A DNA stretch of 64,000 nt from Microcoleus sp. FACHB-831 (GTDB lineage: Bacteria > Cyanobacteriota > Cyanobacteriia > Cyanobacteriales > FACHB-T130), in the NCBI RefSeq assembly GCF_014695585.1, contig NZ_JACJON010000036.1:124001-188000 (forward strand), written 5' to 3'. Both the position numbers and the translations under genes were made by a program. Under the pieces are notes generated by a model that made no database searches, had not been told where the DNA came from, and worked only from the letters and a program-made list of their open reading frames with translations. Within the stretch, counting starts at the first letter, position 1, and the number at the start of each line of letters is the position of its first letter. Below are positions 1 to 64,000 of the stretch, piece after piece.

Positions 1-815
1 TTCAAATCGAGAATTAAAGCTAATGCGCGATCGCCCACCTGAATCTGTTTAGCTCGTTTAACAGCATTTGACCTAAAAGCTGGACTTCTTGTTCTTATAC
101 CAAAAATCTCTTCAATTGTCTGCCAGCCAGCCTGAATTGCCTCAACAAAGTTATCCTGAAACCACTCGCCTAAATTCACTGGTGTAGCAGATTGTATTAC
201 CGACTCCAGTTGCACATCCAAAACGGGTACACCTAATAACTCTGTCAACTCCCCAGTTCTGAACAACTCCTGAATCTGCTCAAATCCTTCTTGAGTACCA
301 TCAAAGACTAGCACTATACTACCCTCCTCAATTTTTTCTACTCTTAGGGAGGCATTACCCATAATTCGTCTCAGCAGATCGAGAATTGCTTCTAACTGGA
401 GGTTGTGAATATGAGGGATATCAATCGTCAGTCTCCATTTTGCCCTTACTTCTCCATTTGTGGGTGGATCAAACGGGCTTCTTTTATATCCTAAATTTTC
501 CAGCAATCTAGGAATATTTGACCATTGTATCCTTACGGCCTCATTTGTTTTACTTTGAATAAGGGTTTCAATATATCGATACAAACCTCTAGATAAATCA
601 ACATTTATACCCTCCGGGTTGACACCGAGAAGTTTAGCAATTTCCCTGGGCTGCTTATTACAAAGTAATGCACAGAGGCAGTCTGATTCTTTTTGTGAAA
701 GTGTCTGTTCTCTTTCGCTATTCGTAAAAACTTGCTTGGCCTCGCTCAATTCTTTACAGATTTTTTCTATTTTCCAAGTAGCATTTACTTGTTTGACCAG
801 TTGATTGATGTTCAT
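1..815 (-). CDS. Partial HTH/DUF1822-like protein, cut by the window edge
   Basis: An open frame starts at an ATG at 815 and runs leftward without a stop to base 1, giving about 271 residues of N-terminal sequence. Residues ~35-75 look like a LuxR-type helix-turn-helix (SQKESDCLCALL, then REIAKLLGV), a domain common at the N-terminus of cyanobacterial multidomain proteins. Residues ~115-190 resemble the alpha/beta domain often found after that HTH (GSIVLVFDGTQEGFEQI). Residues ~205-270 (GEWFQDNF, QAGWQTIEEIFG, VKRAKQI) resemble DUF1822. Function is unknown. The HTH assignment is from pattern memory and the DUF1822 match is tentative. The C-terminus lies outside the window. Confidence 0.6.
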   Translation of the reverse strand, partial: MNINQLVKQVNATWKIEKICKELSEAKQVFTNSEREQTLSQKESDCLCALLCNKQPREIAKLLGVNPEGINVDLSRGLYRYIETLIQSKTNEAVRIQWSNIPRLLENLGYKRSPFDPPTNGEVRAKWRLTIDIPHIHNLQLEAILDLLRRIMGNASLRVEKIEEGSIVLVFDGTQEGFEQIQELFRTGELTELLGVPVLDVQLESVIQSATPVNLGEWFQDNFVEAIQAGWQTIEEIFGIRTRSPAFRSNAVKRAKQIQVGDRALALILDL

Positions 816-1010
816 TTTAATGCTTCCTTAACTAAGGAATTAACACATTTTCCTAAACTACCTAATAATTGCTAATGCTTGTTAGGTAAATATGCCATTA
901 TACTAAGTTTTGCTAATGCCTTGATATTAACTATTAGTTACATACGAATGAGTGCCTTTGTTAGGTTGTAATTGCATTCACCAAAACCTAAAAAGGAAGC
1001 TTAATCAACC

Positions 1011-1223
1011 ATGATCAGTAATTTGGAAAAATTCGTGTTTACAGTCGTGACATCATTGCTCATGCTAGCTACCTCAAACTTGGGCAATAGCAATAATCAT
1101 AAACCATCAGAGACATCTGCGATCGCCACTTTTAGCACTTTAACTGGACAGATGGCTGAGACTCAAGGCGAACTACCGATCAAAGCTAACGAGAAGTGTG
1201 AGAATGGCAAAACTGTCCCCTAG
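1011..1223 (+). CDS. Small hypothetical secreted protein (70 aa)
   Basis: The ATG at 1011 follows an AAGGA at ~993-997. The first ~26 residues look like a signal peptide or anchor (basic start, then FTVVTSLLMLATS). The rest is a short polar tail with two Cys-free segments and one Cys near the end. I recognise no family. It stands alone between two leftward genes and is followed by a good hairpin terminator at 1272-1300, which supports a real short transcription unit. It could still be a chance frame. Confidence 0.45.
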   Translation: MISNLEKFVFTVVTSLLMLATSNLGNSNNHKPSETSAIATFSTLTGQMAETQGELPIKANEKCENGKTVP

Positions 1224-1271
1224 CAGTTAAGGCTAACTTGCCATTGTTAGTTAAAAGCCGCGATCGCACTC

Positions 1272-1300
1272 AAGAGGATGTCTAAATTCGGCATCCTCTT
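1272..1300 (+). terminator. Rho-independent terminator after the 70-aa gene
   Basis: AAGAGGATG at 1272-1280 and CATCCTCTT at 1292-1300 form a perfect 9-bp stem with an 11-nt loop. T-rich sequence follows (ATTTTATTTATATTTT). It lies 49 bases after the stop of the small gene and before the convergent kinase end at 1324. Confidence 0.7.
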
Positions 1301-1323
1301 ATTTTATTTATATTTTGACGGTT

Positions 1324-2679
1324 TTAGTTACCTTTCCTCTCGTAGCGATCGCGTTCCATTAGCGCCTTGTTCAGATTTTTCAGTAAGTCTTCCTTCACTT
1401 TATTATCGGTCGTCACTTGCAGACCTTCCTTAAGTACCTCAACAGCTACCCCATAATTTCCTTCTAAAGTCTCCAAGCGTCCCAACTTATTGTAAGCTTT
1501 GCCGAAATTAGACAGTTTGATAGACTTCTCGTATTCAGTACGAGCATCCTGAAGTTTTCCCTGCTTTTCGTAAAGCGAACCCCGATTATAGTGAGCTTTC
1601 CCATAATTCGGGTTTAGTAGTAATGCAGATTTGTAGAAACCCTCTGCTGTACCCAATCGATCTTGCAGATGGTTTTCTACTCCTATATCGTTGAATACAA
1701 CAGCCATTTGAGGCGATGAAAACCATAAGCCAGTAAGCCCCAGCACCATTGATGCTGCAACCCCAATTTTAAGCTTAATCGATTTAATTTTTGTGGTGTG
1801 GGCATCTTGTCTGCCTGACTCTGTTAAGGACAATTCAGTAATTATCCCTATAGCTTTACAATCTGCGATCGCTTCCAAACATTGCCCAATAATTTCTGTA
1901 TTTTGCGGTCTTTGGCCTGGCAATGAAGCCATTAGCAAATCAATTAAATCAGCAAATCTAGGCGAAATTTGAGGAGCATTTTCTCGCCAATTAAACTCCC
2001 CTGTATGATAATCCATCAACTCAGATGGGTGTTTACCTGTCAGCAAATGTACAAAAGTACGCCCCAAAGCAAAAAAATCCGATTGCGGCAAAGCCACACC
2101 ATCAAATTGCTCTGGGGGAGTATAACCTGATGTTCCAATTCTTGTCACCCCGCATCTGCTAGCGATGTTGATTAGGTAAGTATCAGTAATTAATCTGACT
2201 GCACCAAAGTCAATCAACACCAGCTTTCCATCAGGTTGCAACATGATGTTAGATGGTTTAATATCCCGGTGTATGTATTGCTGCTTATGGATGCACTCTA
2301 TAATTCCCACCAGTTGTTTTAACCAGTCAAATGCTTGCTCTTGGGTGATGGATTGATTGTTGCGACCGCTCTGCCATTCTTCTAAATTGCAACCATCAAT
2401 TTTTTCCATTACTATGCAGTGCCAAAGCTTATTGGCTTCATCTTTCCAAATGAAATCCCCGTCTGGCTGCACTCTGGGAATTCCTGGATGACGCAGCAAT
2501 TTTAATGCTTCGGCTTCTCTCTCAAATAAGCTTATATGCTTGCTAGAGTTTCTGAGCAGAATTTTTAAGACTTTGGGCGTGCCGAATTCGCACACCTCAA
2601 ATATCTCAGCAAATCCGCCTTTGCCTAGCGATTTAATAACTCGATAGCGCTCTTGCAGTAACGTTCCCGGATGAATCAT
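1324..2679 (-). CDS. Serine/threonine protein kinase with TPR repeats
   Basis: Hanks-type kinase. Visible are the glycine loop GKGGFAEIFEV, an ATP-binding Lys in VLKILL, the catalytic loop HRDIKPSNIM, DFGAV and a TPPEQ segment like eukaryotic APE. A single membrane segment (GVAASMVLGLTGLWF) follows the ~270-residue kinase domain. The C-terminal ~110 residues are TPR-like (ALLLNPNYGKAHYNRGSLY), so the kinase is probably cytoplasmic and the TPRs lie across the membrane. The start chosen is the ATG at 2679, 2 nt after the upstream stop, giving MIHPGTLLQERYRV. An ATG at 2703 would add 8 residues and overlap the upstream gene. The context suggests one operon with the XRE/NB-ARC gene. Confidence 0.85.
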   Translation of the reverse strand: MIHPGTLLQERYRVIKSLGKGGFAEIFEVCEFGTPKVLKILLRNSSKHISLFEREAEALKLLRHPGIPRVQPDGDFIWKDEANKLWHCIVMEKIDGCNLEEWQSGRNNQSITQEQAFDWLKQLVGIIECIHKQQYIHRDIKPSNIMLQPDGKLVLIDFGAVRLITDTYLINIASRCGVTRIGTSGYTPPEQFDGVALPQSDFFALGRTFVHLLTGKHPSELMDYHTGEFNWRENAPQISPRFADLIDLLMASLPGQRPQNTEIIGQCLEAIADCKAIGIITELSLTESGRQDAHTTKIKSIKLKIGVAASMVLGLTGLWFSSPQMAVVFNDIGVENHLQDRLGTAEGFYKSALLLNPNYGKAHYNRGSLYEKQGKLQDARTEYEKSIKLSNFGKAYNKLGRLETLEGNYGVAVEVLKEGLQVTTDNKVKEDLLKNLNKALMERDRYERKGN

Positions 2680-2680
2680 G

Positions 2681-3967
2681 TTAACGGTATTGTTTAATAA
2701 CATATTTTGCTACTACGGGTTGCAGAGTGAACAAAGTTTGACTTGATGCTGTGACTTTTTCCAAGAGCGATCGCCTCCCTAAATCTTCCAACGCCTTGAC
2801 TAATTCTGTTGAGGTTTTTAACTGCATCTCACCTCGCAAATCGCCCAATGATAATGGCTGTTGTTGAATCGCTAATTGGTACATAATTTTTTTTTCTAAC
2901 TCTGACAACCTATTAAACTGATCCTCTAACACTTCTTCAAAATCACCCAAGTACAGTGAATTGCTTAAAAATTCACCAACCCTATTACCATATACATCTC
3001 GAATTGTGGTACAGACTATCATCAACCACAGGGGATTACCTTGGTACAGTCTAGTAATCTCTGACCATCTCTCCTCTTCAGATAAACCTCTTTCTCTGAA
3101 AATCTCTCCTGCTTCTATATCCTTCAATCCACCCAATTTCCATACTCGAACTGGTTGATTATCTGCTTGCCGTAACGCCACATCTCTAGGTGTTTCCCGA
3201 CTTGTCAGCAATAAGCAACTCTGATGCGGTACTTCCCCGATTTGTTTGAGTAGTTCCCCATAATTATGATAACCTTCAAGATAGTGTCCTGCTGGCTTTC
3301 CCGGTCGCAAAATCGCTTCCACTTGATCGATTACCACCAGACACCGATGCTGTTGTAGATGCTTAATTAGGTGCGAAATAGTTGCTGAGTTATCACTTTC
3401 CCGGCCATCATAAAAAAATGAAATTAAATCTTCTAGAAGTTGCGTGAGGGGTGGAGAATTGCGGAGACTTCGCCAAATGACATACTCAAAATGATGGTGA
3501 ATCTGTTTGGCTAACTTCACACAAAGAGAAGTTTTGCCAATTCCGCCTATACCCAACAGTGTTATTAAACGACAGCGATCGCGCACAATCCATTGCTCTA
3601 GTGTAGCCAGTTCATCAGTGCGCCCGTAGAAACTGGAGACATCCACCGCCTCACCCCAATCCAAGCATCGGCTGGCAATCCCCACAAAACTAGAGTCACT
3701 CGCCTCTAGTTCTAGCTTGCCATTGCTGCAATCATCAGGTAATTGAGTAAATATTTGCGTTAGTTCCCCCGGTGCCACCCCTAACGCCGTTGCAATCTTC
3801 TGAAGCGTTATCGGTTCAGGACTAGCAATTTCACCGCTAGCTAGTCTGCTGATATGGTCTCTTCCTATGCCAGCCTCTTTTGCCAGTTTGTATTGCGAGA
3901 AACCCTTTTGCGCCAGTAGTTGTGTAAACGCCTTTCCAGAATGCCGATTTTTCTTAGGTTTTGGCAC
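2681..3967 (-). CDS. XRE-type HTH fused to an NB-ARC/AAA ATPase
   Basis: The GTG start at 3967 has GAGGAA about 10 nt upstream. Residues ~10-75 are an XRE/Cro HTH (GFSQYKLAKEAGIGRDHISRL). Residues ~115-330 form a STAND/NB-ARC-like P-loop domain with Walker A GIGGIGKTS, Walker B CLVVIDQVEAI and a sensor-like LLLTSRE. The C-terminal ~90 residues look like a winged-helix arm (LSLGDLRGEMQLK). Most cyanobacterial relatives continue into WD40 or TPR sensors, but this one stops at 428 residues. The next gene is a kinase carrying TPRs, so the sensor may be supplied in trans; that is inference. Its role could be regulation or defence. Confidence 0.8.
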   Translation of the reverse strand: MPKPKKNRHSGKAFTQLLAQKGFSQYKLAKEAGIGRDHISRLASGEIASPEPITLQKIATALGVAPGELTQIFTQLPDDCSNGKLELEASDSSFVGIASRCLDWGEAVDVSSFYGRTDELATLEQWIVRDRCRLITLLGIGGIGKTSLCVKLAKQIHHHFEYVIWRSLRNSPPLTQLLEDLISFFYDGRESDNSATISHLIKHLQQHRCLVVIDQVEAILRPGKPAGHYLEGYHNYGELLKQIGEVPHQSCLLLTSRETPRDVALRQADNQPVRVWKLGGLKDIEAGEIFRERGLSEEERWSEITRLYQGNPLWLMIVCTTIRDVYGNRVGEFLSNSLYLGDFEEVLEDQFNRLSELEKKIMYQLAIQQQPLSLGDLRGEMQLKTSTELVKALEDLGRRSLLEKVTASSQTLFTLQPVVAKYVIKQYR

Positions 3968-4103
3968 AGCGACTATTCCTCAACGTTCAACGTTGTTCAA
4001 TCATCGCACATTCAACTCGTTGCGTAAGTTCAACTATACAATCAGCTGCAAACTGCTAAAAAATATAGCTAAAGCTTGAAAAAGTTGATTTAGGAGTTGG
4101 CAA

Positions 4104-4454
4104 ATGTCAGAAGTTGCGTTTTACGACAATGGCATAGTTAAAGTTACAAGAACCTTATTTGAGGTTCCTGGTACGCAATACCCAATTCGCAACATCGGTG
4201 CAGTTAAAACATCGATAGAAACTCCTAGTCGCACAGGGCCACTCATTTGCCTTGTTATTGGAGTTATCCTGCTAGTCGCTTATGTGGGTATTCTGGTAAT
4301 CGCGTTGGCAATTTTGTGGTCGATTTCTCAAAAACCTACTTATTGGATTGTCGTAGTTTCGGCTGGAACTGAATCTAGAGCTTTTTCTTCTAGAGATCCC
4401 AATCAAATTAGAGAAATTCAATCAGCCATAAACGCGGCACTAAGTCAGCATTAA
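4104..4454 (+). CDS. DUF6232 family membrane protein
   Basis: A 116-residue protein. The N-terminal ~50 residues carry the DUF6232-like pattern (VAFYDNGIVKVTRTLFEV, then YPIRNIGAVKT). A hydrophobic hairpin follows (LICLVIGVILLVAYVGILV and the next segment), then a short cytosolic beta-rich end (YWIVVVSAGTESRAF). TAGGAG lies 7 nt before the ATG at 4104. Function is unknown; the fold resembles PH-like membrane proteins. It is divergent from the XRE/NB-ARC gene across 136 bp. Confidence 0.75.
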   Translation: MSEVAFYDNGIVKVTRTLFEVPGTQYPIRNIGAVKTSIETPSRTGPLICLVIGVILLVAYVGILVIALAILWSISQKPTYWIVVVSAGTESRAFSSRDPNQIREIQSAINAALSQH

Positions 4455-4502
4455 TCAAAGCAATCGGGCAAAATACAACCTAAACTCGCAGGAAATTTAA
4501 CA

Positions 4503-4730
4503 ATGATCACAGTAAAAGTTTTCTATAAAGATTCTGGCAAACCCGCAGATAGTAAGAAGGTTGCTCTTGGAATTGATGGTTTTTTTAGTGGAGGAGTTAC
4601 TAAAGATCAATGGACAGACGAAGATGGAGAAGCGCATTTTGATACAGAATCATGCACTGGCAGAATCTTTGTGAACGGTTCAATCAAGTATGAGGGTAGA
4701 ATAGCTGGTCGAATGGTGGTTTATATCTGA
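4503..4730 (+). CDS. Hypothetical small protein (75 aa)
   Basis: ATG at 4503 with AGGAAA about 8 nt upstream, and 48 bp after the DUF6232 gene, so probably co-transcribed with it. The sequence is strand-rich (MITVKVFYKDSGKPADSKKV, then GEAHFDTE), reminiscent of small Ig-like or carboxypeptidase-regulatory-like sandwiches. No signal peptide or membrane segment. I recognise no named family. Confidence 0.65.
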   Translation: MITVKVFYKDSGKPADSKKVALGIDGFFSGGVTKDQWTDEDGEAHFDTESCTGRIFVNGSIKYEGRIAGRMVVYI

Positions 4731-4887
4731 TTTGAGAGGTGGAATAAGCAAGCATTTGGACAGCCTAAAAATCCAGTGAAGCAAAATAAGTGGTTGTCCG
4801 ATGCTTTGCCATTAATTGAGATAGTTGTTTGTATTGGAAGACTTTTGGGCGGGCATATCTGTAAAAATCTTAAACTCTAACAACTCT

Positions 4888-5331
4888 ATGGCTCTTGATC
4901 TCGATTTGTTTTCAAACTCTAATTTCCGCAACACAATTCAGCGCTATTGTAACCAACTGGGATGGGGAATTAACGATATCAATGCTCGTCGAGCAATTTT
5001 GAAGTTCACTGCTAACTCTGGCAACACTCAAACTCTTTTTATCATTCGGTATGAAAACACGCTGGAATTCTCTGTCCCCAGCGGTATCAAGTTCAACAGC
5101 GCAGAAGATGTGCCGGGATGGATGTCTAATATGCTTCTGTGCAAGAATACTGAATACAAAATCGGCTTTTGGTGCATAGAGGATCTCGACAGTAGAAAAA
5201 TATTTTCAGTCATGCACAATGCTGAAATCAGCCTGATAAATGTAGAATATTTTGGCAAAGTTGTCTTGAAGTTAGTTAATGAATGCGACGAATTTGAGCA
5301 ATTAGTTGCCAAAGCTCTCCGGGGTTATTAG
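4888..5331 (+). CDS. Hypothetical protein, possibly YbjN/CesT-like fold
   Basis: The frame can be extended to an ATG at 4825, but the 21 extra residues look unlike a protein start. The ATG at 4888 gives MALDLDLFSNSNFRNTIQRY, and I prefer it. The 147-residue product has alternating helices and strands (RAILKFTANSGNTQTLFIIR, KVVLKLVNECDEFE), like the small YbjN/secretion-chaperone type proteins found in cyanobacteria. That likeness is a guess. No membrane segments. Confidence 0.55.
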   Translation: MALDLDLFSNSNFRNTIQRYCNQLGWGINDINARRAILKFTANSGNTQTLFIIRYENTLEFSVPSGIKFNSAEDVPGWMSNMLLCKNTEYKIGFWCIEDLDSRKIFSVMHNAEISLINVEYFGKVVLKLVNECDEFEQLVAKALRGY

Positions 5332-5462
5332 TTGAAATAAAACCTGTATGCGTAGCCTAGTCAGTTGTGGTAATTGCTAGGCGCGATCGCACTTCATAAC
5401 CCTTGATTGGCAGGTTTTGTTTCTATAGCCGCGATGAACAATCGCCAGGGCAAAACCCCAAG

Positions 5463-5494
5463 AAAAAGGCTCCCCAACATCGAGGAGCCTTTTT
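5463..5494. terminator. Bidirectional terminator between convergent genes
   Basis: AAAAAGGCTCC (5463-5473) pairs perfectly with GGAGCCTTTTT (5484-5494) around a 10-nt loop. T-runs follow on both strands. It sits between the rightward 147-aa gene and the end of leftward ndhD, so it can serve both. Confidence 0.85.
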
Positions 5495-5516
5495 ATTTAA
5501 CTATTGTTAGCGATCG

Positions 5517-7097
5517 CTAACTACCACCGATACTCGGCGCACGCAAAGACACCGTTTCCGCTGTCTGTCGCTGCTGCGCCAAAGTTGGCACAGAATCACG
5601 CAGCCGTTCCGTCAACTGTATCGTTGTCGCATCGTAAATCTGCGTCAACAACTTGGGATAAAAACCAATCCCAATAATCGGCACCAACAAACAAGCAATG
5701 ATAAACACCTCACGTGGTTCCGCATCAATCAAAGCTTCGTGTTCAACTAACTCTTTGTTCTCCGAACCGTAGAAAATTTCCCGCAGCATCGATAGTAAAT
5801 AGATGGGCGTAAGAATAACACCAACTGCTGCTAAGAAAACCACCACAACCTTAAACGTAGAGTTATAAGCATCGCTCGTAGCAAAGCCTACAAACACCAT
5901 TAATTCTGCTACAAATCCGCTCATCCCAGGCAACGCCAAAGATGCCATAGAACAAGCAGTAAACATGGCGAAAATTTTACGCATCTTCTGACCGACGCCG
6001 CCCATTTCATCAAGCATCAGGGTGTGCGTGCGGTCGTAAGTTGCTCCTACCAAGAAGAACAAACTCGCCCCAATTAACCCGTGAGATACCATTTGCAAGA
6101 CTGCACCGCTTAAGCCCAAATCGGTAAACGAGCCAAGGCCAATTAGCACAAATCCCATGTGGGAAATCGAGGAATAAGCGATTTTGCGCTTAAGATTTCG
6201 CTGGGCAAAAGACGTAAGAGCCGCGTAGATAATGTTGGTAACGCCCAAAATCACTAACACTGGCGCAAAGACAGCATGAGCGTCGGGGAGCATCTGAGCA
6301 TTCATCCGAACTAAGGCGTATCCACCCATTTTCAAAAGAATACCAGCCAGCAACATATGCACGGGTGCTGTAGCTTCGCCGTGAGCATCGGGAAGCCACG
6401 TATGTAGGGGAATGATGGGAAGCTTGACGCCGTAGGCAATCAAGAAACCAGCGTAGATCAAGAGTTGAAAATTGAGGGCGTAATCTTTAGCGCCCAGCGC
6501 TCTCATATCAAACGTTAGCGTATCGCCGTAAAACGCCATCGCCAACGCCGCCACCAAAATGAACAGCGAACCGCCTGCGGTATACAAAATAAATTTCGTC
6601 GCCGCGTACAGGCGCTTCTTGCCACCCCAGATTGCCAGCAGCAAGTAGACGGGAATCAGTTCCAGTTCCCACACCAGGAAAAACAACAGCATATCCTGGA
6701 CGGCAAACACGGCAATCTGACCGCCATACATTGCCAGTATCAAAAAGTAAAACAGCTTTGGCTTAAATGTAACGGGCCAAGCTGCCAAAGTTGCCAATGT
6801 AGTAATGAAGCCAGTGAGTAATACCAAGGGCATCGATAAGCCATCCACACCCAACGACCACTTTAAGTCGATTTGGGGTACCCAAGAGTAACTTTCCACC
6901 ATTTGGAGATTGGGGTTAGAAAAGTCGTACTGGGTATAGAAGGCATAAACCATTACGGCAAAATCAATCAACCCGATAATCAGCGCGTACCAGCGCACTG
7001 TCCGACCATCTTTATCGGGAATAATCGGTATTAGAAGCGACGCCGCAACGGGAAACAAAATGATGAAAGTTAGCCAAGGAAAATTTTCAATGTTCAT
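5517..7097 (-). CDS. ndhD: NAD(P)H-quinone oxidoreductase subunit 4 (NdhD)
   Basis: Antiporter-like proton-pumping subunit of the thylakoid NDH-1 complex, with about 14 predicted membrane helices. Recognisable segments are the conserved NuoM/NdhD stretch with [14 protein letters not shown], the TM5 Glu in [26 protein letters not shown] and [11 protein letters not shown]. The ATG at 7097 gives [16 protein letters not shown], which matches the usual start of cyanobacterial NdhD1. An ATG at 7118 would add seven residues encoded by low-complexity DNA. It follows ndhF directly, the arrangement typical of the NdhD1/F1 pair used in respiration and cyclic electron flow. Confidence 0.95.
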
Positions 7098-7118
7098 AGG
7101 TAATTGGTAATTGCTCAT

Positions 7119-7215
7119 GCGGCAATGGGAGTCCGGAGTCCGAATTCCGGAGTCTGGGGAGAAGGGTTAAAACCCATTCCCCATTCCCTATTTCCCATGC
7201 CCCTAATCCCCTAAA
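7119..7215. repeat. Low-complexity repeats between ndhF and ndhD
   Basis: Two copies of the palindromic hexamer TCCGGA sit within a GGAGTCCGGAGTCCG arrangement at ~7130-7150. They are followed by degenerate tandem CCCATTCCC-type units (7171-7200) and a small CCCCTAAAGGGGG hairpin. Such short tandem sequences are common intergenic fillers in cyanobacteria. No gene is present. Confidence 0.55.
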
Positions 7216-7237
7216 GGGGGCGCCGAGTTCCCCACTA

Positions 7238-9325
7238 TCAAGTCACGCTAAAGACAATTACTCCTACGAGAACTGCCCCAAACACAATCAGCGCATAGAA
7301 TTGGGCGCGACCTGTTTCAAAGTATTTCAGACTTTCACCACTTAAGAGCGTAGCCAAGCCAGTCAAGTTAACTGCACCATCGACAACCCGAAAGTCTACT
7401 TCCATAACTTGCCGCGCAACTCGGCGAATGCCTTGAACGAAGACAGCGTTATAGATGTCGTCGAAGTACCACTTGTTGAGAGATAGTTTGTACAGAGCGG
7501 GGATTTTAGCAGCGATCGCAGCCGGGTCGATCTTACCCCGCAGATACATCAGCGAAGCTAAGGTAATCCCAATCAAGGCAATTCCCACCGAATTACCCGC
7601 CATGATCAGAAATTCCGTCAAGTTAAACTCAGCCGCGTGTTCCAACACCTCAGCCGTCGATTCCGAAGGAGCATGAATAAACTCCTCGAAGTAGTTGTTA
7701 AACGGCGTTCCTACCAAACCAATCAGCGCTGAAGGAATAGCCAAAATCATCAGCGGCAGAGTCATCGTTATCGGTGACTCATGGGGAAACTCGCTGTGGT
7801 GATGATCTCCATGCTCGTCATGACTGTGGCTGTCATGTCCCTTTGAATGCAACTCTCTGGTATCCATCGCACCAGGGCCAAAGGCTAACTCAGCCGGAGC
7901 CTCTCCTGCTCCCGCTAGGAGTTGCTTGCGAATATCCATCTCATTGCCCCGGAACTTGCCCTCAAACGTCCGGAAATACATCCGGAACATATAGAACGCA
8001 GTCATCCCCGCCGTCAGCCAGCCGATGCCCCACAGAACCGGATTGGCTGCAAAGGCAGAACCCAGGATTTCATCTTTCGACCAAAACCCTGCAAAAGGAG
8101 GAATCCCCGAAATCGCCAACGTTCCGATCAAAAACGTGCTAGCGGTGATGGGCATATACTTCCGCAATCCACCCATCAAACGCATATCCTGCGCTAAGAC
8201 GGCATCGTGACCTACGACATTTTCCATGCCGTGAATTACCGAACCACTACCCAAAAACATCATCGCCTTGAAGTAGGCGTGGGTCATCAGGTGGAAGAGT
8301 CCAGCACTGTAAGCACCAACTCCCAGCGCCATCACCATGTAGCCTAGCTGGGACATTGTGGAATAGGCTAGGCCCTTCTTAATGTCATTTTGGGTAATGG
8401 CAATTGTTGCCCCCAAGAAGGCAGTTAGAGCACCCGTCCAAGCAATGACGTTCATTGCTAGGGGGATGCCTTCAAACACGGGGTACATCCGTGCAATCAG
8501 GAAGACACCAGCGGCCACCATCGTCGCCGCGTGGATTAGGGCTGAGATGGGCGTGGGGCCTTCCATCGCATCTGGCAGCCAAACGTGCAAGGGGAACTGA
8601 GCGGATTTAGCCACTGGCCCCATAAAGACCAAAATCGCAAACAAAGCGGCGAGACCTGCACTTAAGTAGCCTTGTTCGACGAAGGCATGCAGGCGATCGC
8701 CCATGATATCAAAATCAAAGCTTCCGGTTGCCCAGTACAGGCCGAGTATCCCCAAAAGCAGGCCAAAGTCGCCTACGCGGTTGGTGACAAAAGCTTTTTG
8801 GCAAGCATCGGCTGCGCCCTTGCGATCGTACCAAAAGCCGATCAGCAAGTAGGAACACATACCGACCAGTTCCCAGAAGATATACACCTGCACGAGGTTG
8901 GCGCTAACTACAAGACCCAACATCGAGGAGCTAAACAGGCTCAGGTACGCATAGAAGCGCACGTACCCCGGATCGTGAGCCATGTAACCATCGGTGTAGA
9001 TCATCACCAGGAAAGCGACGGTGGTAACAATTACCAACATCAAGGCGGTGAGATGGTCGATGGTGTAGCCCATACTCAGGTGAAAATTTCCAGCCGCTGC
9101 CCATTCCAGGCTGCGGGTGTATGGCTCGTGCCCTTGAATTTGACTCCAGAGAAGGGCAAAGGAGTAAGTCATCGCTGCCCCGATTAGCGAGACGATGAAG
9201 ACGGCGTTTAACTGCCGCAAACGGTTGGTCAACCGATTAATCGAGATTAGTCCCAAACCGACCAGCATTGCTCCAGCTAGTGGCAGGACTGGGATTAACC
9301 AGGCATATTGATAGAGCGGTTCCAT
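7238..9325 (-). CDS. ndhF: NAD(P)H-quinone oxidoreductase subunit 5 (NdhF)
   Basis: A 695-residue NuoL/NdhF antiporter-like subunit of NDH-1. Seen are the N-terminal MEPLYQYAWLIPVLPLAGA, the TM core with VYIFWELVGMCSYLLIGFW, PLHVWLPDAMEGPTPISALI and STMSQLGYMVMALGVG. A His-rich cytosolic stretch (HDSHSHDEHGDHHH) follows, then the C-terminal lateral helix and last TM (FGAVLVGVIVFSVT). Length and motifs fit the NdhF1 type. It is first in a leftward ndhF-ndhD unit with a 140-bp gap. Confidence 0.95.
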   Translation of the reverse strand: MEPLYQYAWLIPVLPLAGAMLVGLGLISINRLTNRLRQLNAVFIVSLIGAAMTYSFALLWSQIQGHEPYTRSLEWAAAGNFHLSMGYTIDHLTALMLVIVTTVAFLVMIYTDGYMAHDPGYVRFYAYLSLFSSSMLGLVVSANLVQVYIFWELVGMCSYLLIGFWYDRKGAADACQKAFVTNRVGDFGLLLGILGLYWATGSFDFDIMGDRLHAFVEQGYLSAGLAALFAILVFMGPVAKSAQFPLHVWLPDAMEGPTPISALIHAATMVAAGVFLIARMYPVFEGIPLAMNVIAWTGALTAFLGATIAITQNDIKKGLAYSTMSQLGYMVMALGVGAYSAGLFHLMTHAYFKAMMFLGSGSVIHGMENVVGHDAVLAQDMRLMGGLRKYMPITASTFLIGTLAISGIPPFAGFWSKDEILGSAFAANPVLWGIGWLTAGMTAFYMFRMYFRTFEGKFRGNEMDIRKQLLAGAGEAPAELAFGPGAMDTRELHSKGHDSHSHDEHGDHHHSEFPHESPITMTLPLMILAIPSALIGLVGTPFNNYFEEFIHAPSESTAEVLEHAAEFNLTEFLIMAGNSVGIALIGITLASLMYLRGKIDPAAIAAKIPALYKLSLNKWYFDDIYNAVFVQGIRRVARQVMEVDFRVVDGAVNLTGLATLLSGESLKYFETGRAQFYALIVFGAVLVGVIVFSVT

Positions 9326-9443
9326 CAGTTAGGCTAACTTTAATTTTCTTTACTATTTTGGCAATACTGTTACCAATTGTGACCTATTGCTAGGTTAAAA
9401 AAGGTTTATGAATTATGTACAACAAGGAAATAAGCTGACAAAT

Positions 9444-9472
9444 AAAAAAAACACCAGCCTTTTATGCCGGTG
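9444..9472 (-). terminator. Terminator downstream of the thioredoxin gene
   Basis: On the minus strand CACCGGC and GCTGGTG form a 7-bp stem (one G-U pair) around a 7-nt loop, followed directly by eight T. It lies ~130 nt after the thioredoxin stop and upstream of ndhF, so it isolates ndhF from the gene before it. Confidence 0.7.
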
Positions 9473-9603
9473 GGAAGAAGAATATTTCCGGAGTATGCCG
9501 TAAGCTTTAGCCTGAAAGCGAGTCAGCAGTTAGGAGTACGAATTCACGCATTGCAAAACTCAAAAACCTTGAAGCCTTCTGACGCTGCCCAGAACGCACC
9601 TGA

Positions 9604-9945
9604 CTAAGCCGAAGTTTGTAAGGAAGTTACCATAGTATTTTCTAGCGCCCGAAGCAAATCCTCCCGTCCGTTAAAGCCTTCGAGTCGGTGAACGACTTTG
9701 CCGTTCTCAAACAAGATTATTGTGGGTAGGGTTGTCAGCCGATACGTGTTTGCGAGCTTTAAACTTTGATCGGCATTAATTCCGACTAATTTGACTTTTG
9801 CGCCCCAATCTGACTGAAAACGCATCAGTAGCGGATTAATTATCCGACAAAGGCCACACCAGGGCGCCCAAAAATGAACTAGCACTGGAGTGGAAGATTC
9901 TAAAACTTCTTGTGAAAACGTGCGATCGCTAACAGTCAGCACCAT
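9604..9945 (-). CDS. Thioredoxin family protein with WCGLC active site
   Basis: A 113-residue thioredoxin fold. The active site is WAPWCGLCRI instead of WCGPC, and the cis-proline segment TTLPTIILF is present. Cyanobacteria carry a distinct thioredoxin class (TrxC, studied in Synechocystis) with this Pro-to-Leu change, and this looks like a member. The substitution is expected to alter redox potential. No signal peptide, so soluble. The start ATG at 9945 has GGGAG very close upstream. Confidence 0.9.
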   Translation of the reverse strand: MVLTVSDRTFSQEVLESSTPVLVHFWAPWCGLCRIINPLLMRFQSDWGAKVKLVGINADQSLKLANTYRLTTLPTIILFENGKVVHRLEGFNGREDLLRALENTMVTSLQTSA

Positions 9946-10031
9946 GCTCCCTCGAGTTTTATGTATTTTTACTATTTCTTGGGATCATGTTATATCCATT
10001 TGGGATCATCTGGCTAAGCCTAATTACGGAA

Positions 10032-10748
10032 TTACAAGTTGACATTTGCGGTTACTCGTAATAGAAACGGGTGCGCCCACCACAGCAGGAAGACAAAACC
10101 AGCCACACCCACGTAGGAGGGACGGAGAAACTCCCGCCATTCGAGGGTTTGGCGCCCTTGGAAAATGGCAAGAAAGGGGACGATGGATGTGCGGGCTTTT
10201 ACAGCTTCAAAGGCTTGCCCGTAGCGGCTACTCAGACGCCTGTCGCCATGCCAGACACCGAAAGCGTGGTGCAGGACAAGCCCGATGGATGTCACTAGGG
10301 TAAAGGTGGTGCCAATCCAGAGAGTGTGGGCGATACACCAAATTACTTGTCCTACCATTTGGGGGTGTCTGGTGATGCGGATGATCCCAGTTTCGTAGAG
10401 GTGGACTGCGGGTTTTTGGATGGCGGCAATTTCGAGTAGGTTAAAGGTCGCCGGGTAAAGAAATAAGAAGGAAATTGCCGACAGTATCCAGACGGTGGGT
10501 TTTACTCCTGGTACGCCTTGAGCTTGCCACAACTGCAAGCCGTCATAGCGATGATTAAAGAAATAAACAATCAGCACGACTGCTAAAGGTAGGCTGACTA
10601 AGGCAAAGAGAACGCGATAGAGGCGGGGGCCGATTTTAGTTTCGCCCCAAGGTCGGAGGGAAGCAAGGCCGCTATGAGCTAGAGCAAAGCCTAGCAGCAG
10701 TCCCAGCATAATCAAATGGCTATCCAATTGCCAGCGGTCAAAACTCAT
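10032..10748 (-). CDS. NnrU family protein, probable 15-cis-zeta-carotene isomerase (Z-ISO)
   Basis: An integral membrane protein with about seven helices. It carries the NnrU/Z-ISO pattern ALAHSGLASLRPWGE near the N-terminus and RITRHPQMVGQVIW with paired His, and HHAFGVWHGDRRL later. Z-ISO isomerises the 15-cis bond of 9,15,9'-tri-cis-zeta-carotene and uses heme. The cyanobacterial homologue is an NnrU protein of this size. The start is the ATG at 10748; the frame also has a TTG at 10751. It is divergent from rbcR. Confidence 0.85.
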   Translation of the reverse strand: MSFDRWQLDSHLIMLGLLLGFALAHSGLASLRPWGETKIGPRLYRVLFALVSLPLAVVLIVYFFNHRYDGLQLWQAQGVPGVKPTVWILSAISFLFLYPATFNLLEIAAIQKPAVHLYETGIIRITRHPQMVGQVIWCIAHTLWIGTTFTLVTSIGLVLHHAFGVWHGDRRLSSRYGQAFEAVKARTSIVPFLAIFQGRQTLEWREFLRPSYVGVAGFVFLLWWAHPFLLRVTANVNL

Positions 10749-10954
10749 CAATGTTTAAGTAAGTTTAAAGAGGGTAAATTTCACTACAGTCAACGCCTCT
10801 TGGTATTCCCTGAGAGACTTGATCTCGTGTTGTGTTACTGTCGATTTCTGAGAGGCTTTACAACGGAGTGGGCAATTAATCGCTTGAGCGTCGGCTCCAT
10901 CTCCAAAATTGTTGGTTGCCTCAGTCGCTCCTTTCGCCTTTTAGGTTTAGTCGT

Positions 10955-11977
10955 ATGTCTGACCTTCCTTTCACTCTAGATCAACTCCGCATTCTCAAAG
11001 CGATCGCCGCTGAGGGGAGCTTCAAGCGTGCCGCCGATAGCCTCTATGTCTCTCAACCCGCCGTTAGTCTGCAAGTGCAAAACTTAGAACGGCAGCTAGA
11101 TGTGCCGTTGTTCGACCGGGGGGGACGACGGGCACAACTGACAGAAGCAGGACACTTGCTCCTCAGCTACGGCGAAAAAATCCTGACACTTTGTCAGGAA
11201 ACCTGCCGCGCCATCGAAGACCTGCAAAATCTCCAGGGTGGCACCCTGATTGTAGGCGCTTCTCAGACGACAGGAACCTATCTGCTGCCCCGCATGATCG
11301 GGTTGTTCCGGCAAAGTTATCCGGATGTGGCCGTGCAATTGCACGTTCACTCGACTAGGCGCACCGCCTGGAGCGTCGCTAACGGTCAAGTTGACCTAGC
11401 GATCATTGGAGGAGAAGTGCCTTCGGATCTGCAAGACGCCTTAGAAATTATTCCATATGCGGAAGATGAACTAGCCCTCATCTTGCCAGTTTTTCATCCC
11501 TTGGCCAAAATCCCTACCATCCAGAGAGAAGACCTTTATAAATTGCAGTTTATTGCCTTAGATTCCCAGTCAACCATCCGTAAGGTAATTGACAACGTGC
11601 TAATTCGCGCCGATATTGACCCCCGCCGTCTCAAAATCGAGATGGAACTAAACTCAATTGAGGCGATTAAAAATGCCGTACAAGCAGGATTGGGAGCAGC
11701 CTTTGTATCGTTGGCGGCAATCGAAAAAGAGTTGCAGATGGGCGTACTCCACAACGCTCACATTGAGGAAGTGACTATAAAACGGATGCTGTCCGTAATT
11801 GTCAACCCCAACCGCTACCGCTCGAAGGCAGCAGAAGCCTTTAGCCGGGAAATATTACCCCAATTTGCCACGCCGGGATGGGAAAAGCATCTGGTGCAGC
11901 CGCCTTCGCTGGAAACGGATGTCTTAAAGGCAGCGGCGGCACATCCACACAGAGGAACGCCTGCTAATGGCAGTTAA
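10955..11977 (+). CDS. rbcR: LysR-family transcriptional regulator RbcR
   Basis: N-terminal winged HTH ([40 protein letters not shown]), then a LysR effector-binding domain ([20 protein letters not shown]). The sequence matches the highly conserved cyanobacterial RbcR, also kept as ycf30 in some algal plastids. RbcR activates RuBisCO and carbon-concentrating genes and is essential in some species. The ATG at 10955 gives MSDLPFTL, the usual start; a TTG at 10916 is less likely. The gene is divergent from the Z-ISO gene over 206 bp and lies close to ndhF/ndhD. Confidence 0.93.
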
Positions 11978-11999
11978 TCAGAAAACAAAAGTATACATT

Positions 12000-12050
12000 G
12001 TGAAGTATGAAGTCAGAAGTGTGAAGTAGGAAGTAGTAAATAAGAAGTAT
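12000..12050. repeat. Degenerate GAAGTAT-type tandem repeat
   Basis: Six to seven imperfect copies of a GAAGT-containing heptamer (TGAAGTATGAAGTCAGAAGT and on) lie between rbcR and the next kinase. It resembles the short tandemly repeated sequences common in filamentous cyanobacteria. No coding content is visible. Confidence 0.55.
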
Positions 12051-12169
12051 CAGACATTGCCTGTAGCAACGCACGATCCGCCTTTAGCCTACTCTTGACC
12101 CCCTCACCAGCGGGGGGTAGTGGTTCTTTATCCTTTAGCCTTCATCTTGCTCGCCTTCATGGTTCTCAC

Positions 12170-13621
12170 ATGGAAATTTACTGCACCCGTCCAGGCTGCC
12201 CGCGTCCTCTCAATTTTTTTGCCGATCTCGATGACAGCGCTACTCTGAGGACGGCACAGAGGAAGTTTTGCACGACCTGCGGGATGCCGCTGATTTTACA
12301 GGAACGCTATCTGCCTTCAAAGCTGCTAGGGCGTGGGGGTTTTGGGGCGGCGTTTTTGGCACGCGATCGCTTTATGCCCAAGATGCGCCAGTGCGTTGTT
12401 AAACAATTTCAGCCCTCTGGCGATCTCAACCAAGCTCAACTCGAACAGGCTCAAAAGTTATTTGAGCGCGAGGCAGAAGTTTTAGAGGATCTTGGCCACC
12501 AAAACGACCAAATTCCCGACCTTTTTGCTTTTTTCCCGTTGACTGTTCCCAACTGGCCAGCGGGTAACAAGCAAGAACAGTTATTCTATTTGGTGCAGCA
12601 ATTTATCGATGGTGAGACTCTAGAGGAGGAATTAGCTGCAAAAGGACAGTTTTCAGAAAACGAGGTGTTGGAAGTTTTAGGGCAAATTCTTCCTGTGCTG
12701 AAGTTTGTCCATGAAAACGGCTCGATTCACCGAGATATCAAGCTGTCTAATATCATGCGCGATCGCAAAGGTCGGCTTTATCTGTTAGATTTTGGCGCAG
12801 TCAAGCAAGCGGCTAAGGTTGTGCCTGGTGGTGCTTCGACAGGAATTTATACACCTGGGTACGCTCCTCTTGAACAAATGACTGGAGGGCAAGTATTTCC
12901 ATCAACCGATTTATACGCTTTCGCTGTCACTTGCTTGGTGTTGCTGACTGGCAAACAGCCAAACGAGCTATTTGACACTTTCAGAAATTCTTGGAACTGG
13001 AGAACCGAGGCGCAATGTAGCGGTAGCGAAGCGGTAGCGCCCTTGGCGCCTCGCCTCGCAGACATTTTAGACCGGATGCTCTTAAGCGCTCCCAACGAAC
13101 GCTTTCAATCAGCCCTAGAAGTCCTCGAAGCCCTCACCCCTAAAGCATCGCCACAACTACACACCCAGCCGCCACCGCCACCGCCACCGCCACCGCCACC
13201 GCCACCAGCCCATACACAACAAGCCCATCCCATAACCCCACCAGGCACAACGTCGGGCGGTAATGTTGTGCCACCTCCTCCTAAACCGAGATTTTCTTTG
13301 GTGGAAGTATTAGGTGCAGCGGCCTTTACGGGGTTTGAGGGGGGCTTGCTGTTTCTAGGTATTGGTACTTTAGTGCCATTAGCAATTAAGGCGGGATTAG
13401 TGGGAATGATTTTAGGTGGTTTGGTATTTGCACAATACCGTCGCCTGATTGAAGGTAAGGATTTGCCGATTATTGCTGGCGTGACGCTGGGTATTGTCTT
13501 GTTTTTGCTACGGAACCAGATTCAATTTGTCTTGATGGTGGCAATTGTCGCAGCAGCGGGAGCGATCGCGGTTACGGCTCTATTTCGCCTAATTTACAAG
13601 TTACTATCTAGTTTCTTATAA
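12170..13621 (+). CDS. Zinc-ribbon serine/threonine kinase with polyproline linker and C-terminal membrane domain
   Basis: The N-terminal ~38 residues hold four Cys (CTRPGC and CTTCG), a zinc-ribbon typical of one cyanobacterial kinase class. The kinase domain (~45-320) has GRGGFGAAFLA, VVKQF, HRDIKLSNIM, LLDFGAVKQ and TPGYAPLEQ. A run of ~15 prolines follows, then four hydrophobic helices (FEGGLLFLGIGTLVPLAI onward). The frame extends upstream to 12095, but the ATG at 12170 gives the canonical MEIYCTRPGC start. It heads a rightward cluster of three anchored solute-binding proteins, beginning 27 bp downstream, which suggests linked signalling. Confidence 0.88.
   Translation: MEIYCTRPGCPRPLNFFADLDDSATLRTAQRKFCTTCGMPLILQERYLPSKLLGRGGFGAAFLARDRFMPKMRQCVVKQFQPSGDLNQAQLEQAQKLFEREAEVLEDLGHQNDQIPDLFAFFPLTVPNWPAGNKQEQLFYLVQQFIDGETLEEELAAKGQFSENEVLEVLGQILPVLKFVHENGSIHRDIKLSNIMRDRKGRLYLLDFGAVKQAAKVVPGGASTGIYTPGYAPLEQMTGGQVFPSTDLYAFAVTCLVLLTGKQPNELFDTFRNSWNWRTEAQCSGSEAVAPLAPRLADILDRMLLSAPNERFQSALEVLEALTPKASPQLHTQPPPPPPPPPPPPPAHTQQAHPITPPGTTSGGNVVPPPPKPRFSLVEVLGAAAFTGFEGGLLFLGIGTLVPLAIKAGLVGMILGGLVFAQYRRLIEGKDLPIIAGVTLGIVLFLLRNQIQFVLMVAIVAAAGAIAVTALFRLIYKLLSSFL
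13171..13206 (+). repeat. (GCCACC)6 microsatellite coding polyproline
   Basis: Six perfect tandem GCCACC hexamers inside the kinase gene encode an uninterrupted proline run between the kinase and membrane domains. Slippage here changes the tract by two prolines at a time without altering frame. Confidence 0.9.
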
Positions 13622-13648
13622 GCCAGTCGCGGAGATTGCTAACTCCAA

Positions 13649-15079
13649 ATGTCTCAACGTAACGAAACAACTATTCTGCTCTTGACTCTAATCGCAACGA
13701 TTGGATTAGTGGCGGGGGGTGTATGGTTATTTACCAAAGGTATCCAACCACCGCCTCCAGGGTCAACTGATTCAACAACTCCATCACCATCCCAGCCTGT
13801 GGTGCAAGACAACATCAGTTTTGGAGAAGAAATTTTAGTCACAAAAGAGGTTAGTAACAATCCCCCCTTTGTAGATTTAAAGCAAAAGGGAGTAACAGCA
13901 ATTGCAGGAAAAAATTATAGTCAAGCAGTTTCCTATTTGCAAGCTGCGCTCAAGCTCAACCCTAACGCACCGGAAACACGAATTTATCTCAATAATGCTC
14001 AAATTGGCGAACAGAAATCTTACACAATTGCCGTAGCCGCGCCTATTGGTAGCGATGCAGACGGAGCCTTGGAAATTTTGCGCGGCGTGGCGACGGCTCA
14101 AAATAAAATTAATCAGGCTGCGGGTGGAAATGGACTGCGGCTAAAAGTAGCGATCGCCAACGATAATAATCAAGAAACACAAGCCCAAGAAATTGCCACA
14201 AAATTAGTTAATAACTCCGAAATTTTAGGAGTTGTAGGTCATTGGGCGAGCGGGATAACTTTAGCCGCAGCACCAGTTTATGACTCTGGAAAACTCGTCA
14301 CCATTTCCCCCATCAGTACCTCTGTAAAATTAAGTAATATTAGCCGCTATGTTTTCCGCACTGTTCCCAGCGACTATGTTGCTGCAAGGGCATTAGCAAA
14401 TTATATGTTGAAATTACAGAGGAAAAATGCCTTTGTTTTCTTCAATTCTCAGAGCGATTATAGTAAATCTCTTAAATCGGAGTTTTCCACCGCTGTTTCC
14501 TTACAAGGCGGACAGGTATTAAGTGAAATCGATTTATCAACTTCAGCTTTTAATGCTGCTCAAAGCGTGGAGCAAGCGAAGAGGCAAAAAGCCGATGTGC
14601 TGATGCTAGCAGCCGATACAAATAAACTAGATCAAGCTCTACAAGTTGTTCAGGTTAATCAAAAACAGTTCAATATTTTGGCGGGAGATGATGTTTATGG
14701 AATCAAGACTTTAAAAGATGGCGGAGCAGCAGCAGAAGGAATGGTAGTGGCTGTTCCTTGGCATAGTGACGCAGAAGCTACACAGTCAGATTTTCTCCGT
14801 CAATCCAAACAACTTTGGGGTGGCGCAAATGTGAACTGGCGCACTGCTTTATCATATGATGCAGTGCAAGCTTTAGTTGCTGCACTAGAACGCAATCCCA
14901 CACGTTCGGGAGTGCAAGAAGTTTTGTCATCACCAGAATTTTCTACTCAAGGAGCATCTGGAACTATTAGATTTTTACCTTCAGGCGATCGCAATGCGCC
15001 CGTCCAGCTAGTAAAAATTATTCCGTCTAACTCTTCTCGTTCTGGCACTGGTTATGATTTTGCGCCAGTGTCACCATAG
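13649..15079 (+). CDS. Anchored ABC-type (branched-chain amino acid-like) substrate-binding protein with TPR
   Basis: It starts MSQRNETTILLLTLIATIG, an uncleaved signal anchor, then a Pro/Ser/Thr-rich linker. Residues ~70-115 look like a TPR unit (AIAGKNYSQAVSYLQAALKL). Residues ~125-460 are a periplasmic binding protein of the Leu/Ile/Val or receptor-ligand type (YTIAVAAPIGSDADGALEIL, then GVVGHWASG). No permease or ATPase genes are near, so it is more likely a sensor than an importer; that is inference. It lies 27 bp after the kinase gene and shares its anchor with the next two genes. Confidence 0.8.
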   Translation: MSQRNETTILLLTLIATIGLVAGGVWLFTKGIQPPPPGSTDSTTPSPSQPVVQDNISFGEEILVTKEVSNNPPFVDLKQKGVTAIAGKNYSQAVSYLQAALKLNPNAPETRIYLNNAQIGEQKSYTIAVAAPIGSDADGALEILRGVATAQNKINQAAGGNGLRLKVAIANDNNQETQAQEIATKLVNNSEILGVVGHWASGITLAAAPVYDSGKLVTISPISTSVKLSNISRYVFRTVPSDYVAARALANYMLKLQRKNAFVFFNSQSDYSKSLKSEFSTAVSLQGGQVLSEIDLSTSAFNAAQSVEQAKRQKADVLMLAADTNKLDQALQVVQVNQKQFNILAGDDVYGIKTLKDGGAAAEGMVVAVPWHSDAEATQSDFLRQSKQLWGGANVNWRTALSYDAVQALVAALERNPTRSGVQEVLSSPEFSTQGASGTIRFLPSGDRNAPVQLVKIIPSNSSRSGTGYDFAPVSP

Positions 15080-15112
15080 ATATAGTAATTTGATAAACCA
15101 GCAACGGCAATC

Positions 15113-16090
15113 ATGTCACAAAAAAATGAAACAACTATTCTAGTTTTAGCTGTCTTAATCACAGCTGGTTTAGTGGGTATTGGCTTTTGGCTGCTTGCTC
15201 CTAAGTCTGGCGTTGACACCAGTAATTCATCTAACAATCAATCCCCACAATCAACAAGTGAAACTTTTGCCCAAGTTCACGGTGTCCCCAGCGGTTTATT
15301 TAACTATGGTGGTAGCTCAACTTGGGCATCTGTTCGCAAAGAAGTAGACGCAGATATTCAAACAGTATGGCCTAAGTTCCAGCTACGCTATACTAACCCC
15401 CGCAAAGGCGCACCTAGCTCGGAAACTGGTATCCGGATGTTGTTAGAAAATCAACTTGATTTTGCCCAGTCCTCAATCCCTATACCAGATAAATATTATC
15501 AGCAAGCGCAACAACGGGGTATTGGACTTAAAGAGATCCCAGTAGCAATAGACGCGCTGGCAGTTGTCGTACATCCTAGCTTAAATATTCCAGGTCTGAC
15601 TGTAGATCAAGTAGATAAAATTTATGAAGGCAAGATTACTAATTGGAATCAAATTGGTGGCCCCAATCTAAAAATTAAGCCTTATAGTAAAACAGAACAA
15701 AAACCTGGTTCCCATGTTCAATTTGCTTCAACTACAACCGAGGCTCTGCGCGGGGTTGCTATTAATCCAGCGGGTATTTTCTACGCATCAGCACCGTTGT
15801 TAGTAACTCAATGTAATGTTAAGCCGCTACCGCTGGGCCGTAACGCTAATGAACTGGTTGCCCCTTACAAAGAGCCGCTTGTGCCCATAAACCAGTGTCC
15901 AAATAAGCGTAACGAATTGAACGTTGATGCTTTCAAAAGCGGTGAATATCCAAATACTCGTCGGTTGTTTGTAATTATTAAACAAGATGGGCAAATTGCC
16001 CAAAAAGCAGGTGAAGCTTATGCTAATTTGATGCTAACATCTCAGGGACAGACGGCACTTGCAAAAGCTGGGTTTGTCAGCATTCGATAA
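15113..16090 (+). CDS. Anchored PstS-like substrate-binding protein
   Basis: Begins MSQKNETTILVLAVLITAGL, almost the same anchor as the preceding gene. After a Ser-rich linker comes a PBP type-2 (PstS-like) domain: SGLFNYGGSSTWASVRKEVD, a SSETGIRML loop where PstS binds phosphate, and DQVDKIYEGKITNWNQIGG. Such orphan PstS-like proteins are common in cyanobacteria and their ligand is often unknown. There is a 33-bp gap after the previous gene and no pstCAB nearby. It is a close paralogue of the next gene. Confidence 0.82.
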   Translation: MSQKNETTILVLAVLITAGLVGIGFWLLAPKSGVDTSNSSNNQSPQSTSETFAQVHGVPSGLFNYGGSSTWASVRKEVDADIQTVWPKFQLRYTNPRKGAPSSETGIRMLLENQLDFAQSSIPIPDKYYQQAQQRGIGLKEIPVAIDALAVVVHPSLNIPGLTVDQVDKIYEGKITNWNQIGGPNLKIKPYSKTEQKPGSHVQFASTTTEALRGVAINPAGIFYASAPLLVTQCNVKPLPLGRNANELVAPYKEPLVPINQCPNKRNELNVDAFKSGEYPNTRRLFVIIKQDGQIAQKAGEAYANLMLTSQGQTALAKAGFVSIR

Positions 16091-16232
16091 AAGTTGTTGT
16101 TAGGTTAATTATTGATTGTTTGGTGTTCGTTGCTATGAAACATTAATAACTATCTTTGGAGGAGCAATAAATCGGACGCGATCGCCCTAAAGAGTTTTCC
16201 CCCCTGACACTGTTTAATTCAATAAACGGCAT

Positions 16233-17282
16233 ATGTCTCAAAAAAATGAAACTCCTGTTTTGATCCTAGCCCTCTTGATTACAGCTGCATTATTAGCTGG
16301 CGGATTTTGGTGGTTTACTAGCAAGTCTGGAGTTAATAATAGCGGTAGTTCATCTAACTCCAACTCCAGCGATTCTGCATCCATTCAACAGGGGCAATCT
16401 AGGGGCGAAGGCTTTGCCCAAGTGCAAAATATCCCCACTGGATTGTTTAGCTACGGTGGCAGTACTTCTTTTGCCCCGCTTCGACTTGCAGTAGACTCAG
16501 CCATACAAGCGGCAAGACCTGAGTTTAAACTACGCTATGTTAATCCCATCAGCGGCTCTGCAAGTTCTGGTAATGGCATCAAAATGTTATTAGACGGGAA
16601 ACTCGATTTCGCGCAATCCTCTCGCAGTATTTCCGATCGGGAGTATCGACAAGCACAGCAACGCGGATTCAGCCTCAAAGAAATTGCTATTGCTATTGAT
16701 GGTTTGGCCTTAGCTGTTAACCCAAACATGAATATTCAAGGTCTGACTTTAGACCAGCTAAAATCTATTTACACTGGCAAAATTACTAACTGGAAACAAG
16801 TTGGTGGCCCGGATGTGCCAATTAAACCCTATACGCGCAAGCAGAACGGCGGTACGGTGGAACTGTTTGTTGAAGAAATTCTGGGCGGAGGGAATTTTGG
16901 TGCGAATGTAGAGTTTGTGCCTGACACTACTGCGGCGCTGAGAAAACTCGCTAGCAACACTGGTGGAATTTACTTCGCGTCTGCGCCAGAGGTGGTGCCG
17001 CAGTGTAGCATCAAGCCTTTACCGCTGGTGAGCAAAGCAGGGGAATTTGTGATGCCCTACCAGCAACCATTCGTATCTCCTCAAGAGTGTCCTGGCAAAC
17101 GCAATCAGCTGAATATAGCAGCTTTCCAAAACGGTCAGTATCCGATTACTCGCAAGCTGTTTGTGATAGTTAAACAAAATAATCAGAGAGAGCAGCAAGC
17201 AGGGGAAGCCTATGCAAACTTGCTACTATCGGCTGAAGGTCAGGAAGCGATCGCTAAGGCTGGATTTGTGAGAATACGTTAA
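16233..17282 (+). CDS. Anchored PstS-like substrate-binding protein, paralogue of the previous gene
   Basis: Third protein of the set with the MSQKNETPVLILALLITAAL anchor. A Ser/Asn-rich linker precedes the PBP-2 domain (SGNGIKML, LDFAQSSRSISDREYRQ, LKSIYTGKITNWKQVGG). It keeps a GGTVELFVEEILGGGNFG segment that the previous paralogue has lost. A HIP1 site and ~140 bp separate it from that gene, so it may have its own promoter. Its TAA stop shares the TTAA at 17279-17282 with the convergent Crp gene. Confidence 0.82.
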   Translation: MSQKNETPVLILALLITAALLAGGFWWFTSKSGVNNSGSSSNSNSSDSASIQQGQSRGEGFAQVQNIPTGLFSYGGSTSFAPLRLAVDSAIQAARPEFKLRYVNPISGSASSGNGIKMLLDGKLDFAQSSRSISDREYRQAQQRGFSLKEIAIAIDGLALAVNPNMNIQGLTLDQLKSIYTGKITNWKQVGGPDVPIKPYTRKQNGGTVELFVEEILGGGNFGANVEFVPDTTAALRKLASNTGGIYFASAPEVVPQCSIKPLPLVSKAGEFVMPYQQPFVSPQECPGKRNQLNIAAFQNGQYPITRKLFVIVKQNNQREQQAGEAYANLLLSAEGQEAIAKAGFVRIR

Positions 17283-17974
17283 CGAGACGCAACAGAATCT
17301 CCAGGTAAACAAATCAAATTATCATCTTGATTTCGGATTAACCCATCTTTGCGTAACTTGCCCATCAAACGGGTGACGGTGACGCGGGTCGAACCAATAG
17401 CGCTGCCAATTTGGGCGTGAGTCAAAGGAAACGGCAGACAGTAACCTTTATCGCTAGGTTCTCCATATTCTTCAATCAATAGCGTCAGAAATCCTAACAA
17501 TCTATCAATTGTCCGTCGCTGTCCCAGCGTACTCAGCCACAGTAGCTTGCGCTGATGCTGATACCTAAAGGCATCTAATACTTCCCGCCGGAAGTGAGGC
17601 CAGTTGTCCAGGTCGTGCCAGTACATCCACAGCACGGAGGTCTGATCGACATGGGCGTAAGCTTGGAGTGTAAATGGAGACTGGGCTACAATTTCAAACG
17701 GCTGTCCCGCGCCCACGAAGCCTAAAAAGGCTTCTTCTGGCAGCTGTTGATTTTGCAATTGAGACGTTGGCTTGCTTTTGCGGGCACTGACTTGGGCTGT
17801 ACCTACTAAGCGGATGGCTCCGCGTTGCACTAGATACAGCAGTCCAGATCTAGCGGGAATTCGCTCATCTTTGTTGAAGGTGCGAAATCGATAGTGTTCT
17901 TGTGCCCAGTCTAAAATCCTTTGCCAAGTTAAAAAGGGTCGAGATGCCTCTGATTCAGGGGATAGTGAATGCAT
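17279..17974 (-). CDS. Crp/Fnr family transcriptional regulator
   Basis: Residues ~20-130 are a cNMP-binding-like beta-roll (RSGLLYLVQRGAIRLVG, then FLGFVGAGQPFEIV) lacking the conserved phosphate-cassette Arg pattern, so cAMP binding is doubtful. The C-terminus is a Crp winged HTH (FPLTHAQIGSAIGSTRVTVT, RLMGKLRKDGLI), similar to NtcA-type recognition helices. It is not NtcA itself. The ATG at 17974 is preferred; a TTG at 18034 would overlap the divergent gene. The target is unknown. Confidence 0.85.
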   Translation of the reverse strand: MHSLSPESEASRPFLTWQRILDWAQEHYRFRTFNKDERIPARSGLLYLVQRGAIRLVGTAQVSARKSKPTSQLQNQQLPEEAFLGFVGAGQPFEIVAQSPFTLQAYAHVDQTSVLWMYWHDLDNWPHFRREVLDAFRYQHQRKLLWLSTLGQRRTIDRLLGFLTLLIEEYGEPSDKGYCLPFPLTHAQIGSAIGSTRVTVTRLMGKLRKDGLIRNQDDNLICLPGDSVASR

Positions 17975-18015
17975 AGATAGAGAGTTAAAAGACGTGCGTC
18001 CTTTTTTGATCTTAC

Positions 18016-18927
18016 ATGGAGTCCAAGGTAGCAAAAAATACTTCCAATGAGGAGTTGTTATCTCTAAATTCCTCGTTAAATTGGCCTGCGATTAAGCAGT
18101 TATTGCAGCAGCAGGTGCAAGTGGCAATCGATTTATACACGCAAAGGTCGGGAATGCGGTGTGTTCCGCTTGATGCCTCGTCGATTCCCCTGCAAGGGCT
18201 GAACGATAAAATCGGCCTGTACCGATGCGCGATCGCACTCAAACTCTCGAACCTCTGGCATCTTAATGCTATCGAAATCGCTAGCGGGCTGGTTGACTGT
18301 TTGCCAACTTGCAACATAACGACAGGTCGATTTGTATTAGAATTTACCGTCGAAGTCGTTCCCCCCGGCTGGATTAACTTCCAATTGACCGCCGAGGGAA
18401 TAGCCGCTTGGTTGCAACACACACTCATGGAGGCTGAGCCTCGCTATTATCGTTCTCAGGCTGAGCCTGGGAACGAGGAGGGGTGGGCTGCTGCATCCCG
18501 TGCCAAAACCACTCTCTTCCCGCTACAGTATGCCCATGCCCGCTGCTGTTCGCTACTGCGCTTGGGGCATAGGGAAGGCTTGATCGAACTCAGCAACCCT
18601 AACCCCGATATTCCAGCGTTCCAAATAATCGACCCAGCGCCGATTCCCTGGCTGGATGGTTTGCAGCAACTCCGATTCGTGCATCCGGCTGAACTACGCC
18701 TAATTGCTTGTTTGTGGGCGATCGCAGAGGAGTCCAGTGGCAATAGCAAGATTCACCTTGCTATTGCTTTCGAGAGCTTTTACAGCAGTTGTCGCATTTG
18801 GGGCGAAGTGAAGACGCAGGCGCGCGAACTGGCGATCGCTCGCTTGGGTTTGGTCGCAGTCTCTCAATTGCTACTTTCCTTGCTAATGCAAGAATTCTGG
18901 GGCATTTCGGCACCGATAGAACTTTAG
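18016..18927 (+). CDS. DALR anticodon-binding domain protein (ArgRS-like, no catalytic domain)
   Basis: Residues ~20-130 resemble the N-terminal additional domain of arginyl-tRNA synthetase (GLYRCAIALKLS, VVPPGWINFQLTAEGIAAWL). Residues ~175-303 resemble the DALR all-helical anticodon-binding domain (FPLQYAHARCCSLLRLG, HPAELRLIACLW, and a final LLLSLLMQEFWGI where ArgRS ends with its core motif). The HIGH/KMSKS catalytic core is absent, so it cannot charge tRNA. Role unknown, possibly tRNA binding. The linker between the two domains is coded by a palindromic repeat insert at 18430-18475. Confidence 0.8.
   Translation: MESKVAKNTSNEELLSLNSSLNWPAIKQLLQQQVQVAIDLYTQRSGMRCVPLDASSIPLQGLNDKIGLYRCAIALKLSNLWHLNAIEIASGLVDCLPTCNITTGRFVLEFTVEVVPPGWINFQLTAEGIAAWLQHTLMEAEPRYYRSQAEPGNEEGWAAASRAKTTLFPLQYAHARCCSLLRLGHREGLIELSNPNPDIPAFQIIDPAPIPWLDGLQQLRFVHPAELRLIACLWAIAEESSGNSKIHLAIAFESFYSSCRIWGEVKTQARELAIARLGLVAVSQLLLSLLMQEFWGISAPIEL
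18430..18475. repeat. Intragenic double-palindrome repeat
   Basis: GAGGCTGAGCCTC (18430-18442) is a perfect palindrome with one centre base. CGTTCTCAGGCTGAGCCTGGGAACG (25 nt, 18451-18475) follows and is palindromic with one mismatched pair. The second matches a family of 'TTCCCAGGC...GCCTGGGAA' repeats I associate with intergenic DNA of filamentous cyanobacteria. It is read in frame as RSQAEPGNEE between the two domains of the DALR protein. Confidence 0.65.
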
Positions 18928-18972
18928 CGAAGATACAATATTATAAAATTTTTATAATATTTATAAAAAATA

Positions 18973-19001
18973 TTGACAGTGTGGAAAAAGTCGGGTAGTA
19001 T
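18973..19001 (+). promoter_or_regulatory. Consensus sigma-70-type promoter for a candidate small RNA
   Basis: TTGACA (18973-18978), a 17-nt spacer and TAGTAT (18996-19001), preceded by A/T-rich DNA resembling an UP element. The predicted start is near 19005-19009. The next rightward gene begins only at 20175, behind a leftward gene, so the promoter has no protein-coding target. Confidence 0.65.
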
Positions 19002-19004
19002 TGC

Positions 19005-19135
19005 ATTTGTGTGAGGAGCGAACCAGTAAGGGGACCGAGACGAAACACGGCCAGTCGTCGGTCCTCTTTCTGATCTAAAGCAAGATTTGATGAGCGAAAA
19101 CAACCCGCATCTCTGCAAAAACGGGGTTGTTTAAA
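19005..19135 (+). ncRNA. Candidate structured small RNA (~130 nt)
   Basis: The predicted transcript from the promoter at 18973-19001 contains an extended hairpin at ~19028-19068. Its arms are GGGGACCG and CGGTCCTC, with a further ACG/CGT closing the loop after a 2-nt bulge. A second hairpin, AAACAACCC (19098-19106) with GGGTTGTTT (19124-19132), follows and can act as terminator, though its U-tail is short. A 14-codon ATG frame (MSENNPHLCKNGVV) lies inside the second hairpin without a ribosome site. I do not recognise it as Yfr1, Yfr2, 6S or a known riboswitch. Confidence 0.5.
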
Positions 19136-19157
19136 TAAAAAAATTAGAACGCGGATA

Positions 19158-20030
19158 CTAAAGCAGGAAAGCTTCAATTGCGGCAGCGGCTCCATCTTCC
19201 TCAACAGTGGGAGCGACCCATTGAGCGATCGCCTGTACATCGGCTGGTGCATTGCCCATCGCAACACCAACGCCAGCGTACTCCAGCATTTCGAGATCGT
19301 TGAAGTTATCGCCAATAGCCATAACATTGGCGGCTTGCAGTCCTAGCATCTCTTCGGCTAGGTAACGCACAGCCGTCCCCTTGCTCACGAGGGGATTAGC
19401 GGCTTCAAAAAAACTTGCAACCGAAGTAGTGAGATAAAGTTCAGCAGGAGTGTAACGCGATCGCAGAGTACCAAGGAGATTGGTAATAATTGCAGTATCG
19501 TCGCACAGAGCTAAAACCTTCGTGGGTTCGGTATCCAAAGCATTACGCAAGTCACCAACTGCAATTGGCACGATCCCGGAACGTTCGGCGTAAAGAGCAG
19601 TTGTAGGCGTAATTTCGCGGACATAAAGCTCGTCGTTGATGTAGAAATGAACAGAAAGCAGCGATCGCAGTTCAGGCTCCTCGAAGTGGTCTAATAATTG
19701 CAGGGCAGTTTGTTTAGAAACAGGCCAGTGGCGATGAACTTGCTGAGTTAGGGGGTCTTTAATCAGCGCTCCTTGGTAAACTAACAGCGGCAGCGTAGAG
19801 CCAACTTCTTGATGGAAGCGCAAGGCAGAACGATACATACGACCAGTGGCGATCGCCACTTGAATGCCCTTAGCCTGAGCTGCTTTAATCGCTTGCTTGA
19901 CAGGTTCGCGGATATTGTTCGACTCCCCAGCAATAGTGCCATCAATATCTAGCACGAGCAATCGAATATCTATAGAATTGGCACAAACAGCGCTTGGGTT
20001 CAGAGAGTGAGCGGCGGGTGTTATCTGCAT
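19158..20030 (-). CDS. HAD-IIB (Cof-type) phosphatase
   Basis: A 290-residue Cof-like haloacid-dehalogenase phosphatase. Motif I LVLDIDGTIAGE starts at residue ~25 after a short extension, and motif II falls around VAIATGRMYRSA. The C2-type cap lies in the middle, and motifs III/IV are LVSKGTAVRYLAEEM and MAIGDNFNDLEML. It probably removes phosphate from a small metabolite such as a sugar phosphate or flavin; the substrate cannot be told. The gene is divergent from the CDF gene over 144 bp. Confidence 0.9.
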   Translation of the reverse strand: MQITPAAHSLNPSAVCANSIDIRLLVLDIDGTIAGESNNIREPVKQAIKAAQAKGIQVAIATGRMYRSALRFHQEVGSTLPLLVYQGALIKDPLTQQVHRHWPVSKQTALQLLDHFEEPELRSLLSVHFYINDELYVREITPTTALYAERSGIVPIAVGDLRNALDTEPTKVLALCDDTAIITNLLGTLRSRYTPAELYLTTSVASFFEAANPLVSKGTAVRYLAEEMLGLQAANVMAIGDNFNDLEMLEYAGVGVAMGNAPADVQAIAQWVAPTVEEDGAAAAIEAFLL

Positions 20031-20174
20031 AATTGCTTTTTCGTCCGGCTGCTGAAAAGACCGACTTGGCCAGTGATTTAACGAATAATGCCAGTAAGAG
20101 GTTAGCAGGTTTAGCTCGCTCCTCGTTAGAGCTGCCTAGAACGAATACTCCCTATATAAAAGGAAAACCTGATA

Positions 20175-21146
20175 ATGACCGATAATGTTGTGGATAATTT
20201 GCGTAATAGCGTTCCCCCCATGACAAACGGACAAAATCGCTATCGGGCGAGTCGTTTGGTATTAGTTGCAACGCTTTGGCTCACATTGTTCGTATTGTCA
20301 GTCAAAGTTTCAGCAGCATGGGTGACGCGATCGCTCAGTCTTTTGGCAGAATCGTTGCACACCCTAATTGCCAGCTTCAGTACCCTTGTAAGTTTACTCG
20401 CTCTTACCGAAACAGAACGCCCAACGGGGAGCCAAGTATGGGGTCATGGCAAGCGGGAAGCGGCGATCGCGATCGCGATCGCCGCTTTTTTGGGCTATGC
20501 AACCATAAATTTATTTGGGATGTCCGTTTCTCAACTTGCTGGGGTGGGGGGAAGAGTGTCTCCCTTTACCGTCCGCGTCAGTCTACCCCTGCTTCAGCTC
20601 TTGGGCGTCGTTGTCGCCGCCAGCCTGGGGTTGGCCTTTATGGGCGTCTACCAAGCCAAAGTCCTCAACAGCCCACTGCTGCGTTTCAACGCTGGACAAT
20701 TACTAAGGGATGCGTGGCTGACGGTTCTGGCGCTGCTGGCGTTGTTAGGAGTTGGGTGGGGTGTAATGTGGCTAGATGTCGTGGCGGCAATATTATTTAC
20801 TTTTGTGGCTATTACAAGTTTTTGGCGAACGCTCAACTGGCAGCTACCTTTATTGGTACAGCAAACAGCGATCGCGCCAGAAGTGCTAGCTCAAATCGCC
20901 CGTTCCGTTGGCGGCGTCACGCACTGTTATCAAATTCGCTCGCAGGGAATAGTAGGGCGCATGGTGTACGTGCAGATGCATCTGATTTTGCATCCAGACT
21001 TTAACCATGCTGCTAATGCGATCGCAGAACGCATAGAGGGAGCCATCCGCGATCGGTACGGTTCGGTACAGACAACCTTCTATATTGATGATGAGCTTAC
21101 TGAGGCGCAAGAGAACGACCAAGACGACCTCTACAGCAACAATTAA
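20175..21146 (+). CDS. Cation diffusion facilitator family protein with altered metal site
   Basis: Six-helix CDF fold with a C-terminal cytoplasmic domain (VGGVTHCYQIRSQGIVGRMV and HLILHPDFNHAANAIAERIE). AAGGA sits before the ATG at 20175. In the usual CDF transport site TM2 has D-x3-D and TM5 has H-x3-D. Here the equivalent positions read LLAESLHTLIAS (H and A) and GQLLRDAW (Q and D), so three of four ligands differ. It may move a different ion or have lost classical Zn/Fe transport. Three overlapping HIP1 sites at 20463-20482 encode AIAIAIAA. It lies just upstream of polA. Confidence 0.82.
   Translation: MTDNVVDNLRNSVPPMTNGQNRYRASRLVLVATLWLTLFVLSVKVSAAWVTRSLSLLAESLHTLIASFSTLVSLLALTETERPTGSQVWGHGKREAAIAIAIAAFLGYATINLFGMSVSQLAGVGGRVSPFTVRVSLPLLQLLGVVVAASLGLAFMGVYQAKVLNSPLLRFNAGQLLRDAWLTVLALLALLGVGWGVMWLDVVAAILFTFVAITSFWRTLNWQLPLLVQQTAIAPEVLAQIARSVGGVTHCYQIRSQGIVGRMVYVQMHLILHPDFNHAANAIAERIEGAIRDRYGSVQTTFYIDDELTEAQENDQDDLYSNN
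20463..20482. repeat. Three overlapping HIP1 octamers
   Basis: GCGATCGC occurs three times with overlaps of two bases within 20 bp, inside the CDF gene where it encodes an Ala/Ile run. HIP1 is the signature repeat of many cyanobacterial genomes. Confidence 0.9.
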
Positions 21147-21200
21147 TACATACAAATCCAGCCGACCATCGATAAGACCCGGGTGGGTAAAATAAAAATT

Positions 21201-24161
21201 ATGTCGCAATCCAATTCTGTCTCCCCGGAAACTCTGCCCCTGTTCATCCTCGTGGATGGACACTCCTTAGCCTACCGTTCCTACTTCGCCTTTGCCAAAG
21301 GGAGAGACGGAGGTTTAAAGACAAAGACTGGAATTCCTACCAGCGTATGTTTTGGCTTCATCAAATCGTTGCTAGAAGTAATGGCATCCCAGCAGCCACA
21401 GGCGATCGCGATCGCCTTTGACCTCGGTTTGCCCACTTTCCGCCACGAAGCCGACGATACATATAAAGCCGACCGCGCAGAGACGCCGGAAGACTTCATC
21501 GAAGACCTCAAAAATCTCCACGAACTGTTGGATGCCTTCAACGTGCCAATTGTAACGGCTCCCGGCTTTGAGGCGGATGATGTGTTGGGAACTTTGGCTC
21601 AACGGTTCAGCGCAGCAGGTTATCGGGTGAAGATAGTAACAGGCGATCGCGATTTATTTCAACTCGTTGATACAGCAAAAGGAATTAGCGTTTTATATTT
21701 GGGGCAAAATTTTTGGCAGCGCAGCAGCAGCGCAGGGCCAGTAGAATTTGGGCCAGAACAAGTTAAAGCTAAACTAGGTATAGAACCAGCGCAGGTTGTA
21801 GATTACAAAGCTCTGTGCGGCGATGCTTCAGATAACATCCCCGGAGTTAAGGGAATTGGTGATAAAACAGCCGTGAAGTTGCTGACAGACTACGGCTCGC
21901 TTGAGGGAATTTATGCATCTTTGGATAAGATTCAAGGTGCCGTTAAGAAAAAGCTGGAAACTGGTAAAGAAGACGCTTACAAGTCGCAGCACTTAGCGCA
22001 AATAGTTGTTGATGTTCCCCTGGAGATTAGTTTAGAAGACTGCCAGCTAAAGGGATTTGATAGCGAGCCGCTTGTCCCACTTTTGGAGAAATTAGAATTT
22101 AGGTCTTATGTGGCTAAAGTTAAACAACTCCAACAAGCATTTGGTGGCAAAGTTGAAGAAGAAAACTCGGCTGCGGACGGAGTTTCATCCGCAACTTCTG
22201 CTTCTCAAGTTGAGGATAGTCAGCCTGCAATAGATGATGATTATGATAATGATTTGTGGTTTTTCAGTGCAGCCGATACCGCAGCCGCTGGGAAGAAAGA
22301 GCCATCCTTAATTAATCCCCGGATTATTGATACTCCAGAAAAACTTACCGAACTGGTTAAACTTCTGCAAACTTTCACCAATCCGGCGACACCAGTTGCG
22401 TGGGATACAGAAACAAGTGATTTAGAGCCGAGAGATAGTGATTTAGTAGGAATTGGCTGTTGTTGGGGAACGGAGAAAGACGCGATCGCCTATATTCCCC
22501 TCGCTCACAAAACGGGCAACAATTTAGATAAGACCGCTGCTTTAGAAGCATTGCGTCCGATTCTGGAAAATACAGAATATCCCAAATCGTTGCAGAATGC
22601 AAAATTCGATCGTTTAGTTCTCCGCTGTCAGGGAATTAAACTGGCTGGGGTTGTGTTTGACACGATGCTTGCTAGTTACGTGCTGAATCCAGAGGGTACT
22701 CATAATCTAACCGAACTATCGCAGAGATATTTGGAAGGAGTAAGGGCAAAAAGTTACAAAGAATTAGGATTAGCCAAAGGCAAAAATATCTCCGACTTGG
22801 ATATTCCCACTGTCGCAGAATACTGCGGTATGGATGTATATACCACGTTCGCGCTAGTTCCTAAACTTCGCGAAGAACTTGATAAAATTCCCGTGCTACA
22901 CAAGCTGCTGCTGGAAGTAGAGCAGCCTGTAGAGCCAGTTTTAGCTCAAATGGAGTATTTTGGCATTAGGGTTGACGCCGCATATCTTAAAGAACTCTCA
23001 CAACAGTTAGAAAAAGATTTAGCCTCCCTTGAGGAAAAAGCTTATGAAGTAGCTGGGGAAAAGTTCAATTTAGGTTCGCCCAAAAAGCTGAGTCAGCTAC
23101 TATTTGATACGCTCAAATTAGACACCAAGAAATCTCGCAAAATTGCGACGGGTTATTCTACTGACGCGGCGACGCTGGAAAAACTGCAAGGAGATCACCC
23201 AGTTGTTGATGCGATTTTGGAGTATCGTACTTTATCTAAGTTAAAGTCTACTTATGTGGACGCGCTACCCCTTCTGATACGTGAAGATACTGGGCGGGTG
23301 CATACAGATTTTAACCAAACTGTTACAGCGACGGGGAGATTATCTTCTTCTAACCCGAATTTGCAAAATATTCCCATACGGACGGCGTTTAGTCAGAGGA
23401 TTCGCGGAGCATTTTTACCACAACAAGATTGGTTGTTGGTGGCGGCGGATTACTCGCAAGTTGAGTTAAGAATTTTGGCTCACTTGAGTCAAGAACCAGT
23501 GTTGGTTGAAGCTTATCGGAATAATCAAGATATTCACACTGTCACTGCTAGGCTAATTTTTGATAAGGAAGATATCACATCAGAAGAGAGACGATTGGCG
23601 AAGACAATTAATTTTGGCGTGATTTATGGGATGGGTGCGTTGAGGTTTGCGCGTTCAACTGGGGTGGACAAGAACAATGCTAGCGAGTTTATTAAGCGAT
23701 TCAACGATCGCTATCCCAAGGTATTTGAGTATTTGCAAAGAGTGAAGAAAGAAGCGATCGCGCACGGCTATGTTGAGACAATTTTAGGACGGCGCCGCTA
23801 TTTTAAATTCGAGGGTTCTAGCCTGAATAAACGTCGCAACCCAGATGAAGTTAATCTTTCTGAACTCAAAAGAATTAGCGGTAACGACGCACAACTTTTA
23901 CGCGCCGCAGCCAATGCACCGATTCAAGGTTCTAGCGCTGATATTATCAAAATTGCGATGGTAAAATTGCACGAAATTTTGCAGAATTATCAAACGCGGT
24001 TGCTATTGCAAGTTCACGATGAATTAGTGTTTGAAGTCCCTCCTTCTGAATGGGAAGAATTACAGCCTAAGATTAAGTCAGCGATGGAAAATGCTGTTTC
24101 TCTGAGCGTTCCTCTAGTGGTTGATATCCATTCTGGACAAAATTGGATGGAGACTAAGTAA
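21201..24161 (+). CDS. polA: DNA polymerase I
   Basis: About 986 residues with all three domains. The 5'-3' exonuclease has ILVDGHSLAYRSYFAF, EADDVLGTLA and GDRDLFQL. The proofreading exonuclease keeps DTETSDLEP, NAKFD and YCGMD, so proofreading looks intact. The polymerase has VAADYSQVELRILAHLS, RRLAKTINFGVIYGMG and LLQVHDELVFEVP. The ATG at 21201 is preferred; a GTG at 21183 would add six residues. It acts in Okazaki fragment maturation and repair. A ~100-residue acidic linker separates the exonuclease domains. Confidence 0.97.
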   Translation: MSQSNSVSPETLPLFILVDGHSLAYRSYFAFAKGRDGGLKTKTGIPTSVCFGFIKSLLEVMASQQPQAIAIAFDLGLPTFRHEADDTYKADRAETPEDFIEDLKNLHELLDAFNVPIVTAPGFEADDVLGTLAQRFSAAGYRVKIVTGDRDLFQLVDTAKGISVLYLGQNFWQRSSSAGPVEFGPEQVKAKLGIEPAQVVDYKALCGDASDNIPGVKGIGDKTAVKLLTDYGSLEGIYASLDKIQGAVKKKLETGKEDAYKSQHLAQIVVDVPLEISLEDCQLKGFDSEPLVPLLEKLEFRSYVAKVKQLQQAFGGKVEEENSAADGVSSATSASQVEDSQPAIDDDYDNDLWFFSAADTAAAGKKEPSLINPRIIDTPEKLTELVKLLQTFTNPATPVAWDTETSDLEPRDSDLVGIGCCWGTEKDAIAYIPLAHKTGNNLDKTAALEALRPILENTEYPKSLQNAKFDRLVLRCQGIKLAGVVFDTMLASYVLNPEGTHNLTELSQRYLEGVRAKSYKELGLAKGKNISDLDIPTVAEYCGMDVYTTFALVPKLREELDKIPVLHKLLLEVEQPVEPVLAQMEYFGIRVDAAYLKELSQQLEKDLASLEEKAYEVAGEKFNLGSPKKLSQLLFDTLKLDTKKSRKIATGYSTDAATLEKLQGDHPVVDAILEYRTLSKLKSTYVDALPLLIREDTGRVHTDFNQTVTATGRLSSSNPNLQNIPIRTAFSQRIRGAFLPQQDWLLVAADYSQVELRILAHLSQEPVLVEAYRNNQDIHTVTARLIFDKEDITSEERRLAKTINFGVIYGMGALRFARSTGVDKNNASEFIKRFNDRYPKVFEYLQRVKKEAIAHGYVETILGRRRYFKFEGSSLNKRRNPDEVNLSELKRISGNDAQLLRAAANAPIQGSSADIIKIAMVKLHEILQNYQTRLLLQVHDELVFEVPPSEWEELQPKIKSAMENAVSLSVPLVVDIHSGQNWMETK

Positions 24162-24187
24162 GTTTAAACTCAACATGTTAGAGATGA

Positions 24188-25120
24188 ATGATTGACCACG
24201 ATCGCTTGTTTAAGGAACTCCTTACAACTTTTTTTGTGGAGTTCCTAGAATTGTTTTTTCCAGATGTCGTAGCTTATCTGGAACGCGACTCTATAGAGTT
24301 TGTAGATAAGGAAGTTTTTACTGATGTCACCGCTGGGGAAAGATATGAAGCGGATTTAGTGGTGAAAGCTAAATTTCAAGGTCAGGATTCTTTCTTCTTG
24401 ATTCACATAGAAAACCAATCCCGACATGAACTTGATTTTAGCCAGCGGATGTTTCGTTACTTTGCGCGACTGTATGAGAAATTCGCCATTCCTGTATACC
24501 CCATAGCTATATTTTCTTACAACCGACCAAAAAGCCAACAGCCGAATTTTCATCAAGTCGGATTTCCTAATAAAGTAGTTTTGCAGTTCAACTATGATGT
24601 CATTCAGCTAAATCGGCTAAATTGGCGAGATTTCTTGCAGCACCAAAATCCAGTAGCCAGTGCGCTGATGGCTAAAATGAACATAGATCCGCAAGAGCGC
24701 CGTCAGGTGAAATTGGAATGTTTGCGTCTGCTGGCAACATTGCGATTAGATGCAGCGCGAATGCAATTAATTTCCGGGTTTATTGACACTTATCTGCGCT
24801 TGAGTCGAGAGGAAGAACTGCTTTTACGAGCCGAGATTGCTAGTATGGAGCCAGTTGAGCAGGAGGTAGTTATGCAAATCGTCACTAGCTGGATGGAAGA
24901 AGGTATTGAACAGGGGCTACAACGAGGAAAGCACGAAGCAATGCTGTCGCTGATTATGCGCCAACTTCCCAAGAGAATTGGTGCAGTTAACCCATTGTTA
25001 CAAGAGCGCATTGGCCAGTTATCGCTGACTCAGTTAGAAGATTTAGCAGAAGCGTTGCTTGATTTCTCTTCTGTTGCTGATTTAGAAGCGCATTTGCAAG
25101 GACTCTCAGAGGAGGGATGA
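24188..25120 (+). CDS. Rpn/PD-(D/E)XK nuclease-like protein with DUF4351
   Basis: N-terminal half resembles Rpn/transposase_31-like nucleases: MIDHDRLFKELLTTFFVEFL, then the PD-(D/E)XK pattern EADLVV and FFLIHIENQSR. The C-terminal ~60 residues are DUF4351 (LSLIMRQLPKRIGAVNP, LEDLAEALLDFSSVADLEAH), a domain common at the end of such proteins in cyanobacteria. Members are often numerous per genome and are linked to recombination or mobile DNA. It ends in an ATGA overlap with a tandem copy of its own C-terminus. Confidence 0.85.
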   Translation: MIDHDRLFKELLTTFFVEFLELFFPDVVAYLERDSIEFVDKEVFTDVTAGERYEADLVVKAKFQGQDSFFLIHIENQSRHELDFSQRMFRYFARLYEKFAIPVYPIAIFSYNRPKSQQPNFHQVGFPNKVVLQFNYDVIQLNRLNWRDFLQHQNPVASALMAKMNIDPQERRQVKLECLRLLATLRLDAARMQLISGFIDTYLRLSREEELLLRAEIASMEPVEQEVVMQIVTSWMEEGIEQGLQRGKHEAMLSLIMRQLPKRIGAVNPLLQERIGQLSLTQLEDLAEALLDFSSVADLEAHLQGLSEEG

Positions 25121-25386
25121 GCGTTATGCAAATCGTTACTAGCTGGATGGAAGAAGGTATTGAACAAGGAAAGCAGCTAGGAAAGGAGGAAGGAAAGCAG
25201 TCAGAGGCGCTGTCGCTGATTATGCGCCAACTTCCCAAGAGAATCGGTGCAGTTAACCCATCGTTACAAGAGCGCATTGGCCAGTTATCGCTGACTCAGT
25301 TAGAAGATTTAGCAGAAGCTTTGCTTGATTTCTCCTCTGTTGCGGATTTAGAAGCGCATTTGCAACGAATCGGCGAGGAGAAATGA
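25117..25386 (+). CDS. DUF4351 protein, tandem duplicate of the preceding gene's 3' end
   Basis: An 89-residue product consisting only of the QIVTSWMEEGIEQG stretch and the DUF4351 domain. It repeats, nearly base for base, the last ~245 bp of the previous gene with a ~254-bp period. The ATG at 25117 overlaps the previous TGA, and an in-frame ATG lies at 25126. A small change in the charged linker (KEEGKQSEA) separates the copies. It may be translated by coupling or simply be a duplication remnant. Confidence 0.6.
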   Translation: MSVMQIVTSWMEEGIEQGKQLGKEEGKQSEALSLIMRQLPKRIGAVNPSLQERIGQLSLTQLEDLAEALLDFSSVADLEAHLQRIGEEK

Positions 25387-25557
25387 GCGCGATCGCAGAT
25401 GTAGAGCAACGCACTAGCTTGCTTGCTAGTAAGTTTGGTTATATTCGTTCAAATACCTTAAATAAGTGGCGGTTAAAAGCGCGATCGCACGCTGGAACTA
25501 TGCCACGATGGAAAACATCTGTGCTGCTAAAAGTTTCCTTAGCGATCCATATCTATA

Positions 25558-26130
25558 ATGACCCGCACTCGCAAACTAATCAAACACTCCCTCCAATATC
25601 TCGGTGTCGGTATCCTCATTCTTAGCTTAGTTGGATGTAATAACCTTTTTGGGCCACGCGGCTACTCGGTTAAGCGTGTTAGCGACGGCGACACTATCGG
25701 CGTGATAGATCCCAGCGGAAACAACATCAACGTCCGCTTCGCGTGTGTCGATGCACCTGAAATTGCCCATACTAATGCAGAAAAGCAAAGCAAAAAAGCT
25801 GTTGATAAAAATCAATTCAAGTGGGGCGAAAAAGCCCAAGCGCGATTGCAACAGCTTATAAACCAAGGGGGCGATCGCGTTGTTTTGACTGTTGTCGATA
25901 CCGACCGCTACGGACGCAAAGTAAGTGAGGTGCGCCTACCCGATGGCACTTTTGTGCAGGAAGTCTTGGCAAAAGAGGGGCTAGTAATGGTCTACAATCA
26001 ATACATCAAAAACTGTCCCAGCGCCGCCGCCGTTCAGCAAGCAGAAGCCTTAGCAAAAAAGAGCAAACGCGGCATTTGGAGTGACTCCAAATTTTTGGAA
26101 CCTTGGGAGTATCGGAAGGAAAGTAAGTAG
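25558..26130 (+). CDS. Lipoprotein thermonuclease (SNase-like)
   Basis: The N-terminus is a lipoprotein signal with lipobox LVGC near residue 27. The mature part is a staphylococcal-nuclease OB fold: SDGDTIGVIDPSGNNINVRF, CVDAPE, RYGRKVSEVRLPDGTFVQEV, LAKKSKRGIWSD. The catalytic Arg/Asp/Glu positions (VRFACVDAPEIA and DTDRYGRKV) are kept. It should degrade nucleic acids outside the cytoplasm, attached to a membrane. It ends near an inverted repeat at 26141-26195. Confidence 0.9.
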   Translation: MTRTRKLIKHSLQYLGVGILILSLVGCNNLFGPRGYSVKRVSDGDTIGVIDPSGNNINVRFACVDAPEIAHTNAEKQSKKAVDKNQFKWGEKAQARLQQLINQGGDRVVLTVVDTDRYGRKVSEVRLPDGTFVQEVLAKEGLVMVYNQYIKNCPSAAAVQQAEALAKKSKRGIWSDSKFLEPWEYRKESK

Positions 26131-26140
26131 GTAATAGCTA

Positions 26141-26195
26141 ATGGTGATAGTCCATAGTTCATAGCAATCAACTATGAACTATGAACTATCACCAT
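26141..26195. repeat. Inverted repeat between convergent genes
   Basis: Left arm ATGGTGATAGTCCATAGTTC extending to 26164, right arm from 26172 reading CTATGAACTATGAACTATCA and ending near 26195. They form a long imperfect stem with a ~7-nt loop. It is made of the GAACTATGAACTAT type low-complexity repeat common in cyanobacteria and may terminate both the nuclease and LapA transcripts. Confidence 0.6.
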
Positions 26196-26458
26196 CAAAA
26201 ATCATCCTCATTCTCTAAGCGATCGCTCTGCGATCGCGTCTGTCTGTTGTCATTCTGCAAGAAAAGTGGCGCGAGCGCTCCCCCCAGCAATCCCACACCC
26301 GCACTAAATGCGAGGATGACACCCACTGGTATTTGTATTGACTGGAAAACCAACAACTTTAGCGACACTGGCGTGGCATTTTGGACGGATAGTATAGCGA
26401 TCGCTGCAAGGGCGATCGCTACAACTAGAGACACTAACAGATTGGCAATAATTTTCAT
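26195..26458 (-). CDS. LapA family (DUF1049) membrane protein
   Basis: An 87-residue protein with two membrane helices: VVAIALAAIAILSVQNATPV, carrying the LapA 'QN' signature, then VGVILAFSAGVGLLGGALAP. The charged C-terminal tail is NDNRQTRSQSDRLENEDDF. LapA/YciS-like proteins are linked to envelope lipid regulation in E. coli; the cyanobacterial role is unknown. Confidence 0.8.
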   Translation of the reverse strand: MKIIANLLVSLVVAIALAAIAILSVQNATPVSLKLLVFQSIQIPVGVILAFSAGVGLLGGALAPLFLQNDNRQTRSQSDRLENEDDF

Positions 26459-26535
26459 ATTTGTAACCGCAGATGAACGCAGACTGTAGCAGGTACTTAT
26501 CTACTCTATCTACGTTCATCTTTGGCGTTCAGTAA

Positions 26536-27975
26536 TTAAACTCCTACAGGTTCTAACTGATTAATCGTTTGTTCCATCTTCTCGGCAATTTGCGTAACTT
26601 TTTCTGGCGTGTTAGTTTCCAGATAAACGCGCATCAGCGGTTCAGTTCCCGATGGACGCAACAGTATCCAGCTACCTTCTTCTAAGTAGAGTTTGATGCC
26701 GTCTTTGCGCCCTACTTCCTTAACCTTAATTCCGGCAACTTCTGCGGGTGGATTCTTAGTAAAAGATTCGATAACAGCAGCTTTGTGGGCATCCTCTAAG
26801 TGCAAGTCTAGGCGCTTGTTGTACAGAGGGCCATCTGCTTCGGCGATCGCTTCTTCGACTAACTGACTCAGCGGTTTCCCTTCATAGGCGATCGCTTCTG
26901 CTACTAACATATCGGCTAATATTCCATCTTTTTCTGGAATGTGCCCGATGATGCTTAAGCCGCCCGATTCTTCGCCGCCAATTAGTACGGTGGTTTCGCG
27001 CATCTTGGCGCCGATGTACTTAAAGCCTACGGCTGTCTCATAAATTTGCAAGCCGTATTTACCAGCGAGATTATCCAGCAGATGCGTGGTAGCAACCGTG
27101 CGGACAATTGCGCCGTTTTTGCCTTTGTTTTTGACTAAGTGACGCGCTAGCAACAGCAGCACGGTATTGGGGGTGAGGACGTTGCCTTGTTCGTCTACAA
27201 TGCCGAAGCGATCGCTATCTCCATCCGTCGCCAAGCCTAAATCTGCTTTATCTTTCTTGACGGCTTCCACCAGTTCAACCAGTTGTTCTCCCTTGGGTTC
27301 TGGCATCCCCCCCCCAAACAGCACATCGCGGTAGGTGTGGAAGGATTCTGTAGTGCAACCGCAGTGTTCCAAAACAGTATCTAGGTAGCCGCGAGAGGTG
27401 GAATACAGAGCATCGTACTTCACCTTCAGTCCGGCGCTACGAATCCGCTCTACATCAAGCAGGGTGTAAATAAACTTTAAATATTCTGGCTTGGGGTCAA
27501 AGGTAGAAATCTTTTCAGCATTGCTGCCTTTCGGCGGTGCATCTGATGCACCTTCGATGTTAGCGACAATTGTATCGGTAATTTCTGGCGTAGCAGGGCC
27601 AGCGTAGTCGGGGATATACTTGATGCCACAGTAAGGGGCGGGGTTGTGGCTGGCGGTAAACATCAGCGCCCCAGCTGAGTTGAGAATCTTGGCGTTGTAA
27701 GCTATTACAGGAGTTGGGCAATCGCGATCGACAATTTTGACAGTCCAACCCAAATCTGCCAGCACAGAGGCGGCAGTACTAGCGAACTGATCGGCTAAAA
27801 AGCGAGTATCATAGGCAACCAATACGGGGCGGTCTTTGGAGTAGGCGGTTTCGAGATAACTTGCGATCGCGCGTGTAGCTTTACACACGTTGGCGAAAGT
27901 AAAGTCATCTGCAATAATCCCCCGCCATCCATCGGTGCCAAATTGTATCTTCTTTGAACTGCTGACTGCACTCAT
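26536..27975 (-). CDS. Phosphoglucomutase/phosphomannomutase family protein
   Basis: Alpha-D-phosphohexomutase, ~479 residues. Seen are IQFGTDGWRGIIADDFT, the active-site Ser loop TASHNPAPYCGIKY, the metal loop ATDGDSDRFGIVD, the sugar-binding GGEESGG, and RPSGTEPLMRVY at the end. It interconverts hexose 1- and 6-phosphates, feeding glycogen or cell-wall sugars. GAGGAA sits 9 nt before the ATG at 27975, which decides that start over the GTG at 27984. Confidence 0.93.
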   Translation of the reverse strand: MSAVSSSKKIQFGTDGWRGIIADDFTFANVCKATRAIASYLETAYSKDRPVLVAYDTRFLADQFASTAASVLADLGWTVKIVDRDCPTPVIAYNAKILNSAGALMFTASHNPAPYCGIKYIPDYAGPATPEITDTIVANIEGASDAPPKGSNAEKISTFDPKPEYLKFIYTLLDVERIRSAGLKVKYDALYSTSRGYLDTVLEHCGCTTESFHTYRDVLFGGGMPEPKGEQLVELVEAVKKDKADLGLATDGDSDRFGIVDEQGNVLTPNTVLLLLARHLVKNKGKNGAIVRTVATTHLLDNLAGKYGLQIYETAVGFKYIGAKMRETTVLIGGEESGGLSIIGHIPEKDGILADMLVAEAIAYEGKPLSQLVEEAIAEADGPLYNKRLDLHLEDAHKAAVIESFTKNPPAEVAGIKVKEVGRKDGIKLYLEEGSWILLRPSGTEPLMRVYLETNTPEKVTQIAEKMEQTINQLEPVGV

Positions 27976-28230
27976 TTTGACCACTTCCTCGTGATTTCAC
28001 AATCATCGTACTAAATCACAATTCGTTCTTAGCGCGATTGTGCCAAAATCATACTCTCATCCAAATGCCCGATTCCGCTAACAATTGCTGGATTTATAAA
28101 CAGCCCTTAAATCAGGTGTCAATTGCTCTTGCAAATGGTAAATTAGGCGACAAGGAATAAAATGCGTCATCTGGTGTGCGTCCCCCCCCCTGCGATTGAA
28201 ACAATCATCTTCTTTGGAGCCTGAGTCATT

Positions 28231-28782
28231 GTGAACCCGACTGAAACCCAGACCCTACCATCTCTTCAAGTTGAGGTGTCTCGCCTGCGCGAAGAGTTGC
28301 AGATGCGAGACCAACTGGTGCAACAACTGTCTCAAGAACTATTCCGGCTCGTCAAGGGAAATGCCACCTTCATGCCGAAGCCGGAACTTTCTGAGCGCCA
28401 CCTAGCGGAACTCCGCCTCTTGCGAGAACAATTGCAAGATGTAGAACAGCAGGTGACGTTTTATCAGGAGCAAATTTCCGCTCGCGATGCCGAAATTTAT
28501 CAATTGCGGCAGTCTGTCCAAGAACTGTCAGATCGCAGCCGGATGCTGGAGCAGGTAGTACAAGAGTTACCGCAGCTTTATCGTCAAAAATTTGCCGAAC
28601 GCATGATTCCCGTGCGGGAGAAGGTCTCTCAACTGCAACGGGAAAACCGTCAACTCCACGCCGAGTTGCAAAGTGTCAGCTACCGTCTGGCTGTGAGAAG
28701 TCGTAATATAACGCGGCTTGATTTGCCCAGCTTCCCTCGTCCTGGTGGTGGTGGCCCAATTCCGACTTTTGGCAATGTCTAG
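28231..28782 (+). CDS. Conserved coiled-coil protein
   Basis: GTG start at 28231 with GGAG about 11 nt upstream. The 183-residue product is almost entirely heptad-patterned helix (LQVEVSRLREELQMRDQLVQ, EIYQLRQSVQELSDRSRMLE), ending in a Pro/Gly-rich tail RPGGGGPIPTFGNV. No signal or membrane segment. It appears to be one of the cyanobacterial coiled-coil proteins of unknown function. Its stop overlaps the next gene's ATG by 8 nt, suggesting coupling. Confidence 0.75.
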   Translation: MNPTETQTLPSLQVEVSRLREELQMRDQLVQQLSQELFRLVKGNATFMPKPELSERHLAELRLLREQLQDVEQQVTFYQEQISARDAEIYQLRQSVQELSDRSRMLEQVVQELPQLYRQKFAERMIPVREKVSQLQRENRQLHAELQSVSYRLAVRSRNITRLDLPSFPRPGGGGPIPTFGNV

Positions 28783-29482
28783 GATTTTGATTGTGGTCGA
28801 TGCTGATGCGGCATCGCCCACAACCGAGCTTATGGTGTCAGCGATAAGGCAGGCGATCGCTGCTCATCCCCCTTTGCTTCCAGAAACACACCCTACAGTT
28901 GAAGTAGTCTCAATAGATACTTTATCCACCACAAATACCGAAGAAAGTGGCGATAAATATTTAACGTTGACGTTGAACGTGCCGGATGCCCTCAATCTCC
29001 CAGGAGCTTCAGTTTACAAGGCTTGCCGCGATGTCGTCGGTTTGCGCCAAGTTGTCGAACAGATGGGATATCCAACGGGTGCTGGGTGTTTCTGGTTGCC
29101 CTTGGTGCTGACTGCCAAAGGGCCAATTTACGGTGAAGTAATTGGTCTGGCGGAAGAATGTACGGGCAAAGAAATATCAGAAGAATTATCTCTATTTAAC
29201 CTTAAATATCAACAACCAGTGCATCTAGCTGATGCCAAACGGCAACCGCTTTACCATCTGGGATACCGTCTGCTGCAATATTTATCAGCACCACCCGCGA
29301 CATACTTATTACAGTTTGGGTTTAAAGACGAAAAAATAGTATTTGACAGACTTTGGCCGTATCCAGCAGCACCAGCGATCGCCAGTATAAACATACAAGA
29401 ACCAGATTTATTTATCTGTCACTGGCACTGCTTAACTGCAAAGCCAATCTTTGACCTGACAATCACCCCATCGCTTAGTTAA
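28775..29482 (+). CDS. Conserved cyanobacterial hypothetical protein
   Basis: The ATG at 28775 gives MSRILIVVDADAAS and overlaps the coiled-coil gene by 8 nt. The frame could start at 28718, but that part only shadows the upstream gene. The 235-residue product has alternating alpha/beta character and segments such as GDKYLTLTLNVPDALNLPGA and PTGAGCFWLPLVLTAKGPIY. I recall no function. No membrane segment. Confidence 0.7.
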   Translation: MSRILIVVDADAASPTTELMVSAIRQAIAAHPPLLPETHPTVEVVSIDTLSTTNTEESGDKYLTLTLNVPDALNLPGASVYKACRDVVGLRQVVEQMGYPTGAGCFWLPLVLTAKGPIYGEVIGLAEECTGKEISEELSLFNLKYQQPVHLADAKRQPLYHLGYRLLQYLSAPPATYLLQFGFKDEKIVFDRLWPYPAAPAIASINIQEPDLFICHWHCLTAKPIFDLTITPSLS

Positions 29483-29610
29483 CATTAAGCCTGAAAAATT
29501 ATTTCAGATAGATTGGCGGGGTTGAACCTACTTACTCCCAAGCGTTCGAGATTTCAAGGCAATTGTGGGGAAGAGTTACTATAGACTCAATCTGCCGATA
29601 TTTTGCCAGT

Positions 29611-31461
29611 ATGCAGCTCTGCCTTAATACCGCTTGCGACAAGCCGCAAAATCCTGATAATAATAAATTTTGCCAGAATTGCGGTTCAAAATTGCTATTG
29701 GGCGATCGCTACCGCCTTCTAAAAGTGATTAGTCAGGGCGGTAAAGGTCGCACGTTCTTAGCTGTCGATGAGTCATCCTCATCCAAACCCCGCTGCACGA
29801 TCAAAGAATTTTTACCCAAAAACCAAGGTACGGTAAATCCCCAGAAAGCATCTGAATTATTCAATCAAGAAGTAACCCGACTTGCGGAACTCAGCCAACA
29901 TCCTCAAATACCCCAATTGCTGGGGTATTTTGAGATAAAAGAGCGCCAATATTTAGTGCAAGAATTTATCGACGGGCAAAGTTTAGCTCAACAACTCGCA
30001 ATAGAGGGCGCTTTTAGCGAAACGCAGATCCGAGAATTACTCAATGAACTCCTGCCCATCTTGCAGTTTGTCCACGATCGCGGCGTCATTCACCGCGATA
30101 TTAACCCCGAAAATATCATTCGTCGTCCCCCAGATAGTCAACTCGTTTTAGTCGATTTTGGCGCAGCAAAAATCACCACAAAAACGGTTATGGCAAAACC
30201 GGGAACTGTAATAGGCTCCGCTGCTTATACTGCTCCCGAACAACTAATGGGTCAAGCCTTTTTTGCCAGCGATTTATATAGTTTGGGCGTGAGTTGCATT
30301 CATTTAATCACTCAGATTCATCCTTTCGATTTGTACAATAATCTAGATAGAAAATGGGTTTGGCAAGATTATTTAACCTCACCCGTTAGTAAGGAGCTAG
30401 CCAAGATTTTAAACAAATTGCTGGCGACAACTCCCAAGGATCGTTACCAATCAGGGTCAGAAGTTCTTAAAGCCTTGAATCCAGCAGTAATACCTAGAAA
30501 GCCAGCAGCAGTAGCGCTTAAGTTACCAATAGCTGTGCCGATATGTCTCACCCCAAGTTGGAAGTGTGTAGAGACTTTTTATGGACATTTAAGTTCAATT
30601 CACGCGATCGCTTTTAACCCTAATAACCAAACTCTTGCTAGTGCTAGTGCAGATAAGACTATTAAAATCTGGAATTTAGATGGGACGGGTTTGGCACTTT
30701 CTCTATCGGGACATTTAAGCTTAATTGATACAGTTGCCTTTGGCCCAGACGGAAATATCCTTGCTAGTGGTAGTTGGGATTACGCAATTAAAATTTGGAA
30801 TTTAGGGGCTGACTGTAAAGATAAATCCTTGGTGAATATTACACGCACTTTACGCGAACATACAGGTTGGATTAGGTGTGTTGCTATTAGCCCAGATGGA
30901 GAAAACCTTGTCAGCGGTAGCGAAGATAAGACCATCAAGATTTGGAATTTAGCAACGGGAGAACTGCGTAAAACGCTGTTTGGGCATTCCAGCGCTGTTA
31001 ATGCGATCGCCATTAGTCCCAATGGAAAAATTATCGTTACTGGCAGTGCCGATAAATCTATAAAAATTTGGAATTTAGCGACTGGGGAACTACTCTACAC
31101 CATCGAAGGACATTCAGATGAAGTTAACAGCATTGCCATTAGCCCAGGCGGTCAAATAATTTTTAGTGGAAGCGCAGATAACACTATTAATAAATGGAAT
31201 TTGGGAAGCGATAAATTGCTAGGTAGCTTAAGCGGACATTCCTCGTCTGTCAAATCAGTTGCTATTAGCCGTCAAGGTACTATTCTTGTTAGTGGCAGCG
31301 CAGATAAAACTATCAAAATATGGCATCCTGGTAGTGGCGAGCTAATAAACACCCTCAGCGGACATTCAGACGCAGTTACAGCCGTCGCCATCAGTCCGGG
31401 CGGTAGGGCGATCGCCAGCGGTTCTCAGGATAAGACAATTAAGATTTGGCGATTTGAGTAA
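29611..31461 (+). CDS. Zinc-ribbon serine/threonine kinase with seven WD40 repeats
   Basis: N-terminal zinc ribbon (CLNTAC, FCQNCG), then a kinase domain with SQGGKGRTF, TIKEFL, catalytic loop HRDINPENI, LVDFGAAK and YTAPEQ. The loop Lys of HRDIKP is Asn here. A ~40-residue linker leads to seven WD40 repeats, each ending in a form of DKTIKIWNL, enough for one propeller. The preferred start is the ATG at 29611, in front of the Cys motif. The stop at 31461 appears to come from a frameshift, because related sequence continues in the next frame (31457-31609). Confidence 0.88.
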   Translation: MQLCLNTACDKPQNPDNNKFCQNCGSKLLLGDRYRLLKVISQGGKGRTFLAVDESSSSKPRCTIKEFLPKNQGTVNPQKASELFNQEVTRLAELSQHPQIPQLLGYFEIKERQYLVQEFIDGQSLAQQLAIEGAFSETQIRELLNELLPILQFVHDRGVIHRDINPENIIRRPPDSQLVLVDFGAAKITTKTVMAKPGTVIGSAAYTAPEQLMGQAFFASDLYSLGVSCIHLITQIHPFDLYNNLDRKWVWQDYLTSPVSKELAKILNKLLATTPKDRYQSGSEVLKALNPAVIPRKPAAVALKLPIAVPICLTPSWKCVETFYGHLSSIHAIAFNPNNQTLASASADKTIKIWNLDGTGLALSLSGHLSLIDTVAFGPDGNILASGSWDYAIKIWNLGADCKDKSLVNITRTLREHTGWIRCVAISPDGENLVSGSEDKTIKIWNLATGELRKTLFGHSSAVNAIAISPNGKIIVTGSADKSIKIWNLATGELLYTIEGHSDEVNSIAISPGGQIIFSGSADNTINKWNLGSDKLLGSLSGHSSSVKSVAISRQGTILVSGSADKTIKIWHPGSGELINTLSGHSDAVTAVAISPGGRAIASGSQDKTIKIWRFE

Positions 31462-31609
31462 TGCACCTATAGAATTGCGTTTTTATACCCATTTTGGGAA
31501 ACTTAATATCAACAGAACTTTCGCTTGTTTCAACCTTGATGGTAAAACTATAGCGATTGGAAGTTATACCAACCTAATCAAAATTTTCCGGCGCGATCGC
31601 AATGAATAA
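31457..31609 (+). pseudogene. Frameshifted C-terminal tail of the WD40 kinase
   Basis: The frame displaced by one base immediately at the kinase stop reads SNAPIELRFYTHFGKLNINR, then FACFNLDGKTIAIGSYTNLI and KIFRRDRNE before a TAA at 31607. This has the WD40 pattern (DGKTIAIGS, NLIKIF), so it looks like the former end of the kinase. It runs 50 codons and overlaps the ATG of tsaB by 8 nt. Confidence 0.6.
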
Positions 31610-32288
31610 ATACGGTTTGGCACTACACACTAGCACTCCAGAACTGGGCTTAGCTATCAGCAATTTTTCTACTGATAGGCGCTCTTTAAATTGGGATTTG
31701 GGACGCGATATATCTACGTTTTTGCATCAATATTTAGTTGACTTTATAGCGCCGCAAACTTGGGCAGATTTAGCGTTTATTGCTGTAGCAAAGGGGCCTG
31801 GTGGCTTTACGGGTACTCGCATCGGCGTTGTTACTGCTAGAACGCTGGCGCAACAGTTGAATATTCCCTTGTTTGCGATTTCTACTTTAGCAGCGATCGC
31901 GTGGGAGAAGTGCCAGCACTCAGAAGTCACCGCCAATAATTCCGAACAAGAGCCATCTAACATCCAAAATAAAGCGATCGCTCTGCAAATGCCTGCCCAA
32001 CGCGGTCAATTATTTGCTGCTATCTATCAACTATCCCCAACTAATTCCACACTCAATCAGCTATTCCCAGATACCGTAATAACACCGTCAGCATGGCAAC
32101 AAACTCTAGACACTTGGCCAACTCCCTATCAGCTAATTGATATCCCCGCCGGGGTTGGAATGGGTGCATCGGTTACAAGTCTGCTAGAACTAGCTTATCT
32201 CGATTGGCAACAAGAAAAGCGCCCCCAATGGTCAGAGGCGCTTCCTTTTTATGGTCAAAGTCCTGTAGACGATAAAGCAGCAAGGTAG
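31602..32288 (+). CDS. tsaB: tRNA threonylcarbamoyladenosine biosynthesis protein TsaB
   Basis: An ASKHA-fold protein of 228 residues with GLALHTSTPELGLAIS, the signature GPGGFTGTRIGVVTARTLAQ and FAISTLAAIAW. TsaB pairs with TsaD and TsaE to make t6A37 on ANN-decoding tRNAs. The C-terminal half is shortened and divergent compared with E. coli TsaB, as is usual in cyanobacteria. It converges with the next gene at a 1-bp gap. Confidence 0.93.
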   Translation: MNKYGLALHTSTPELGLAISNFSTDRRSLNWDLGRDISTFLHQYLVDFIAPQTWADLAFIAVAKGPGGFTGTRIGVVTARTLAQQLNIPLFAISTLAAIAWEKCQHSEVTANNSEQEPSNIQNKAIALQMPAQRGQLFAAIYQLSPTNSTLNQLFPDTVITPSAWQQTLDTWPTPYQLIDIPAGVGMGASVTSLLELAYLDWQQEKRPQWSEALPFYGQSPVDDKAAR

Positions 32289-32289
32289 G

Positions 32290-32628
32290 CTACTGTTCCA
32301 TAGTAGGTGTAGCGAAAATTCTGCTAGGTAAAGGCTCCCGCTGATTAGGTTTAACCGTAGTTACAGCTATGTTGGAGCCGGAATCTGAGGCTTTATTACC
32401 AGCTTCAGAGACGACAACGCGATCGCTATTGGTAGAATTTAAAGCAGGATCGGCCACAAATTGAACGCTAGCAGCCGACGCAGGAATTTGCTCCAAAGAT
32501 AATAAATTTATATTATTAGCGCCTTGAGCGTCTGATTGAATAACAGTTTGGGCAAAAGAGGGATCTGCGATCGCGCCAGAAATTCCAACGAAAACAAGAA
32601 ATAGCAGATAACCAATACATTTAGTCAT
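32290..32628 (-). CDS. Hypothetical secreted protein (112 aa)
   Basis: The ATG at 32628 starts MTKCIGYLLFLVFVGISGAI with likely cleavage after PSFA; a GTG at 32676 would add 16 unlikely residues. The mature part is ~85 residues, polar and low in aromatic residues (ASAASVQFVADPALNSTNSD). I recognise no family. Confidence 0.55.
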   Translation of the reverse strand: MTKCIGYLLFLVFVGISGAIADPSFAQTVIQSDAQGANNINLLSLEQIPASAASVQFVADPALNSTNSDRVVVSEAGNKASDSGSNIAVTTVKPNQREPLPSRIFATPTMEQ

Positions 32629-32982
32629 TGGGTTACAAACCTTATTAGATAATAACAAATAGATACACTCAGGCACGGAAAAACTTGCGATTGTTGTAGA
32701 ACAACAGCGCCAAAAGTTGATAGTAAAGCTATAAATTCTCCCGCTGTATCTGCGTCTGCGAACAGATTTATACAGCCCAATTAACCAATAAGCTTAATGT
32801 AAAATATGTTGTTTTTAAAAGCGAAAATTTACTGAAACATTTGCTTCAGCGTTTGTTTGTTAACCAAAAAACCTATAGTGAATCTACGTTAGTGGATCTA
32901 CCGTGTAATCTAATTAATTTTTGCCGATTAAATAAAGTTTTGATAAATTCCGCTCGCCGTGAAAGTAAGTTGCAAGCAAAAT
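32629..32982. other. Intergenic region without a clear gene
   Basis: A/T-rich sequence between the porin end and the start of the secreted-protein gene. It presumably holds the latter's promoter. No convincing ORF, hairpin terminator or RNA gene was seen. Confidence 0.5.
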
Positions 32983-34803
32983 TTAGAAGCTGAATGAAGT
33001 CCGCACAGTACCAATGGTAATCGGCTCGCTCGCGGGTGTATGTCCGGGCTGAAAAATAAAGATCGCCCCTGGCGTAATGCTGATGTTGTTCGTTACCTGG
33101 AAGCGATAGAAAACTTCTACATGGGTGGTAGTTCCTGGTTGTTCTCCTTTGCGTCCCAAACCCGTGTTAATTGAGTCTGGTATGTTGTTTCCAGAGGGTA
33201 GATTACTGCTAACAATCTTTGGTGGTTGTCCCACATAAATTCCTCCCAAGTTCCCTTTTTTAAACAAATCGGGGAAGTTGAAATACGCCATATAGTTTGT
33301 CGTCTCTACATTTCCCGATCGCCCTGGAATGTGAGAATTGGTATAGCCAGCCCAACCACCTAATGTGATGCGAGGGGTGATGCGCCAGTTTAAAGTAGCA
33401 CCAATAGAATTTGTTTGTAGCGAGGCTGATTTACCAGTAAGCGGATTAACAGCAGTAATCTGTTCGTCTCCAGCGCCTGTGAGCAAATTACCATCGGGAG
33501 AATAATCATTAACGTAATACAAGGCAATATCAACGGGATCTGTTGGGGTAAGGGCTAGTTGGACGCCTGCTGTATTGTGTCCCCTTGACCGTTCTCTGCT
33601 ATGGAAAAATCCTGGAACAGTGGTGGAGTAAACTGCCTGCAAACTGGCTCGTTTAGCAAATTGCCAATCAAAACCAACGCCCCCACGACCAAAGCCCATA
33701 TTCAAAATAGGATTTCTTTGGGCAAAAACAGAGAGTGGCCCAGAAGCAGCGCTTTCCACGCGGTTTGGCCCTCGGAAAGCGTAAGCCATATTAACCCCTT
33801 CTGTCCCTACAATTCCCGCCAATTTATTACTAATGAGGAAGCGGTAATTCAGGTCGCTTAAAATCAAGTCGTTATCATTAAATAACTCATAACTAAGTAG
33901 AACATTATTAGTTAATCGGGGGTCAGTTGTACCTTTACTGGCTTGAAGACCTGCAAACAAATAACTGCGATCGCCAAATTGGGTAGTTAGATATAGCTGA
34001 TTAAAGTTAATGACGTTGATGTTCGTACCGGGATCGCTTGTATCTCTTTTACCATCCCTGGGAAACAGATCGGCGCGATTGTTGCTACGTCCTTGCACGC
34101 CAACAATTGTCAATCCGCTGAGTTTGGTGGTTGTGGAAAATTGAGTTCCTTCTAGTTCACCTGTGCGAGCTTGCAGGCTATCTACGCGACCCCTAAGCAT
34201 TGTTAGTTCGAGAACAAATTGTTCTTGCAACTGCTGCAAGTTTGTTAAATCTTCTCGCCTAACTAAGTCGGGGGTTGCTGTTGCAATCAATTTCTCAATT
34301 TGCCGCAAACAAGCATTTACTCCAGCGGCAAATTCATATCGTGTTAAACTGCGGTTGCCGCGAAATGTGCTATCGGGATAACCAGCTATACAGTTGTAGC
34401 GTTCGACGAGCGATCGCAGTGCTTCATAAGCCCAATCTCCCGGTTTCACGTCCCGCAATTGGGAGACGTTGGTAATTTGAGACATGGGATCGCTCTCTGA
34501 ATCAGCCGCATCAGGGTTTTCCTGCGATAGCCGCTGCACGTCTTGCCAAGTCTCATCCTTGCTAGGCTGGGTGTAAGGCTCTAATAACTCTGGTGTCTGC
34601 GATAAGGGTGGATTTTCTGTGGGCGATGGTGGGGCGTTAGCAAAGCGGCTCCTCCGGAGCATCGCTATCTGCGGTGGTGCGACTTCATCTGAGAAAGATT
34701 GCTCTAAGAGTAACTTCGGCGCTTGAGAGGCGAGCGATCGCGGCGTTATATCGAGAGCCACAAGCGTCGCCACCGTGCAAATACTAAGATTCAGGATACG
34801 CAT
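32983..34803 (-). CDS. Iron uptake porin (SLH domain plus OprB-like barrel)
   Basis: Signal peptide (MRILNLSICTVATLVALDIT), a Pro/Ser-rich linker, then an SLH domain at ~120-180 (VSQLRDVKPGDWAYEALRSL, GYPDSTFRGNRSLTRYEFAA). A coiled-coil spacer with LQEQFVLELTMLRGRVDSL follows, and then a large OprB-type beta-barrel ending in Phe (GTVRTSFSF). This architecture is the cyanobacterial outer-membrane porin family, whose members pass inorganic ions, including iron. The ATG at 34803 fits the signal peptide better than the GTG at 34830. Confidence 0.9.
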   Translation of the reverse strand: MRILNLSICTVATLVALDITPRSLASQAPKLLLEQSFSDEVAPPQIAMLRRSRFANAPPSPTENPPLSQTPELLEPYTQPSKDETWQDVQRLSQENPDAADSESDPMSQITNVSQLRDVKPGDWAYEALRSLVERYNCIAGYPDSTFRGNRSLTRYEFAAGVNACLRQIEKLIATATPDLVRREDLTNLQQLQEQFVLELTMLRGRVDSLQARTGELEGTQFSTTTKLSGLTIVGVQGRSNNRADLFPRDGKRDTSDPGTNINVINFNQLYLTTQFGDRSYLFAGLQASKGTTDPRLTNNVLLSYELFNDNDLILSDLNYRFLISNKLAGIVGTEGVNMAYAFRGPNRVESAASGPLSVFAQRNPILNMGFGRGGVGFDWQFAKRASLQAVYSTTVPGFFHSRERSRGHNTAGVQLALTPTDPVDIALYYVNDYSPDGNLLTGAGDEQITAVNPLTGKSASLQTNSIGATLNWRITPRITLGGWAGYTNSHIPGRSGNVETTNYMAYFNFPDLFKKGNLGGIYVGQPPKIVSSNLPSGNNIPDSINTGLGRKGEQPGTTTHVEVFYRFQVTNNISITPGAIFIFQPGHTPASEPITIGTVRTSFSF

Positions 34804-35056
34804 ATATAGAGTGCTTAAATTACAGTTCACACGATCGCACCAGCTTTTTTATAGCCGATAATGTGGCATCATTTGACACACCCTATGTCCTATCCACTAA
34901 TAAAAAATTATGTTATTCAGGTGGCAAACTTTTAGTTAAGTGTTGTTAAAACTCTGCGTTCCTAATTGAACAATAAAATACACCATCTGCGTGCCCCCAC
35001 ACAGATGGCGATCGCGGCTTCAATGTAAAAACCGCCACACTTAATTTTCCAAACCA

Positions 35057-36292
35057 CTACCGCCGTAAACTGCGCGGATCGAGAGCATCCCGCAAGCCAT
35101 CACCCAGCAAATTAAAAGCTAGCACGGTAAGAATAATCACTAAAGCCGGAGGCCAAATCAACCAAGGCTGCAACACCAAAATTGAAGCATTAGTCGCCAA
35201 CGACAGCATATTCCCCCAAGACGGGTCAGGCTGTTTAATTCCTAGCCCAATCAAACTCAATACCGACTCAGCCCCAATAAACCCAGGCACTGCCAGAGTC
35301 GCAGAAATAATCACATAGCTAGTTGTCTGAGGTAAAACGTGGCGAATGATAATATACAGCGGGCTAGCACCCATAGCTCGTGCCGCTTGTACAAATTCGC
35401 GCTCTTTAATCGAAAGCACTTGCCCGCGAATCACCCTTGCCAACCCAGCCCAGCCAACTATTGAGGTAATCACCACAATTAACAAAAATCGCTGGGCGCT
35501 GCTTAACGAAGCTGGCAACACGGCGGCAAGAGCCACCAGCAGATAGAGGCTGGGAATAGTCATCAGCACTTCCACCAAGCGCATCAAAGCACTATCCACC
35601 CAGCCCCCGAAATAGCCGGAAATCCCTCCAACTAACATTCCCAACGGGAAAGAAATCGCAACTCCCACCAGGCCGATGCTGAGGCTGATTCTGCCTCCGT
35701 GCAGCAAACGGCTGAATTGGTCGCGGGCTTGCTCATCTGTTCCCAGAAGGTTAATCTTACCTTCGCCAGCAGCTCCGAATAAATGCCAATTGCATGGAAT
35801 GCCTGATAAAAGTTCCACATCCTTCCACTTCAGCGTGTATGCCTGCTTAGATTGTGGTTCCTTGTCGGCATTGTCTGTTTTACTTGGCTCTGCTGCCAAG
35901 GGAGACGAGGCGGGCGTGGGGATGGGGGCGACCTGATTTACTTTTTCCCATTTCGGTAGTGGCAAACGAGTCTGAAACAGACGGTAGGTAGAACCCTGGA
36001 CAAATAGCCGCAGCGGTGAAGGTTTTTGAAAGTCTACAGTGAGTTTGCGATCGCCTGTTTCTACAAGCGTCGGCCCTTGGGTTGTCGGATATACGTGCGG
36101 CCCGATAAACTGTCCTTCCTGGTTGCGAACGTAAATCCGCGTGGGTGGTAGGAGAGAGCCATCTAGCTGCGAAGCATATGGATCGTAAGGGGCAATGAAA
36201 TCAGCGGCAATGACTGCCACATAGAAAACCAACAACAACAACGCCCCAAAACGAGCCAAGGGATTTTTCTTTAGTTTCTGCCACCAGTCCAT
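35057..36292 (-). CDS. ABC transporter permease, DppC/OppC type, with large periplasmic insert
   Basis: Peptide/nickel-type inner-membrane permease. N-terminal helix (LARFGALLLLVFYVAVIAAD), then a ~150-residue periplasmic insert with a Pro/Ser/Lys-rich stretch. The BPD_transp_1 domain follows with the EAA loop ARAMGASPLYIIIRHVLP and the end GLRDALDPR. Typical DppC is ~300 residues and this is 411. The partner permease, ATPases and binding protein are not in the window, so it is an orphan locus, as often in cyanobacteria. Confidence 0.88.
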   Translation of the reverse strand: MDWWQKLKKNPLARFGALLLLVFYVAVIAADFIAPYDPYASQLDGSLLPPTRIYVRNQEGQFIGPHVYPTTQGPTLVETGDRKLTVDFQKPSPLRLFVQGSTYRLFQTRLPLPKWEKVNQVAPIPTPASSPLAAEPSKTDNADKEPQSKQAYTLKWKDVELLSGIPCNWHLFGAAGEGKINLLGTDEQARDQFSRLLHGGRISLSIGLVGVAISFPLGMLVGGISGYFGGWVDSALMRLVEVLMTIPSLYLLVALAAVLPASLSSAQRFLLIVVITSIVGWAGLARVIRGQVLSIKEREFVQAARAMGASPLYIIIRHVLPQTTSYVIISATLAVPGFIGAESVLSLIGLGIKQPDPSWGNMLSLATNASILVLQPWLIWPPALVIILTVLAFNLLGDGLRDALDPRSLRR

Positions 36293-36373
36293 TTATTTTC
36301 GATGATATTTTGGCTGAAGTATAAATTATGAAAGGTATCATCCTTCATACTTCATCCTTGATAGTTCATAGGT

Positions 36374-37246
36374 TTACTTTAGCTGTTCTGCTAATTGCCG
36401 CTGTACGTCCTCGGCACTTTCGTGTTCAACAGTAAATACATTCGCATATAGGTTGGCAATGATCTGTTTCCCTTGCTGTGTCAGCGACAGGTAGCGTAAG
36501 GCATCCTGAATGTAAGGAAATACGCCATACCAGTAGAACTTGGGATAATTTCTCCGCAAATCTCCGGGATGCTGATAGCCCAAAGCTTTATTCACGCCAG
36601 TTTCTTCAAACTCATAGTACAGCGCCCCAATTTTATTGAGATAGCGCTGATCGCTCAACTGGCCAATCAAGTCAGAGGCACGCACCAAGCCGGGGAAGCT
36701 AATTGTGTCTTGATGATCTTCGGCTTTTGGCACGGGGAAACGGGTCAGTTCAATATTGCGCTTGATCACCTCAGCGTCAATTAGTTTATGACCGCCAAAG
36801 CGTTCCTCAATAAACAGTTTTGCCCGATCCACATGATAAGGCGTCAAGCTGGCATCCGAGCCGCCGCGAGGCACGTGAATCATTTCGCCATCTTGGCCTG
36901 TGGCGTACATCCGTTCCATGTCTCTATCTTGTCTGCACACTCCCTTGACGTAGCCGATGTCATGGCAGACTACGGAGATAATGAAGTGCAACCAGTCGTC
37001 CGGCGACACCCCACCTTCGCGGATATGTCTGCCCCGTAGGATTTCTTGTCCCACAAGTGCTACTAAGATGGAGTGTTCTACGTTGTGATATAGGGCGTCG
37101 CTGTTGGCAATGTTTTCTAGAGCCATGCTCCCCGCCCAGGCGATAATATCTTCGTAGTGAGGGTTTAACCCTCCGTATGTGCGGCGGTAGCCATCTCGAA
37201 TCTTTTGCACAAAAGAGTCGATGAGAATTTCGGTTGCGTTAAACAT
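36374..37246 (-). CDS. HD-domain metal-dependent phosphohydrolase family protein
   Basis: A 290-residue HD-superfamily protein. Metal ligands are visible as LYHNVEHSILVA and VVCHDIGYVKG. A conserved C-terminal part follows (YEFEETGVNKALGYQHPGDL, YPKFYWYGVFPYI). It looks like a family conserved across cyanobacteria whose substrate is unknown; cyclic nucleotide or nucleotide phosphohydrolase activity is possible. Confidence 0.85.
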   Translation of the reverse strand: MFNATEILIDSFVQKIRDGYRRTYGGLNPHYEDIIAWAGSMALENIANSDALYHNVEHSILVALVGQEILRGRHIREGGVSPDDWLHFIISVVCHDIGYVKGVCRQDRDMERMYATGQDGEMIHVPRGGSDASLTPYHVDRAKLFIEERFGGHKLIDAEVIKRNIELTRFPVPKAEDHQDTISFPGLVRASDLIGQLSDQRYLNKIGALYYEFEETGVNKALGYQHPGDLRRNYPKFYWYGVFPYIQDALRYLSLTQQGKQIIANLYANVFTVEHESAEDVQRQLAEQLK

Positions 37247-37747
37247 CCTTGGTACTAGCTCGTACTGAGTGCAATGTAAGGGGTGGTTCTGAATCTAGGA
37301 TGCAATAAAATTTGTCTTGCGTCTCTGCGAACTGTCACGATCGCGTTGTGTTTGTTATCACAAGCCGTTGCTAATCCTTTCAGGGCGGCGATCGCGCTCT
37401 TTTAGAAACGCCTCATACCTTGCGTCTATTTACCTTTGGTTATAGGTAATTCAATTATCCTCAAGAGCAGCTACCCCTCCCAGGAGCCTAAGTTAACCTA
37501 ACACAATTCATTAAAATTTATAGTTCCTTCCATCATTCTACAAATAGCCAATTTCCTCACGGGCTACTTTGTTAGCAATTTTTGACAAAGCCGCCATCTT
37601 CCTAGCAAGGAAGCCGGGGAATTTTGTAAAGACTCTCAGCATCTAACTTGACAAAGCAAAAGACGCAGTTGATAGTAGCAAATAGTTTATAATGTATAAA
37701 CATCAGCACCAGCTTTATAGTGAGTGCCGATAGCAAAACAACCGCAA
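37247..37747. other. Intergenic region upstream of the tRNA gene
   Basis: 500 bp without a convincing ORF. It holds a HIP1 site near 37389 and, near its right end, a TATAAT (37686-37691) that could be the tRNA -10 box. No well-spaced -35 accompanies it: TTGATA lies only 13 nt upstream. Confidence 0.45.
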
Positions 37748-37819
37748 GCGGGCGTAATTCAGTGGTAGAATGTCAGCTTCCCAAGCTGAACGTCGTGGGT
37801 TCGAGTCCCATCGCCCGCT
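37748..37819 (+). tRNA. tRNA-Gly (CCC)
   Basis: A 72-nt cloverleaf. The acceptor stem GCGGGCG pairs with CGCCCGC. The D-loop has AGTGGTA, and the anticodon stem TCAGC/GCTGA encloses loop TTCCCAA (anticodon CCC, reads GGG). The T arm is GTGGG-TTCGAGT-CCCAT (the end pair is G-T), with discriminator T. CCA is not encoded. Confidence 0.95.
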
Positions 37820-37840
37820 TAAACCATATTTCTATTTCTT

Positions 37841-39859
37841 TCATTGATATCCCATAGCGATCGCGTTTGGCGGTGCTGGTTTATGCAATTGCCAATCTGG
37901 AGCTGCATATACTTGCACGCGATTCCGACCAGCCGCCTTTGCTTGATAAAGCGCTTCGTCAGCAGCCGCAATTAGCCTGGTTGGTGAAGAGTCTTGTCTG
38001 GGAACAGTGGAAGCGACGCCCAAACTTACCGTGACATAATCGCTCACCAACGAAGCGCCATGAGCAATCTGCAAAGCTCTTACTCTAACAAGGATTTTAA
38101 TCGCCACTCGAATGGCACCAGGGGCGTCTGTGTAAGGTAAAACAAGCGCAAATTCTTCTCCCCCGTATCGAGCCACTAAATCGGCGGGACGTTTCGCACC
38201 TCGATTTATGGCTCTGGCAACCTGCCGCAAACACTCGTCTCCAGCTTGATGACCGTAGGTATCGTTATAGGCCTTGAAACAATCGATATCGCACAGAATC
38301 AAAGATAGGGGCATTTGCTCCCTCACCAAACGCCGCCATTCTACATCTAGATATTCGTCAAAGCGACGACGGTTGGCAATCCCAGTAAGGCTGTCAAGAG
38401 TAGCTATACGCTGTAACTCTTGGTTTGCCGCCTCCAACTGTTGATAGAGTTCCGCTTGTTGGATAGCGATCGCCAATTGAGTTGCCAGTTGCTTGAGCAA
38501 GTCAATCTCCAACTGCTGCCATTGCCGCTCTCTGCTACAGTGATGGGCAATCAGCAACCCCCACAACTGCGGATGATGTCTTTTGGATTGTCCATTGTGG
38601 ATTGTTTTTTCCCCTTGAATAATTGGAACCACCAACTTCGATCTGACACCACACTCCTCCAGTAAATTAATGTGATTTGGGCATAGGCCCGCTGAATAGA
38701 TATCCTCCACAACGAGTATGCGATCGTGTTTAGAAGGTTCGATATAAGTTTCTTCAAAGTAGGGATCGTAAATGCTAGCTCCCAGCATCGGCGTCACATC
38801 AGCAACTACCGATTCCACAGTTACAACGCCGCTCCAATCTGGATTAAAGCGCAAAACGCTCACTCGGTCAGTCTGAAGAAACTCTCGCACTTCAGTCACC
38901 GTAGTATGGAGAATTTCTCTAAGGTTCAGAGACTGGCGGATGTGCTGTGTAATCACCCCCATCAATCGTTCCCTTTCAGTCTGCCAACGCAGAGCCTCTT
39001 CTGTACGCTTGCGGTCGGTTATGTCTTGAGCTGTCCCTAAAATCTGTTTGGGCACGCCTTCAGCAGTTCTGCTGAAAACAAGCTCGCGACTGTGAAGCCA
39101 GCGCCATTCACCGCCTTTGTGCTTTATTCTGTAATCGCACTCAATAATCTCACCATCGCGGGCAGCAGCAAATTTTTCCTGATGCTTTCTTAAATGGGCA
39201 AAATCATCAGGATGCATTAAACTTGGCAGCACTCCTGCTGCCATTTCTAAAATTTCTTCTAATGTATAGCCGAGCAGTTCGCCGATTTGGCGATTCACAT
39301 ACACGTTGCGTTGTTCGCTTAAATCATATATATACATCAAATTCGGAGCGGTGTCGGCAATTTGCTGGATGAAATGCTGGCTCTCTCGCAGTGCCTCCTC
39401 CACACGCTGGCGCTCCTGTATTTCTTCCAAAGCCTGATCCCGCATCTTCCGGTAGTCTTGCAGGCGGGATGTTAAATCAGTTACATCCTGTATCCCTAAA
39501 AGTGCATAGAAACCGACTCCGCTGACTGTCGGTACTGCTGTCACTGTTGTTTGCTGTATGCGTAGCTGACCCTCACCTATCTCTGCGGGAATAATATACT
39601 TGTGCAGCTGTGAAGAAAAAATTGTCGGCGGCCCACCTTCAAAAATTGGCTTCAGGCGGCTAGAGTATTTGGGCTGATTCAGGTGGGGAAAATGGCCAAT
39701 AATGTTGGTTCCTAATATTTCGCTCCGAGGAATTTTCGTCCAGTCTTCGAGGCAACTGTTCCAAAACAGAACAACAAAGTCTTCTCGTAGAACGCACATG
39801 CCGACAGGGACGCGATCGAGAACACCGAACTTTTCCTCAGCCAGCTTGATGTCGTTCAT
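37841..39859 (-). CDS. PAS-PAS-GAF diguanylate cyclase
   Basis: Residues ~10-130 and ~160-285 are PAS domains (GFYALLGIQDVTD; NLMYIYDLSEQRNVYVN, then EWRWLHSRELVFSRTAEG). Residues ~300-480 form a GAF domain of the phytochrome/cyanobacteriochrome kind (LWGLLIAHHC). It reads LCPNHINLLEE where bilin-binding relatives have Cys-His, so it probably binds no bilin. The C-terminal GGDEF has RYGGEEFALVLP, an active-site form. Expected to make c-di-GMP. Its ATG overlaps the CheC stop (ATGA), so it is the third gene of a coupled operon. Confidence 0.92.
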   Translation of the reverse strand: MNDIKLAEEKFGVLDRVPVGMCVLREDFVVLFWNSCLEDWTKIPRSEILGTNIIGHFPHLNQPKYSSRLKPIFEGGPPTIFSSQLHKYIIPAEIGEGQLRIQQTTVTAVPTVSGVGFYALLGIQDVTDLTSRLQDYRKMRDQALEEIQERQRVEEALRESQHFIQQIADTAPNLMYIYDLSEQRNVYVNRQIGELLGYTLEEILEMAAGVLPSLMHPDDFAHLRKHQEKFAAARDGEIIECDYRIKHKGGEWRWLHSRELVFSRTAEGVPKQILGTAQDITDRKRTEEALRWQTERERLMGVITQHIRQSLNLREILHTTVTEVREFLQTDRVSVLRFNPDWSGVVTVESVVADVTPMLGASIYDPYFEETYIEPSKHDRILVVEDIYSAGLCPNHINLLEECGVRSKLVVPIIQGEKTIHNGQSKRHHPQLWGLLIAHHCSRERQWQQLEIDLLKQLATQLAIAIQQAELYQQLEAANQELQRIATLDSLTGIANRRRFDEYLDVEWRRLVREQMPLSLILCDIDCFKAYNDTYGHQAGDECLRQVARAINRGAKRPADLVARYGGEEFALVLPYTDAPGAIRVAIKILVRVRALQIAHGASLVSDYVTVSLGVASTVPRQDSSPTRLIAAADEALYQAKAAGRNRVQVYAAPDWQLHKPAPPNAIAMGYQ

Positions 39860-40467
39860 AAAGCCTCCTCAACCGCGCTATCGATAGCTTTTATCAAAGC
39901 GTCGAACGACCCTACATTGAAGATTAGAATAATGTCTCCAGAAATTTCCAACTGTTCAAGAGTAAAATGTGTTTGAGCTAGGAGGATAGTAGCGTGGGGA
40001 GCAAAATCGCTTGAAGGCCAAAGGTTGTCAACAGTACCCTCTTTATAAGAGGGCAGCGAGTAGTCAAGCCGCTGTTCAAACACGTTACTGATCGAACCCA
40101 TCACGCCGTTAAGAACAATATTGCCAACTTCGCTCAACGTCCCAATCTTTACTGAATCAAGATCGGGGCTACCGGGTTCCTCTCCCGTGAGAATAGCTAC
40201 CAACATGGAAGCGCTATCTGTTGGGAATACCAACTGTGCGTTGCCGGCAAAGGAGCCTCTGAAGCCAAGCCCAACAGCGGAAACCCTTTCTCCGTCGAGT
40301 CTTTCTTCCAGTTTATCTTTCAACTGGTCGGGTAAAAGTATCTTTATGCAAGGAATCTGTAAGCGAATGTGAGTACAGAGCATCTCATCCAAGACCCCCG
40401 CGGCTCTGCCAACGCCGATGTTGACAACCTCCTGCAATACATCCTGCTGGTAAGCGGTCAGGTTCAT
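39856..40467 (-). CDS. CheC-like protein phosphatase
   Basis: Carries both CheC phosphatase signatures, E-x3-N in LQEVVNIGVGRAAGVLDEM and LSEVGNIVLNGVMGSI. CheC/CheX/FliY proteins dephosphorylate CheY-P. AGGAGA 7 nt before the ATG at 40467 decides the start; the frame could extend to 40572. The ATG overlaps the response-regulator TGA as ATGA. Probable job: to switch off the adjacent CheY-like protein or be controlled by it. Confidence 0.9.
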   Translation of the reverse strand: MNLTAYQQDVLQEVVNIGVGRAAGVLDEMLCTHIRLQIPCIKILLPDQLKDKLEERLDGERVSAVGLGFRGSFAGNAQLVFPTDSASMLVAILTGEEPGSPDLDSVKIGTLSEVGNIVLNGVMGSISNVFEQRLDYSLPSYKEGTVDNLWPSSDFAPHATILLAQTHFTLEQLEISGDIILIFNVGSFDALIKAIDSAVEEAL

Positions 40468-40841
40468 GGTGCTGTCTCCTGATGGAAACTCAGAGCCGTT
40501 TTTAGCGCTTGTAGTATTTCTGGGGGTTGGGAGGGCTTGTTGATAACGGCGATCGCTCCTAGTTCTAAGCATTGTTGACGAGTACTTTGTTGGATGTCTG
40601 CCGTTATCACCACTATCGGTATTTTCGACCCCTCATCCTGCAAGGTTTTAAGCACATCCAAACCGTCCACTTCTGGCATTAAGAGGTCTAAAAAGATACA
40701 GTCTGGGTTGTGCGTGCGAACCATTTCCAGACCTTCACGGCCATTGGTTGCCTGCAATATTGTGTGACCGTCGTTTTCCAAAACTTTGCTCATCATCCGG
40801 CGGCTTAACCAGGCATCTTCTACAACTAGAATTAAAGCCAC
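40464..40841 (-). CDS. CheY-like single-domain response regulator
   Basis: A 125-residue receiver domain. Acidic pocket in ILVVEDAWLSRRMM, phospho-acceptor Asp in CIFLDLLMPEVDGLDVL, Thr in PIVVITADI and Lys in VINKPSQPPE. GTG start at 40841 preceded by GGGAGAAGAA. No output domain. First gene of the operon with CheC and the GGDEF protein. Confidence 0.93.
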   Translation of the reverse strand: MALILVVEDAWLSRRMMSKVLENDGHTILQATNGREGLEMVRTHNPDCIFLDLLMPEVDGLDVLKTLQDEGSKIPIVVITADIQQSTRQQCLELGAIAVINKPSQPPEILQALKTALSFHQETAP

Positions 40842-41174
40842 TTCTTCTTCTCCCTTAAGTCTTTAAAGCCGACCAAGCATGCATTAGAGCATTTAACAAC
40901 TGGCGAGACAGTCACTATTTTCATTAAAATTAACATTCAACTTGTCTTAAATATAAGCCAAGTAAATGATGTTTTGTAAATTCTGCTTTAATAAAGGTCT
41001 AACTTATTAATACTACTTAATTTAGCAGAAAATACTTTTAAATGCTTCAGTCAAATTTATTATTTTTTTACTACAAATGGCGCTTTCTGTATAAAAGCAT
41101 TCTAGCTCTGATTCTTGCTTTAATATCAGGGCATACCGCGAATCAGCGATCGCATTCAGCCGAACCGAGTAATT
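40842..41174. other. A/T-rich intergenic region
   Basis: Contains the presumed promoter region of the response-regulator operon and the end of the UDG-like gene. Low GC, no ORF of note, no strong hairpin. Confidence 0.45.
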
Positions 41175-41882
41175 CTATGAGTTTTCGGTGAATATTTCCG
41201 CAAGGCGCTGCTGAAGCAGCTGGGGAAATTGTGCATAGTACTGTTGATTTAGAGGCGAAGGGTGGGGCAGTGGCAAAAGATTTATTACCCGTTGATGCAA
41301 GTTTCCTTGGTTATCTTTTGTTGGCAGCGTAACCTGAATACTGGAAGTATAGCGATCGCTTCTTTCAAAAAATTTTTTTAACTCCCCTTTAGCAGCATAT
41401 GGGGCAAACCAATTAAATGCTTCATTCCCCAGAGTGATAATTTTATCGCCTTGCCAGTGTATTATCAGCAACCGCTCTAGGAAGGGACGAAATCGTTTTT
41501 TTACCGCCTCAGTGTATGCTTTGTTACCGGGTGGTTTGTAAGGTACTGTGTTGGTAAGTAGAACGTGTTCAAGAACAACTTGCAAATCGGTATTTTTAGT
41601 AGGTTCTTCGCCAGCGATCGCCCTATATAAACCCCGGCGCACGAGTATCCCCGCTGCACCGTAAAGTGGCTGACGTGCGTGTACTTCATCTTTTCCCAAA
41701 TCTCTTGCAAAAAAGCACAATTTGCTTTCTAAATTGCCTGCATAGAGAATTGGCTGACTTGGCTGCAAACCCGCCGCCAAATAAACTGGTTCATCAACAG
41801 GAAATGCAGCACTTTCAGCTTCCTGTTGGATCTCGGCAATTAATTCTATCCCTGATAGGGATTTAGGGTTATTGTCAGTCAT
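41175..41882 (-). CDS. Uracil-DNA glycosylase family protein (divergent)
   Basis: A 235-residue protein. Family 4/5-like motif B appears as LPLPHPSPLN near the end, and a motif-A-like segment as FFARDLGKDEVHARQPLYGA. The usual GEAPG is replaced by ARDLG, and the four FeS-cluster cysteines are absent. It could be a UDG-superfamily member with altered or no glycosylase activity. The fold assignment is fairly secure, the function is not. Confidence 0.75.
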   Translation of the reverse strand: MTDNNPKSLSGIELIAEIQQEAESAAFPVDEPVYLAAGLQPSQPILYAGNLESKLCFFARDLGKDEVHARQPLYGAAGILVRRGLYRAIAGEEPTKNTDLQVVLEHVLLTNTVPYKPPGNKAYTEAVKKRFRPFLERLLIIHWQGDKIITLGNEAFNWFAPYAAKGELKKFFERSDRYTSSIQVTLPTKDNQGNLHQRVINLLPLPHPSPLNQQYYAQFPQLLQQRLAEIFTENS

Positions 41883-42070
41883 GTATATTTAGAAGATGCT
41901 GCCTTTTAAATTATACCAAAGTTTGCACCAATTTTCAGATAAGCGATCGCGCCTTATCGTTAAGTTAAGTCATTTTAACTCGGCAATATTCCATCCCCTA
42001 TAAACTCTAGATATCCTTGCCCTTTAAAAACATACAGACTTTTAGCAGTACGACGAATTTGGATATACCC

Positions 42071-43642
42071 ATGATAGAAACTACAATTGGCGAAGAAGCA
42101 ATTAAGCAAAATCTGGAACAATTTCTGCTCGTACTTTCAGTTTCCTTGAGCGTAGCGACTCTATCGCAGGTTTTCAGTTGGTTGCGCCAAATTCCCTACA
42201 CCTTGCTACTGGTAATTGCCGGGTTGTTTCTGGCGTTTGTGGATGTGCGGCTGGTGAATCTATCGCCAGAATTAATACTTGAGATTTTTTTGCCGCCGCT
42301 TTTGTTTGAAGCCGCCTGGAATATCCGCTGGAAAGAACTGAAGCGGGATTTGCTACCAGTCAGTTTGTTTGCCATCGTTGGCGTCATCATTTCCGTTGTT
42401 GGCATTGCTTTCCCCCTCAACCTGGCGACTGGACTTCCTTTGGCAACTGCACTACTTGTGGGTGCTTGCTTATCTGCAACCGATCCCGTTTCTGTAGTGG
42501 CGTTGTTCCGCGAACTTGGCGCTGGCAAACGCCTCACAATGTTGATGGAAGGAGAGAGTTTATTTAATGATGGCGTGGCAGTAGTAGCCTTTACTCTGCT
42601 AGTAGGAACCCCGTTAGGAACCCAAGCCTTATCGCTTCCAGCTACGATTGCGGGTTTCTTAACGTTTGTCGGCATTGGCATTGGAGTTGGCAGCCTAATT
42701 GGTTTTGGCATTTCCTACCTTACTCAACGCTTCGATTTGCCTTTAGTAGAGCAATCACTAACTCTAGTTTCAGCTTACGGCACTTATTTAATAACAGAGG
42801 AATTGGGAGGTTCCGGTGTAATTGGCGTTGTCACAGTAGGCGTTATTTTGGGTAATTTTGGTTCTCGTATCGGCATGAACCCGCGCACGCGGCTACTGGT
42901 TTCTGAATTTTGGGATTTTTTGGCATTTTTTGTTAATTCAATTGTCTTTCTATTGATTGGCGACCAAATCAACTATGGGCGTTTAGAGCAAAATTTTGGG
43001 TTGATTGGCGTGACAATTGCAACAGTGCTTGCGACGCGAGCCGTTGCCATTTATGGATTGGGTGGATTGAGCAATTGGTTGTTTAAGTCCGAGATTGGCT
43101 TGCGAGAGCAGACGGTACTTTGGTGGGGCGGATTAAGAGGTTCTGTCTCGATTGCTTTGGCTCTAAGCGTACCAGCTATGCTCTCAGGGCGAGAGGAAAT
43201 TATTGACATAGTATTTGGCGTTGTCTTGTTTACTCTGTTAGTTCAAGGTTTAACTACTCGGCTATTTTTAGAAAAACTGGGGCTAATAAAGGACCAGCCG
43301 TTCCGCCAGGAATATTCTGAAGCAATTGCCCGCCGTACCGCCCTAAAGCGGGTGCTGAAATATCTATTAGAAGTTGTTAAGGAAGAAGAAATAAATACAG
43401 AGTTTTACCGCTACGAAAGAGAGTTGGTGCAAGGACAACTCAAGAGTGTTGAGGAGGAAATTCAGCAGATGCAAAATATACATCCTGAACTCCGGACTTT
43501 GGAAATGGAACAATTGCGAGAAAAACTATTAGATATTGAAGCAGACACTTACGCAGAATTTATCAGATCTGGGCGTTTGGATAATCGGCTTTCGCCTATG
43601 TTGCAGGAAATTTTAGCGGAAGCAACCGAGGATGAACTATGA
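42071..43642 (+). CDS. Na+/H+ antiporter, CPA1 (NhaP/NhaS) family
   Basis: About 12 membrane helices. CPA1 signatures: LSATDPVSVVALF (ND/TD site) and MEGESLFNDGVAVVAF. A cytosolic C-terminal ~110-residue charged helical tail follows (FYRYERELVQGQLKSVEEEI). It exchanges Na+ or Li+ for H+ for salt and pH homeostasis. The ATG at 42071 gives MIETTIGEEAIKQNLE; an ATG at 42017 would add 18 residues. Confidence 0.92.
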   Translation: MIETTIGEEAIKQNLEQFLLVLSVSLSVATLSQVFSWLRQIPYTLLLVIAGLFLAFVDVRLVNLSPELILEIFLPPLLFEAAWNIRWKELKRDLLPVSLFAIVGVIISVVGIAFPLNLATGLPLATALLVGACLSATDPVSVVALFRELGAGKRLTMLMEGESLFNDGVAVVAFTLLVGTPLGTQALSLPATIAGFLTFVGIGIGVGSLIGFGISYLTQRFDLPLVEQSLTLVSAYGTYLITEELGGSGVIGVVTVGVILGNFGSRIGMNPRTRLLVSEFWDFLAFFVNSIVFLLIGDQINYGRLEQNFGLIGVTIATVLATRAVAIYGLGGLSNWLFKSEIGLREQTVLWWGGLRGSVSIALALSVPAMLSGREEIIDIVFGVVLFTLLVQGLTTRLFLEKLGLIKDQPFRQEYSEAIARRTALKRVLKYLLEVVKEEEINTEFYRYERELVQGQLKSVEEEIQQMQNIHPELRTLEMEQLREKLLDIEADTYAEFIRSGRLDNRLSPMLQEILAEATEDEL

Positions 43643-43737
43643 ACGGCTTTATGCTAAGGCAGAAGACGGTTAGCCCCTGAGAAAATAGGCGAGCTATAGC
43701 CCTATAGCTTGCGTACTTTCTATGCGTATCAATAAGT

Positions 43738-45156
43738 TTAATTTGCCTGTCCTTTTCCTGATTGTTCTTGTTGTTTAACTTCGGTTGGCGCTTGCGGGCC
43801 TTTTCCAGGCAACCAAGGTGATTCGCCCAACTGTGAAGCTGGTTCTTTTCCGGGCAACCAAGGTGACTCCCCCAACTGTGAAGGCGGTTCTTTTCCAGGC
43901 AACCAAGGTGAATAGGTTGACTTTGACCCTTTTTCTAATTGCTGCTGTTGCGATTCGGCTGAATTTGCTGGTTGTGTAACTTCAGGCTGCTGTGTTGGTT
44001 CAAGTAGCTTTGCCTCCTCTTTAATTTCAGGCTGCTGTGGTGTTGGCAGTTCCAGTTGAGTTAGGGGTTCGATTGGAAGCACCGGTTGGGCTGTCGGTGA
44101 CGGTGCTTGTGATGGGGTTGAGGGCCGATCTTTTAGGGCAGCTTCTTGCAACTGCTTTAGTTCAGCTTCCAACTGCTGTTGTTTTTTAGCCTGTGCTTGT
44201 CGTTGTATTTCGGCTTCCACCAAGTTTTTGATTTCAGCGTCTTGCTGTTGCTGTTTTTCAGGTTCTAGCAGACCTATTTGTTTGCCCAGCGCCTGACGTT
44301 GTTTTTCAGCTTTTAGCTTGTCTTCTATTTCAGTTTTTAGCTGTCGTGCTAGTTCAGCTTCTAGTTTCTGTTTGTTTTCAACTTCTAGTTTTAGTTGTTG
44401 TTCGGCTGCGATCGCATCAGCTTTCTTTGGATCTGGTATCGAACTATTACTAAATCCTGGTTGTGCCGATCGCTTTGTTGCTGTATCTCTTGGACTTAAA
44501 TTCGACTGTCCCGATGGCGTTAGTGTTGGAGTAGCTTTTGGTTTTAAATTCTTAGCTTCTAGCTGCGATCGCTGCCAGCCTTCACCAGCTACTAAACTTA
44601 CTACAGTGGCAATACCTAACCCTATCAATAGCACTGAGCTATGAGAGCCTTGCTTATCGCGATAATAGCTTGTACGCGCATAAACCTCTGGCTTGGCAGG
44701 AATTTCTTCCTCCTGCGTGGGTAGGGTATATACGGGCGCGATATCTAGAATCTTTTTTGGTTCTACTGGTTCTTGAGGCGTGGCTTCCTTTGGTTGCGTT
44801 TCTTCCCCTACCTGCGGCGACTGCTTGATTCGCATGGCTGTCACCTTCATCTCGGTTTGCCCAAACTGCAAACTGCTGCCTTTTGCGATCGCCACTTCAT
44901 CAGTTTCTAGGCGTTCTCCATCGAAAACTATAGCGTTGCTCTCGCTCAAACAACGTAAATAAAAACTACCCTGCTCTCGATCAAAGAATATCTCTGCTTG
45001 CAGATCCGATACCGTCGAATCGGACAAAACAATATCGCACAGTTCTGGATCGCGTCCAATACGGATGGTTCCAGACGTTTTACTGGATTGTCCCTCGCGG
45101 ATCGTCTGCGTCCTCAGATCCTTATTCTCTAACCAATATAAAGTCAACTCATTCAT
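43738..45156 (-). CDS. FHA-domain protein with coiled coil and PWLPGKEP repeats
   Basis: Residues ~10-110 form an FHA phosphothreonine-binding domain (GTIRIGRDPELCDIVLSDST, then SFYLRCLSESNAIVFDGERL). A single membrane helix at ~175 (SVLLIGLGIATVVSLVAG) separates it from a Gln/Glu/Lys-rich coiled coil and a Pro-rich region. It ends in three tandem 15-residue units of the type SPWLPGKEPPSQLGE. FHA domains read phospho-Thr made by Ser/Thr kinases, of which three lie in this window. Topology suggests a cytoplasmic FHA and an external tail. Confidence 0.85.
   Translation of the reverse strand: MNELTLYWLENKDLRTQTIREGQSSKTSGTIRIGRDPELCDIVLSDSTVSDLQAEIFFDREQGSFYLRCLSESNAIVFDGERLETDEVAIAKGSSLQFGQTEMKVTAMRIKQSPQVGEETQPKEATPQEPVEPKKILDIAPVYTLPTQEEEIPAKPEVYARTSYYRDKQGSHSSVLLIGLGIATVVSLVAGEGWQRSQLEAKNLKPKATPTLTPSGQSNLSPRDTATKRSAQPGFSNSSIPDPKKADAIAAEQQLKLEVENKQKLEAELARQLKTEIEDKLKAEKQRQALGKQIGLLEPEKQQQQDAEIKNLVEAEIQRQAQAKKQQQLEAELKQLQEAALKDRPSTPSQAPSPTAQPVLPIEPLTQLELPTPQQPEIKEEAKLLEPTQQPEVTQPANSAESQQQQLEKGSKSTYSPWLPGKEPPSQLGESPWLPGKEPASQLGESPWLPGKGPQAPTEVKQQEQSGKGQAN
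43801..43919 (-). repeat. 45-bp tandem repeat in the FHA gene
   Basis: Two full 45-bp units (43801-43845 and 43846-43890) and a partial third share TTTTCCAGGCAACCAAGGTG with one G/A change. They encode the PWLPGKEP tail units. The 15-codon period keeps frame if copies are gained or lost. Confidence 0.9.
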
Positions 45157-45211
45157 TACTTTATACCTGGATGAAATTAGCTCTTAAATCCAAAAACCAC
45201 GCTTATCCCGT

Positions 45212-46717
45212 TTAACTATCCAATAATTTCGCCGTTTCTTGAGGCGTCACCAAAGTATTAGCACACAGAATACCAGAAGCAGCAACAGCAGGAACGCCAA
45301 TTCCAGGCATAGTGCTATCACCTACTCTATACAATCCAGGGATGGGCGTATGCGTCCCTGGAAACATACCTTTTCCCGCTACGATGGCAGGGCCATAAGT
45401 TCCGTGATGTCGGCGCAAATAATAAGCATGAGTCAAGGGCGTACCAATAAGTTCCAGGACAATGCGATCGCGGATGTCTGGAATTATACGCTCTAAGGCA
45501 TCAAATAGAGATTGCGATCGCTCTTTCTTCCTCTGAATATAACTATCATCTCGCAGCCATCCCTCATAAGGTTCGAGCGTATAAGCGTGAACTACATGAT
45601 GTCCCGGTGGCGCTAAATTTGCATCCCACACAGTTGGGATAGAGATCATGCAAGTATTCCCCGGTTCCGCAATATCCTTATCCGCATCGCGGACAACAAC
45701 ATGATGACCAGTAAGATTTTCCAGCCCTTCAGCCCGGATGCCTAAGTGTAAATGCATGAAGCTATCTACCGCAGGCGTTGCTAAAGATTGTTGGCGATAG
45801 GATTGGGGTAAATCTTCTTCGCGCAACAACTTAGTATAGGTATCCCAGATACTTGCATTAGAAATAACGCACGGCGCGTTGATAATTTCTCCATTCTTCA
45901 ACCGCACGCCCGTTGCTTTGCCAGATTCCACTAGAATTTGCTCAACATGAGCATTCAACCGTAACTCACCACCCCAACGCTTTAACCCCCGCACCAAGGC
46001 ATCAACAATTGCGCCACTCCCCCCAACAGGATATTCCACCCCAGCGCGGCTACGTTCGCCCAACATAAATGCAACTTCAGGGGCAATTGTTCCGTGCGCT
46101 TTTAGCCCAGAAAGCAAAAAGCATTCTAAGTCAATTAAACGCCTTACCCAAGGATCTCGCACCTCCCGATCCATCACATCTCCTACAGAACCTTGGATAA
46201 TGCCTAGTTGGGGTAACATTTTTAAGACTGAAGGCAGATAGCGCCCCAATATGACAGGAATTAACTGCCAATCTGCCCTCAAAGCAATAGTGGGAATACC
46301 CCGGAGAGATTCATAAAGAGGTAATAAGCGTTGCTCAAATCGCTCCAGTTCCCTTGCACCCCCGGGCGTAATTTGTGCAACTGTTTGCCGATAGCGGCTA
46401 GCGTCGCTGTAAACGGGAAAGGTTCCTTCTGGGAAGTGGTAATGTCCCAAGGGATCGTAACGAACTGCTTGGAGAGATTCTCCTAAAACTTCCAGCACTT
46501 GTTGTAGCGGGTTCAGACCGCTACCCTGACTTAAACCGCAATAGAAAGAGGGGCCAGAATCGAAGTGAAACCCGCCACGAGAAAAGGTGTGAGCAGCACC
46601 GCCAGCGATCGCGTGACTTTCGCACACCAACACTCGCTTACCATACCGAGCAAGTAAGGCAGCGGCTGTTAAACCACCTATTCCACTGCCAATCGCGATC
46701 GCATCAAAACTTTTCAT
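45212..46717 (-). CDS. FAD-dependent CrtISO/CrtH-like oxidoreductase
   Basis: A 501-residue flavoprotein. The dinucleotide-binding AIGSGIGGLTAAALLARYGK is followed by CESHAIAGGAAHTF, and the C-terminal FAD motif is GLYRVGDSTMPGIGVPAVA. The overall pattern is the carotenoid isomerase/desaturase family (CrtI, CrtH). It could be prolycopene isomerase CrtH or a paralogue of unknown substrate. Cyanobacteria often hold several copies. Confidence 0.85.
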   Translation of the reverse strand: MKSFDAIAIGSGIGGLTAAALLARYGKRVLVCESHAIAGGAAHTFSRGGFHFDSGPSFYCGLSQGSGLNPLQQVLEVLGESLQAVRYDPLGHYHFPEGTFPVYSDASRYRQTVAQITPGGARELERFEQRLLPLYESLRGIPTIALRADWQLIPVILGRYLPSVLKMLPQLGIIQGSVGDVMDREVRDPWVRRLIDLECFLLSGLKAHGTIAPEVAFMLGERSRAGVEYPVGGSGAIVDALVRGLKRWGGELRLNAHVEQILVESGKATGVRLKNGEIINAPCVISNASIWDTYTKLLREEDLPQSYRQQSLATPAVDSFMHLHLGIRAEGLENLTGHHVVVRDADKDIAEPGNTCMISIPTVWDANLAPPGHHVVHAYTLEPYEGWLRDDSYIQRKKERSQSLFDALERIIPDIRDRIVLELIGTPLTHAYYLRRHHGTYGPAIVAGKGMFPGTHTPIPGLYRVGDSTMPGIGVPAVAASGILCANTLVTPQETAKLLDS

Positions 46718-46768
46718 TGCTCGTTGCTCATTGTTGATGGTTCATTGCTCGTGGCGATTAACCCTTAA

Positions 46769-47473
46769 CTACTTTTGCTGAGTTTCCGGTATTCCTGTAG
46801 GCACGTTTCCGTTGTTTCTATTTTCTCGGGGTTCCCCACGTCTGGGTGGCGTTTTCTGGCTGGGAACAACTCTAGATCCGCCCGATTCACGTCCATCGGG
46901 CGTGCCGCTGCCTGGTGGTGGCGTGAAAGGGCCTCGCGTCGTTGCCGCTCCTGGGAGATCGAAGGGCAGACCTGTTGCACCTGTCAAATTGGCACCAAGT
47001 AAATTTGCACCGTTCAGGTTAGCGCTACTCAGGTTAACGCCAACCAAGTTAGCACCATCTAGCTCGCTGTTAGTTAGATTGACATTCATCAGCGTGGCAG
47101 CGACAAGATTGGCATATCTCAAATCGGCACTAATTAAATTAGCATTGCTCAGGTTCGCCTCAATCAGGTTTGCTCCCATGAGAATTGAGCGACTCATTTG
47201 AGCATTGCTCAAGTCAACTCCAACCAAGTTAGCGCTCATCAAATTGGCACGCTCCAAAATAGCATTGCTCAGGTTTGCGCCAATCAGGTTAGCTCCTTGC
47301 AAGTCGGCATCGCTCAGGTTAGCTCCCTTTAAGTCGGCACCGCTAAGATCGCACTTTGGACATTTATTTGTTTCTTGTAACTGTTTTACGTGGGCAGGAT
47401 TTTCGGCAGTCGCAGGCGTTGCTAGATACAGTGGCGCTAGCAGTAGAGCAAAAAATAGAATTTTTACTTTCAT
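46769..47473 (-). CDS. Secreted pentapeptide-repeat protein
   Basis: Signal peptide (MKVKILFFALLLAPLYLATP, cut after ATA). A CPKC pair follows, then about 25 A(D/N)Lxx pentapeptides (SGADLKGANLSDADLQGANL and on), which form a right-handed beta-helix. It ends in a Pro/Arg-rich disordered tail (PRRGEPRENRNNGN). Function unknown. The CPKCDLSGADLKGANL opening is common in cyanobacterial members. Confidence 0.88.
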   Translation of the reverse strand: MKVKILFFALLLAPLYLATPATAENPAHVKQLQETNKCPKCDLSGADLKGANLSDADLQGANLIGANLSNAILERANLMSANLVGVDLSNAQMSRSILMGANLIEANLSNANLISADLRYANLVAATLMNVNLTNSELDGANLVGVNLSSANLNGANLLGANLTGATGLPFDLPGAATTRGPFTPPPGSGTPDGRESGGSRVVPSQKTPPRRGEPRENRNNGNVPTGIPETQQK

Positions 47474-47567
47474 TCGATCTAGTAAATGCCTAGCCTAGCG
47501 TAGCCTAAGACACCGCATTCGTCCTGCGTAGCTGTGAAAGGGCTAAAAAAGCGATCGCGTAGCTTTG

Positions 47568-48626
47568 TTACTGCTGAATTCGTCTAAGGAGTTCAACTGC
47601 TTTTTGATAACTATCTGTCTGCTGCTGTGAAGAGAAAAGTCTGGCAGCAGTTCGCAAATCTTCAATTGCTGCATCGCGGTTTCCTTCTTCGTAGCGGAGT
47701 AGTCCTCTATTGCCATAAGCTCTAGCAAAGTCGGGATCGAGACGAACTACTTGAGTGTAATCGGCGATCGCTCCTTTTTTATTGCCCTGGAGGTGGTAGG
47801 CAATAGCTCTGTTGTAATAAGCTCCTGGCTGGTTGGCAGCGATTTCGATTGCTCGATCGTAATCGGCGATCGCTCCTTTAATATCTCCCAACTGGCGACG
47901 CGCTACTCCTCGGTTTTCGTAGGCTACAGCCATCTTGGAATCGATGCGTATAGCTTGGGTAAAGTCAGCAATGGCTTGTTGAGATAGCCCCCAATTTATG
48001 AGGGTACGTCCCCGATTCACGTATGCGCTGGCGTAGTCTGGCTTGAGACGAATCGCCTCGGTGTAGTCCTCAACGGCTCCTTTATTATCGAGCAGGCGAT
48101 CGCGCATGGCACCGCGATTGTAGTAAATGCTGGGGTCGGTTGCGTTGAGTTTAATTGCCTGGGTGTAATCTGCAAGCGCTTCCTTATTTTTTTCCAACTC
48201 AGCGTAGACAAGCGCCCGATTTAGGTAAGAAGCAACATCTTTGTTATTCAGTTTTATTGACTGAGTATAGTCTGCGATCGCGCCTTGACTATCCTTGTTT
48301 CGGTAACGCGCCAGTCCCCGGTTATAGTATGCTTCTGCCATTTTGGGCTGCAAGCGAATTGCCCCGGTAAAATCAGCGACGGCGGCGGTGTATTCTCCTA
48401 CCTTAAACTTATTCGCCCCTTGGTTTAATAAGTCTGTCGCGCTCAATTGAGCTATTAAATTTTTTTGATTTCTTGAATCCTCAATTGCTTTTGTAGAGAC
48501 GCGAGCGATCCCGTCTTCCTGTTCTTCAGAATTATTGAAAGCGCTTGCAGTTCCAATCTGACCTAAAACAGCCAAAACCAAAGCTGAGGAAATATAGCCG
48601 ACTTTTATCAGTAGGTAGTGTTTCAT
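47568..48626 (-). CDS. Secreted TPR protein
   Basis: Signal peptide (YISSALVLAVLGQIGTASA), then about eight TPR units of the type AEAYYNRGLARYRNKDSQGA. Probably periplasmic or thylakoid-lumen, a protein-protein interaction scaffold. It lies 94 bp upstream of the secreted pentapeptide gene on the same strand, separated by ~60 bp from low-complexity GTTCATTGTTCAT repeats on its 5' side. Confidence 0.85.
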   Translation of the reverse strand: MKHYLLIKVGYISSALVLAVLGQIGTASAFNNSEEQEDGIARVSTKAIEDSRNQKNLIAQLSATDLLNQGANKFKVGEYTAAVADFTGAIRLQPKMAEAYYNRGLARYRNKDSQGAIADYTQSIKLNNKDVASYLNRALVYAELEKNKEALADYTQAIKLNATDPSIYYNRGAMRDRLLDNKGAVEDYTEAIRLKPDYASAYVNRGRTLINWGLSQQAIADFTQAIRIDSKMAVAYENRGVARRQLGDIKGAIADYDRAIEIAANQPGAYYNRAIAYHLQGNKKGAIADYTQVVRLDPDFARAYGNRGLLRYEEGNRDAAIEDLRTAARLFSSQQQTDSYQKAVELLRRIQQ

Positions 48627-48693
48627 AGTTTATCGTTCATCGTTCATTGTTCATGGCTCATCGGTCAATGAACCATGAACTACCAATTATCAA

Positions 48694-50373
48694 CTAACAA
48701 CTGAAGCTGTAGATTTTTTGAGTTTCCAAACCCTCGCATACCGAAGAAGGCAGTTGACTGAGGGGGAAACTTTGGCGATCTAGCTGCACTTGCAAGCCTG
48801 TTAGGGGATCGAGTCCAGAGGATACCAAAAATTCCAGGCGTTGCAGTTGCGGCCAAGTTGAGAGGTTGTCTAAAATTGCCGCGATCGCTTGCACGTAGGG
48901 ATGATTGCCATTCTCGAACCAATCTGGGGAAGCGAGATTGGGTTGGTCAAAGCCTAAGTGAAATGTCAGCGAGGGAGTACCAAAAAGAGCGATCGCCACT
49001 GGTCTTGCTTCTTCTTTCAACAACAAGTGATGAGTCTTTGCCAAATGTCGCAGCTTCTCCAATCTCTCGTAGCGCTCTTGTACCGAACTTTCTTCCTCCT
49101 GCCAGTCAAGCGCTACTGTGACTAAATAAGTCTGCAACAACATATGGCCTAGCTTTTCCGCCTTTGTTGCCAGATAAGTTGTATTGTAGTCATTCGCCTC
49201 AATCAGCAGAGCCACGCGATCCACCATCTCCAACCCATAGCCCTTCAAGCCAGCAATTTTGCGCGGGTTGTTGGTAATTAGGCGAATTTTACTAACTCCT
49301 AGATCGTTGAGAATTTGCGCCCCTACGCCATAATCTCGCAAGTCGGCGGGGAACCCCAAACGTTCGTTTGCTTCGACCGTATCCAATCCCATATCCTGCA
49401 ACGAATAAGCTTTTAACTTATTGATCAGGCCAATTCCTCGCCCTTCCTGTCGCAGATATACAACTACTCCCGAACCAGCATTTTCAATCATTTTCAGCGC
49501 TGCTTGCAGTTGCATCCGGCAGTCGCACCGCAAAGAACCAAGGGCATCACCCGTCAAACATTCCGAGTGCATCCGCACCATCACTGCTTGGTCTTTAAAG
49601 TCTGCTGGCTCTCCCTTAACAATAGCTACGTGATCGGAATTATCTAAGGTGTTGCGATAGCCGTAAATTTGGAAATTACCAAACTGCGTGGGCAATTCCG
49701 CTACTGTTTCGCGGCGAACAAAACGTTCGTGTGCCAGACGGTAACTGATTAAGTCAGCAATGCTGATAATTTTCAGATTGTGAGTTTTGGCGTACTCTAT
49801 TAACTCTGGCAACCGCGCCATCGATCCATTAGGATTTTGAATTTCGCAGATGACAGCGGCGGGATATAAGCCAGCGAGTTGTGCAAGGTCAACTCCAGCT
49901 TCGGTATGACCTGCTCGTTTCAAGACGCCTCCTTCCCTAGCGCGGAGAGGGAAGATGTGACCGGGACGGCGCAGATCCTTGGGTTTTGTGGATGGGTTGA
50001 TGGTGACTTGAATAGTACGCGCTCGATCTTCAGCAGATATCCCCGTGCCTACACCCATCTCGTGTGTGGCGTCGATGCTGACGGTGAAGGCAGTTTGGTT
50101 GCTGTCGGTGTTGGTGCTGACCATTAAGGGCAGTTCTAGTTCATCGAGGCGATCGCCGTTTAGCGCCAGACAAATCAAGCCCCGCGCATCCACTGCCATG
50201 AAATTTATCATATCCGGCGTGGCAAACTGAGCCGCGCCAATTAAGTCGCCTTCATTTTCCCGGCTTTCGTCATCCACTACTACTAGCAGCCGACCAGCCT
50301 TGAAGTCTGCTAGGGCAGCGTCAATTGAGTCAAATTTAAATGATGAGTTCGAGGCGTTATTGGGCTTGCTCAC
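48694..50373 (-). CDS. ribBA: Bifunctional DHBP synthase / GTP cyclohydrolase II
   Basis: N-terminal RibB domain (VVVDDESRENEGDLIGAAQF, HTEAGVDLAQLAGLYPAAVI) makes dihydroxybutanone phosphate. The RibA domain follows with Zn ligands SECLTGDALGSLRCDC and VVYLRQEGRGIGL and makes the pyrimidine precursor of riboflavin. A ~160-residue C-terminal extension (from ~400) is seen in cyanobacterial forms. The start is uncertain: GTG at 50373 (MSKPNN) or TTG at 50385. I see no FMN riboswitch upstream. Confidence 0.94.
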   Translation of the reverse strand: MSKPNNASNSSFKFDSIDAALADFKAGRLLVVVDDESRENEGDLIGAAQFATPDMINFMAVDARGLICLALNGDRLDELELPLMVSTNTDSNQTAFTVSIDATHEMGVGTGISAEDRARTIQVTINPSTKPKDLRRPGHIFPLRAREGGVLKRAGHTEAGVDLAQLAGLYPAAVICEIQNPNGSMARLPELIEYAKTHNLKIISIADLISYRLAHERFVRRETVAELPTQFGNFQIYGYRNTLDNSDHVAIVKGEPADFKDQAVMVRMHSECLTGDALGSLRCDCRMQLQAALKMIENAGSGVVVYLRQEGRGIGLINKLKAYSLQDMGLDTVEANERLGFPADLRDYGVGAQILNDLGVSKIRLITNNPRKIAGLKGYGLEMVDRVALLIEANDYNTTYLATKAEKLGHMLLQTYLVTVALDWQEEESSVQERYERLEKLRHLAKTHHLLLKEEARPVAIALFGTPSLTFHLGFDQPNLASPDWFENGNHPYVQAIAAILDNLSTWPQLQRLEFLVSSGLDPLTGLQVQLDRQSFPLSQLPSSVCEGLETQKIYSFSC

Positions 50374-50385
50374 AGAGAAGGTCAA

Positions 50386-51028
50386 AGTTGCTAACTATAA
50401 ATTTTCTTTAATTCTAGCCAGCTTCGATTGTATCCTGTTTACCCTGTTGTTCGATCTCATCTCCATATACCTTTGCCTAACTGATGTTTGTTTTCATAAC
50501 AAGCTGTTTAATTTTAAACAGCGATCGCTTAAATTTCAGGATAATTTCGCGGATTGAATGTATTAATTTAACAAACTACAAATCTATATAAAGATTTTAT
50601 TTAATTTGGGTTTTTCTAATGTGCTTTTTTTAACGAACCGCGAAGACGCAAAGAGCGCAAAGGAAAGAGGTAAAAAGAGATTGTGCAACTGATTTATGAG
50701 CGCTATATATTCGCAAATAATATAAAAATTGCTGGTTTATAAACCTTTTAAATTTATTAAATGGAGTTAACAATTTTAAATAATCTTGTTGCTTAACTTA
50801 AGCTATTTTTTATACAAAAAAGAACTTAGTTTACTAACATTTATTTCTTTATAAGCGATAAGGGCTATGTGCGAATCCTTCATTTTCTCTGTTGCATTAC
50901 TCAAAAATTATTACCTAAATAAACAGTAAAAATCCTAATTTATTACTATTTATATTCGCTTAAATAAGAGGAAAATGGAAGATATTCAAGGAGTATTTAG
51001 ACAAGCATATAAACATAAGAAATATAAT
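50386..51028. other. Long A/T-rich intergenic region
   Basis: About 640 bp of low GC DNA between ribBA and the XRE gene. A short CGCGAAGACGCAAAGAGCGC segment near 50640 resembles a dispersed cyanobacterial repeat, and one HIP1 site lies at ~50521. No ORF or hairpin terminator is convincing. Confidence 0.5.
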
Positions 51029-51274
51029 TTACTCAATTCCATTCAACAATTCGCTTGGCGATACTCCTAAAGCTTTAGCCAACCGCACTATATTTAACAG
51101 GGCAATATTCCTCTCACCGCGCTCGATACCACCAATGTAGTTGCGATGCAGCCCTGCTAGTTCTGCTAACTCTTCTTGGGAAAGACCCCGCGATTTTCTC
51201 AATTTCCGAATGCGATCGCCAAATTTTTCCAGACTTGGATTTGCTGCCACGCCAAAAAAATTACTGTTTCTCAT
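51029..51274 (-). CDS. XRE-family HTH regulator (81 aa)
   Basis: A single Cro/C1 HTH (RIRKLRKSRGLSQEELAELA, LHRNYIGGIERGERNI) with the 'GVSPSELL' end, the same layout as restriction-modification C proteins. No R-M genes or other partners adjoin it. Divergent from argC over 140 bp. Target unknown. Confidence 0.88.
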   Translation of the reverse strand: MRNSNFFGVAANPSLEKFGDRIRKLRKSRGLSQEELAELAGLHRNYIGGIERGERNIALLNIVRLAKALGVSPSELLNGIE

Positions 51275-51414
51275 GGCGATTTATCTACACACTATAAGTG
51301 TGATTATTAAAAAAAGCCATAAGATATGGGTAAATATATCTTCCCAGAACGCAACCTGATCTAGAATTCAGCAAATCGTTTTTTAAGGCAGTAGCTCTGT
51401 TAGGGTTAAATATC

Positions 51415-52476
51415 ATGGGTGATTTAAAACGTGTGCCAGTAGGAATTGTTGGCGCGTCAGGTTACGGTGGCGTGCAACTGGTAAGGCTCCTGATGGATCA
51501 TCCAGGGGTTGAAGTGGTTTACTTAGGTGGAGAAAGCAGTGCTGGGAAGTCTTTTTCCGACCTATATCCTCACTTGAGCCATGCCGTAGATCTGAAGATA
51601 GAGGCGATAGATTTAGACAACATTGCCTCACGCTGCGAAGTTGTTTTTCTCTCACTCCCCAACGGTTTGGCTTGTCAGATGGCACCAAAACTGGTGGAAA
51701 AAGGTTGCAAAGTGCTGGATTTGTCAGCAGACTATAGATTTACATCCTTAGAGACATACGCAGCATGGTACGGCAGCGATCGCAACGATGAAGAAATCGC
51801 AGGAACAGCCGTATATGGCTTACCGGAACTATACCGCGATCGCATCAAAGAAGCCCAGCTCATAGGTTGTCCCGGTTGCTACCCCACCGCCAGCTTAATG
51901 GCACTCTCACCCCTCCTCAAGCAAGGCTTAGTCTTGCCCGAAACCTCCATCATCGACGCCAAATCTGGCGCATCCGGAGGCGGACGACAAGCCAAAACCA
52001 ATCTATTGCTAGCTGAAGCAGACAACTCCTTTGGAGCCTACAGCGTCGGCGGTCGTCACCGACACACCCCAGAAATCGAGCAAGTGTGCAGCGACTTAGC
52101 AGGTCACGAAGTACGAGTGCAATTTACCCCCCACCTGGTTCCGATGGTGCGCGGCATATTAGCAACCGTCTACGCAACACTGCGCGATCCGGGCTTAGTG
52201 CGAGAAGACTTAATTACAATTTTCAGAGCCTTCTATCGCTCCTCTCCCTTTGTCAAAGTCTTAGACGGTGGCGTTTATCCCCAAACTAAATGGGCTTGCG
52301 GCACCAATCTCTGCTACATCGGCATCGAAGTTGACCCCCGCACCAACCGCGTAATTGTCATGTCAGCGATCGATAACTTAGTCAAAGGGCAAGCAGGCCA
52401 AGCGATTCAGTGTCTCAACCTAATGATGGGTTGGGAAGAAACACAGGGGTTGCCCCAAATGTGCTTCTATCCCTAA
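51415..52476 (+). CDS. argC: N-acetyl-gamma-glutamyl-phosphate reductase
   Basis: Third enzyme of arginine biosynthesis, NADPH-dependent. N-terminal [17 protein letters not shown], catalytic Cys155 in [10 protein letters not shown], and [13 protein letters not shown]-type loop seen as [16 protein letters not shown]. Full length at 353 residues. Stands alone, as usual for scattered arg genes in cyanobacteria. Confidence 0.96.
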
Positions 52477-52490
52477 TCTTGAATTTTGAA

Positions 52491-52539
52491 TTTTGGATTT
52501 TGGATTGGCGATAGTAATTACCAATCCAAAATCCAAAAT
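52491..52539. terminator. Inverted repeat between argC and eno
   Basis: The left arm TTTTGGATTTTGGATTGG (52491-52508) pairs with CCAATCCAAAATCCAAAA (52521-52538) around a 12-nt loop. The two genes converge here. It is built from the ATCCAAAATCC low-complexity repeat, so it may be a repeat used as terminator. No long T-run follows. Confidence 0.6.
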
Positions 52540-53841
<1,302 letters not shown>

Positions 53842-53974
53842 TCACCCTTGATAGGAAATTGCAACTAACTCACACCTGGTTAAGCCTTCGATAGGCTTAT
53901 ATAGTCCGCTTGTTAGAATACGTCCTGAACGGACGCTCAAGCGTCATATTAAGAAGGAATTTGGGATTAAAACG

Positions 53975-54430
53975 ATGCGAATGTTACATACGATGCTGCG
54001 AGTCGGCAATCTAGAAGAGTCTTTGAAATTCTACTGTGATGTGTTGGGCATGAGGCTGCTGCGCCAAAAAGATTATCCGGGAGGCGAGTTTACGCTTGCT
54101 TTTGTGGGTTATGGCGACGAGTCAGACCACACGGTTCTGGAACTGACTTATAACTGGGGCGTGGATAAGTACAACTTGGGCGATGCTTACGGGCATATTG
54201 CGCTTGGGGTTGATGATATTTACGCTAAATGCGAGGAAATTAAGGCTGCTGGTGCTAAGGTAACGCGGGAACCGGGGCCGATGAAGCACGGTTCGACGAC
54301 GATCGCGTTTGTGGAAGATCCGAATGGATACAAGGTTGAGTTGATTCAGTTGGGGAGTCAGGGATCTGCCCAGAAGCAGGAAGCGACACCTGAAATGGCA
54401 AGATCGTCCAGACGCCTGATAGACGATTAA
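53975..54430 (+). CDS. gloA: Lactoylglutathione lyase (glyoxalase I)
   Basis: Ni/Zn glyoxalase of the VOC fold, 151 residues, with [37 protein letters not shown], the Glu ligand in [24 protein letters not shown] and [14 protein letters not shown]. It removes methylglyoxal. Divergent from eno. The C-terminal ~15 residues are extra and polar. A HIP1-centred terminator follows at 54478. Confidence 0.95.
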
Positions 54431-54477
54431 GGTCGCCCGCATCCTATATGTAACGTATGTAAGGGTGCGGCTATGGG

Positions 54478-54505
54478 AAAAAAGCCCGCGATCGCGGGCT
54501 TTTTT
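54478..54505 (+). terminator. Perfect palindromic terminator containing HIP1
   Basis: AAAAAAGCCCGCG/ATCGCGGGCTTTTTT form a 28-nt perfect palindrome centred on GCGATCGC, with U-runs on both strands. It lies 48 bases after gloA. Confidence 0.85.
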
Positions 54506-54683
54506 GTAGCTATGCGATCGCTTTCATTGCCCACGAGTTTTTATTGGCTATATTTTTGTCAGAAAAATTACTTATTTAACAACAATGGCATCTACATAAC
54601 TGCCTTTTGCTCGGTAATTTTACTATGGTGTTTGTAAATATTTATAGCTATGTTTTATAACAGATAGCCGAGAAAAGCGTAAG

Positions 54684-56810
54684 ATGAAAAATTTCAATTT
54701 TTTAGTATTAACATTAGGCACTCTCATCACTACAGGAGTTAGCAGTGCTAGCGCCCAGACGTTCGCGCCACAGGACGATCGCGCTTCTAGAATCATTGCT
54801 CAGATTCCAAGTGCTGATGAGTTATTTATACAAGCTAGTGAATTGCGAGGAATTGGGAAATATAAAGAAGCGATCGCCGCTTTTGACCAAGTAGTTAAAA
54901 TTAAGCCAAAGTCATTTACAGCTTGGTACTGGCGCGGCTACACGCTGAGTAATTTAGGGCAATATGAAGAAGCGATCGCATCCTACGATCGAGCAATTAA
55001 CCTCCAGCCAAATTACTTTTTAGCTTTGGTTGAAAAAGGCAACGCTCTTTATCAAATGAATCGCTATCAAGAAGCGGCATTATCTTACGATGAAGTTCTT
55101 AAAGCTGATTCTCGCAACTATCAAGCCTGGAAGGGGCGCGGTCTTGCTTTATACCGCTTAAATCGTTATCAAGAAGCGATATCATCAGTAGAAAATGCAG
55201 GCAAAATACAGCCTAACGATTTAGAAATTTCTGGATTGCTAGCAGCGTTAAAAAATTCGGGCACATCCCAAACCGACCTGGAAACATCGCAGCAAAGAAG
55301 CGTTGCAGTCCAAAACGATATCAAGATAGCGCAACAAAATCTTGCTAGCGTTCAAGGGGAAATTCGCACAACAGAAGAAAAACTAAAATTATCTCAATCT
55401 GACTTAAAGACTTCTGAGGGTAGGCTAGTTGCAATTCAAAACGATTTACGCACAGCCGAGTCAAGATTAAATTCTTCCAAAGCAGATTTAGTTGCTCTAG
55501 AAGCCAACATCACCATGGCTGAGGAGAAGCTAAAAACATCTCAGTCTGCTGTAAAAACATCTGAAGAAAGGTTAGTTGCAATTCAAACTGAGGCGCGGGA
55601 ATCGGAGGCAAAATTAAAATCATCCAGAACCGAGTTAGTTGCGCTGCAAAGCGACATCCGCACAGCAGAAGATAAATTTAAAGTATCTCAATCCGAGATT
55701 CGCAAATCTGAAGAAAGGTTGGTTGCTGTTCGTGACAACATCAAAACATCGGAAGATAAGCTAAAAGTATCTCAAGTAGAGATTGGTAAATCTGAAGAGC
55801 GGTTGGTTGCTGTCCGTAACGATATCAAAACCTCGGAAGACAAGCTAAAAGCATATCAAGTGGAATATCGCGAATCTGAACAACAGTTGGTAGCTTTGCG
55901 CGGCGATATTAAATCTTCAGAAGATAAGCTGAAAGCATATCAAGCAGAGTATCGCGAATCCGAACAACAGTTGGTAGCTTTGCGCGGCAATATTAAATCC
56001 TCCGAAGATAAGCTGAAAGCATCGCAGACAGAACTGCAAACATTAGAACAAAGATTAGTTGCAGTGCGAGGAGAGGTTAACACATCGGAAGATAAGCTGA
56101 AAGCCTCTAGTACAGAAATACAGAAATTAGAAGAAAGAATAGTTGCTGTCCGCGAGGATATCAAAACCTCGCAAGACAAACTAAAAGTATCTCAATCAGA
56201 GTATCGCGAATCTGAACAGCAGTTGGTAGCTTTGCGCGGGGATATTAAATCTTCGGAAGATAAACTAAAAGCTTCTCAAGGAGAGTTTGGTAAATCTGAA
56301 GCAAGATTGGTAGCGTTGCGCGGGGAAATTAAATCTTCGGAAGACAAGCTGCAAGCATATCAATCGGAAGCGCAGAAATCTGAAGAAAGGTTGGTAGCTT
56401 TGCGCGGGGATATTAAATCTTCGGAAGATAAGCTGCAAGCATCTAATTCAGAAGTACGCGCTTTAGAAGAAAGGTTAGTGGCTGTTCGCGGGGAAATTAA
56501 ATCTTCGGAAGACAATATTAAGTCAAAAAGATCCGAGATGAAAAGCCTCGAACAAAGTTTAGCTGCGATGCAAGGTGAGGTACGGGAATTTGAAGAAAAA
56601 CTCAAAGTATCTCAAACCGAAATGCGGCAGATGGATGAGAAAAAGCGCGTATCCGCAGACGAATTGCGCGTGATGCAAGTTAATTATTGTGGAATGCAAG
56701 AAAAGCTGAGTGAAATGGAAGTAGGAATACGACAATTAAGAGGTACGGCGCAAGCTTCAGACACAGTTCAGCGTTGTCCGTTCTCGAATAATAGAACTTC
56801 CAAAGACTAA
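54684..56810 (+). CDS. Secreted TPR and coiled-coil repeat protein
   Basis: Signal peptide (NFLVLTLGTLITTGVSSASA). Three TPRs at ~45-180 are followed by a long coiled coil of sixteen near-tandem units, residues 230-663. Fourteen units are 28 residues and two are 21, both multiples of seven, so the heptad register holds. Unit consensus: (S/A)EDKLKxSQxExxxSEERLVA(L/V)R. A short Cys-bearing end (VQRCPFSNNRT) follows. Probably a periplasmic or surface rod. Function unknown. Confidence 0.85.
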   Translation: MKNFNFLVLTLGTLITTGVSSASAQTFAPQDDRASRIIAQIPSADELFIQASELRGIGKYKEAIAAFDQVVKIKPKSFTAWYWRGYTLSNLGQYEEAIASYDRAINLQPNYFLALVEKGNALYQMNRYQEAALSYDEVLKADSRNYQAWKGRGLALYRLNRYQEAISSVENAGKIQPNDLEISGLLAALKNSGTSQTDLETSQQRSVAVQNDIKIAQQNLASVQGEIRTTEEKLKLSQSDLKTSEGRLVAIQNDLRTAESRLNSSKADLVALEANITMAEEKLKTSQSAVKTSEERLVAIQTEARESEAKLKSSRTELVALQSDIRTAEDKFKVSQSEIRKSEERLVAVRDNIKTSEDKLKVSQVEIGKSEERLVAVRNDIKTSEDKLKAYQVEYRESEQQLVALRGDIKSSEDKLKAYQAEYRESEQQLVALRGNIKSSEDKLKASQTELQTLEQRLVAVRGEVNTSEDKLKASSTEIQKLEERIVAVREDIKTSQDKLKVSQSEYRESEQQLVALRGDIKSSEDKLKASQGEFGKSEARLVALRGEIKSSEDKLQAYQSEAQKSEERLVALRGDIKSSEDKLQASNSEVRALEERLVAVRGEIKSSEDNIKSKRSEMKSLEQSLAAMQGEVREFEEKLKVSQTEMRQMDEKKRVSADELRVMQVNYCGMQEKLSEMEVGIRQLRGTAQASDTVQRCPFSNNRTSKD
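55371..56672 (+). repeat. 84-bp coding tandem repeats (heptad-register coiled coil)
   Basis: Fourteen 84-bp units and two 63-bp units cover residues 230-663. The central ones share GATATTAAATCTTCGGAAGA-like stretches at near identity. Length changes occur only in steps of 21 bp (one heptad), so coil register is preserved. Confidence 0.9.
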
Positions 56811-57029
56811 CATTATAGACAGCGAATACGATCGCACTATTTAAGCGATCGCCTATAACCCTTCTTCTAATTTAGGAGAGGGGTTATTTTATTGCGATCG
56901 CGCTTCTGGAAGACGCACGACAATCGGCAAGTATAACCAAAGGCATAATTTTTGCTTGCAATGATTGGCAGTCTGTAAACAGCAGAGGCTATCTTGTTGA
57001 CATACTTGTAGTAACTCACCCCTAACCCT

Positions 57030-59171
57030 ATGACAGGATTTGAACCCATCGTTACGGACGCAGCAATTAAAAGTTTAGTGGGGATCTTTCTTAAAGCAGG
57101 TTGGGATGAGGGAGGCAAGCTACTGGGGCTATTTGGCAATGCTTTAGACGAGAAAACTCAGCAGCTATTTTTTAACGCAACGAGGCAATACGTCCAGAAT
57201 TATAGTGAGCGTCACGGCATCCTGAAAGTTTTGGGAATGCGGGAACCTGTAGCTTTGGAGTCAATATATACTGGCGTTCAGTTTTTGGACGAGCAGGATA
57301 TTTATCGGTTTGAGTCAATTGATAAGCTGGAAAAAGCTTACCGCGAAGCTAAAGGGCGCAGTTATCAGCGTAAAAACCGCCCTAAGCAAGATGGGCTAAA
57401 GGTTGCCAACGAAAAGCAATATTTAATGGTACTGGGCGGGCCAGGAGCAGGAAAGTCTACATTTTTGCGGCGGATGGGACTGGAAGCGCTGAAGGGCGAC
57501 AAGGGAAGCTTTAAGCACGGCTGTATCCCCGTTTTCATCGAATTGAAAAGATTTAACGCTGACGAAATTAATATCGAGAAAGTCATTGCTGACGAGTTTC
57601 GCACCTGTGGTTTTCCCTCCCCTGAGAAATCCACAAAAAAATTATTAGAGCAAGGCAAGTTGCTGATTTTGCTCGATGGGCTGGATGAAGTGCCAACAAA
57701 AAATATGAATGAGGCGATCGGCCAAATTCAGAACTTTGTTGACTTGTACGATAAAAATCGCTTCATTGCCTCCTGTCGCACCGCCGCCTATCGCAGCAGT
57801 TTTCCCCGCTTTAGCGATGTGGCAATGGCAGATTTTGATGATTCCCAGATTGAGCAGTTTATTCATAACTGGTTTCAGTCAGAGGCAGACAAAAAGGCTG
57901 GCACAGCTCAGAAATGCTGGGAGGTATTGCAAAAACCAGAAAATAAAGCTGCCAAAAAGTTAGCCTATACGCCATTATTGCTGAAGTTTCTCTGTATGGT
58001 ATATGAGCGCCATTCTCAAAACTTTCCCGATAAGCGCAGCGATCTATATCGCAAGGCACTGGGGATATTGTTAGAGGAATGGGCGGTAGAAAAGCTGATT
58101 TTGCAAGATGAGATTTATCAAGGACTGCATACAGAGCTACAAGAAATACTTTTATCTGAGATTGCCTACAAAGGTTTCGAGGCAGATAAGCTATTTTTCG
58201 ATCAACGAGAAATTGTCGAGCAAATCAAAACATTTCTAGCAAGTAATCTAAATGCACCTCCGTATGTAGACGGTAAGGCGGTACTGAATGCCATTGCTGT
58301 TCAACAAGGTATTCTGGTAAAGCGAGCCGAGTATATATTTTCGTTCTCCCATTTGACGCTACAGGAATATTTAACTGCCAAATACATTAACGATCGTCAC
58401 CTAGTTGAGAAGTTAGTTACCGAACACCTTTCAGATAAACGCTGGAAAGAGGTGTTTTTGCGTGTAGCTGAATTGATGGACGGTGGGGCATATGACTTGC
58501 TGTTACTGATGGAAAAAGAAGCTCAAAAATACATCAACACTCCCAAGTTAAAAGCTTTACTCAACTGGGCGGAAGAGGCAACAGATGGATCGCAAGGAAA
58601 CTTTAAGCCTGTTGCTAAACGCGCAAATGCGATCGCCATCGCCAACGCCATCACTAACGCCAGCACACGCACTAAAACCTACGCCTACCACATCGCTAAC
58701 GCCTACATCATCGCCTACGCCTACGACATCGCCTACGCCTACGACATCGCCTACGCCAACGTCATCGCCCTCGCCGACGCCACAGTCAACACCACCTGTT
58801 CCGCCCACGATGCCGACGCTATCGCCGTCGGCATCGCGAGCGCCAGCGAACTTGAGAAACTAAAAATCTTCAATAACGTAGACTTTACTAGGCTAAATGC
58901 CCATCTCCAAGCACTGAAAGATAGAATTACCCTCACTAAACAGCCACTGGAAGGGCATCAGAGATTTGAGGGTCGCTTTCAGAAAATCTGGCTCCAAGCT
59001 TTCAATATCGGCCCAGAATTAGTCAATTTATCCGAGGAAGAAGCCAAAGACTTGGAAAATTACTTATACGCCAATTACCTCATATTGCAGTGCAAACAAG
59101 CAGAAGTGCCGGTGTCGCCTAAAACATGGGAAGAAATAGAGGAGCGGATGTTGCTTATTCCTAATAAATAA
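57030..59171 (+). CDS. NACHT-domain NTPase with hexapeptide-like C-terminal tail
   Basis: Residues ~1-125 are an N-terminal helical domain (AAIKSLVGIFLKAGWDEGGK). NACHT follows with Walker A LGGPGAGKSTF and Walker B LLILLDGLDEVP, plus a sensor segment FIASCRTAAYRS. A helical arm region (FSFSHLTLQEYLTAKYI) precedes a low-complexity stretch at ~534-588 made of IAYAYD/IANAYI-type hexapeptides, then a ~100-residue end. STAND NTPases of this kind are NLR-like and several act in phage defence; the role here is unproven. Upstream ATG at 57030; no good ribosome site. Confidence 0.88.
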   Translation: MTGFEPIVTDAAIKSLVGIFLKAGWDEGGKLLGLFGNALDEKTQQLFFNATRQYVQNYSERHGILKVLGMREPVALESIYTGVQFLDEQDIYRFESIDKLEKAYREAKGRSYQRKNRPKQDGLKVANEKQYLMVLGGPGAGKSTFLRRMGLEALKGDKGSFKHGCIPVFIELKRFNADEINIEKVIADEFRTCGFPSPEKSTKKLLEQGKLLILLDGLDEVPTKNMNEAIGQIQNFVDLYDKNRFIASCRTAAYRSSFPRFSDVAMADFDDSQIEQFIHNWFQSEADKKAGTAQKCWEVLQKPENKAAKKLAYTPLLLKFLCMVYERHSQNFPDKRSDLYRKALGILLEEWAVEKLILQDEIYQGLHTELQEILLSEIAYKGFEADKLFFDQREIVEQIKTFLASNLNAPPYVDGKAVLNAIAVQQGILVKRAEYIFSFSHLTLQEYLTAKYINDRHLVEKLVTEHLSDKRWKEVFLRVAELMDGGAYDLLLLMEKEAQKYINTPKLKALLNWAEEATDGSQGNFKPVAKRANAIAIANAITNASTRTKTYAYHIANAYIIAYAYDIAYAYDIAYANVIALADATVNTTCSAHDADAIAVGIASASELEKLKIFNNVDFTRLNAHLQALKDRITLTKQPLEGHQRFEGRFQKIWLQAFNIGPELVNLSEEEAKDLENYLYANYLILQCKQAEVPVSPKTWEEIEERMLLIPNK
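58629..58795 (+). repeat. GC-rich hexapeptide-coding repeat in the NACHT gene
   Basis: Repeated ATCGCCTACGCCTACGAC-type 18-bp units (e.g. twice near 58710-58750) with C-ending codons encode IAYAYD-like hexapeptides. Composition is distinctly more GC-rich than the surrounding gene. Confidence 0.75.
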
Positions 59172-59307
59172 AATTGCTGAGATGGCAATTTTATTTGATT
59201 GGCGAACGTATATTTTTTAGGTGATTGTGGGTTACAACGCGAATTAAAATTTATCCATTGATTTCATAACTTAATCACCGCGCCTAGCCCACACTACCTA
59301 AATATTA

Positions 59308-59340
59308 AGAAACCCGACTTCTTAAATAAGTCGGGTTTCT
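59308..59340. terminator. Bidirectional hairpin between NACHT and ccaA
   Basis: AGAAACCCGACTT (59308-59320) and AAGTCGGGTTTCT (59328-59340) make a perfect 13-bp stem around a 7-nt loop between convergent genes. The AGAAACCCG...CGGGTTTCT form is a widespread cyanobacterial intergenic hairpin. Confidence 0.75.
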
Positions 59341-59380
59341 CGCCTTCACTAATAAGTTACGGCTGCTACAAACCGCACGT

Positions 59381-60163
59381 TTATCGATTGCTAGAACCCT
59401 TGTAAATCCGTTGCGCTTGCTCTGGAGATAACGGCATCGATGGAATTCTTTCCCTCTTAAACCCTACAGACTCACCATTATTTGCGGGAACTTGGATTTG
59501 GGGTGGCACGTTCTTCTTAAGGACGCTAGTCTTAGCAGGAAGCGGGCTGGATGGTGCCACGTATTCATCACAGTCAGGATCGTACACCAAGACTTGTCCC
59601 GTTTCAATTTGATAAAACCAAGCGTGTAGAGTCAGTTGCCCTTTATGAAGTTTAGAGTGAATCACTGGGTAAGTCCGCAAATTTTCGATTTGCGTTAGCA
59701 CGTTCTCACCAATCGTCACGTCCAGAAGGTCTTCCCCGTCAAGGTCTGTGTAGTTTTCTTGAATTAGCCGACGAGTCGCTTCAGCCTGTTTTAACCATTC
59801 ATAAACTAGGGGCATTTCTCCAGCCAAACTACCCAATTTCAACAATCCCTTCATCGCGCCGCAGTGAGAGTGACCGCAGACAACTATCTGGTTTATGTTT
59901 AAAGCATGAACGGCATATTCAAGTGTTGCTCCTTCGCCGCCATTTGTTGCGCCAAAAGGCGGTATCAAATTGCCAGCATTGCGGATAACAAAAAGTTCGC
60001 CGACACCAGCTTGAGTAATCAAATTCGGATCGATTCGAGAATCAGAGCAGGTGATAAACAACACCCTCGGTGTCTGACCGTGAGCGAGTTGCTCAAACAA
60101 CTCGTGGTGCATGCTAAAGTAGCCGCTTTGGAACTCACGCAGACCTTTAATTAGTTTCTTCAT
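59381..60163 (-). CDS. ccaA: Beta-carbonic anhydrase, carboxysomal type
   Basis: Plant-type beta-CA with zinc ligands Cys39 and Asp41 in CSDSRIDPNL and His98/Cys101 in GHSHCGAMKG. The ~60-residue C-terminal extension ends PLSPEQAQRIYKGSSNR, like the tail of CcaA/IcfA that docks it to CcmM inside beta-carboxysomes. It converts bicarbonate to CO2 for RuBisCO. The ccm genes are not adjacent. Divergent from the carotenoid oxygenase gene. Confidence 0.93.
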   Translation of the reverse strand: MKKLIKGLREFQSGYFSMHHELFEQLAHGQTPRVLFITCSDSRIDPNLITQAGVGELFVIRNAGNLIPPFGATNGGEGATLEYAVHALNINQIVVCGHSHCGAMKGLLKLGSLAGEMPLVYEWLKQAEATRRLIQENYTDLDGEDLLDVTIGENVLTQIENLRTYPVIHSKLHKGQLTLHAWFYQIETGQVLVYDPDCDEYVAPSSPLPAKTSVLKKNVPPQIQVPANNGESVGFKRERIPSMPLSPEQAQRIYKGSSNR

Positions 60164-60413
60164 AGAGCAGATGTTTCTCCAGCCAGGGTGATGTCCTCAC
60201 CCCCAACCCCCCTCCTGCGAGGAGAGGGGAGAATTTCTGTCCCTTCTGATTTCGTGAAGTGGGTTGGGGTGAGGTTGCGTATCTAATAACTAGCAATAAA
60301 TAGGAAACTGCGATCGCGCCTCCAGAAGACTCATTGTAACGGAATAGCAAAACCAACCAAAATAAAGTAAGAGCTTGTTTACTAGCCCGACCGCCACCCT
60401 CTTCAATATTGAT

Positions 60414-61847
60414 ATGCAAACAACCAGCAAACCCGCTACCCGCAAAGCTTGGGCAAAAGCGATCGCGCAACCAGGCAAAGAATTTCCTCTCACTCCCCTA
60501 CCTCTGCTATCTGGCAAAATTCCCGCAGGCTTGCGCGGAACCCTCTATCGCAATGGCCCCGGTAGGCTGGAACGCGGTGGCATACCAGTGGGACACTGGT
60601 TTGATGGAGATGGTGCCATCCTCGGCGTACATTTCACCGATGCGGGTGCTACCGGACTCTATCGCTACGTGCAAACAGAAGGCTACAAAGAAGAAACTGC
60701 CGCTGATAAGTTACTTTACGGCAACTATGGCATGACCGCACCGGGGCCAATATGGAATAAATGGCTCAAATCCGTTAAAAATGTCGCCAATACCTCTGTT
60801 ATCGCGCTACCCGATAAACTCTTAGCACTGTGGGAAGGAGGCGAACCCCACGCACTGGACTTAGAAACGCTGGAAACTAAGGGATTAGAGGATCTATCTG
60901 GGTTAAATAAGCTATTGCCTTATTCTGCTCATCCCAAGTGCGACGCGGAGACTGGGGAAATATTCAATTTTGGCGTTACCCCTGGATTGAAATCGACGCT
61001 GAATATTTATAAGAGCGATCGCACTGGCAAAATTTTACAAAAATCATCAGTTACTCTCGATGGTCTTCCCTTAATTCATGATTTTGTCATGGCTGGGCAA
61101 TATCTCGTGTTTTTCATTCCCCCAGTCCGCGTAAATGCCATTCCCGTCCTAATAGGTTTAAACAGCTACAGTGACGCGATGGAATGGCAACCCAAGTTAG
61201 GAACTCAAATTTTAGTTTTTGACCGCGAAACTTTATCTTTAGTCAGTCGTGGAGAAACAGAATCTTGGTATCAGTGGCATTTCGGTAACGGCTACGTCGA
61301 TGATAGCGGTTCAATTATTATCGATTTTGCCCGCTATCAAGACTTTACAACTAACCAACGTCTCAAAGAAATAGCAACAGGACAAACTAAAACCGCCGCA
61401 GAAGCTAATTTGTGGCAAGTGCATATCAACCCCCAAACCAGCAAAGTAACTGAATTGGAGAAATTGGTAGATCGAGATTGTGAATTCCCAGTCATACCGC
61501 CGTCGCAATTCGGTCAACCTTCGCGCTATACCTATCTTTCGGTGCAAAAGAAAGGGGTAGATATCAGCCAAGAAATATATGGCGCGATCGCTCGTTTCGA
61601 CGGCAAAACCCACACTCTCACCGAAGCTGACTTGGGTGAAAATCGCTATCCGATGGAACCAATTTATGCCCCCGATGCGATTAATCCTAGCCAAGGTTGG
61701 ATAGTTACAGTCGTCTATGATGGCAATTCTGATACTAGCGAAGTTTGGGTTTACGATAGCGATCGCCTGGATGAACCACCTGTTTGTAAGCTAGGATTAC
61801 CTAGCGTCATCCCTATGGGATTTCACGGCACTTGGAAGCCTGCTTAA
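60414..61847 (+). CDS. Carotenoid cleavage oxygenase (apocarotenoid type)
   Basis: Seven-bladed propeller non-heme iron oxygenase. The four-His iron site appears as YSAHPKCD, LIHDFVM, YQWHFGNGYVD and MGFHGTW. N-terminal LRGTLYRNGPGRLERGGIPV is typical. Probably cleaves apocarotenals to retinal like the Synechocystis ACO. The ATG at 60414 gives MQTTSKPATRKAW; the frame opens at 60375. Confidence 0.92.
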   Translation: MQTTSKPATRKAWAKAIAQPGKEFPLTPLPLLSGKIPAGLRGTLYRNGPGRLERGGIPVGHWFDGDGAILGVHFTDAGATGLYRYVQTEGYKEETAADKLLYGNYGMTAPGPIWNKWLKSVKNVANTSVIALPDKLLALWEGGEPHALDLETLETKGLEDLSGLNKLLPYSAHPKCDAETGEIFNFGVTPGLKSTLNIYKSDRTGKILQKSSVTLDGLPLIHDFVMAGQYLVFFIPPVRVNAIPVLIGLNSYSDAMEWQPKLGTQILVFDRETLSLVSRGETESWYQWHFGNGYVDDSGSIIIDFARYQDFTTNQRLKEIATGQTKTAAEANLWQVHINPQTSKVTELEKLVDRDCEFPVIPPSQFGQPSRYTYLSVQKKGVDISQEIYGAIARFDGKTHTLTEADLGENRYPMEPIYAPDAINPSQGWIVTVVYDGNSDTSEVWVYDSDRLDEPPVCKLGLPSVIPMGFHGTWKPA

Positions 61848-61864
61848 CTACATAGATAAAAAGG

Positions 61865-61897
61865 AAAACCGTTTTCTCATAAGAAAACGGTTTTTTA
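61865..61897 (+). terminator. Rho-independent terminator after the carotenoid oxygenase
   Basis: AAAACCGTTTTCT (61865-61877) and AGAAAACGGTTTT (61882-61894) form a perfect 13-bp stem with a 4-nt loop, followed by T-rich sequence. Confidence 0.85.
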
Positions 61898-61999
61898 TTG
61901 CCCAAGGAGAGAGCAATGCTTTTTGTAGTGGGTGGATTTATGCTCGGTGCGTCAGCTATAAATCCAGACCTTTACAGATTACTTATTGATACTTTATAT

Positions 62000-62548
62000 C
62001 TAAGCATTCTGGGGCGTTCTTCTGCCGCTGCCCCGGTTTGCCGAATCTTCTGACTCTTCAGCCACTACTATATACCCTGAGTTTTGCAGCTTAAAAGCAT
62101 AGCGATTTTCGCTATCAATTTGCTTAAAAATGTTGTTAGCCGCACCAGGGGTTTTCCTGCCGCTGCCACGATTGTAAGTACCCTGGCTTGGTTTTTGAGC
62201 AACTAAATGTTGTTGAATACCATCAGAATTTCCACCATTATTTAGTTGCGTGAAATTTCTATTACTTTGGACATCTCTGCGTCCGCTGCCGCGATTATCT
62301 TTGCTTTCTCCGGAATTTTCAGCCGCTACTTTAAAAGCGTCGCTAGAGTCAATATCAACTTGATATGGCGTTTTTCTGCCGCTACCACGATTATCTTTAT
62401 TACCATCTAATTTTTCAGCCACTAAATGTGTTTGCATGAAATCGGAGTTTTGTAGCTTAAAAGCGTCCTTTGCAGCCGCATCTTTTAAATTAACGCTTAA
62501 GCCAGTCAGTAACATAGTTGATAAAAGAATAGTATTGGAGACGCGCAT
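62000..62548 (-). CDS. Secreted protein with four RGSGR pentapeptides (PatX/PatS-like motif)
   Basis: A 182-residue protein with a signal peptide (MRVSNTILLSTMLLTGLSVN, cut near DAAA at ~26). The mature chain holds four modules, each ending NRGSGR(K/R), with RGSGR at residues 54-58, 86-90, 127-131 and 172-176, mostly followed by TP. Modules start with AFKLQNS or similar. RGSGR is the HetR-binding pentapeptide of PatS, HetN and PatX. An export signal plus RG(S/T)GR is the layout described for PatX in filamentous cyanobacteria. AAGGA lies ~10 nt before the ATG. It stands alone. Homology to PatX is inferred from layout and motif, not alignment. Confidence 0.75.
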   Translation of the reverse strand: MRVSNTILLSTMLLTGLSVNLKDAAAKDAFKLQNSDFMQTHLVAEKLDGNKDNRGSGRKTPYQVDIDSSDAFKVAAENSGESKDNRGSGRRDVQSNRNFTQLNNGGNSDGIQQHLVAQKPSQGTYNRGSGRKTPGAANNIFKQIDSENRYAFKLQNSGYIVVAEESEDSANRGSGRRTPQNA

Positions 62549-63103
62549 TTGTGATGTCCTTGTTTGATGATCTACTCACTTATCCCCACTTGCTAATGAG
62601 CTATCAGTACAAAAATAAAAATATTTTCTGCAAAGAGTAAAATTAAAAAAACCCCCGGTTTTATCAAAAAAACCGGGGGTTAGAGTTTGCAGAGAGTGGC
62701 GCGAGCGCTTTGCAAATAAAAATATTTTTTGTCTCGCGCTCTAGAGCAAATTCATTAGCAAGCCAAATATAAAAAGCATTTTTCTTGCTATCTTATCTAA
62801 GGATTTATTGATATATAACGACAAAATTAGACGCGCATAATTCTGTTTGTATTTGAGCTTCTACTGCTTAATCCAGACTTGGTGCTAAGCCATCCGGAGA
62901 AAATCCACAATGCTAAGTAGAAAAGTATTATTATCTGTAAAAACAATAATTAGGCGTAGCAGCCTAAGCCATGCGCTAGGGCGATCGCACCCATAGCGCA
63001 CCCCAGCGGAAAGCAAAGCCAACATGGGACAAATGCCCGCGATCGCCAGGGTCGCCTGGTTGGGGAGCCTGCATCTATACTGAGATTACCCAGCCCGTGC
63101 CTT
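62549..63103. other. Intergenic region upstream of the RGSGR gene
   Basis: Contains the minus-strand terminator at 62643-62681, a GCGCGAG/CTCGCGC long-range stem (62699-62740) and a direct repeat AAATAAAAATATTTT (62613-62627 and 62714-62728). A GC-rich segment with HIP1 sites lies at ~62945-63070. No protein gene is convincing. Minus-strand transcription from ~62.9 kb that stops at the hairpin would give a ~250-nt RNA. Confidence 0.5.
62643..62681 (-). terminator. Strong minus-strand terminator with no upstream minus-strand gene
   Basis: On the minus strand AACCCCCGGTTTT (62681-62669) and AAAACCGGGGGTT (62662-62650) form a perfect 13-bp stem with a 6-nt loop, followed by TTTTTTTAATTTT. The plus strand has no T-run after the stem. 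It lies ~100 nt upstream of the RGSGR gene, in the same direction. Confidence 0.75.
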
Positions 63104-63139
63104 GTGGATTTTATAGCACTAAAAACTGACTATTCAGGT

Positions 63140-63790
63140 ATGAGTAAACTACAGGCAAAATTACCAACCGATGAATGGGTTGTGGCTACTTGGGAAGAGT
63201 ACATACAAGCACTTGATAACCCAGCTTACGAACGCGCCAAGGGATATTACCACAACGGACAGTTAAGGATTGAAATGACTCCCCAAGGTTACGACCATTC
63301 CTACGATAACTCCCTACTCGGGTATGCCATTCAGTTATTCTGCGCTATCAAAAGCATTCCCATAAGTGGACTAACTAACTGTACTTTCAGGAAAACTAAT
63401 GAAGCCGAAGCGCAACCAGATTTAGCCTTTTACATTGGCGACAACGCCGAAATTATTCCGCCTGACACTTCAATAGTTAATTTGGATGTTTACCCGCCAC
63501 CAGATTTAGTAATTGAAGTAGCCAAAACCTCCCTTTCAGATGATATTGGAGGCAAGCGAATGCTCTATGAGAGATTGGGAGTATGTGAATATTGGGTGGG
63601 AAATGTACGTCAGGCAACATTAATAGCTTTTGCAATTGCAGATGGTGGTAGCAAACGCATCGCCCAGTCTCAAGTTTTGGCAGAGTTACCGTTTAATCTG
63701 CTAGAAGAAGCTTTACAGCGCAGCCGCGAAACTGGTAGAAGTCAGGTATATGCTTGGTTAATTAGCCAAATGCAAGCTATTTCCCGATAA
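63140..63790 (+). CDS. Uma2 family (DUF820) putative endonuclease
   Basis: A PD-(D/E)XK fold protein abundant in cyanobacteria. Seen are WVVATWEEYIQALDNPAYER, GYYHNGQLRIEMTP, EAEAQPDLAFYIGD and PPDLVIEVAKTSLSDDIGGK, which holds the catalytic D...E-x-K-like residues (PDLVIEVAKTS). Biological role unknown. The start is ATG 63140 or GTG 63104; the first has weak upstream purines. Confidence 0.88.
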   Translation: MSKLQAKLPTDEWVVATWEEYIQALDNPAYERAKGYYHNGQLRIEMTPQGYDHSYDNSLLGYAIQLFCAIKSIPISGLTNCTFRKTNEAEAQPDLAFYIGDNAEIIPPDTSIVNLDVYPPPDLVIEVAKTSLSDDIGGKRMLYERLGVCEYWVGNVRQATLIAFAIADGGSKRIAQSQVLAELPFNLLEEALQRSRETGRSQVYAWLISQMQAISR

Positions 63791-63952
63791 AGGCCGATAT
63801 AAATACTGCTAGCTAACTGATGCCAATCTAAGCGGCGCAAGCGAGACTTATGGCATAAAAAGCGATCGCGCCGGAAAGGTTTTTCTACAACTTAGCCTTA
63901 ACTACAATTAAAATAAGGCTTCTAGCCTTCCACCGATTTAGCACGATTGACC

Positions 63953-64000
63953 ATGACCACCACACCCCGCCGCTACCACATCACTACCTTCGGCTGCCAG
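63953..64000 (+). CDS. miaB: Start of tRNA methylthiotransferase MiaB (partial)
   Basis: Sixteen codons read MTTTPRRYHITTFGCQ and continue past the window. This opening, with the first cluster Cys in TTFGCQ, is that of cyanobacterial MiaB, which adds the methylthio group of ms2i6A37. It follows a small AAGGCTTCTAGCCTT hairpin at 63915-63929. The call rests on 16 residues only. Confidence 0.8.
   Translation, partial: MTTTPRRYHITTFGCQ

Follow-up and report, generated by a model that had tools for sequence, protein, structure and literature searches.

PatX was reportedly defined by Elhai and Khudyakov in 2018. In Nostoc, PatX is exported and matured by PatP, and HRGTGR inhibits HetR, as described in a survey of 474 genomes with 159 PatX homologs (PMC12756182). 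The Anabaena HetR holds the XRGSGR hexapeptide through R223, E253, E254, D256, D270, and D278, the first side chain of the peptide being irrelevant; E253A abolishes peptide binding and the Kd for PatS6 is 1626 nM with D278A as against 12 nM without it, D278N not having been measured there (PMC4649674). According to the same source, a longer peptide N-terminus should lower the affinity for HetR, and R223 lies near the C-terminal carboxyl of the peptide. In Leptolyngbya BL0902, which has no heterocysts, the effects of PatX are largely independent of HetR (PMC11298460).

The window, meaning the whole stretch of 64,000 nucleotides that was analyzed, contains a genuine gene of the PatX family whose four motif copies are conserved (Table 1); the mechanism proposed for it is inferred by analogy with PatX and PatS of Nostoc and Anabaena. 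According to the ORF list, the gene starts with ATG at 62548 and reads on the minus strand to 62000, confirming the 182-aa protein with four NRGSGR[K/R] units claimed in the initial annotation. The protein scored 40.9 bits against the NCBIfam PatX equivalog NF047413 and thus passes the cut-off of 30; the match falls into two stretches, the best covering residues 1-59 (PatX model positions 1-67). Its N-terminal start, MRVSNTILLSTMLLTGLSVNLKDAAAK, resembles a Sec signal peptide, judged by eye and without a predictor, and export is inferred from this appearance together with the match to PatX model positions 1-67. RGSGR begins at residues 54, 86, 127, and 172, always with N before it and with K, R, K, and R, respectively, after it. 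With distances of 32, 41, and 45 residues, the spacing is modular and not strictly regular, so the regularity first claimed for it is only approximate.

Table 1. Coordinates of the patX-type gene, its motifs, its leader, and the adjoining oxygenase gene (positions are those of the window)
Feature	Position	Strand	Basis
patX-type gene encoding 182 aa with four NRGSGR[K/R] units	62000..62548	(-)	ORF; NCBIfam NF047413
Signal-peptide-like start, residues 1-26	62471..62548	(-)	Sequence reading only
NRGSGR copy 1, residues 53-58	62375..62392	(-)	ORF translation
NRGSGR copy 2, residues 85-90	62279..62296	(-)	ORF translation
NRGSGR copy 3, residues 126-131	62156..62173	(-)	ORF translation
NRGSGR copy 4, residues 171-176	62021..62038	(-)	ORF translation
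First of four LVAE-like tetrapeptides (LVAE, residue 42)	62414..62425	(-)	Position; enrichment across PatX
TACTGA at -61, proximal degenerate copy of patX promoter region	62604..62609	(-)	50-nt comparison
Terminator-like hairpin, 13 pairs then T run	62650..62681	(-)	Leader fold
Relic gene start ATGCGCGTCTAA (MRV-stop; ATGCGCGTC-TAA) at -290	62827..62838	(-)	Leader sequence
TCCGGA, DIF1-type motif, at -350	62893..62898	(-)	Exact match
RPE65-type carotenoid oxygenase gene	60375-61847	(+)	Adjoins far end of window gene

Apart from the four exact copies, no five residues of the protein come within two mismatches of RGSGR. A chance origin was ruled out, as 200,000 shuffles of the protein gave 148 sequences with one RGSGR, one with two, and none with more. 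No Pfam family was matched at E up to 1, which means that there is no HetN-like ketoreductase domain and excludes HetN; the PatS model NF047415 was likewise unmatched at E up to 1, which excludes PatS. A peptide-pattern search for close relatives of the whole protein found none in genome contigs and none in plasmids.

Beyond the start of the gene lie a Uma2 gene and miaB. Five other genomes of the same family f1 were compared: four (G387-G390) have a PatX with one HRGSGR between the same oxygenase and miaB, and the fifth (G386) had no PatX match. Since four of five relatives have a one-copy PatX at the same locus, the simplest reading of these comparisons is an expansion from one to four copies in the host lineage. 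The four 15-nt motif sequences are all distinct, which rules out recent DNA duplication in this gene. The flanks of 80 named MiaB loci, some of which end at contig ends, contained no PatX-type RG[ST]GR ORF of 51-349 residues, and the one RGTGR found there lies inside an unrelated 267-aa frame. Elsewhere in the window, two repetitive proteins are encoded on the plus strand: a 708-aa protein with N-terminal TPR repeats and a long repetitive coiled-coil-like part of EDKLK..SEERLVA units (54684-56810), and a NACHT-domain protein with an NCH2 helical domain and an Ala/Ile/Tyr-rich repetitive stretch between (57030-59171).

The host genome (6.42 Mb, 99.44% complete) has one HetR_C match, which scored 589.3 bits against the NCBI HetR equivalog (cut-off 489), aligns over 300 residues with the solved HetR structure 4HRI, and keeps all six pocket residues in Anabaena numbering. 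Absence of hetR, which had been named as a refutation of the PatX interpretation, is thus not what was found. A second PatX with a single QRGSGRR is present on another contig (40.7 bits), and the four-copy gene is a PatX paralog unlinked to hetR in the assembly. The best nifK match reached only 22.3 bits (cut-off 427.3), and the host is therefore very probably non-diazotrophic and would have no use for heterocysts, nifK being the only nif or heterocyst gene searched. The suggestion of a non-heterocystous host is compatible with this result to the extent that nifK can speak for it.

Nucleotide comparisons suggest that promoter and gene start were duplicated in the leader of the gene and that the upstream copy has since decayed. 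The 50 nt around the distal TCCGGA are identical at 32-35 of 50 positions to the -60 promoter regions of four relatives, and those around the proximal TACTGA at 30-32 of 50 to the promoter regions of four relatives, the best of 200 shuffles per row being 28 of 50. The relic start sits sixty nt past the distal TCCGGA, and its first ten bases are those of the real gene start. The terminator-like hairpin is placed between the two promoter-like copies, and the leader folds more strongly than 100 of 100 shuffles (z -4.5). One-copy relatives in f1 have TCCTGA at -60. Possible identities for the leader (62549-62898, minus strand) are a tandem copy that has decayed, a small RNA, and an attenuator. No known RNA family reached its gathering score there, NsiR1 obtaining 26.4 of the 39 bits required, essentially from the hairpin. 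A mobile element was also considered and rejected, because the only matches to a 302-nt stretch of the leader, other than the stretch itself, were 35 and 32 nt long, and it is hence not a multi-copy element. Of 95 PatX genes overall, 61 have an exact TCCGGA in the 700 nt ahead of them, most often between -60 and -69, where shuffles predict about 10% (~0.10 per gene); of the array genes, only 3 of 15 have one.

PatX-model matches were found in 62 of 386 genomes across the phylum (E<=0.001), and within the order in at least 194 of 388 genomes at E<=0.01, with at least 168 over the cut-off. From the phylum, order, and whole-family searches, 117 distinct proteins were collected among the matches listed and their motifs counted with the regular expression RG[ST]GR: 99 have one motif, one (L139, an RGGGR protein) has none, and 17 have two or more. 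This is not a frequency, because long frames were fetched first and not all order-wide matches were taken. The 17 multi-copy proteins come from 17 genomes of five families and have 2-6, 11, or 17 copies, so that copy number among relatives varies from one to 17, as the initial annotation had asked about, and a four-copy precursor is unusual as suggested, though not unique. In f1, only the host (G000, four copies) has an array among six genomes. Family f58 has arrays in five of ten genomes (three copies each in G405, G427, and G447; four each in G480 and G416) and f50 in all eight (two in G410; three each in G466, G397, G423, and G433; five in G443; six each in G454 and G478). The longest ones occur in two of 14 genomes of f18 (11 copies in G229 and 17 in G439), and f7, of which only part of the genomes was examined, contributes one two-copy gene (G638). 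Units vary by genus, e.g., IKSDFQSFD(D)GRGSGR in G439 and QLLAENSESDDSAHRGSGRKEQ in G443, and the residue preceding RGSGR across PatX may be N, S, G, A, D, H, Q, or E. Because most relatives in f1 and f18 have one copy, the expansions in these two families look independent on sequence comparison; no tree was built, and the number of origins is undetermined. A known patterning signal thus appears to have been turned into a multi-peptide precursor more than once.

Eight other array proteins were scanned against NCBIfam. Five exceeded the PatX cut-off (L158, L181, L183, L168, and L176), and three were below it: L149 with 17 copies (15.8 bits), L138 with 11 copies (23.3), and L171 (25.8). The six-frame search gave 34.1 bits for the 11-copy match, which passed, and 26.1 for the 17-copy match, which failed; assignment of these two arrays to PatX relies on the similar start and the motif. 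The 17-copy array (L149) consists of near-identical units of 15-16 residues; the 11-copy PatX array of G229 is found at L138/L120. Tandem duplication of whole patX genes also occurs, with two model matches on one strand ~0.65-0.9 kb apart in L108 (G336), G039:C35, and G354:C145. Furthermore, second PatX-like proteins with a PRGTSRR core adjoin hetR in L068 (G390) and L069 (G389), and RGGGR or RGEGR cores occur in six f7 frames (L097, L103, L104, L106, L111, and L125). Both groups are unmatched by the regular expression and were left out of the 117; such altered cores are natural variants for tests of HetR specificity.

In genomes with HetR_C, 15 of 16 array genes do not share a contig with hetR or, in the case of G454, are ~1.9 Mb from it, and the two-copy gene of G638 is the sole one that adjoins hetR. 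A one-copy PatX lies within ~2 kb of HetR_C in G443, G454, G478, G466, G423, G433, G397, and G416. As far as draft assemblies show, it is therefore the unlinked paralog that has expanded. The neighborhoods of the 11-copy and five-copy arrays (nine ORFs compared with Pfam) revealed no shared partner; a Peptidase_S66 protein is encoded near the 11-copy array.

We consider it reasonably probable that the window gene encodes a polyprecursor releasing several XRGSGR inhibitors of HetR, with export, cutting, travel, and action inferred from PatX and PatS of Nostoc and Anabaena. A single unit of pro-segment and XRGSGR would have become four units inside one gene, the protein would be exported, and an extracytoplasmic PatP-like peptidase would cut on both sides of each NRGSGR. 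The freed hexapeptides might then reach neighboring cells, bind the HetR hood-domain pocket, and lift HetR off the DNA, with up to four inhibitor molecules per precursor (the dose effect is inferred). In an apparently non-diazotrophic filament, the HetR-PatX pair would be expected to control a process other than heterocyst formation, e.g., necridia or filament breakage, this role also being inferred. Each motif should need to be cut free, an inference from the lower affinity of peptides with longer N-termini and from the position of R223 by the free C-terminus. As K or R follows each NRGSGR, cutting must leave the last R exposed, and we know of no enzyme that does so. The multivalent PatX-like precursor originally envisaged is supported by the passed PatX model, the presence of hetR, the one-copy orthologs at the locus, and the range of copy numbers among relatives. 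What can be read from sequence alone, without expression, cutting, or binding data for this organism, is family membership, four conserved copies, a hetR with an intact pocket, and the one-copy state in relatives. The scarcity of exact TCCGGA upstream of array genes counts against a HetR-directed polyprecursor.

Other explanations for the arrays have to be considered. If one copy suffices, the repeats could be neutral products of slippage or unequal recombination, as the few motif nucleotide versions in the 11- and 17-copy arrays (four and three, respectively) would be expected from recent expansion and as some f58 proteins end in decayed units such as FGNGR. We regard this as very improbable, since motif residues are kept in the window gene and in the f50 and f58 arrays while synonymous sites and spacers change. 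Thirty comparisons of motif codons within the window gene gave 16 differences, every one of them synonymous, which follows from only exact motifs being compared. Across 11 ortholog pairs (nine multi-copy and two one-copy, sharing members and therefore not independent), 180 motif columns showed no residue changes and 27 synonymous ones, against 348 and 155, respectively, in 1272 other columns beyond residue 24. RGSGR is thus the most conserved part of mature PatX in the pairs compared, contrary to the loss of RGSGR conservation among homologs that would have refuted the initial annotation, and by this substitution pattern each motif copy is being kept in the arrays covered. Neutrality is disfavored in this way for arrays of three to six copies; those of two, 11, and 17 copies, as well as G466 and G416, were outside the test. 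Alternatively, the array may tune release and not amount, through stepwise cutting or occupancy of the peptidase, giving a signal of longer duration or different spread, with motif number acting through the kinetics of processing. The pro-segment is repeated along with the motif as if processing sites had been copied: the four units of the window protein have diverged from one another, and each keeps an LVAE-like tetrapeptide (LVAE at residue 42, VAAE at 74, LVAQ at 115, VVAE at 161) that begins 12, 12, 12, and 11 residues before its RGSGR. Such tetrapeptides precede RGSGR in 36 of 99 one-copy PatX (500 shuffles: mean 5.2, maximum 13) and in 29 of 54 units from arrays of up to six copies (mean 2.1, maximum 8). 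The pattern was fixed in the script but picked after the sequences had been seen, and the proteins are related, so these tests are not independent; a processing signal is possible and no more than a guess. With the same fixed pattern, the tetrapeptide is absent from all 28 units in the 11- and 17-copy arrays and kinetic data are lacking, which makes tuning of release a quite unlikely main function.

It is also conceivable, albeit unlikely, that the peptides are real signals whose main receptor in these heterocyst-free filaments is not HetR, acting as an independent signal via the envelope or another regulator. The largely HetR-independent effects in Leptolyngbya BL0902 (PMC11298460) would agree with this, and two genomes speak for it. 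HetR_C, the only domain searched for, was unmatched in the 11-copy genome G229 (99% complete, 320 contigs), and HetR of the 17-copy genome G439 (L300) has D278N, together with additional residues close to E253 and to its end. These two states and the Leptolyngbya result count against a simple HetR story. On the other hand, HetR_C was found in 24 of 25 genomes checked, including 16 of 17 with arrays and all eight without, and 23 of the 24 proteins (15 of 16 in array genomes) retain the full set of six pocket residues. Moreover, the conserved part is the RGSGR core that HetR reads, and the residue before it varies, as binding allows. The genomes with the two longest arrays are the ones in which the state of HetR is unusual. 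Two cases are no trend, but they suggest either that a higher dose makes up for weak binding by the receptor or that these arrays act on a different receptor, the latter fitting the Leptolyngbya data (PMC11298460). Going back to HetR-directed polyprecursors, these (with 2-17 cores) may have evolved repeatedly in filamentous cyanobacteria as dose-setters and grown longest where the HetR pocket was weakened or HetR itself was lost, by co-evolution of array length with affinity or by a new receptor, but this generalization is tentative and we consider it doubtful.

In the text of the 474-genome survey, 'repeats' does not occur and 'tandem' and 'copies' occur only in other senses, its supplements not being covered (PMC12756182). 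No mention of multi-copy PatX was found in the parts of the open literature available to us (PMC12756182, PMC7761841, PMC11298460, PMC5812504, and PMC3542288). Multi-copy PatX is apparently a recurrent and undescribed class, with priority unsettled, as the 2018 defining paper was outside this literature scope. Should all copies be released, the amount of a morphogen-like inhibitor, in one of the simplest patterns in biology, would be encoded in a gene as the number of active peptides, and nature would provide a series of 1, 2, 3, 4, 5, 6, 11, and 17 copies for tests of dose, range, and processing. The D278N HetR that accompanies the 17-copy array lends itself directly to testing whether ligand and receptor co-evolve. 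Multi-copy PatX also bears on the role of HetR and PatX in filaments without heterocysts.

Of the described systems, PatX (NF047413; Nostoc/Anabaena PCC 7120) resembles the window protein, which has a model score over the cut-off, a similar start, the RGSGR core, and HetR in its genome. Less clear is the DIF1-type motif upstream, whose exact copy lies far off, ahead of the relic start and the hairpin, while the near copy is degenerate. The window protein differs in having four constrained motifs instead of one, the single pentapeptide being the usual state in the collected set, and 182 instead of the 56 aa in Nostoc (PMC12756182). In addition, N precedes RGSGR where Nostoc has HRGTGR, and the gene does not adjoin hetR. 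PatS (NF047415) and HetN have in common with it the RGSGR core acting on HetR (PMC7761841). Unlike these, the window protein has neither a PatS model match nor a HetN-type ketoreductase domain. The yeast alpha-factor precursor is one exported chain in which spacers separate several active peptide copies. The window protein has the same multi-copy layout without homology to it, and its peptide core is that of an inhibitor of bacterial development that a transcription factor recognizes.
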